Below, piece after piece: positions 1 through 32,548 of a DNA stretch of 32,548 nt. The position numbers and the translations under genes are program-made. Origin of the DNA: Bacteroidaceae bacterium (lineage in GTDB: Bacteria > Bacteroidota > Bacteroidia > Bacteroidales > Barnesiellaceae_A); NCBI GenBank assembly GCA_017532725.1, contig JAFXIZ010000051.1, positions 1 through 32,548 of the forward strand, read 5' to 3'. The notes under the pieces were generated by a model, which saw only the letters and a list, made by a program, of their open reading frames with translations, searched no databases and was not told where the DNA came from. How positions within the stretch are numbered: the first letter of the stretch is position 1; each line of letters opens with the position of its first letter.

Positions 1-292
1 TGCTATAGTAGCCGATACCGTTGCGCCTACAATTACACTTGTTGATAGTGAAAAGTGGGCTACAACAGGTAATGCAAAAATAAAAATTACCGATAAAGGG
101 AGTGGTGTAGCAACTTATCGTTGTGAGATTGACGACAAATTTTGCCTCTTTGAGTATGATGCAAAGCGTAATATGCTGTCGTGCCGACTTGCCGATGCTC
201 CTATATCTCGCAATAAAAAACATTCATTGACAGTGACTGTTACCGATAATTGTGGTAACACAGCAATAACAAAGAAAACAATAAAATGGTAA
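1..292 (+). CDS. C-terminal fragment of a secreted protein, probably an M23 peptidase with Ig-like end domain
   Basis: The window opens inside this gene. The open frame runs from base 2 to the TAA at 290-292 and gives 96 residues. The visible part looks like a beta-sandwich (Ig-like) domain: an 'APTITL' strand near the start, 'ITDKGSGVATYRCEID', 'FEYDAKRNML', and a final 'VTVTDNCGNTA' strand. From memory, this YR.xID...FEYDA...TVTDxCGN pattern is the end of large secreted M23 metallopeptidases of Bacteroidales, but the catalytic part lies outside the window, so the M23 assignment is inference. The C69 dipeptidase starts 30 bases after its stop, with no terminator between, so the two are probably co-transcribed. 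Confidence 0.6.
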   Translation, partial: AIVADTVAPTITLVDSEKWATTGNAKIKITDKGSGVATYRCEIDDKFCLFEYDAKRNMLSCRLADAPISRNKKHSLTVTVTDNCGNTAITKKTIKW

Positions 293-322
293 AATAAAAC
301 TTTAGAAAAACACAACATCATT

Positions 323-1966
323 ATGAAAAGATTTTCATCGATTCTTATTGCTGCCTTGGTAGCGCCTATTGCAGCAATGGCTTGTACCGGACTGATAGCC
401 GGTCGTAATGCAACGGTTGACGGCAGTGTAATGATTACATACTCGGCCGATTCACACGGATTGTATGGTTCATTAACATCAACACCAGCCGGCGATTGGC
501 AACCGGGCGATATGAGAGAGATTGTCGATTGGGATTCAGGTAAACCTCTTGGCGCAATTCCTCAAATTCCTCACACCTATGCCGTTATAGGTAATATGAA
601 TGAGTGTGCGTTGGCTATTACCGAGTCAACTTGGGGTGGCCGTCCCGAATTGGTCGATACAACCGGTATAATTGACTATGGCACACTTATACAACTTGGA
701 CTTGAGCGTGCGCGTACTGCTCGCGAGGCTATCAAGGTAATGACCGACCTTGTTGCCGAATATGGCTACTACAGCAGTGGTGAGTCGTTCTCTATTGCCG
801 ACAAAAACGAGGCTTGGATACTCGAACTTATTGGTAAAGGTCCCGGTCGTAAAGGTGCTGTTTGGGTAGCCATTCGCATTCCCGACGATTGCATATCGGG
901 TCACGCCAATCAAGCCCGTATCCATAAGTTCCCTTTGAATGACCCCGAGAACTGTATCTACTCGCCCGATGTTATAACTTTTGCACGCGAGATGGGCTAC
1001 TACAAAGGCAAAGATAAAAACTTTAGTTTCTCATCGGCTTATGCACCTCTCGACTACGGTGCATTGCGTGGTTGCGATGCTCGTGTATGGAGTTTCTTCA
1101 ATCGTTTCAATGGTAAGATGAAAAAATATCTTTCATATCTCGAAAATGAAGGTGGCGAAGTGTTGCCTCTCTATGTTCGTCCCGACCGCAAACTTACATT
1201 GCGCGATATGAAAGATGCTATGCGCGACCACTTTGACGGCACACCTTACGATATGCACAATGATGTAGGTGGTGGCCCGTTCGGATCGCCTTATCGCTAC
1301 CGTCCTATGTACTTTACTGTTGATGGTAAAGAGTATCTCAATGAGCGTGCCATAGCAACACAACAAACAGCCTTCACACTTGTAGCACAAATACGTCCCA
1401 ACTTGCCCGAGGCTATCAGTGGTATTTTGTGGTTTGGTGTAGATGATGCCAATACCGCCGTATATGTACCTATGTATTGTAGCAGTAACAAAGTACCCGA
1501 ATGCTTCAGCCCTGCCAATGGCGATATGTACAACTTCTCTTGGACATCGGCCTTCTGGGTACACAACTGGGTGGCTAATATGGCATACAACCGTTACAAT
1601 CCTATGATTGGTGATATTCGCAATGTTCAGAAGAGATTGGAAGATCAATTTGAAGAAGAAGTAACTACCATAGATGAGTTGGCCAATGCTCTTTATGGCA
1701 TAAGCGAAAGTGCTGCTCGCGAATTGCTTACTACATACAGTTGCCAATCGGCCGAGTATAGCACAAAAACTTGGAAAGAGTTAGGCGAATTCCTGATGGT
1801 GAAATTCCTCGATGGTAACGTTAAGAGTCAAAATCCCGACGGGTCGTTCGTTACAAATGAGTATGGTTTGCCCGACAAAATACAATTCCCCGGCTACTCA
1901 CAAGAGTATTACGATGAGATTGTGCGTCGTACAGGCGACCACTTGTTGAAGAAAGAAGTTAAATAA
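323..1966 (+). CDS. C69 family dipeptidase (secreted Ntn-hydrolase)
   Basis: This is a 547-residue peptidase of family C69 (PepD/U34 type), which cleaves dipeptides or short peptides. Residues 1-20 form a signal peptide ending in 'APIAAMA'. The next residue, Cys21 in 'CTGLIAGRNATVDGS', is the expected N-terminal nucleophile exposed on signal cleavage, as in other Ntn-hydrolases of this family. The following 'GS' and the downstream 'SADSHG' and 'NMNECALAITESTWGG' segments match the family core. Length is normal for Bacteroidales members. The protein should act in the periplasm or outside the cell. A lipoprotein reading of Cys21 is less likely because the conserved CTxLIxG motif starts exactly there. 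The gene follows the upstream secreted protein closely and is followed by a separate promoter for the mutase gene. Confidence 0.9.
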   Translation: MKRFSSILIAALVAPIAAMACTGLIAGRNATVDGSVMITYSADSHGLYGSLTSTPAGDWQPGDMREIVDWDSGKPLGAIPQIPHTYAVIGNMNECALAITESTWGGRPELVDTTGIIDYGTLIQLGLERARTAREAIKVMTDLVAEYGYYSSGESFSIADKNEAWILELIGKGPGRKGAVWVAIRIPDDCISGHANQARIHKFPLNDPENCIYSPDVITFAREMGYYKGKDKNFSFSSAYAPLDYGALRGCDARVWSFFNRFNGKMKKYLSYLENEGGEVLPLYVRPDRKLTLRDMKDAMRDHFDGTPYDMHNDVGGGPFGSPYRYRPMYFTVDGKEYLNERAIATQQTAFTLVAQIRPNLPEAISGILWFGVDDANTAVYVPMYCSSNKVPECFSPANGDMYNFSWTSAFWVHNWVANMAYNRYNPMIGDIRNVQKRLEDQFEEEVTTIDELANALYGISESAARELLTTYSCQSAEYSTKTWKELGEFLMVKFLDGNVKSQNPDGSFVTNEYGLPDKIQFPGYSQEYYDEIVRRTGDHLLKKEVK

Positions 1967-2000
1967 GTGAAGATATTTCGCTAAACTTTTTAAAAAACTT

Positions 2001-2008
2001 TATCTTTG
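2001..2008 (+). promoter_or_regulatory. Bacteroidota -7 promoter element for the phosphosugar mutase gene
   Basis: TATCTTTG matches the TAnnTTTG -7 box exactly. It lies 33 bases before the ATG at 2042. A partial -33 box, TTTC at 1976-1979, is 21 bases upstream. The mutase is therefore likely transcribed on its own. Confidence 0.7.
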
Positions 2009-2041
2009 CACACATAAAACGAAAACTTAAAATTAAAAGAT

Positions 2042-3790
2042 ATGCAAAACGAAGAATTGTTGAAAGAAGTAACAGCCCGTGCGCAAGTATGGCTCGGTGC
2101 AGGTTACGACGAGGAAACTCGTGCTGCTGTGCAAGCAATGCTTGACAACCCCGACAAAACAGAGTTGATAGAGAGTTTCTATCGCGATCTTGAGTTTGGT
2201 ACTGGTGGTTTGCGTGGCATTATGGGCGCAGGTACTAACCGTATGAATATCTATACTGTAGGTTCTGCAACACAAGGTCTTGCCAACTATTTGAAGAAAA
2301 ACTTTGCCAATCTGCCCCTTATCTCGGTAGCCATTGGTCACGACTGTCGCAACAACAGCCGTAAGTTTGCCGAGATTTCAGCCGACATCTTCGCGGCCAA
2401 CGGCATTAAAGTTTACCTCTTTGAGTCGTTGCGTCCCACTCCCGAGGTGTCGTTTGCCATTCGTGAGTTGGGTTGCCAAGCCGGTATCAACCTCACTGCC
2501 TCACACAACCCCAAAGAGTACAACGGATATAAAGCCTATTGGAGCGATGGCGCGCAAGTTATTGCCCCTCACGATACAGGCATCATTGATGAAGTTAACA
2601 AGATTGCAGCCGTTACCGATATCAAGTTTGAGCGTAACCCCGAATTGGTAGAGATAATAGGTGAGGAGATTGACAAAATCTATCTCGATCGCATCAAGAC
2701 ATTGTCACTCTGTCCCGACATTATTGCAAAGCATCACGATATACCTATTGTATATACACCTATACACGGTACAGGTGTTAAGATGATTCCTGCATCGTTG
2801 GCAAACTTTGGTTTTACCAACATCATACACGTTCCCGAGCAAGATGTTGTAAGTGGCGATTTCCCCACTGTAGTTTCTCCCAACCCCGAGGAGCCTGCTG
2901 CTCTTGATATGGCTGTGAAACGTGCCATCGAAACAGATGCCGAATTGGTAATGGCCAGTGACCCCGATGCCGACCGTATAGGTATCGCTGTCAAGAATGA
3001 TAAGGGCGAATGGGTACTCGTTAACGGTAACCAAATCGTTATGCTTATGCTCAATTACATTATGACAGCCTACCAAGAGCGTGGCTTGCTCAAGGGTAAT
3101 GAGTTTATCGTTAAGACTATCGTTACTACCGAGACTATTAAGACTATAGCCGAACGTAACAATATCAAGATGTACGACTGCTACACAGGCTTTAAGTGGA
3201 TTGCATCAGTAATTCGTGACCTTGAGGGCAAAGAGCGTTACATTGGTGGTGGCGAGGAGAGTTATGGTTTCTTGGCTCAAGACTTTGTACGTGATAAAGA
3301 TGCCGTATCGGCAATGTCACTTATGGCCGAAATTGCTGCTTGGGCTAAAGATCGTGGCTTGACTATGTACCAAATGATTCAAGACATATACCTCAAATAT
3401 GGTTTCTCAAAAGAGAAAGGTATTTCGGTAGTACGCAAAGGCAAACAAGGTGCTGAGGAGATTCAAGCAATGATGAAGTCTTTCCGTGAGAATTCCGTTA
3501 AGACACTTGCTGGTTCACCCGTGGTGCTCATAAAAGACTATCAAAACCTCACTGCTACCGATGCCGAAGGTAATGTTACCACTCTTGATATGCCTTGCCC
3601 GTCGAATGTATTGCAATACTTCACTGCTGCCGGCGACAAGATTTCGGTACGTCCGTCGGGAACAGAGCCCAAAATCAAATTCTACATCGAGGTGCGTGGT
3701 ATAGCGATGAATAGTTACGCCGATTATGACGAGGCTAATCGCCTTGCCGATGAAAAGATTGAAGCCTTTAAGAAAGATCTTGGCATCTGA
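2042..3790 (+). CDS. pgm: Phosphoglucomutase/phosphomannomutase (alpha-D-phosphohexomutase)
   Basis: This 582-residue cytoplasmic enzyme interconverts hexose 1- and 6-phosphates through a phosphoserine. The active-site loop 'TASHNPKEYNGYK' contains the phosphorylated serine, Ser154. The metal loop 'SDPDADRIG' follows at about residues 305-313. The sugar-binding 'GGGEESYG' lies near residue 400, and the C-terminal phosphate-binding 'RPSGTEPKIKFYIEV' near 540, so all four domains of the superfamily are present in order. The length (about 580 rather than 450) is that of the PGM2-like/phospho-sugar mutase branch common in Bacteroidota and Firmicutes. Whether glucose, mannose or a pentose phosphate is preferred cannot be read from the motifs. 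It has its own promoter at 2001 and its own terminator at 3819. Confidence 0.93.
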   Translation: MQNEELLKEVTARAQVWLGAGYDEETRAAVQAMLDNPDKTELIESFYRDLEFGTGGLRGIMGAGTNRMNIYTVGSATQGLANYLKKNFANLPLISVAIGHDCRNNSRKFAEISADIFAANGIKVYLFESLRPTPEVSFAIRELGCQAGINLTASHNPKEYNGYKAYWSDGAQVIAPHDTGIIDEVNKIAAVTDIKFERNPELVEIIGEEIDKIYLDRIKTLSLCPDIIAKHHDIPIVYTPIHGTGVKMIPASLANFGFTNIIHVPEQDVVSGDFPTVVSPNPEEPAALDMAVKRAIETDAELVMASDPDADRIGIAVKNDKGEWVLVNGNQIVMLMLNYIMTAYQERGLLKGNEFIVKTIVTTETIKTIAERNNIKMYDCYTGFKWIASVIRDLEGKERYIGGGEESYGFLAQDFVRDKDAVSAMSLMAEIAAWAKDRGLTMYQMIQDIYLKYGFSKEKGISVVRKGKQGAEEIQAMMKSFRENSVKTLAGSPVVLIKDYQNLTATDAEGNVTTLDMPCPSNVLQYFTAAGDKISVRPSGTEPKIKFYIEVRGIAMNSYADYDEANRLADEKIEAFKKDLGI

Positions 3791-3818
3791 TTGTAAACAG
3801 TAAATTTCTAATAATCAC

Positions 3819-3853
3819 TAACGAGCGCAGTATCATCGATATTGCGCTCGTTA
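3819..3853 (+). terminator. Hairpin terminator after the mutase gene
   Basis: A 16-bp stem (3819-3834 with 3838-3853) closes over a 3-base loop, 28 bases after the stop at 3790. The only non-Watson-Crick pair (G3830 with T3842) is a G.U wobble in plus-strand RNA but a C.A mismatch in the opposite strand, so the stem favours plus-strand transcripts. The downstream U tract is poor (ATTATAT). Confidence 0.7.
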
Positions 3854-3980
3854 ATTATATGTGCAAGTGTGATAAACTGAATTTATGGTAGAGCGGGAAT
3901 GACTGATAAAAAGAAGGATAAAACACTTATAATTAATTATCCAATCGTTACAAAGGTTACCATCAATTGTAATTTATTAA

Positions 3981-4020
3981 TAAAAAAGCAGCCACAGTAC
4001 CTATTGGGAACTGTGGCTGC
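3981..4020 (-). terminator. Intrinsic terminator of alaS
   Basis: On the minus strand, GCAGCCACAGT (4020-4010) pairs with its complement at 3998-3988, followed directly by a T tract (complement of 3982-3987). It sits 21 bases past the alaS stop and has the textbook GC-rich stem plus U-run layout. The stretch between this and the mutase hairpin (3854-3980) shows no gene. Confidence 0.88.
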
Positions 4021-4041
4021 AATGTGTAATAAAGTTATATC

Positions 4042-6666
4042 TTATGCTATAACCAATTCGTGAAGTTTGTCGAGTGCTTCTTTGAGTTTCGAAGCATCTT
4101 TACCACCGGCTTGAGCGAAGTGGGGTTGACCACCACCACCACCTTGAATAACCTTGGCTGCTTCGCGCACAATTTGCGATGCGTTCTTACCACTTGCTAC
4201 AACATCATCGCTGAGCATAACGGTAAGCAAGGGCTTTTCTTCTCCGGCTTTTACAGTTGCTGCTATGAATGCCATCTTCTCGGTTATCTCACCACGCAAC
4301 ATAAATGCCAAGTCTTTAGCAACCTCGGGAAGCATAGGACCTACATAACGGATAACTTTAATACCGTTTTCTTCAACAGCATTCTTAATAAGCATCTCCT
4401 TAATGGCAAGCGTACGTTCCTTGGTAAATTCATCTACTTGACTGCGCAAGTCGGCATTTTCAGAGATAGATTTCTCGATAGTTTGTATGATATTGGCGGC
4501 ATTGTTAAAGAGTGACTTGATTTGTTTCATCATCTTTTCAGCCTCATTAATCATATCTTCAACCTTGGCACCTGTCACAGCCTCTATACGACGGATACCT
4601 GCTGCGATAGAACTTTCACTAACGATGCGTATCATACCAATATTACCGGTATTGGCAACGTGTGTACCACCACACAATTCTACCGATGAGCCAAATCGTA
4701 CTACGCGCACCTCTTCGCCATACTTTTCGCCAAAGAGTGCCATAGCACCCATAGCGCGAGCCTCGGCGATAGGCATATTGCGATGTTCATCGAGGGGCAT
4801 TGCCATACGCACTTTGGCATTGGCAATACGTTCCACTTGGCGCAACTCTTCATCGGTTACCTTTTGGAAGTGCGAGAAGTCAAAACGCAATGACTCGGGC
4901 GATACATACGAACCTTTTTGTTCAACGTGTGTACCAAGTACCTCGCGCAATGCTTCGTGCAACAAGTGTGTAGCCGAGTGGTTGCAAGATGTAGCCATAC
5001 GAGCCTCTTTGTTGATAGTGGCACGGAATGTTGCAGTTACATCTTGAGGTAATTTCTTGGTAATATGTATTGCAAGGTTGTTTTCACGCTTGGTGTTTTC
5101 TATAGCAATAACGTCATCGCCTGTGGTAAGTGTACCACAATCGCCTACCTGACCACCCATTTCGGCATAGAAAGGTGTACGGTTAAGCACTATTTGATAG
5201 AACTCTTGATTCTTTTGTTTAACCTTGCGATAACGCAATATCTCGGTATCACATTCGGTGAGGTCATATCCGACAAATTCAGGCTCGCCTTCGCGCAATG
5301 TTACCCAGTCGCCGGCCTCTATTGCAGCAGCATTACGGGCACGCTCTTTTTGTTGTTGCATCTCGGCATTGAACTCATCGATATTTACTGTCATATCGTG
5401 TTCTTTAAGGATGAGTTCGGTAAGGTCGAGGGGGAATCCGTATGTATCATACAAGGTAAAGGCATCTTTACCACTGATAACATTTTTACCGGCTGCTTTA
5501 GCCTCCGACATTACCTTATCGAGCAAGCGAATACCTGTCTCAAGAGTGCGCAAGAATGCATCTTCCTCCTCCTTGATAACCTTTGCGATAAGGTCGCGTT
5601 GAGCCGCCAATTCGGGGTAGGCATCACCCATAGTGTCAATAAGAATATCTATGAGGCGATACATAAAGGCTTGACGTTGTCCGAGGAATGTATAACCATA
5701 ACGAACAGCACGACGCAAGATACGACGTATTACATAGCCGGCTTTAGCATTCGAAGGCAACTGACCATCGGTGATAGAGAATGCAATAGTACGAATGTGG
5801 TCGGCAATAACACGCATAGCAACATCATCTTGAGCATTGTTGCCATATTGCTTGCCACACATTTCGCCTATAACGCGAATGATGGGTTGGAACACATCAG
5901 TATCATAGTTTGATGTCTTGCCTTGTAGTGCCATACAAAGACGCTCGAAGCCCATACCGGTGTCAATAACCTTGGCAGGAAGCGACTCCAACGAGCCATC
6001 GGCTTTGCGATTGTATTGCATAAACACAAGGTTCCATATCTCTATTACATGAGGATTGCTCTGGTTGACAAGCGAACGGCCATCGACTGCAGCACGCTCT
6101 TCGTCGCTACGCAAGTCGATGTGTATTTCAGAGCAGGGGCCACAAGGACCTGTATCGCCCATTTCCCAGAAGTTGTCTTTGCGATTACCATTAATTATAT
6201 GGTCGGCAGGAAGGTGTTTTTCCCAATATCCTGCTGCTTCGTTGTCACGCTCAAGACCTTCGGGCTCATAGCCTTCAAATACTGTTGCATAGATGCGATT
6301 AGGGTCGAGTTTCAACACATCGATAAGATATTCCCAAGCCCAATCGATAGCCTCTTGCTTGAAGTAATCGCCAAAAGACCAGTTACCCAACATCTCAAAC
6401 ATCGTGTGGTGGTATGTATCGAGACCTACTTCTTCAAGGTCATTGTGCTTACCACTTACACGCAGACACTTTTGCGAGTCGGCTACACGAGGGTATTTAA
6501 TAGGTACATTACCCAAGATAATGTCTTTAAATTGGTTCATACCGGCATTAGTAAACATCAATGTGGGGTCATCCTTGATTACCATAGGAGCCGAGGGAAC
6601 AATTTGATGCTCTTTCGATTGGAAGAAAGCTTTGAATGATTCTCTGATTTCTTTTGCTGTAAGCAT
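4042..6666 (-). CDS. alaS: Alanyl-tRNA synthetase
   Basis: This 874-residue cytoplasmic enzyme charges tRNA-Ala with alanine. The N-terminal class II catalytic core is clear: '[15 protein letters not shown]' (motif 1 region), '[21 protein letters not shown]' as the hallmark AlaRS block, and '[10 protein letters not shown]' near residue 250. The editing domain carries the zinc-binding 'HSATHLLH' near residue 562 and '[10 protein letters not shown]' near 665. The C-terminal domain ends in the glycine-rich '[14 protein letters not shown]' segment. The length matches the family, and nothing appears degraded. The start at 6666 places a promoter 96 bases upstream. It is transcribed divergently from the M23 peptidase gene and ends at a strong terminator at 3981-4020. 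Confidence 0.98.
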
Positions 6667-6761
6667 TTTCTTAATGTATAAATTATGTTTGTACTATCTT
6701 TTTTACTGCCTCAAAACTCAAAATAAGTTATGATACAATTAATATTATTGAAAACAGTTTG

Positions 6762-6769
6762 CAAAAATA
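6762..6769 (-). promoter_or_regulatory. Candidate -7 promoter element for alaS
   Basis: The minus strand reads TATTTTTG here, an exact TAnnTTTG match, predicting a leader of roughly 90 bases before the alaS ATG. I see no clear T-box or other known regulatory element in that leader. Confidence 0.55.
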
Positions 6770-6833
6770 ACCCAAAATATTAATTTTGCACCTATCGAAC
6801 GATAAAAAAGTGTCGTATAACATCTATTTTTTT

Positions 6834-6841
6834 TATTTTTG
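6834..6841 (+). promoter_or_regulatory. Candidate -7 promoter element for the M23 peptidase gene
   Basis: TATTTTTG matches TAnnTTTG and lies 34 bases before the ATG at 6876. A second match, TAATTTTG at 6781-6788, could give a longer leader. The closer one is preferred because its distance to the start is like that of the other promoters in this window. Confidence 0.6.
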
Positions 6842-6875
6842 CAGCAAATAATGCCACGCAAAGGGAAAACAAACA

Positions 6876-7829
6876 ATGAGTAAGAAGCAGTATTACATAT
6901 ATAACGCACAAACCAATACCTACGAACCTGTAAAGGCTACACGCAATTGGTGGAGCAATTTGCTGCTTATACTCTTAAGTAGTCTTTTTATTGGAGCAGC
7001 CCTTATTCTTGTTGTATATTTCTTCTTTGGCTCGCCGAAAGAGGAGATGCTGAAACTCGAAAATGAAAAACTGCAAGCACAATACAACATATTGTTGCGT
7101 CGTGTAGATGATGCAATGGTAGTGCTTGATGATATAAAACAGCGCGATGATAACCTCTATCGTGTCATAATGCAAGTCGATCCTATAGGCGACAAGGTGC
7201 GTAATGCCGGTGTTGATAATGCTGCGCGTTATGCCCACTTGATACAAATGTCGAATGGCAAGTTGGTAGCAACGGTAACACAAGATGTTGACCGTTTGGC
7301 TCGCAACCTCTATGTACAAGATAACTCGTTCAACGAATTGGTCGATTTGGCACGAAATCAAGAAGACCGTATGAAGCACATCCCTGCCATTCAACCTGTT
7401 GCCGATAAAGACTTGCGACGTCTTGGCTCGGGTTTCGGATGGCGTATCGACCCCGTGTTTAATACGCGTAACTTTCACGATGGCATTGACCTTACTGCCG
7501 ATAGGGGAGTTCCTGTATATGCGTCGGGCGATGCGAAAGTAACATTTACCGGTTGGCGCAGAGGTTATGGAAATACAATCGAATTGGATCACGGATATGG
7601 CTACGTTACCCGATATGCCCATCTTAATAAGATAGAGGTATTACAAGGCGAAACAGTTACTCGTGGTAAGAGGATAGGGCAGGTTGGTAATACCGGAAAG
7701 AGCACAGGCTCGCATCTTCATTATGAGGTGATATATCGAGGTCGCAATGTTGATCCTATCAATTACTTCTTTATGGATGTTACCCCCGAAGAGTATGACC
7801 GTATGATTCAAGAGGTGAGCAACCAATAA
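6876..7829 (+). CDS. Membrane-anchored M23 family metallopeptidase (LytM domain)
   Basis: This 317-residue protein is a peptidoglycan endopeptidase candidate. A single transmembrane segment (about residues 28-51) follows a short cytoplasmic head and is followed by a heptad-rich coiled coil (about 54-90), so the enzyme should be tethered in the inner membrane and face the periplasm. The M23 domain occupies about residues 195-300. The zinc ligands His201 and Asp205 ('HDGID') and His282 ('SHLHYE') and the catalytic His249 ('YAHL') are all present, so it should be active rather than a NlpD/EnvC-type activator. The downstream MerR-like gene begins one base after its stop, indicating one transcript. 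Confidence 0.93.
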   Translation: MSKKQYYIYNAQTNTYEPVKATRNWWSNLLLILLSSLFIGAALILVVYFFFGSPKEEMLKLENEKLQAQYNILLRRVDDAMVVLDDIKQRDDNLYRVIMQVDPIGDKVRNAGVDNAARYAHLIQMSNGKLVATVTQDVDRLARNLYVQDNSFNELVDLARNQEDRMKHIPAIQPVADKDLRRLGSGFGWRIDPVFNTRNFHDGIDLTADRGVPVYASGDAKVTFTGWRRGYGNTIELDHGYGYVTRYAHLNKIEVLQGETVTRGKRIGQVGNTGKSTGSHLHYEVIYRGRNVDPINYFFMDVTPEEYDRMIQEVSNQ

Positions 7830-7830
7830 T

Positions 7831-8187
7831 ATGTATGCTATGAATGACAGTGATTTGAAAAAAATGTATTATTCGATAAGTGAGGTTGCCAATATGCTCA
7901 ATGTTCCTGCTTCAACATTGCGATATTGGGAAAAAGAACTGTCGTCAGTGAGTCCTCGCCGCAGTGTGGGTGGTACTCGCAAATATACAACCTCGGATAT
8001 CGACGAGTTGCGCATCGTTCATCGTCTTGTCAAGGAGGAGGGGCATACAATTGAGGGCGTAAAGAAAATTTTACGCAGTCGTCGCAATGTCGAAGTAAAC
8101 AAACAAGAGGTTTTGAAACGTCTTACAGCCATTCGCAGCGAATTGATGGGTATGCTTGATGAATACGACCGTATATCCAAATTATAG
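7831..8187 (+). CDS. MerR family transcriptional regulator
   Basis: This 118-residue protein has an N-terminal winged helix-turn-helix: 'YYSISEVANMLNVPASTLRYWEKEL' at about residues 11-35 is the MerR signature, with Trp in place of the usual Tyr-Glu-x-x-Gly context. 'RRSVGGTRKYTTSDIDEL' follows as the wing. A helical stretch with a charged end follows; no cysteine-rich effector site or ligand domain is visible, so the signal is unknown. It overlaps transcriptionally with the M23 gene (1-base gap). The annotated ATG at 7831 could be replaced by the in-frame ATG at 7840, which keeps the whole domain. The 38 bases to the convergent folC stop hold no strong hairpin. Confidence 0.88.
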   Translation: MYAMNDSDLKKMYYSISEVANMLNVPASTLRYWEKELSSVSPRRSVGGTRKYTTSDIDELRIVHRLVKEEGHTIEGVKKILRSRRNVEVNKQEVLKRLTAIRSELMGMLDEYDRISKL

Positions 8188-8225
8188 TCATATCCATACT
8201 GTTTATAATCAATATACCAGCACAA

Positions 8226-9515
8226 TTATTCTTTCCAATCCTTCAGCAAATCGGCAACTACGAAGGTACTACCTCCGATAAATATGAGATCACCTTCGCT
8301 TGCATCGCGTTTGGCAGCATTATATGCCTCGGTTACCGATGCATAACTTTCACCTTTTAGTCCGTGATTGGCTGCTATCGATGCCACTTCATCGGCCGAT
8401 AAAGCACGAGCAACCGATGCTTGCGTAAAGTAATATTGTGCTTTGCGAGGCAGTAACGATATAACGCCCGAAATATCTTTGTCGTTGACCATTCCCAACA
8501 CTATGCGAAGGGTGTTGCAAGGTGTGTTTTCAAGTTGTTCGACAATATATTGAATACCTCCTACATTATGCCCTGTGTCGCACACAACAAGGGGATGCTC
8601 ACTCAATCGTTGCCAACGTCCTCGCAATCCGGTCAATGTTGTTACTTGTGCAAACCCCTCTTTTACGGCTTCATCGCTTATATTGTAATTCAATAGGCGT
8701 AGTTGCTCTACGGCTGTGAGAATAGTGGCTGCATTTTTCTCTTGGCACAAGCCACCTAATTCGCCCCATATACTACCGGCTACGCGACTTTCATACTGCC
8801 AACCACCGTTTGTGGCTTGTGCCGTTGTTATGATATTATTATCTTGTGCAAAGAAGATGGGTGCGCCCACTTGTTGGGCTTGTTGTTTGAAAACCTCCTT
8901 AACGTCACCCTCTGCTTCGCCTATAACTGCAGGGATGCCTTCTTTTATGATGCCGGCTTTCTCGCGAGCAATAGAGGGGCAGTCGTGACCAAGCATTGCA
9001 ACGTGGTCGAGACTTATATTGGTTATTATACTGATGTCGGGGGTGATTACATTGGTTGTGTCGAGCCTGCCACCTAAACCCACTTCGATAACTGCCACAT
9101 CGACTTGTTGTTCGGCAAAATAGGTGAAAGCCATAAACGTTGTCAACTCAAAGAACGAAGGACGGAAGTTGAACGCTTCATCGCTGTGGGCTTTCAAGAA
9201 TGATTCTACGGCTTCACGAGGTATCATCTCGCCATTGACTCTGATGCGCTCGCGAAAGTCGGCAAGATGTGGCGATGTATATAGACCTACTTTATAACCA
9301 CTCTTTTGCAGGATGGCTGCAAGTGTATGAGAGGTAGAGCCTTTTCCGTTAGTGCCTCCAACGTGTATTGTGCGAAACCGGCGATGTGGATGTCCGAAAT
9401 AGGCATCGAGGGCTTCGGCATTTTCAAGTCCGGGTTTATATGCACCGGCACCAACTTGCTGAAAGGCCGGGAAACGATTGAATAACTCTTCGATAAGTTC
9501 GTCGTAATTTTTCAT
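8226..9515 (-). CDS. folC: Bifunctional folylpolyglutamate synthase/dihydrofolate synthase
   Basis: This 429-residue Mur-ligase-family enzyme adds glutamate to dihydropteroate or folates with ATP. The P-loop 'GGTNGKGS' is at about residues 53-60, the 'YTSPHL' substrate motif follows, then 'EVGLGGRLDTTNV', 'ITNISLDH' and the C-terminal 'CDTGHNVGG'. I chose the ATG at 9515 instead of an upstream one at 9542: it begins 'MKNYDELIEEL' one base after the stop of the upstream ChrA gene, whereas the longer version would overlap that gene by 26 bases with an atypical leader. It is the last gene of a three-gene minus-strand unit with the two chromate-transporter-like genes, an association without an obvious functional reason. 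Confidence 0.95.
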   Translation of the reverse strand: MKNYDELIEELFNRFPAFQQVGAGAYKPGLENAEALDAYFGHPHRRFRTIHVGGTNGKGSTSHTLAAILQKSGYKVGLYTSPHLADFRERIRVNGEMIPREAVESFLKAHSDEAFNFRPSFFELTTFMAFTYFAEQQVDVAVIEVGLGGRLDTTNVITPDISIITNISLDHVAMLGHDCPSIAREKAGIIKEGIPAVIGEAEGDVKEVFKQQAQQVGAPIFFAQDNNIITTAQATNGGWQYESRVAGSIWGELGGLCQEKNAATILTAVEQLRLLNYNISDEAVKEGFAQVTTLTGLRGRWQRLSEHPLVVCDTGHNVGGIQYIVEQLENTPCNTLRIVLGMVNDKDISGVISLLPRKAQYYFTQASVARALSADEVASIAANHGLKGESYASVTEAYNAAKRDASEGDLIFIGGSTFVVADLLKDWKE

Positions 9516-9516
9516 A

Positions 9517-10065
9517 TCAGTAGATAATGTAGCCTGCCACACCTGCTATGGCAATAACCCATATAGGATGTAGTTTGGCAAAATATACAAGTATAAATGA
9601 TACTATCGCAATAGCAATGCTGAAAGTATTATCCGAAAAATTTTCTCTATTCATAAGTAATAGTGCTGCCGATGCAATAAGCCCAACGACAACAGGACGT
9701 AATCCTTTAAATATACTTTTAATAATAGGATTCTCCTTGTTTCGCAGTATAAATCGGCTCACAAGCAGCACCAATAAAAAAGAGGGTAGGCACACTGCAA
9801 TAGTTGCCACAACCGAGCCCCACACACTACCCGTTACAGTATAACCTATATAGGTGGCACTATTTATTCCTATAGGCCCCGGGGTCATTTGCGATATGGC
9901 TACAATATCGGTAAATTCGCTTTGAGTAAGCCAAGGTGCTGTCGCACCCCATTGTACCACTTCGACTGTTTCGTGCTGAATAAGCGATAACATTGCATAT
10001 CCACCACCAAAGCCAAAGAGTCCAATCTTCAAATAAGTAAGGAAAAGCGATAAATATGTCATCAT
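9517..10065 (-). CDS. chrA: Chromate transporter-type (CHR) half subunit, second of a pair
   Basis: This 182-residue hydrophobic protein forms one CHR domain. The family motif near the N-terminus is present ('LKIGLFGFGGGYAML'), followed by 'QMTPGPIGINSATYIGY' and about five or six membrane spans. Full-length ChrA pumps carry two such domains; here they are encoded by two genes, the short-chain CHR arrangement, which is expected to work as a heteromeric pump. The substrate in Bacteroidota is not established, and chromate is only the family name. The start overlaps the stop of the upstream half by 4 bases (two ATGs, 10065 and 10062, are possible) and folC begins one base after its end. Confidence 0.88.
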   Translation of the reverse strand: MMTYLSLFLTYLKIGLFGFGGGYAMLSLIQHETVEVVQWGATAPWLTQSEFTDIVAISQMTPGPIGINSATYIGYTVTGSVWGSVVATIAVCLPSFLLVLLVSRFILRNKENPIIKSIFKGLRPVVVGLIASAALLLMNRENFSDNTFSIAIAIVSFILVYFAKLHPIWVIAIAGVAGYIIY

Positions 10066-10634
10066 TCTTTGCCTCCTTTCTTACTACACATTGTAGAGTA
10101 ACGGTTTACAATGTAGTGAATATATCCACCTAATCCACCTGCAATGATGCACCATACAGGCGATACGCCACACATCCATATAGCCAATGCAACAACAATA
10201 GGGATAGCAAATGTCAGGCGATTGAGTTTTGCACTCTTGGCTGTCGATAATACAGGCGCAACAATAAGTGCTACTACGGCAGGACGTATGCCCTTGAATA
10301 TGCTTGCCACTGTGGGATTGTCGTAGATGCGTACAAAGAATATGGCTATGAGCAGTATAATAACAAACGAGGGCAGAATCGTACCTATGGCAGCCGCCAA
10401 ACTACCTTTAAGTCCTCGCAACTTATTGCCTACAAGCACCGACATATTTACTGCCAATATACCGGGTAAAGATTGCGCAACGGCAAGTTCGTCTATAAAA
10501 TCTTCACGACTTATCCATTTATGCTTATCGACCACCTCTCGTTCTATAAGGGGTATCATAGCCCATCCACCACCGAAGGTGAAGGCACCAATCTTCATAA
10601 ATGTTGTGAAAAGTTGCAAGTAAATATTCTTCAT
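10062..10634 (-). CDS. chrA: Chromate transporter-type (CHR) half subunit, first of a pair
   Basis: This 190-residue membrane protein is the partner of the next gene. It carries the CHR signature 'MKIGAFTFGGGWAMIPLIE' near residues 12-30, then 'AVAQSLPGILAVNMSVLVG' and about five or six membrane spans. It ends in a basic tail 'KKGGKE'. The two halves are related to each other but clearly diverged, as expected for the inverted-topology pair in short-chain CHR systems. The ATG at 10634 lies 26 bases from a divergent promoter element. Transport of chromate or another oxyanion is an inference from the family only. Confidence 0.88.
   Translation of the reverse strand: MKNIYLQLFTTFMKIGAFTFGGGWAMIPLIEREVVDKHKWISREDFIDELAVAQSLPGILAVNMSVLVGNKLRGLKGSLAAAIGTILPSFVIILLIAIFFVRIYDNPTVASIFKGIRPAVVALIVAPVLSTAKSAKLNRLTFAIPIVVALAIWMCGVSPVWCIIAGGLGGYIHYIVNRYSTMCSKKGGKE
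10072..10078 (-). promoter_or_regulatory. Strong Shine-Dalgarno site for the second ChrA half
   Basis: The minus strand reads AAGGAGG about 6-9 bases before the ATG pair at 10065/10062. Such a canonical site stands out in a window where most starts have no purine-rich box. It also encodes the Lys-Gly-Gly tail of the preceding subunit, so the two halves should be translationally coupled. Confidence 0.7.
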
Positions 10635-10658
10635 TGCGCTTATCTTAATTTACTGTGC

Positions 10659-10689
10659 GCAAAGGTAAGAAAATTTATATTACCTTTGC
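10659..10689. promoter_or_regulatory. Mirrored divergent promoters for chrA and the DUF4924 gene
   Basis: GCAAAGGTAA (10659-10668) and TTACCTTTGC (10680-10689) form a perfect 10-bp inverted repeat with an 11-base centre. Each arm contains an exact -7 box: TACCTTTG on the plus strand at 10681-10688 (30 bases before the ATG at 10718) and TACCTTTG on the minus strand at 10660-10667 (26 bases before the ATG at 10634). Each -7 box lies where the -33 region of the other promoter would be. Confidence 0.72.
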
Positions 10690-10717
10690 ACCCATATTTA
10701 CAAAGAGGCTTAATTAT

Positions 10718-11263
10718 ATGTTTACTGCTAGCGCAAAGAAAAAAGAAAATATTGCCGAATATTTGCTGTATATGTGGCAAATTGAGGATATAATACGTGC
10801 TTACGGTCTTGACTTGGATCGCATACGCACCGAGATTGTCGATGCTTATACCGGAATCAGCGAGGAGCAACGCACGGCTTTGTATGAATGGTATGAGAGT
10901 CTTATCGATATGATGCGAAGCGAAGGCGTAGCCGAGAAAGGTCACTTGCAACTCAATAAAAATGTAATCATTGACCTTACCGACTTGCACTTGCGCCTGC
11001 TCAAGTCACCTCGTGAACCGTTCTATACAGCAGCATTCTACAAGGCTTTGCCTTATATCGTGGAGTTGCGAGCCAAGTCGCAAGGTGCGCAAGTAGGGGA
11101 GATTGAAACTTGCTTCAATGCCCTTTACGGCATATTGATGCTGCGATTGCAACAACGTGAAGTGAGTGCCGACACCATAAAGGCTATGAAAGATATCACG
11201 GCATTTATAACAACCCTTGCCGAGAAGTACCGTATGGAAAAAGCCGGCGAACTTGAATTATAA
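10718..11263 (+). CDS. DUF4924 family protein
   Basis: This is a 181-residue soluble, mostly helical protein of unknown function. I recognise the opening 'MFTASAKKKENIAEYLLYMWQIEDIIRA' as the start of a conserved Bacteroidota family (DUF4924). A longer version starting at 10655 is rejected because that ATG lies upstream of the -7 box at 10681-10688 and so would be outside the transcript. No signal peptide, membrane span or catalytic motif is visible. The gene is followed by prfC after 34 bases with no terminator, so the two are probably co-transcribed; whether it has a link to translation is unknown. Confidence 0.8.
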   Translation: MFTASAKKKENIAEYLLYMWQIEDIIRAYGLDLDRIRTEIVDAYTGISEEQRTALYEWYESLIDMMRSEGVAEKGHLQLNKNVIIDLTDLHLRLLKSPREPFYTAAFYKALPYIVELRAKSQGAQVGEIETCFNALYGILMLRLQQREVSADTIKAMKDITAFITTLAEKYRMEKAGELEL

Positions 11264-11297
11264 TTATTGAATAACATTAATACGACACATACATATT

Positions 11298-12878
11298 ATG
11301 AGTACACTTACCGACGAAATTTCAAAAAGACGTACGTTTGCCATCATCAGTCACCCCGATGCCGGTAAAACCACACTCACCGAGAAGTTGTTGCTTTTTG
11401 GTGGTGCTATTCACATTGCCGGTGCTGTAAAATCAAACAAAATTAAGAAAACAGCCACAAGCGACTGGATGGAGATAGAGAAGCAACGTGGTATATCGGT
11501 TGCAACATCGGTTATGGGATTTAATTATGGTGATTATAAAATAAACATCCTTGATACTCCCGGTCACCAAGACTTTGCCGAAGATACTTACCGTACACTT
11601 ACTGCCGTCGATAGTGTTATTATAGTAGTCGATGTTGCCAAAGGTGTGGAGCAACAAACACGCAAACTTATGGAGGTGTGTCGTATGCGCAATACTCCTG
11701 TTATTGTATTTGTCAACAAACTCGACCGTGAAGGTCGTGATGCCTTTGACATTCTCGACGAACTTGAGAGCGAACTCAAAATTTCGGTACGCCCTCTCTC
11801 TTGGCCCATAGGTATTGGTGCTACATTTAAGGGCGTATATAATATGTATGAACAAAACCTCAATCTCTTTACACCCAATAAGCAAGTTGTTACCGAGCGC
11901 ATCGAGTTGAGCGACGTGAACAGTCCTGAATTGGACGGCTACATTGGCGCACGCGAAGCCGAAAAGTTGCGCACCGATCTCGAATTGCTTGAAGGTGTAT
12001 ATCCCGAGTTTGAAGTAGAAGACTATTTGTCGGGACAACTTGCACCTGTATTCTTTGGCTCGGCTCTCAATATGTTTGGTGTCAAAGAGTTGCTCGATTG
12101 CTTTGTAAAGATAGCGCCTACACCCAAGTCTATTCAGGCCATTGAACGCGAGGTAAAACCCGAAGAGGAAAAATTCACAGGTTTCGTATTCAAGATACAC
12201 GCCAATATGGATCCCAACCACCGCAGTTGCATTGCTTTCGTAAAAATATGTTCAGGAAAATTTGAACGTAATGCCAACTATAAGCACGTTCGCAGTGGCA
12301 AAATGATGCGTTTCAGCAGTCCTACGGCATTTATGGCGCAGAAAAAATCGGTAGTTGATGAGGCTTACCCGGGCGATATAGTAGGTTTGCCCGATACAGG
12401 CAGTTTCAAGATTGGTGATACCCTTACCGAAGGCGAGGAACTGCACTTCAAGGGCTTGCCTTCATTCTCGCCCGAGATGTTCAAGTATATCGAGAACAAC
12501 GACCCGATGAAAGCCAAGCAATTGCAAAAGGGTATCGACCAACTTATGGACGAAGGTGTGGCACAGTTGTTTACCAACCAATTCAATGGACGTAAGATTA
12601 TAGGTACTGTAGGACAACTACAATTTGAGGTCATCGAATACCGTCTTTTGCACGAATATGGAGCGCAATGTCGTTGGGAGCCTATCAGTATGTATAAGGC
12701 TTGCTGGATAGAGAGCGACGATGCTGAAGCACTCGACAACTTCAAGCGTCGCAAGGCACAATATATGTGCGTCGATAAAGACGGTCGCGATGTCTTTATG
12801 GCCGACTCGGGCTATGTACTACAAATGGCTCAAACCGACTTCCCCAAAATACGCTTCCACTTCACAAGCGAATTTTAA
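11298..12878 (+). CDS. prfC: Peptide chain release factor 3
   Basis: This 526-residue translational GTPase recycles RF1/RF2 from the ribosome after termination. The G1 P-loop 'SHPDAGKTT' is at residues 18-26, switch I contains '[11 protein letters not shown]', G3 is '[16 protein letters not shown]' near residue 86, and G4 'NKLDREGRD' near 141. The G3 block with 'DFSEDTYR'-type residues distinguishes RF3 from EF-G. Domains II and III follow to the end, including '[15 protein letters not shown]'. Length is normal and the frame is intact. It is the second gene after the DUF4924 gene and stops 5 bases before a bidirectional terminator. Confidence 0.97.
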
Positions 12879-12883
12879 TGTTA

Positions 12884-12924
12884 TAATTAGGGCATATCGA
12901 GCATTTGTCGATATGCCCTAATTA
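12884..12924. terminator. Bidirectional terminator between prfC and the DMT gene
   Basis: A perfect 17-bp stem (12884-12900 with 12908-12924) with a 7-base loop starts 5 bases after the prfC stop and ends one base before the convergent DMT gene stop. Because all pairs are Watson-Crick it can form from either strand, although the flanking T tracts are short. Confidence 0.75.
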
Positions 12925-12925
12925 T

Positions 12926-13294
12926 TTATTTCATAAATACAAAGTAAACTGCAGCAATGAGGCAGAGGAATGCTGCTATGTGATTCCATTGCAATGACTC
13001 ACCCTTGAAGAGTAGGGTAGAAAAGACGGTAAATACCACAAGAGTGATAACCTCTTGAATGATTTTGAGTTGCATCAATGAGAAAGGCCCTCCATTTTCG
13101 CGAAAGCCCATACGATTGGCAGGTACTTGAAAGCAGTATTCAAAGAGAGCAATTCCCCACGAAAGTAATATAACGCCGTATAGAGGCCAATTACTTACAA
13201 TTTTTGTTTCTTGCAACTTGAGGTGACCATACCAAGCAAATGTCATAAAAACATTTGATATTACAAGCAAAACTATTGTAATGACTGCACGCAT
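12926..13294 (-). CDS. DMT-type small membrane protein (DUF486)
   Basis: This 122-residue protein has four predicted membrane spans: about 3-21, 34-51, 70-92 and 100-120. It matches the small DUF486/DMT-like family, half the size of a drug/metabolite transporter and expected to act as a dimer; 'FAWYGHLK', 'WGIALFEYCFQVPANR' and 'LMQLKIIQEVITL' are the segments I recognise. Substrate is unknown. A consensus promoter at 13459-13489 reads toward it but is separated from the ATG by about 160 bases containing a hairpin with a U tract, so expression may be conditional. Confidence 0.82.
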   Translation of the reverse strand: MRAVITIVLLVISNVFMTFAWYGHLKLQETKIVSNWPLYGVILLSWGIALFEYCFQVPANRMGFRENGGPFSLMQLKIIQEVITLVVFTVFSTLLFKGESLQWNHIAAFLCLIAAVYFVFMK

Positions 13295-13380
13295 AATTTG
13301 TGTTGTTTGTTACTTTTCTTACAGGCTGCGAAATTACAAATAAATGTTGATTATGGCATTCGCAAGATGAAATTTTAAGT

Positions 13381-13452
13381 AAAAAAACATTACCGACCGA
13401 TGCATCTCGCACCAGTCGGTATAACATATAACAAGTATGATGAAAAGGTTCT
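13381..13452 (-). ncRNA. Candidate small RNA or attenuated leader of the DMT gene
   Basis: A transcript from the promoter at 13459-13489 would start near 13452 and run into a 13-bp stem (13421-13409 with 13403-13391, 5-base loop), then three bases and seven U residues (complement of 13387-13381). Two of the pairs are G.U wobbles in minus-strand RNA but C.A mismatches in plus-strand RNA, so the fold belongs to the minus transcript. This gives either a short RNA of about 70 bases or a leader terminator upstream of the DMT gene. No known riboswitch or RNA family is recognised. Confidence 0.4.
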
Positions 13453-13458
13453 TCGTTG

Positions 13459-13489
13459 CAAAAATAGATATATATTTTAAATTTGCAAA
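13459..13489 (-). promoter_or_regulatory. Full consensus Bacteroidota promoter reading toward the DMT gene
   Basis: On the minus strand, TTTG (complement of 13486-13489) is followed after 19 bases by TATTTTTG (complement of 13459-13466). This is the exact -33/-7 arrangement and, with the glnN promoter, the best match in the window. Confidence 0.72.
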
Positions 13490-13606
13490 TATTTTTTGCA
13501 AAAAAGTTTAATTTTTTTGCTCATATTATACAAAATATGCATAATTATGCACGAATGGTTGCGTTTTGAAACCATTTCAAATATTGCAACATAATCAAAA
13601 AAATAG

Positions 13607-13614
13607 TACCTTCG
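13607..13614 (+). promoter_or_regulatory. Variant -7 element immediately before the DUF4268 gene
   Basis: TACCTTCG differs from TAnnTTTG at one position and ends only 4 bases before the ATG at 13619. If used, transcription would begin at or beside the start codon, giving a leaderless message. ATTG at 13583-13586 could serve as a weak -33 box at 20-base spacing. Confidence 0.45.
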
Positions 13615-13618
13615 CGAT

Positions 13619-14083
13619 ATGTATTCAAAGGATGAAGTAAGAGAATTAAAAAAGAGATTTTGGGATGGATTAAGTGCATACGCCGAAACGTATCCCGAAT
13701 TGCAAGACCGACGTCACAAGTTTATGTTACACAATACACGACTAAAAGGTGTTGCAATGATGTTCGATGCTACCCGTGACGGTGCTTATGTAATACTCGA
13801 AATAAGTCATCGTAACGAAGATCAGCAACAGAAGTTATACAATCACTTCTGCGAATATCGTGATTTGCTTGAGGCTGAATTTGACACATCGTTGGTGTGG
13901 GATACAAATTATGTGCGTGATTGTGGCAAACGTGTTATCCGAATCTACTGCTCAAAAAGTGGTATTGACATACACCGTCAAGAGCAGTGGGAGGAGTTTT
14001 ACAGTTTTATGGTTGCCAATATGATACGGCTCGAAAATGGCTTTCGACAAGTAAAGGCTATGTGGGATATGTGGGAAGGATAG
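13619..14083 (+). CDS. DUF4268 family protein
   Basis: This is a 154-residue soluble protein without signal peptide or membrane span. The opening 'MYSKDEVRELKKRFWDGL' and the closing 'NGFRQVKAMWDMWE' match the small DUF4268 family as I remember it, which occurs alone in Bacteroidota and fused to nuclease-like domains elsewhere; the function of the stand-alone form is unknown. The central 'GAYVILEISH' and 'RVIRIYCSKSGI' segments suggest an alternating beta/alpha fold. It has a possible leaderless start. The guaB gene follows after 136 bases but with its own promoter, so a shared role is not implied. Confidence 0.75.
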   Translation: MYSKDEVRELKKRFWDGLSAYAETYPELQDRRHKFMLHNTRLKGVAMMFDATRDGAYVILEISHRNEDQQQKLYNHFCEYRDLLEAEFDTSLVWDTNYVRDCGKRVIRIYCSKSGIDIHRQEQWEEFYSFMVANMIRLENGFRQVKAMWDMWEG

Positions 14084-14104
14084 TATCTTAATAGTAGTGT
14101 AACA

Positions 14105-14127
14105 ACGCCACAATATACGCCACAATA
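14105..14127 (+). repeat. Short tandem direct repeat upstream of guaB
   Basis: ACGCCACAATA occurs at 14105-14115 and again at 14117-14127, a 12-base period. It lies about 56-78 bases upstream of the guaB -7 box. It may be a regulator site or a chance duplication; no known operator is recognised. Confidence 0.5.
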
Positions 14128-14182
14128 GAATTTTTTTTGTAAAAAAAGTCCTTATATACTATGTTTCTTCGCTGAAAGTGTG

Positions 14183-14190
14183 TATCTTTG
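14183..14190 (+). promoter_or_regulatory. -7 promoter element of guaB
   Basis: TATCTTTG matches TAnnTTTG and lies 29 bases before the guaB ATG at 14220. No convincing -33 box is seen at the usual spacing, and the leader is too short for a purine riboswitch. Confidence 0.7.
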
Positions 14191-14213
14191 CGTGCAATAA
14201 AATTTAATGCTAA

Positions 14214-15695
<1,482 letters not shown>

Positions 15696-15730
15696 TGCTT
15701 TTTATTGAAAATATATAAGGTATATTAACA

Positions 15731-15768
15731 GGGCGACAGGCAATTTTTTGTCTGTTGTCCTCGTTTTA
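15731..15768 (+). terminator. Terminator of guaB
   Basis: GGGCGACAGGCA (15731-15742) pairs with 15749-15760 over a 6-base loop to give 12 continuous pairs in plus-strand RNA, three of them G.U wobbles, followed by TCGTTTTA. The wobbles would be mismatches on the other strand, so it serves guaB. Confidence 0.75.
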
Positions 15769-15841
15769 TAAAATAAACAAACTTTACCCTGTATATTAAC
15801 CAAATAAACTATAACAGAAGATAATAAACAACCATAGAAAT

Positions 15842-17773
15842 ATGAAAAAGCAATGGATTTTGTCGGCTCTTATGTCAGCCGTAATGTGTGGAAACACAGT
15901 AGCGCAAGATGATGCAATCCTTATGACCATCAACGGCAAGGATGTTACAAAATCGGAGTTTGAATATATTTATAACAAGAACAACAAACAACAAGTCGAT
16001 ATAAAGACTCTCGACGAATACTTGCCTCTGTTTGTAAATTACAAACTCAAGGTTGATGCTGCCGAAAAAGCCGGTATTGACACGACTCAAGCATTTATCA
16101 AGGAGTTTGATGGTTACCGTCGAGAACTTGCCAAGCCTTATCTTACCGATAGAACGGTCGAAGAAAATCTCTTGAAAGAGGCTTATACCAACTATTGCAA
16201 AAACGTTGAGATAAGTCACATCCTTATATCGTTTGGACAATTCCCCGACGAAGCAGCCAAAACTGCGGCTCTCAATAAGGCGAAAGAGGTTGCTGCAAGA
16301 GCCCAAGCCGGCGAAGACTTTGCAACACTTGCACAACAATATTCCGAAGACCCCGGCTCGCAGTCGCGTGGTGGATATTTGGGTTATATCAAAGGTGGTC
16401 GTTTGATATACGCCTTTGAGAAAGTTGCATTCGCAATGGCTGTCGGTGAAGTGTCCGACCCCGTTGAAACTCGCTTTGGATACCACATTATCAAAGTACA
16501 CAATGTTCGTGCCGATAGAGGCGAACGCCTATGCTCGCACATCTTCTTGGTTGTTCCTCGTGGCTCTTCGGCCGATGTTGAAGCACAAAAGAAGGCCGAA
16601 GCCGAAGCAATTTATAACGACTTGATGGCAGGTGCCGATTTTGCTCAAATGGCTCGTGAAAAGTCGAATGACCAAGCCAACTCAATGCGTGGTGGCGAAC
16701 TTCCTTGGTGTGGCTCAGGCGATTTTGTAAAAGAGTTTGAAGACGCTGCATTCTCGCTTGAAGTGGGTGAAATAGCGGCTCCTGTACGTTCATCGTACGG
16801 TTATCATATTATAAAATTGAATGATAAGCGTGATGTACTTCCCTTTGAGCAAGTGCGCAACGACTTGGTGCAACGTATAGCACGCGACGAGCGTTCGGGT
16901 ATGGCTCGTCAAGCATTGATCGACCGTTTGAAAAACGAATACAATTATAAAGTTGATGATGTTCAAGTTGCTACGGCTGTTGCCTTAAGTGGTGGTAAGT
17001 TGGACTCGGTATTTGTGGCAACACTTGCCGAGCAAGATATGACATTGGCTACATACGCCGACCAACACATCACAGCCCCAATGGTTGCCAAGGCTATTAA
17101 GTCGCGTCGCAACCCTGCCAATGCTGTTGTGGAAAATGTCATTAAGTATGAGATTAATCGCTTGGCCGAAGAGGGCTTGTTGAATATCGAGATGAATAAC
17201 CTCACTGCCAAGTATCCCGAATATCGCAATCTCTTGAATGAGTATCGCGATGGTATGTTGCTCTTCGAAATCAGCAATCGTGAAGTTTGGGAAAAGGCTG
17301 CAGTAGATACCAAAGGCTTGGAGAAATTCTTCAAGAAAAACAAAAAATCTTATGCTTGGGACAGAGTTCACTATAAAGGTTTTGTAGTATCTTGCGCCAA
17401 CGATACAATTGCCAAAGAGGTACAAAAACTTATCAAAAAGACTAAAGCCGATGATGTAGTGGTTGCTGCAAACGAAGCATTCAACAACGATTCTACAACA
17501 AACGTTTCTATCGAAAGAGGCATTTACATACAAGGTGACAACAAGTATGTCGATGAACTTGTATTTGAAGGTGCTAAAGCAGAAAGAAAACAAGACTTAC
17601 CCGTAGTGTTCGTATCGGGTAAAAAACTGAAAGCCCCCGAAAGTTACCAAGACGTTAAGGGCAAGGTTACAGCCGATTACCAAGAGTACCTCGAAAAGGT
17701 GTGGGTTGAGAACTTGAACAAAAGGGCTACAGTTGTAAAAAACGAAGATGTATTAAAAACCATTAACAAATAA
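15842..17773 (+). CDS. Periplasmic peptidyl-prolyl isomerase with two parvulin domains
   Basis: This is a 643-residue exported foldase. A signal peptide covers about residues 1-21, ending 'GNTVAQ'. A SurA/PrsA-like N-terminal helical part follows, with 'LPLFVNYKLKVDAAEKAG'. Parvulin domain 1 is at about residues 122-222, from 'EISHILISF' through 'YSEDPGSQSRGGYLGY' to 'RFGYHIIKV'. Parvulin domain 2 is at about 229-330, from 'CSHIFLVV' to 'SYGYHIIKL'. The last 310 residues have no motif I can name. It probably helps fold outer-membrane or periplasmic proteins. It heads a run with two further SurA-like genes, an OstA-like gene and mutL. No TAnnTTTG box is visible in the 146 bases upstream. Confidence 0.92.
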   Translation: MKKQWILSALMSAVMCGNTVAQDDAILMTINGKDVTKSEFEYIYNKNNKQQVDIKTLDEYLPLFVNYKLKVDAAEKAGIDTTQAFIKEFDGYRRELAKPYLTDRTVEENLLKEAYTNYCKNVEISHILISFGQFPDEAAKTAALNKAKEVAARAQAGEDFATLAQQYSEDPGSQSRGGYLGYIKGGRLIYAFEKVAFAMAVGEVSDPVETRFGYHIIKVHNVRADRGERLCSHIFLVVPRGSSADVEAQKKAEAEAIYNDLMAGADFAQMAREKSNDQANSMRGGELPWCGSGDFVKEFEDAAFSLEVGEIAAPVRSSYGYHIIKLNDKRDVLPFEQVRNDLVQRIARDERSGMARQALIDRLKNEYNYKVDDVQVATAVALSGGKLDSVFVATLAEQDMTLATYADQHITAPMVAKAIKSRRNPANAVVENVIKYEINRLAEEGLLNIEMNNLTAKYPEYRNLLNEYRDGMLLFEISNREVWEKAAVDTKGLEKFFKKNKKSYAWDRVHYKGFVVSCANDTIAKEVQKLIKKTKADDVVVAANEAFNNDSTTNVSIERGIYIQGDNKYVDELVFEGAKAERKQDLPVVFVSGKKLKAPESYQDVKGKVTADYQEYLEKVWVENLNKRATVVKNEDVLKTINK

Positions 17774-17822
17774 TAGTTTTTAGATAATTCGTTGTAAATT
17801 TAGCAACGAAACAATTATTGCA

Positions 17823-18707
17823 GTGAAGTCTATATTACATATATCTATGTGCGTCATCCTCATACTATCGGTATGGGGATGTCGTGGTAAACAGAAATCT
17901 ACCCAAGACGTGCTGGCAAGGGTAGGTACAGCCACTTTTACGCAACAACAATTAGATGACGTGATGCCGAGTGGATTGAGCGATTCGGCACAAATGGTGT
18001 TTGCCAATAGATATATAGATAATTGGATAGCAGAGGAGTTACTGTACGAAATGGCTTGCAAAAATCTTCCCGATGTAGAACGCCTTGAAAAGTTGGTACA
18101 GGAATATCGTCGAGATCTTTTCTGCCACGAATATCGCAAGCGTCTATCCGATGAGCGTGTTGCTGCAAGCATTCCCGAGGACACTTTGCAACAATTCTAT
18201 CAAGAACACAGTCAGGAGTTCAAGTTGCACAAGCCCATTGTTAAAGGGTTGTTGCTGAAAGTTCCTATCAATGCACCACAACTGCAATCGTTGCGCCAAT
18301 GGGTAAAATCGGCCGGCGTTAACGGCGTAGAGAAGATTGAAAAATACGCTGTAAAAAATGCTATTGGCTACGACTACTTCTTCGACCGTTGGGTATGGTT
18401 TGATGATATAAAAGACAATATTCCTTACGACTTTAAAGACGACAACCTGTTTTTGAGTCAAAATAAGACATTCGAGCATAAAGGCGAAGATATGATATAC
18501 TTGTTGTGCATCGACAGTTATTTGAAGGCCGGCGATATTATGCCATACGAATTTGCTCGCTCGCGTGTGTTGGAAATTTTACTCAACGAGAAGCGTATGG
18601 AATTTAACAAAGAACTGAAGCGTGAACTATACGATGAGGCTGTAGCCGATGGCATCGTTGAGTTATTTTATAATACAACTGTCGATACGACAGCAACAAA
18701 TCAATAG
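17823..18707 (+). CDS. SurA/PrsA-like lipoprotein with degenerate parvulin region
   Basis: This 294-residue protein begins at a GTG codon; the first in-frame ATG is at codon 9 and would cut the basic end of the signal peptide. A hydrophobic segment ends in 'SVWGC', so Cys20 may be lipidated, though the lipobox is weak. 'VLARVGTATFTQQQLDDVMPS' and the next helices resemble the SurA N-terminal chaperone fold, and 'PYEFARSRVLEILLNEKRMEF' resembles the helix after a parvulin domain. The middle aligns only loosely with a parvulin and lacks the GG and FGYHII motifs of its neighbours, so isomerase activity is unlikely. It lies 49 bases after the PPIase gene and 7 before surA. Confidence 0.75.
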   Translation: MKSILHISMCVILILSVWGCRGKQKSTQDVLARVGTATFTQQQLDDVMPSGLSDSAQMVFANRYIDNWIAEELLYEMACKNLPDVERLEKLVQEYRRDLFCHEYRKRLSDERVAASIPEDTLQQFYQEHSQEFKLHKPIVKGLLLKVPINAPQLQSLRQWVKSAGVNGVEKIEKYAVKNAIGYDYFFDRWVWFDDIKDNIPYDFKDDNLFLSQNKTFEHKGEDMIYLLCIDSYLKAGDIMPYEFARSRVLEILLNEKRMEFNKELKRELYDEAVADGIVELFYNTTVDTTATNQ

Positions 18708-18714
18708 AAAAGAT

Positions 18715-20079
18715 ATGAAGAAAACAGCATTGTTTTTAGGTGCATTTATGGCATTTTCGACACTTGCCAATGCACAAGTCGGACAAGACAATATAATAGA
18801 AGAAGTTGTATGGGTAGTGGGTGATGAGCCTATATATCGCTCGGAAGTAGAGCGTCAGATACAACAGATGCAATATGAAGGTCACAAAATCGATGGCGAC
18901 CCATATTGCGTCATCCCCGAAATGATTGCTGTTCAGAAACTCTATCTTCATCAAGCCAAGTTGGATACAATTGTTGTTCCTGAAAGTAGCGTAAATCAAG
19001 AGGTTGATATGCGACTAAACTACTTTATTGAACAAATAGGCTCAAAAGAGAAAGTAGAGGAGTACTTCCGTAAACCCTTTAAGGAGATACGCGAAGAACT
19101 TGCCAATAACGTACGCGACAACAACATTGTACAAGAGGTGCAACGCACATTGGTCAGCGATATTAAAGTATCACCTGCCGAGGTACGCAAATTTTATAAC
19201 ACACTGCCCAAGGATAGTCTTCCTACCATTCCTATGCAGGTCGAGGTACAAGTAATATCGCTCTACCCACAAGTACCCCAACAAGAGATAGACAACGTGA
19301 AGGCACAATTGCGTGAATTTTCGGAGCAAGTCAACTCGGGCGAGCGTGAGTTCTCTACTTTGGCCATTCTTCACTCCGAAGATCCCGGCTCGGCTTTGCG
19401 TGGTGGTGAATTGGGATTTGTGAGCAAAGGTACTTTGGCACCCGAATTTGCCGCGGTAGCATTCAACTTAAGCGATCCCAAAAAGGTATCTAAAATTGTC
19501 GAAACAGAGTTTGGTTATCACATCATACAACTTATTGAGAAGCGAGGCGACCAAATTAATTGCCGTCACATCCTACTCAAGCCCAAAGTATCACAAAAGG
19601 ATATTGTTAAAGCCATTAACCAACTTGACTCTATTCGTACCGATATTATGTCGGAAAAGTTAACCTTTGAGGCTGCTACTCCGTATGTTTCGCAAGATAA
19701 GGATACTCGCTACAACGAGGGTATAATGAGCAACCCCTCGACAGGCTCTACTCGATTTGAAATGGGCGAACTTCCTCAAGACATAGCCAAAGCAGTTGCA
19801 ACAATGGAAGTAGGGGATATATCCAAGCCCATAACTACAATCGATGTAAAGAACAACAAAGAGGTTGTGATGATTGTAAAATTGCGCTCTCGTCGTGAGG
19901 CTCACCGTGCCGACTTGGTAAACGATTATCAAGTTATAGCCAATATGCTTGAAGCCCAAAAACGCAGCGATATATTGCAAAAGTGGCTTGAGAACAAACG
20001 TAAAGAGACATACGTTCGCATCAAGGAGGGCTGGCGCAATTGCGAGTTTAAATACGACGGTTGGTTAGAAAAGAAATAA
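18715..20079 (+). CDS. surA: SurA-type periplasmic chaperone/peptidyl-prolyl isomerase
   Basis: This 454-residue exported protein guides outer-membrane proteins through the periplasm. I chose the ATG at 18715 because it begins a clean signal peptide, 'MKKTALFLGAFMAFSTLANA'; an upstream start at 18649 would overlap the previous gene and put 22 atypical residues in front. The N-terminal chaperone part has 'VVWVVGDEPIYRSEVERQIQ'. Parvulin domain 1 (about residues 174-275) contains 'HSEDPGSALRGGELGFV' and 'EFGYHIIQL'; domain 2 (about 281-385) starts 'NCRHILLKP' but is more diverged. A C-terminal helix completes the fold. It is the third consecutive SurA-like gene. Confidence 0.92.
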   Translation: MKKTALFLGAFMAFSTLANAQVGQDNIIEEVVWVVGDEPIYRSEVERQIQQMQYEGHKIDGDPYCVIPEMIAVQKLYLHQAKLDTIVVPESSVNQEVDMRLNYFIEQIGSKEKVEEYFRKPFKEIREELANNVRDNNIVQEVQRTLVSDIKVSPAEVRKFYNTLPKDSLPTIPMQVEVQVISLYPQVPQQEIDNVKAQLREFSEQVNSGEREFSTLAILHSEDPGSALRGGELGFVSKGTLAPEFAAVAFNLSDPKKVSKIVETEFGYHIIQLIEKRGDQINCRHILLKPKVSQKDIVKAINQLDSIRTDIMSEKLTFEAATPYVSQDKDTRYNEGIMSNPSTGSTRFEMGELPQDIAKAVATMEVGDISKPITTIDVKNNKEVVMIVKLRSRREAHRADLVNDYQVIANMLEAQKRSDILQKWLENKRKETYVRIKEGWRNCEFKYDGWLEKK

Positions 20080-20092
20080 ACTCACAGCGAGT

Positions 20093-21712
20093 ATGAGCAA
20101 ATCTCGTATATTCCCTCTATTATTGGTCGCGCTGCTGGCTTCGACTGTTATGGGTGTACCTCAATTGCAGAAAGAAACCCCTGCTACAACCAATAATAAA
20201 AATAATGAATCGGAAGAAAAAGTGTACTTGCTCTACGCCGATTCTCTCACTTTCGACGCCAAAATGAGTGCCGATTATAAAGTGTTGCACGGTAATGTAC
20301 AGTTTCGCAAGGATAGTATGTATATGTACTGCGACAGTGCATACTTTTATGAGCAAAACAACTCACTCGACGCCTTTGGCAATGTGCGAATGGAGCAGGG
20401 CGATACACTGTTTATTTATGGCGACGTTCTATATTACGATGGCAAGGAGCAGTTGGCCGAATTGCGCAACAATGTGCGTATGATCAATCGCAACGTTACT
20501 CTCTATACCGACAGCCTGAACTACGATATGGCCGAAAATCTTGGATACTACTTTGTCGGTGGCTCTATTGTAGATGATAAGAATGAACTTGTATCGATAT
20601 ATGGTGAGTATTCGCCTGCCACAAAGGATGCTCGCTTCAACTACGAGGTAGTTCTTACCAATCCCGAGTATGTAATCTATTCCGACACTCTTACCTACAA
20701 CACCGATAGTAAGATGAGTTATCTGTATGGGCCATCGACCATCGTATCGGATGATAATACCATTCTCACCACCAACGGTTGGTACGATACAGCCAACGAC
20801 CACGCAATGCTGCTCGACCGTTCACGCCTTATCAGCGACCACCGTATGCTATCGGGCGACACACTCTATTACGATCGCAATGAACGATTTGGCGAGGCTT
20901 TCGGCAATATGTTTATGATGGACTCCACCCAATCGGTTATTATGGAAGGTCAGTATGGTTTCTACAATGAGAATACCAAGTACACATTTGCCACCGACAG
21001 TGCCAGAGTAATGGAGTTCTCACGCAAGGACACCTTATATATGCATGCCGATACGCTTATGTCGTTCTATGATGTCGATTCGACACGCGTATTGCGAGCC
21101 TTCTATGGCGTCCGATTCTATCGCATTGATGCACAAGGAGTGTGCGACTCGTTGCAATATTTGGCAAGAGATAGTTCGCTTACAATGTTTGACGAGCCTA
21201 TTATATGGAGTGGCGATCAACAAATATTCGGTGACACAATCAGAATGTTCTTCAACGACTCTACCATCGATTGGGCGCACGTTATCAACTCGGCTTTTGC
21301 CACACAACGCAAAGGCGAGCAATATTACGACCAAATGGAAGGTAATACGATAAAAGCCTTCTTCGAGGATAACGAAATGCGACGTATCGAAACATCGGGT
21401 AACGTAATGGCCATCTTCTATCCTCAAGAGAGTGACTCTACCGTTACCGATATGCTCAATACCAACGGAAGTTTCCTCAATATTTACCTGAAGGACAACA
21501 AGATGGAAAAGATGGTAATGTGGCCTAACGTTAAGGGTAAGATGTACCCTCTCGGGCAACTTACCAAAGAGAATATGTTCCTACAGCGATATATATGGTA
21601 TGGCGACCGTCGCCCCATCGATAAGGATGATATATATCGCCGTATAGCAGCCCCTGTCGTAAGCGAAGACGACAAGCAACGTCGCACGAGTGGACACAAA
21701 TTTAACCTATAG
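20093..21712 (+). CDS. OstA/LptA-like outer-membrane biogenesis protein
   Basis: This 539-residue exported protein has a signal peptide (about residues 1-22). It is made of repeated beta-strand units of the LptA/OstA type: 'YLLYADSLTFDAKM', 'VLHGNVQFRKDSMYMYCDSA', 'DAFGNVRMEQGDTLFIYGDV' and further copies with 'NVTLYTDSLNYD' and 'YSDTLTYNTDSKMSYLYGP'. This is the jellyroll that carries lipopolysaccharide across the periplasm in LptA, LptC and the LptD N-domain. No LptD barrel is present, so it is a soluble bridge-type or accessory protein. Position directly after surA (13-base gap) supports a role in outer-membrane assembly. mutL follows 12 bases later. Confidence 0.87.
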   Translation: MSKSRIFPLLLVALLASTVMGVPQLQKETPATTNNKNNESEEKVYLLYADSLTFDAKMSADYKVLHGNVQFRKDSMYMYCDSAYFYEQNNSLDAFGNVRMEQGDTLFIYGDVLYYDGKEQLAELRNNVRMINRNVTLYTDSLNYDMAENLGYYFVGGSIVDDKNELVSIYGEYSPATKDARFNYEVVLTNPEYVIYSDTLTYNTDSKMSYLYGPSTIVSDDNTILTTNGWYDTANDHAMLLDRSRLISDHRMLSGDTLYYDRNERFGEAFGNMFMMDSTQSVIMEGQYGFYNENTKYTFATDSARVMEFSRKDTLYMHADTLMSFYDVDSTRVLRAFYGVRFYRIDAQGVCDSLQYLARDSSLTMFDEPIIWSGDQQIFGDTIRMFFNDSTIDWAHVINSAFATQRKGEQYYDQMEGNTIKAFFEDNEMRRIETSGNVMAIFYPQESDSTVTDMLNTNGSFLNIYLKDNKMEKMVMWPNVKGKMYPLGQLTKENMFLQRYIWYGDRRPIDKDDIYRRIAAPVVSEDDKQRRTSGHKFNL

Positions 21713-21724
21713 ACACCAATCCTT

Positions 21725-23608
21725 ATGAGTGATATAATACATCTTTTGCCCGATTCTGTTGCCAACCAAATTGCTGCCGGTGAGGTAATTCAACGTCCCG
21801 CTTCGGTTATTAAAGAGTTGGTAGAGAATGCTGTCGATGCCGGCGCCACATCCGTACAAATCATATTGAAGGATGCAGGTCGTACACTCATACAGGTTAT
21901 CGACAATGGTTGTGGAATGTCGCCCACCGATGCTCGCTTGGCATTCGAGCGACACTCAACATCCAAGATACGACAAGCCGACGATCTCTTCTCGTTGCGC
22001 ACAATGGGATTTCGTGGCGAGGCGCTTGCTTCGATAGCAGCCATTGCACAAGTTGAGTTGCGTACACGCCGTGCCGAGGATGAAGTGGGAACTTGTCTGC
22101 GCATCGCAGCATCGCAATGCGAGTCACAAGAAGCCGTTTCGGCACCAGTTGGCAGTAACTTCAGTATCAAGAATATATTTTTCAACGTACCTGCTCGACG
22201 CAAATTCCTCAAGAGTAACCAAGTGGAGTTGAGCAATATTATCAACGAGTTTGAGCGTATGGCTCTTATTAATACCGAGGTTGAGTTTACGCTTACACAC
22301 AACGATACCGAGTTGCATCGATTGCCTGCCGGCTCACTACGCCAGCGCATTGTGGCTCTCTTTGGCAAGAGTCTTAACCAACAGTTGTTACCCGTCGAGG
22401 CTCAAACATCAATTGTTTCACTCACCGGTTTTGTTGGCAAGCCCGAGGCTGCTCGTAAGCGAGGCGCATTGCAATACTTCTTTGTCAACGGTCGCTATAT
22501 GCGTCATCCGGGATTTCACAAGGCTGTAATGAAGGCATACGAGGAGTTGATACCACAAAATGAAATGCCCAATTACTTTATCAACTTCAGCGTTGCGCCC
22601 GATACCATCGATGTCAATATACATCCCACCAAGACCGAGATAAAGTTTGAGAACGAACAGGCTATGTGGCCCATTGTAATGGCTGCAGTAAAAGAGGCTT
22701 TGGGCAAGTTTTGTGCAGCACCCTCAATCGACTTCGATATGGAGGATGCTCCCGACATTCCGGCATTTATACAAAGTACCCCAAACACAATGCCATCAAA
22801 AGGCTACAACCCCTCATACAATCCCTTCAACCAATCTTCGCGAGGCTCGGCCAAACGACCCGATTACGATTGGCAAAAGTTGTACGAAGGTTTTACATCG
22901 GGCTGCAACGATACACCTACACCCAATAATACCGATGACATCGCTTCATTTATACCCTCTCCGTGCAACAATACAGCAACATCGGCAGGAGTAGGAGAGG
23001 AGTATGTTCAGTCGAGCCTCAATATCGACAATAGTACCACATTGTCGCCCTCACTGTATATGCAATTTAAGGGGCGATATATCGTCACACCGTCGAAAAA
23101 CGGTCTGTTACTTGTCGATCAACACCGTGCGCACACACGCATACTATTTGAGCAATATATGGAGCGTCGTGCCGATGTGCAGTCGTTACCCTCACAACGG
23201 ATGCTCTTCCCCGAACTGATACAGTTGTCACCGTCGCGTGTGGCACTCTTTAGCGAGGTAGAGCCGGCATTGCAACAACTTGGCTTCGACCTATCCGATA
23301 TGGGTGGTGGCAGTTACTCGGTATGTGGTATGCCGGCTGGTATCGAAGGGCTCGATGTCACCAACTTGATAGAACAAATGTTTATGGCAGCCGAAAATAC
23401 CGATGGTAACCTCGCAGGCGACCTCTTTGAGCGTATAGCACTTTCGTTGGCACAATCGGCAGCAATTCCCATAGGTCAAGTACTTACCTCCACCGAAATG
23501 GAGCAACTTATAGGTGACCTCTTTGCCCTTGCCACACCCAACTATACCCCCGACGGCAAACCCGTATTTACACTCTTTACTACCGATGAAATAACAAAGA
23601 GAATGTGA
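21725..23608 (+). CDS. mutL: DNA mismatch repair protein MutL
   Basis: This 627-residue protein couples mismatch recognition by MutS to strand removal. The N-terminal GHKL ATPase is intact: 'KELVENAVDAGA' (catalytic Glu31), 'DNGCGM', and 'TMGFRGEALASI'; 'FFNVPARRKFLK' follows. A low-complexity linker spans about residues 350-440. The C-terminal dimerisation domain begins near 440. There the endonuclease motif reads 'VDQHRAHTRILFE', with Thr where the DQHAxxE motif has Glu, and the usual CPHGRP near the end is replaced by 'NYTPDGKPVF'. Nicking activity is thus doubtful. It is the last gene of the envelope run, possibly only by read-through, and ends at a strong terminator. Confidence 0.96.
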   Translation: MSDIIHLLPDSVANQIAAGEVIQRPASVIKELVENAVDAGATSVQIILKDAGRTLIQVIDNGCGMSPTDARLAFERHSTSKIRQADDLFSLRTMGFRGEALASIAAIAQVELRTRRAEDEVGTCLRIAASQCESQEAVSAPVGSNFSIKNIFFNVPARRKFLKSNQVELSNIINEFERMALINTEVEFTLTHNDTELHRLPAGSLRQRIVALFGKSLNQQLLPVEAQTSIVSLTGFVGKPEAARKRGALQYFFVNGRYMRHPGFHKAVMKAYEELIPQNEMPNYFINFSVAPDTIDVNIHPTKTEIKFENEQAMWPIVMAAVKEALGKFCAAPSIDFDMEDAPDIPAFIQSTPNTMPSKGYNPSYNPFNQSSRGSAKRPDYDWQKLYEGFTSGCNDTPTPNNTDDIASFIPSPCNNTATSAGVGEEYVQSSLNIDNSTTLSPSLYMQFKGRYIVTPSKNGLLLVDQHRAHTRILFEQYMERRADVQSLPSQRMLFPELIQLSPSRVALFSEVEPALQQLGFDLSDMGGGSYSVCGMPAGIEGLDVTNLIEQMFMAAENTDGNLAGDLFERIALSLAQSAAIPIGQVLTSTEMEQLIGDLFALATPNYTPDGKPVFTLFTTDEITKRM

Positions 23609-23712
23609 CGTTTCTCTTAAAGAAAGTGAAGTAGGGTGAATATAGTGAGTTGATAGTGAGTCTTATACTCCCTGTATTCCATAGGTGCAATTCAACTTAT
23701 AATGATATTAAT

Positions 23713-23750
23713 AAAAACGTAGAGATGCGACCACACATCTCTACGTTTTT
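23713..23750. terminator. Bidirectional terminator between mutL and the GH53 gene
   Basis: AAAAACGTAGAGATG (23713-23727) pairs perfectly with 23736-23750 over an 8-base loop. The stem is flanked by an A tract on the left and a T tract on the right, so it works for both the mutL transcript and the convergent galactanase transcript. The remaining bases 23609-23712 show no gene. Confidence 0.85.
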
Positions 23751-23796
23751 TATGAAATTGCCACAACCATTGTAGTTATATGACATCCAAACAAAA

Positions 23797-25002
23797 TCAC
23801 TCTTTCGCAAACTCGGGTAGGCAATGGAATGCCGGTAGGACTTTGCCTGTCTCTTTATCGAAAAGTCCACGATTGAGGTCTATGCGATATACGCTGCGCC
23901 AATCGATATAGGTCTCTTCGGGGAACCAATAAAATAGACCGGTAACGTGGTCGTAACGATTGAGCGTTGTAACAAGATCGGCGAGGAATTTTTTCTGTCC
24001 TTCGGGTGTAGATTCGTAGTTGCCATAGTTGGCTGTAGCACTGTCATCACTCCACTCGTTGTAGCCGAAACCTGTCTCTACAATCATTATCTCTTTATTG
24101 GCGTGATTGCTTGAGAGGGTACTGATTGTACTACTCAATTGCGATAATGAGCCGTGCCAATAGGGATAATAACTGAGCCCTATAACATCGTAGTCGATAT
24201 CATCGATGCGCGAATAGAAACGCTTGGCTGTGGCTGCATCGCCACCACGATCGATGTGAACAATAATCTTTGCATCGGGGCAAACCTCGCGACAAGCCTC
24301 TGCTGCTCTGGTGAGGAACAATCGGAAGTTGCTCCATTGTGACTCGGTGTCGTACTTGTCACCACTATCGCCCCACACGCTTACACGACCATCGTTCCAC
24401 AACATTCCGGCTGTAATTTCATTACCTATCTGTATGTGGGTAGGGGTAATATTCTCGTTTCGGAGTGTAGTCAAAGTTGACAGGGTATAGGTATAAACCT
24501 TGTCGGCCAAATCGGCAGTAGAGAGCGACTCCCATTCAGCCGGTTTGTATTGCTTGCCGGGATCGGCCCAAGTATCGGAGTAGTGAAAATCGAGGCATAT
24601 CGACATACCTGCGTCGCGCATTGCTCTCGCACTTGCTATTACATAGTCGAGGTCTTGACAAGCAGTAGAGGCAAGGTCGGGGTTGACAAACAATCGCAAG
24701 CGAGCAATGTTGTAACCGTTATCGGCAAAGTATTGTGGTAGGTTTCTGATAGACTTACTATTTTCATCTTTCCATACGGCATTGTCGCCGGTATAGGCAA
24801 GCCACTGCGAGAGGTCGGCACCTACAAACTTGCCCGACGGAATAAAAGGCTCATCGGGGGTATCATCATTACTTGAATTACCCGAATTGTCAACTACAGG
24901 ATCGTTCTTACCATTATTATTGTCATCATCTATGGGATCTTCTGGCCCACAAGAAATAAGGCAAGCAGCGATAGCGATGAATAAGTATCTGCTCAATTTC
25001 AT
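23797..25002 (-). CDS. Lipoprotein arabinogalactan endo-beta-1,4-galactanase (GH53)
   Basis: This 401-residue glycosidase should cut beta-1,4-galactan side chains of pectin. The signal peptide ends in the lipobox 'LISC', so Cys18 is lipidated, and the acidic run after it ('GPEDPIDDD') resembles the surface-export signal of Bacteroidota lipoproteins. An Asn/Asp/Ser-rich linker reaches about residue 55. The GH53 barrel then begins with 'FVGADLSQWLAY' and 'YNIARLRLFVNP'. The acid/base is Glu195 in 'QIGNEITAG' and the nucleophile Glu309 in 'IMIVETGFGYNEW', both in place. It is the last gene of a unit with lgt and an NlpC/P60 gene; no SusC/SusD pair or other glycan gene is adjacent. Confidence 0.92.
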   Translation of the reverse strand: MKLSRYLFIAIAACLISCGPEDPIDDDNNNGKNDPVVDNSGNSSNDDTPDEPFIPSGKFVGADLSQWLAYTGDNAVWKDENSKSIRNLPQYFADNGYNIARLRLFVNPDLASTACQDLDYVIASARAMRDAGMSICLDFHYSDTWADPGKQYKPAEWESLSTADLADKVYTYTLSTLTTLRNENITPTHIQIGNEITAGMLWNDGRVSVWGDSGDKYDTESQWSNFRLFLTRAAEACREVCPDAKIIVHIDRGGDAATAKRFYSRIDDIDYDVIGLSYYPYWHGSLSQLSSTISTLSSNHANKEIMIVETGFGYNEWSDDSATANYGNYESTPEGQKKFLADLVTTLNRYDHVTGLFYWFPEETYIDWRSVYRIDLNRGLFDKETGKVLPAFHCLPEFAKE

Positions 25003-25020
25003 AATATTATGTTTTATCGT

Positions 25021-25953
25021 TTAATGTTTGAAATACCACGGATGACGGCACACCGATGTAATACCCTCACTGTCAACAGCCGACAGAATGCGTCGTGCCG
25101 CCAAGATGGGTTGATTATTGTATCGTGAATCACCTACAATCAGGCTGTTCAACTTAACGTAGCCCGAACTGTGAATATACATACCTTTACTCAAGTATAT
25201 AGCTACGTGATTGATGTGCCCTTCATTATTGCCAAAGAAGAGTAAATCGCCTCGTTGCAAGTTGTCGATACAAGAGAAGTCTATCGCCTCGCCTGTAGTG
25301 GCTTGTTGCGACGCATCGCGTTGCAGTATAATACCTTGCGAGAAATATAACAACTTGGTAAAGCCCGAACAATCGGCACCCTTTACCGACATTCCACCCC
25401 ATAGATAGGTGGTACCCAACATCATTCGCGCCTCTCGTTCAAGGCGATTCATATCGGGTTGTTGTCGCGCCCAATCACTCAACATTTTCACTTCACCGGT
25501 GCGCACAAAACCGTGTCGGCCATCGGGAGTAGATACCTTAATAAATCCGTTGGCACTTGCGCCTGTTCGCTCAACAATACACCCCAACACTATATCACTC
25601 ATAGGCATTGCATTCTCTTGTGGTGTCTGATATATGTACCCCGATATATTTGTGTAGATATAACGTTCGCTGTTTTGCCACTGCTGCATAGCATCTTCAC
25701 TACGCAATGATATCGATTGAGGATGTACCCACGCCTCATATCCTTCGGGCGTTACAATCTTGTACCACTCATCCTGCGTCGCAATTACCTTAACGGGTGT
25801 TCCCATTACAGCCTGCGTTACCATTTCCGAGGCGTGTCGAGCCTCGGCGCGCAAGTGTACACAACACAGCGATATAATACCCCAATCGAGAGATTGACCC
25901 AAGCAACACAGTGATGCAGACAACAACGTCATAGCAGATATGAGTTTTTTCAT
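25021..25953 (-). CDS. NlpC/P60 peptidoglycan endopeptidase with SH3-like domains
   Basis: This 310-residue exported C40-family cysteine peptidase likely cleaves the D-Glu/diamino-acid bond of cell-wall peptides. A signal peptide covers about residues 1-20. Two bacterial SH3-like segments follow (about 28-85 and 98-160), with 'GTPVKVIATQDEWYKIVTPEG' in the first. The NlpC/P60 domain is at about 172-295; the catalytic triad Cys195 ('GADCSGF'), His249 ('HINHVAIYL') and His261 ('YIHSSGYV') is intact. The architecture matches the two-SH3 plus NlpC dipeptidyl-peptidase type common in gut Bacteroidales. It lies 12 bases after lgt and 18 bases before the GH53 gene, all on one strand. Confidence 0.92.
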   Translation of the reverse strand: MKKLISAMTLLSASLCCLGQSLDWGIISLCCVHLRAEARHASEMVTQAVMGTPVKVIATQDEWYKIVTPEGYEAWVHPQSISLRSEDAMQQWQNSERYIYTNISGYIYQTPQENAMPMSDIVLGCIVERTGASANGFIKVSTPDGRHGFVRTGEVKMLSDWARQQPDMNRLEREARMMLGTTYLWGGMSVKGADCSGFTKLLYFSQGIILQRDASQQATTGEAIDFSCIDNLQRGDLLFFGNNEGHINHVAIYLSKGMYIHSSGYVKLNSLIVGDSRYNNQPILAARRILSAVDSEGITSVCRHPWYFKH

Positions 25954-25965
25954 AAATAAAACATT

Positions 25966-26811
25966 TTAGCGATGGCTTTTCTTTGTAGTACCAAGAGTAA
26001 TGCTACAGACTGAACGATAGCACATACAAAACAGTCCCAAAGCAACAAACGGAATACTCAAGTAGTGACCCGTATTGAGAGTAAAATCTTCAAAAATACC
26101 ATTGTTGACCTTCGAAAATTCTATAAAGAAACGCGCTGTAAATATCGCTGTGAGGCAGTAACCGAAATAAAAACCTCGATGCAACTTTTTGTCGCAACAC
26201 TTATACAATAGGATACCAATGACAAATATTACAATGTAAGCAATAGCCTCATACAGTTGCGACGGATGTCGAGCCACATTATCGACTTGTGTAAATATAA
26301 TTCCCCAATCGCTACCCGTGGGATTGCCTATAATCTCGGAGTTCCAGAAGTTGCCCATACGAATACAACAAGCCGTAATGGGTGTGGCAATGGCTATATT
26401 ATCAAGTACTTGCCATAGGTTTATGCCCGTCTTGCGTGCATATAACCACAAGGCAATCATCAGTCCCAACGTGCCACCATGGCTGGCAAGCCCCGAGTAG
26501 CCCACAAAATGGTAATGTCCTGCCTGATCGCGAGCGATAGGGAGTATTATCTCCAATGGGCGAGTAAAGAAAAACTCGGGATCATAAAAGAGGAAATGTC
26601 CCAATCGTGCACCTACAAAAATACCTATAAAGGCATATACAACGAGTGAATCAAAATACTTGCTGCTTAAACGTTGTGCGTTATACAGTTTCTTAAGTAT
26701 ATAATAGGCTGCTGCCAACCCAATAATCCACCAAAGTGAATAATAACGTATGGCAAAAGAGCCTACCGAAAAGAGTACGGGGGAGGGATCCCATTCTATT
26801 GCACAGAGCAT
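25966..26811 (-). CDS. lgt: Prolipoprotein diacylglyceryl transferase
   Basis: This 281-residue inner-membrane enzyme attaches diacylglycerol from phosphatidylglycerol to the lipobox cysteine of prolipoproteins. About seven hydrophobic spans are visible. Family motifs are in order: 'IRYYSLWWIIGL' near the start, 'GARLGHFLFY', 'YSGLASHGGTLG', the signature 'RMGNFWNSEIIGNPT' and 'ARHPSQLYEA'. Length is normal. The protein modifies lipoproteins such as the GH53 enzyme two genes downstream, although it would serve all cellular lipoproteins. It is the first gene of the three-gene unit and diverges from glnN. Confidence 0.96.
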   Translation of the reverse strand: MLCAIEWDPSPVLFSVGSFAIRYYSLWWIIGLAAAYYILKKLYNAQRLSSKYFDSLVVYAFIGIFVGARLGHFLFYDPEFFFTRPLEIILPIARDQAGHYHFVGYSGLASHGGTLGLMIALWLYARKTGINLWQVLDNIAIATPITACCIRMGNFWNSEIIGNPTGSDWGIIFTQVDNVARHPSQLYEAIAYIVIFVIGILLYKCCDKKLHRGFYFGYCLTAIFTARFFIEFSKVNNGIFEDFTLNTGHYLSIPFVALGLFCMCYRSVCSITLGTTKKSHR

Positions 26812-26845
26812 ATTATTGTTAGTTTTAGACCGTTTTATAATGATG

Positions 26846-26853
26846 CAAATTTA
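26846..26853 (-). promoter_or_regulatory. Candidate -7 promoter element for lgt
   Basis: The minus strand reads TAAATTTG, an exact TAnnTTTG match, 34 bases before the lgt ATG at 26811. No TTTG is found at the expected -33 distance. Confidence 0.6.
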
Positions 26854-26893
26854 AAAATAAAATGTTGAATAATAAAATTGTTTTACAAACCCT

Positions 26894-26924
26894 TTTGATT
26901 ACCGACTAATTTATTTTAAATTTG
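26894..26924 (+). promoter_or_regulatory. Full consensus promoter of glnN
   Basis: TTTG at 26894-26897 is followed after 19 bases by TAAATTTG at 26917-26924, the exact -33/-7 arrangement. It predicts a leader of roughly 75 bases before the ATG at 27005; no known regulatory RNA is recognised in it. Confidence 0.78.
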
Positions 26925-27004
26925 CAATCGAAAATTACATTATTCAATAGGTATATAAATATCAAGGTACACCCTGATAGAATTTACTGTAAAAAAGAAT
27001 TGCT

Positions 27005-29188
27005 ATGTTACGATTTAAAGCAGTTGAAGAGACACTCAGTCGAGAGCCTGTAAAGGTTATAGAGCCTGTAGGTCGTCCGTCGGAATACTACGGTGAGTAT
27101 GTATTCAATCGAGAAAAAATGTTTAAGTATCTTCCTAAAAAGACTTACGATGCCTTGGTTGATGCTATCGACAATCAGAAAGCCCTCAGTCGCGAAGTGG
27201 CCGATGGCGTTGCTGCAGGTATGAAACAGTGGGCTATCGATATGGGCGTAACTCACTATACACACTGGTTTCAACCTCTCACCGACGGTACTGCCGAGAA
27301 ACACGACGGCTTTATCGAATACGACGGCAAGGGTGGGGTAGTAGAGGAGTTCAGTGGCAAGTTACTCATTCAACAAGAGCCCGACGCTTCAAGTTTTCCA
27401 AGTGGAGGTATTCGCAGTACCTTCGAGGCACGTGGATACTCGGGATGGGACATATCATCGCCTGCATTTATTCTTAATAAGACATTGTGTATCCCCACAA
27501 TTTTTATTTCATATACCGGTGAGTCGCTCGACTATAAGACACCGTTGCTTAAAGCACTCAACAGTGTCAACAAGGCGGCCACTGCCGTATGCCAATACTT
27601 TGATGAGAATGTAAAACGTGTAATACCATATCTCGGATGGGAGCAAGAGTATTTTTTGGTAGATGAAGCACTATACAACTGTCGTGCCGACTTGATGCTT
27701 ACAGGCAGAACACTGATGGGACACGAAAGTGCCAAAAACCAACAACTTGAAGACCACTATTTCGGCTCTATACCCTTGCGCGTAGAAGCCTTTATGCACG
27801 ATTTTGAGATAGAATGTCACAAGTTGGGTATCCCTTGTAAGACTCGCCACAATGAGGTTGCCCCCAACCAATTTGAGGTTGCCCCTATATATGAAGAGGT
27901 AAACCTTGCCAACGACCACAACCTACAGTTGATGACAGTAATGAACAATGTGGCTCGCCGACACAAATTCCGTGTACTCCTACACGAAAAACCATTCAAG
28001 GGTGTAAACGGATCGGGTAAACACAACAATTGGTCGCTCGGCACAGATACTGGCGTACAACTATTTGCTCCGGGCAAAACGCCTAAAACCAATCTGCAAT
28101 TCATTACATTCGTAGCCAACGTTATGGCTGCCGTTCATAAATACAACGGATTGCTCAAGGCTTCTATCATTTCGGCAACCAACCAGCATCGCCTCGGAGC
28201 CAATGAGGCTCCTCCTGCCATTATCTCGATATTCTTGGGTAAGCAGATAGGCGAACTTGTCAACAAAATAATTCAATCGCCATCAATCGAGGCTTTGAAC
28301 TTGGCAGCAAAGAGTGGACTTGACTTGCACGTATTTCAAGTACCCGAATTATTGCTCGACAATACCGACCGCAATCGCACATCGCCTTTTGCATTTACAG
28401 GTAACCGATTTGAATTTCGTGCATTAGGCTCATCGGCCAACTGTGCATCATCAATGATAGCCGTTAACGCATCAGTGGCTTGCCAACTGATGGAGTTCAA
28501 GGAGAATGTCGATGCTCGTATAGCACAAGGCGCAAGCAAAGAAGACGCCATATTTGCCGAGGTACAAAAGTTGCTTATCGAGAGCCAACCCATACACTTC
28601 GACGGTAACGGATACAGCGATGAGTGGAAAGAGGAGGCTGCTCGCCGAGGTCTTGATTGCGAAACATCGGCTCCTCTTATGTATGATAACTACTTATCGC
28701 CCGAAACTGTTGCAATGTTTAAGAAAACCGGCGTTATGACACAATCGGAGTTGGAAGCACGCAACGAGGTGAAGTGGGAGTTATACACCAAGAAAATACA
28801 AATAGAGGCTCGCGTATTGGGCGATTTAGTAATGAATCATATCATTCCTGTAGCAACTCGCTATCAATCGGTACTTATCGACAATGTATTCAAAATCAAG
28901 AATCTATTCCCTGCCGAAAAGGTCGAAGCCATAGCACGCCAAGATATGGACGAGATTGAGAAGATTGCTTCACATATGCTCTCTATCAAAGAAACAGCCA
29001 ATGCTATGGTAGAGGCTCGCAAGGTAGCCAATCGCATAGAGAACGAGCGTGAAAAGGCTATTGCTTACCACGATACTGTTGAGCCATATATGGAGGAAAT
29101 TCGCTATCACGTCGATAAACTCGAATTGATGATTGATAATGAAATGTGGCCTCTGCCCAAGTATCGAGAACTACTATTCATTAAATAA
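27005..29188 (+). CDS. glnN: Type III glutamine synthetase
   Basis: This 727-residue enzyme makes glutamine from glutamate, ammonia and ATP and is the main ammonia-assimilating enzyme in many Bacteroidales. Length and motifs place it in GSIII: 'GWEQEYFLVD' near residue 215, 'KTRHNEVAPNQFEVAP' near 280, 'GVNGSGKHNNWSLG' near 335, and 'NRTSPFAFTGNRFEFRALGSS' near 455. The long N-terminal and C-terminal extensions are those of the family. It has a full consensus promoter upstream and a hairpin terminator downstream, so it is monocistronic. The next gene is a glutamine-dependent amidotransferase, a sensible functional neighbour. Confidence 0.97.
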   Translation: MLRFKAVEETLSREPVKVIEPVGRPSEYYGEYVFNREKMFKYLPKKTYDALVDAIDNQKALSREVADGVAAGMKQWAIDMGVTHYTHWFQPLTDGTAEKHDGFIEYDGKGGVVEEFSGKLLIQQEPDASSFPSGGIRSTFEARGYSGWDISSPAFILNKTLCIPTIFISYTGESLDYKTPLLKALNSVNKAATAVCQYFDENVKRVIPYLGWEQEYFLVDEALYNCRADLMLTGRTLMGHESAKNQQLEDHYFGSIPLRVEAFMHDFEIECHKLGIPCKTRHNEVAPNQFEVAPIYEEVNLANDHNLQLMTVMNNVARRHKFRVLLHEKPFKGVNGSGKHNNWSLGTDTGVQLFAPGKTPKTNLQFITFVANVMAAVHKYNGLLKASIISATNQHRLGANEAPPAIISIFLGKQIGELVNKIIQSPSIEALNLAAKSGLDLHVFQVPELLLDNTDRNRTSPFAFTGNRFEFRALGSSANCASSMIAVNASVACQLMEFKENVDARIAQGASKEDAIFAEVQKLLIESQPIHFDGNGYSDEWKEEAARRGLDCETSAPLMYDNYLSPETVAMFKKTGVMTQSELEARNEVKWELYTKKIQIEARVLGDLVMNHIIPVATRYQSVLIDNVFKIKNLFPAEKVEAIARQDMDEIEKIASHMLSIKETANAMVEARKVANRIENEREKAIAYHDTVEPYMEEIRYHVDKLELMIDNEMWPLPKYRELLFIK

Positions 29189-29195
29189 TAATGAT

Positions 29196-29241
29196 GAAAT
29201 ACAGGTAACAATTCTGTTCTACAGTATGTTATCTGTATTTC
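29196..29241 (+). terminator. Terminator of glnN
   Basis: GAAATACAGGTAACA (29196-29210) pairs with 29227-29241, 15 pairs including one G.U that is stable only in plus-strand RNA. A further 4-bp stem (29214-29217 with 29221-29224) closes the top. ATTTTATA follows. It starts 8 bases after the glnN stop. Confidence 0.78.
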
Positions 29242-29297
29242 TATTTTATAAGTAAAAAAAGTATTCTTTTTAGATAAAAGATACAGAATAAAAACGT

Positions 29298-29305
29298 TAT
29301 TTTTG
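29298..29305 (+). promoter_or_regulatory. -7 promoter element for the PurF-like gene
   Basis: TATTTTTG matches TAnnTTTG and lies 33 bases before the ATG at 29339. It shows that this gene has its own promoter after the glnN terminator. Confidence 0.65.
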
Positions 29306-29338
29306 CATCGCTAATCAAACTATATAATACATATTTTT

Positions 29339-31222
29339 ATGTTAGATCCTCTCAAACACGAATGTGGTATAGCACTTGTTCGTTTGCTCAAACCCCTTTC
29401 TTATTATAAGGAGAAATACGGAACTTATCTCTACGGTCTTAACAAATTAATGCTTTTGATGGAGAAGCAGCACAATCGTGGACAAGAAGGTGCCGGATTG
29501 TCTTGCGTAAAACTTCACGCACAACCTGCCGAAGAGTTTATCTATCGCGAAAGAGCATTAGGTACGAGTGCTATTCAGGAGATTTTCGGAAAAGTACAAA
29601 AGACCATTGCCGAAACACCATATCAAGATAAGGATAGCGAGTGGGTTGAAAAGCACTTGCCTTTTGTTGGTGAAGTATATATGGGTCACCTTCGCTATTC
29701 GACAACCGACAAGCAAGGACTGTCTTACGTTCATCCCTTCTTGCGTCGTAGCAATTGGCGATCACAAAACTTACTCTTGTGTGGTAACTTTACAATGACA
29801 AACGTTGATGAAATATTCAACTATGTTGTTGCTCAAGGCCAACACCCTCGATACTATGCCGATACATTTATTATACTCGAACAATTAGGCTATGCACTCG
29901 ATATGGAAAATCGCCGTTTGAGCGATAAGTTCCGCGAAGAAGGTCACACAGGCGTTATCAACAACTTGATTGAAGACAACCTCGACATAGCCGGTATTCT
30001 GCGCCAAGAATCGGGCGTGTGGGACGGTGGCTATGTGATGTGCGGCCAAACCGGTAGTGGCGATATGTTTGCTCTGCGCGACCCACACGGCATACGCCCC
30101 GCTTTCTACTATCGCAACGATGAGATTGTTGTGGTTGCTTCAGAGCGTCCAGTCATACAAACTGCTATGAATATAGGTATTGATGATGTATATGAGTTGA
30201 GCCCCGGTGAAAGTATCATTATCAGCAAGAATGGAGATGTAACATTTGATCAAATTTTGGAACCTGCTAAGAATGAGGCTTGTTCATTCGAGCGCATCTA
30301 CTTCTCACGAGGAAGCGATAAAGATATTTACAACGAGCGCAAGATGCTGGGTAAACAACTTACTGACTCAATATTGAAGAGTATCGATTACGACCTGAAC
30401 CACACCGTATTCTCGTTCATTCCCAACACATCGGAGGTGGCTTACTACGGTATGGTAGAGGGTATGACCGAACACCTCATTGCCGAGAAGATAAAACTTA
30501 TAAAGAACGGTCGTAACAAACTATCGGAAGAGGAGTTGTATCGCATTCTCAAGATGCACATACGCACCGAGAAGGTGGCTATCAAGGATATTAAATTGCG
30601 TACATTCATTTCGGAAACTAATACACGCAACGACCTTGCTGCTCACGTTTACGATATCACCTATGGCACTATCACGCCTTATGTCGACAACTTGGTTATC
30701 ATCGACGACAGTATTGTGCGAGGCACTACACTCAAGCAAAGTATCTTGAAGATACTCAGCCGTTTGCATCCCAAGAAGATTGTTATCGTATCATCTTCTC
30801 CCCAAGTACTTTATCCCGACTTCTACGGTATAGATATGTCGAATATGGATGAGTTCATTGCCTTCCGTGCAACAGTGGAATTGCTCAAGGATCGTGGTAT
30901 GGAATCGTTAATTGACGAGGTTTACGCCAAGTCGTTGGCACAACGCAACCTGCCCAAAGAGGAGATAGTAAACTATGTAAAAGAGATATATGCACCCTTT
31001 ACAATGGAAGAGATTTCGGCTAAAATTTCGGAAATGCTCACCGAGGATATAGAGTGCCCTGTTGACATAGTGTATCAATCGATCGAAGGCTTGCACCGTG
31101 CCATACCCAATCACCCCGGCGATTGGTACTTCTCGGGCAATTATCCCACAGCAGGAGGTAACCGTCTTGTCAATGAGGCATTCATTCGCTATGTCGAAAA
31201 GCGCAATGCTGCCAAGCAATAA
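29339..31222 (+). CDS. PurF-like glutamine phosphoribosylpyrophosphate amidotransferase, long form
   Basis: This 627-residue protein has both halves of amidophosphoribosyltransferase, which makes phosphoribosylamine from PRPP and glutamine. The glutaminase half has Cys9 in 'HECGIALV' after an 8-residue leader that would need removal, then 'HNRGQEGAGL', 'GHLRYSTTD', 'CGNFTMTN' and 'RDPHGIRP'. The PRTase half has 'VIIDDSIVRGTTLKQS' near residue 455. It is about 130 residues longer than ordinary PurF, through insertions in the glutaminase half and at the end. Where Bacillus-type PurF has CxxC for its Fe-S cluster, this has 'GDWYFSGNYPT'. It may be a second PurF-type enzyme; a standard purF could lie elsewhere. 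DUF2461 follows by 7 bases. Confidence 0.87.
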   Translation: MLDPLKHECGIALVRLLKPLSYYKEKYGTYLYGLNKLMLLMEKQHNRGQEGAGLSCVKLHAQPAEEFIYRERALGTSAIQEIFGKVQKTIAETPYQDKDSEWVEKHLPFVGEVYMGHLRYSTTDKQGLSYVHPFLRRSNWRSQNLLLCGNFTMTNVDEIFNYVVAQGQHPRYYADTFIILEQLGYALDMENRRLSDKFREEGHTGVINNLIEDNLDIAGILRQESGVWDGGYVMCGQTGSGDMFALRDPHGIRPAFYYRNDEIVVVASERPVIQTAMNIGIDDVYELSPGESIIISKNGDVTFDQILEPAKNEACSFERIYFSRGSDKDIYNERKMLGKQLTDSILKSIDYDLNHTVFSFIPNTSEVAYYGMVEGMTEHLIAEKIKLIKNGRNKLSEEELYRILKMHIRTEKVAIKDIKLRTFISETNTRNDLAAHVYDITYGTITPYVDNLVIIDDSIVRGTTLKQSILKILSRLHPKKIVIVSSSPQVLYPDFYGIDMSNMDEFIAFRATVELLKDRGMESLIDEVYAKSLAQRNLPKEEIVNYVKEIYAPFTMEEISAKISEMLTEDIECPVDIVYQSIEGLHRAIPNHPGDWYFSGNYPTAGGNRLVNEAFIRYVEKRNAAKQ

Positions 31223-31229
31223 TTGAGGT

Positions 31230-31892
31230 ATGACAGGGTTGATAGATTTTCTTGTCGAACTACGCAAAAACAACAATCGCGAGTGGTTTCAGGCGCATAA
31301 AGGTGAGTACGATGCTCTGCGAACGCAATTTATTGCCGATGTTGAGCAACTCATAGCACGCCTTGCCACTTTCGATGAGGAATTGCGTGGATTGCGAGTA
31401 GAAGATTGCATCTATCGCATCTATCGCGACATACGCTTCTCGCCCGATAAGACGCCCTACAAAACATACTTCTCGGCATACATTGCCCGTGGTGGCAAGA
31501 AAAGTCCCCGAGCAGGATATTATCTGCATATAGAGCCGGGCAATGTTGCACTGTCGGGTGGTATATGGTGTCCCGATACTCGCTTGATAAAAGCCTTGCG
31601 ACAAGCCATTTATGACAACCTTGACGAGTGGCAGTCGATAGTCGAAGCACCCCAATTTGTGCAAAATTACCCTACATTCGTAGGCGAAACACTCAAAATG
31701 ACGCCACGCGATTTTCCCAAAGAGGGTGACCATACGAAGTGGGTCAAGCGCAAAGACTATACAGTGTGGGGGCTACAGACCGATGATTTCATCAGCCGAC
31801 CCGATTGGATAGAACAAGCAGCACAGAAACTGCTACTGATAAAACCAATGAATGATTTTCTTAATTATACTGTTGACGAGCTTTCATATTGA
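31230..31892 (+). CDS. DUF2461 (TIGR02453 family) protein
   Basis: This 220-residue soluble protein belongs to a widespread family of unknown function. The N-terminus 'FLVELRKNNNREWFQAHKGEY' and the core 'YRIYRDIRFSPDKTPYKTYFSA' with 'AGYYLHIEPGN' and 'GGIWCPD' are the features I recognise. The length is normal, and no signal peptide or membrane span is visible. It starts 7 bases after the PurF-like gene, so both are on one transcript. Its stop TGA is followed at once by a second in-frame TGA, then by an open coding-like stretch in the same frame (31896-31985). Confidence 0.88.
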   Translation: MTGLIDFLVELRKNNNREWFQAHKGEYDALRTQFIADVEQLIARLATFDEELRGLRVEDCIYRIYRDIRFSPDKTPYKTYFSAYIARGGKKSPRAGYYLHIEPGNVALSGGIWCPDTRLIKALRQAIYDNLDEWQSIVEAPQFVQNYPTFVGETLKMTPRDFPKEGDHTKWVKRKDYTVWGLQTDDFISRPDWIEQAAQKLLLIKPMNDFLNYTVDELSY

Positions 31893-31895
31893 TGA

Positions 31896-31985
31896 AGGCT
31901 CGTTTCCGAACTTGAAGTACCCGAAGGCTATGTTAATGCTTACAAAGTACAAGTAGGCAACAAAGTGCAAAAAGTTGCCATATAA
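31896..31985 (+). pseudogene. Orphan C-terminal coding remnant
   Basis: After the double stop of the DUF2461 gene, the same frame reads 'RLVSELEVPEGYVNAYKVQ' and then 'VGNKVQKVAI' before a TAA at 31983-31985. The composition is protein-like (alternating charged and hydrophobic residues, codons such as GAA, GTA, CCC and GGC typical of the neighbours), yet no start codon or upstream body exists. It looks like the tail of a secreted or beta-rich protein left by a deletion. The parent family is not recognised. Confidence 0.4.
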
Positions 31986-32036
31986 CAAATCTGAACTATC
32001 AATCTATTTTATTGTAGCATCACAATAAACATACAA

Positions 32037-32069
32037 AAAGAGAGTTTCGGCAGTGCCGAAACTCTCTTT
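32037..32069. terminator. Bidirectional terminator beside the amylase gene
   Basis: AAAGAGAGTTTCGGC (32037-32051) pairs perfectly with 32055-32069 over a 3-base loop, with an A tract to the left and TTTCTTTT spanning the right edge. It sits 18 bases past the amylase stop (minus strand) and would also stop transcripts coming from the DUF2461 side. A weaker 8-bp hairpin (32008-32015 with 32022-32029) lies just upstream on the plus strand. Confidence 0.83.
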
Positions 32070-32087
32070 CTTTTGTTTGATATAATA

Positions 32088-32548
32088 TTATTTTGCAAGA
32101 AGCATAAAGCCCCAAGCGGCGAGGTCTATTGTGTCGCCGGCTTTTAGGCTCTTTGTTTCGCCACAAGCGCATTTGTAGTCGCCAGCCTCAGCCTCTGTGA
32201 GTGTAACAGTAGTGGGCTCTGCCGAGAAGTTGAATAAGCACAATACGGTGTTATCCTCTTTTTGGCGTGTGAATGCCAATACGTTTTCACCTACACCTTC
32301 TACAAATTGTATGGGTGCTACATTGCTGCCGGCAGCCAAGGCTTTGTTGGCGTGACGGAACGAGCAGAGGTTGCGATAGAAGTCACGATACTCCTTGTTA
32401 TACTCGAGGTCAACAAGTTCTTTAACGGCGTCTTTCTCAAAGAATTGCAAACGGCGATTCAAGGCTATCTCTTGACCTGTGTAGATAAGGGGTTGCGATT
32501 TAGGAAGAACAAATGTAAGTGCTGCAAAGGCTTTGTGTGCATCGCCCA
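32088..32548 (-). CDS. Alpha-amylase family (GH13) protein, C-terminal part
   Basis: The gene runs off the right edge of the window; 153 codons are visible, ending at the TAA at 32088-32090. Read on the minus strand it begins 'GDAHKAFAALTFVLPKSQP' then 'LIYTGQEIALNRRLQFFEKD', the end of the GH13 barrel. The (P)LIYxGQE segment is the conserved strand after the last catalytic region; the catalytic residues themselves lie outside. From about codon 75 on, a beta-sandwich domain C follows ('VLAFTRQKEDNTVLCLFNFS', ending 'AAWGFMLLAK'). An apparent internal start at 32462 is a TTG within the barrel and is not the real start. Intracellular or exported location cannot be judged here. Confidence 0.88.
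   Translation of the reverse strand, partial: GDAHKAFAALTFVLPKSQPLIYTGQEIALNRRLQFFEKDAVKELVDLEYNKEYRDFYRNLCSFRHANKALAAGSNVAPIQFVEGVGENVLAFTRQKEDNTVLCLFNFSAEPTTVTLTEAEAGDYKCACGETKSLKAGDTIDLAAWGFMLLAK

Follow-up and report, generated by a model that had tools for sequence, protein, structure and literature searches.

To our knowledge, few trans-acting RNAs have been described in the Bacteroidota. FopS of B. thetaiotaomicron is reported as bands of about 65 and 70 nt and carries a 5' seed that includes UUUUCAU (PMC11697453). The report gives GTGTTTTTCATAGTATTAGATTTAAGGTTAACAAA as the consensus of seed R1' and describes the RNA as conserved within Bacteroidaceae. In Bacteroides, FopS is bound by RbpB, an RRM_1 protein, and represses SusC-type mRNAs (PMC11697453). 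In this report and in that on GibS (PMC7366714), the 5' seed of each RNA binds around start codons and represses its targets.

Here we describe an element in a stretch of 32,548 nucleotides of Bacteroidaceae DNA (the window) that is, judged from sequence comparison, probably a conserved independent sRNA gene absent from Rfam and for which we found no published report. The accessible portions of the literature on FopS and GibS in Bacteroidales, on small RNAs of Barnesiella and on the seed sequence contain no report of the window RNA. At the gathering threshold, Rfam 15 has no matches in the window. With a relaxed threshold over positions 13250-13650, the best sub-threshold E value is at least 1, which is chance-level.

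Organization of the locus

The element lies on the minus strand between two divergently transcribed genes. On one side is a gene for a DUF4268 protein (13619-14083, plus strand; PF14088, E 7.7e-28), and on the other a gene for a DUF486 / DMT_6 small membrane protein (12926-13294, minus strand; PF04342, E 1.2e-46). An 18-bp hairpin at 12883-12925, between this second gene and the convergent RF3 gene, is likely a shared terminator of the two. Elsewhere in the window, an ARAGORN tRNA-Ile call at 16369-16467 (plus strand) falls inside a PPIase-domain gene (15842-17773) and is probably a false positive.

The putative sRNA is preceded by a promoter of the sigma-ABfr type found in Bacteroidota, TTTG-N19-TATTTTTG, which occupies 13489-13459 of the minus strand with TTTG at 13489-13486 and TATTTTTG at 13466-13459. 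Three exact copies of the spaced motif occur in the window compared with 0.18 expected, a count reached in none of 100 shuffles. The other two exact TTTG-N19-TANNTTTG motifs are on the plus strand at 6758-6788 and 26894-26924. A TANNTTTG box is found 5' of the sRNA in all seven genomes that carry it. We infer a start near 13454, and the U tract marks the predicted 3' end. The 5' part, GAAGAACCTTTTCATCATACTTGTTATATGT (13454-13424, minus strand), is the candidate seed. It is followed by a predicted intrinsic terminator stem of 13 bp (13421-13391, minus strand), in which TACCGACTGGTGC (13421-13409) pairs with GCATCGGTCGGTA (13403-13391) across the 5-nt loop GAGAT. A gap of three nucleotides (ATG, 13390-13388) separates the stem from seven T residues at 13387-13381.

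This layout agrees closely with what an earlier note had read from the window. The exact promoter motif is present as it described, the spacing to the stem, which it put at about 30 bases, measures 37 counted from the -7 box and approximately 33 counted from the inferred start, and the 13-bp stem, the 3-base gap and the seven U residues are all there. Two G.U pairs in the stem exist only in the minus-strand RNA, as was noted, and the plus-strand RNA would have A-C mismatches in their place. The DUF486 gene, placed about 90 bases further on, starts at 13294, 86 bases past the U tract.

The 70 nt from 13381 to 13450 fold with a predicted free energy of -21.8 kcal/mol (z -4.31), and one of 200 shuffles was at least as good. 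The hairpin is the first listed of ten terminator-like sites in 9000-18500. The number expected in that interval is 7.2, so the count is not above chance and comparison with relatives was needed. The evidence beyond chance for this predicted element is comparative, and consists of the recovery of the 5' part from seven of nine genomes of the genus and the covariation of the stem.

Conservation and covariation within the genus

A search with the 29-nt 5' part that allowed up to three mismatches identified one copy in each of seven of the nine genus genomes, all with no mismatches. The 5' part was not found in G005 (91% complete) or G006 (85% complete), where the sRNA may be truly absent or may have been lost in assembly. 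At the six syntenic loci all 30 columns from 13453 to 13424 are invariant, and the first G of GAAGAACCTTTTCATCATACTTGTTATATGT is replaced by A in G003. Identity over these loci is 100% for the 5' 30 nt, 84% for the hairpin and 64% for the promoter, compared with 73.5% for the neighbouring DUF4268 coding DNA. Both the region upstream of the promoter and that between the U tract and the ATG are 47% identical. Its mean unpaired probability of 0.76 predicts that the 5' part is largely single-stranded. The lack of any change over these 30 nt, in a region where even coding DNA diverges, implies strong constraint, probably from many targets or from a binding protein.

We aligned the seven homologous sequences, one from each sRNA-bearing genome of the genus (alignment A3). 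The 13 stem pairs are formed in 90 of 91 cells (98.9%), and the two G.U pairs of the window correspond to columns 42-58 and 44-56. Compensatory changes in relatives, which the earlier note had asked for, are found on both sides of 4 of the 13 pairs. None of 500 shuffles matched the observed number of paired cells, the number of pairs or of cells changed on both sides, or the covariation score; the count of pair types was reached by 127 of the 500. Pairing is lost when one strand of the stem is slid against the other, and RNAalifold recovers the identical stem. All seven homologues have a U-rich tract after the stem, which is interrupted (AUUUUA) in G008.

These data bear on several other readings of the locus. 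The stem and U tract resemble those of an ordinary intrinsic terminator, and the hairpin could be only that, with no functional RNA, insulating DUF486 from upstream transcription. However, conservation is highest in the 30 unpaired nt that precede the stem, where it exceeds even that of nearby coding DNA, and no gene on the same strand ends just upstream since the upstream neighbour, DUF4268, is divergent. We consider this explanation improbable. It is less probable still, to the point of being very doubtful, that the feature under selection is a palindromic DNA site for a repressor. An imperfect palindrome, ACCGAC..GTCGGT, does lie close to the promoter, and we take its arms to resemble TetR-family operators. 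However, the letters of the arms vary by species (ACCGAC, GCCGAC, ACCGAT, GTCGGC), the substitutions preserve RNA pairs including G.U, and U-rich sequence follows the hairpin on its 3' side in all seven homologues. A leader peptide or small protein translated from the ATG at 13427 would account for a 78-aa open frame in the window, and the corresponding frames are partly alike in some relatives. In G008, however, TAA directly follows the ATG, closing the frame at its second codon and making a conserved coding role unlikely. In addition, nucleotide changes track base pairing, and we give a coding function very little credence.

Relation to the DUF486 gene

The earlier note had offered two options for the element, an independent RNA some 70 bases long or a premature terminator controlling the transporter. 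The second would place the hairpin in the leader of the DUF486 mRNA, with read-through regulated by a signal. The hairpin is on the same strand as DUF486 and just 86 bases upstream of it in the window. This arrangement is also kept by most of the genus: a search for DMT_6 (DUF486) in 99 genomes gave matches in 49, including seven of the nine in the genus, and in six of these seven the gap between DUF4268 and DMT_6 holds the promoter box, GAAGAACCTTTTCATCATACTTGTTATATGT, the hairpin and the U tract.

In the seventh genome, G007, the sRNA instead lies between guaB and another gene. There is no DMT_6 match at this locus, and DMT_6 is on a different contig. At each of the other six loci, another -7-type box follows the U tract and precedes the DUF486 start. 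In the window this box, TAATTTCG (13329-13336, minus strand), lies 3' of the sRNA terminator and is likely the -7 box of the DUF486 gene itself. The sequence is TAATTTCG in three of the six loci, and in the other three it fits TANNTTTG exactly (TANTTTTG; TACTTTTG or TAATTTTG). The second box in the six syntenic loci and the position of the sRNA away from DUF486 in G007 argue for the sRNA being a transcription unit separate from DUF486. A 181-nt fold retains the hairpin (z -1.87).

The same two observations, a separate promoter-like box between terminator and gene and an sRNA apart from DUF486 in G007, make attenuation unlikely. The pattern of conservation also speaks against it, as the 5' sequence is kept in 30 of 30 columns and the DNA between the U tract and the ATG drifts, the opposite of what is expected for a leader with an antiterminator that reaches the gene. 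Further, copies of a related RNA, described below, adjoin a different gene. Attenuation has in our estimate a small probability, slightly above that of the plain terminator, and the option of transporter control raised in the earlier note is not supported. The independent-RNA option has the support of the invariant 5' part, the covarying terminator stem, the promoter box kept among relatives, the existence of another related locus and the arrangement in G007. We therefore favour, as the likely though not certain reading, an independent sRNA gene of approximately 74 nt, from about 13454 to 13381 on the minus strand, whose 5' part we propose would pair with start regions.

Related loci, candidate targets and comparison with FopS and GibS

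Searching 393 genomes of the order with a covariance model of the window sRNA (sRNA A) revealed one further locus each in G002 (50.6 bits) and G000 (41.3 bits). A pattern search added a further copy in G008. The copies of this RNA, sRNA B, in three species (L069, G000:C70:34614-34687, minus strand; L067; L068) have AACCTTTTCATCATA in common with the window sRNA. Each also has a U tract and a hairpin whose loop is of the GCGTGA type, and each adjoins the same neighbour gene. A small GTGTTAAAACAC hairpin is present 5' of sRNA B in G000 and G008. The single RNA of G007 is flanked by guaB and by a homologue (46% identity) of the gene next to sRNA B. The G007 locus thus combines neighbours of A (guaB) and of B, which suggests, on one reading, that the two RNAs split from a single ancestral locus.

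The covariance search in Bacteroidales proposed in the earlier note thus yielded second loci within the genus and nothing convincing outside it. In the order-wide scan 19 of the 393 genomes had a match at E <=0.01, five of them from the genus. The 14 matches outside the genus (26-33.5 bits) were judged on inspection to be chance or 3'-end terminators. The only doubtful case among them is L044 of G122 (C18:3227-3308; 33.5 bits), where AACCTCTTAAACATA occurs together with a promoter-like box and a hairpin formed by GCCAACTG and CAGTTGGC; it is possibly a distant relative. A scan of genome contigs for the promoter-plus-seed pattern returned 96 stretches, and among the matches listed only five (L083, L095, L106, L145 and L156) have the full layout of promoter, hairpin and U tract. 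These five records match the genus and come from Bacteroidaceae MAGs of ruminant guts and from uncultured Barnesiella. Outside the genus, neither the model scan of 393 genomes nor the listed matches of the contig scan contained anything convincing, and the pattern did not occur in viral contigs.

The 5' part (AACCUUUUCAUCAUA) is the antisense of UAUGAUGAAAAGGUU, a sequence that resembles a translation start (AUG AUG AAA AGG). By analogy with FopS and GibS of Bacteroides, we infer that the window sRNA is a base-pairing regulator. Its 5' part would pair with translation start regions, such as those of the form AUG-AUG-AAAA, in mRNAs encoded elsewhere, and such pairing would block translation. 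A near-perfect complement of a 15-mer of the seed has 137 matches in nine genomes, ten of which are the sRNA loci, compared with 103 for a reversed control, and 38 matches, picked by recurrence and genome, were read in context. A match at a start codon recurs in G001, G004 and G005 in genes for proteins beginning MMKKI (-19 to -21 kcal/mol). This candidate is also present in G005, where the sRNA was not detected. The 19-mer complement has 23 matches, seven of them the sRNA itself, compared with six for the control. A 19-mer site on contig C40 of G000 lies on the strand opposite a long open frame; the best-scoring site in G000 (L210) is antisense to the long open frame at that place. Start regions taken from 18.8% of the genome, 301 in all, were scanned for duplexes, and none was a strong partner of seed A. 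Duplexes below -17 kcal/mol were formed by one start region and four internal windows, and start regions were favoured over internal windows by approximately 1.8 sd relative to shuffled seeds, a weak preference. Complements of the seed are thus only modestly commoner than in the control, and the sample searched holds no convincing target.

Among described RNAs, FopS is the nearest in layout. As predicted from its sequence, the window sRNA has the arrangement of FopS, with a TANNTTTG promoter, a length of ~70 nt, an unpaired 5' part and a 3' hairpin followed by a U tract. The two have in common their size, the TANNTTTG promoter, a conserved 5' seed with UUUUCAU, a single 3' terminator hairpin and occurrence in more than one copy per genome. 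The seeds, however, differ. The best ungapped match between the window seed and that of FopS is 16 of 30 positions, where shuffled sequences average 13.5 and 7% are as good, so the resemblance is not significant. The 24-nt core of the FopS seed, with up to three mismatches, matches G000 on contigs C83 and C25 and not at the window locus. True FopS copies are found elsewhere in all nine genomes of the genus (L243, L244 and L265-L276), and seed matches with up to three mismatches occur in 77 of 295 order genomes sampled, representing 53 of 183 genera. Promoter and hairpin were inspected at twelve FopS loci (L233-L244), and those of the genus resemble the window sRNA in layout. In G007 a FopS copy (L276, C3:149548-149571, minus strand) lies ~1.1 kb upstream of DMT_6. 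The idea that the window sRNA acts as a sponge of FopS was also considered; predicted pairing between the two is not above that of shuffles, 28% of which are as good.

The likeness to GibS (BTnc035; PMC7366714) lies in its described features. Like the predicted window sRNA, GibS has an intrinsic terminator and an unpaired conserved 5' seed, which in GibS is reported to bind at translation starts. GibS differs in its length of 145 nt, its extra hairpins and its promoter motif, PM2.

No RRM_1 (PF00076) protein was detected in any of the nine genus genomes, in a search whose control was positive in Bacteroides ihuae. We tentatively propose, as one possibility rather than the probable case, that sRNAs A and B form a two-member family specific to this genus, distinct from FopS, that would apply the same principle of blocking start codons with a seed of its own and with no RRM_1 protein detected. 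The window RNA offers a test case for regulation by sRNAs in those Bacteroidales that have FopS and in which no RRM_1 protein is detected.
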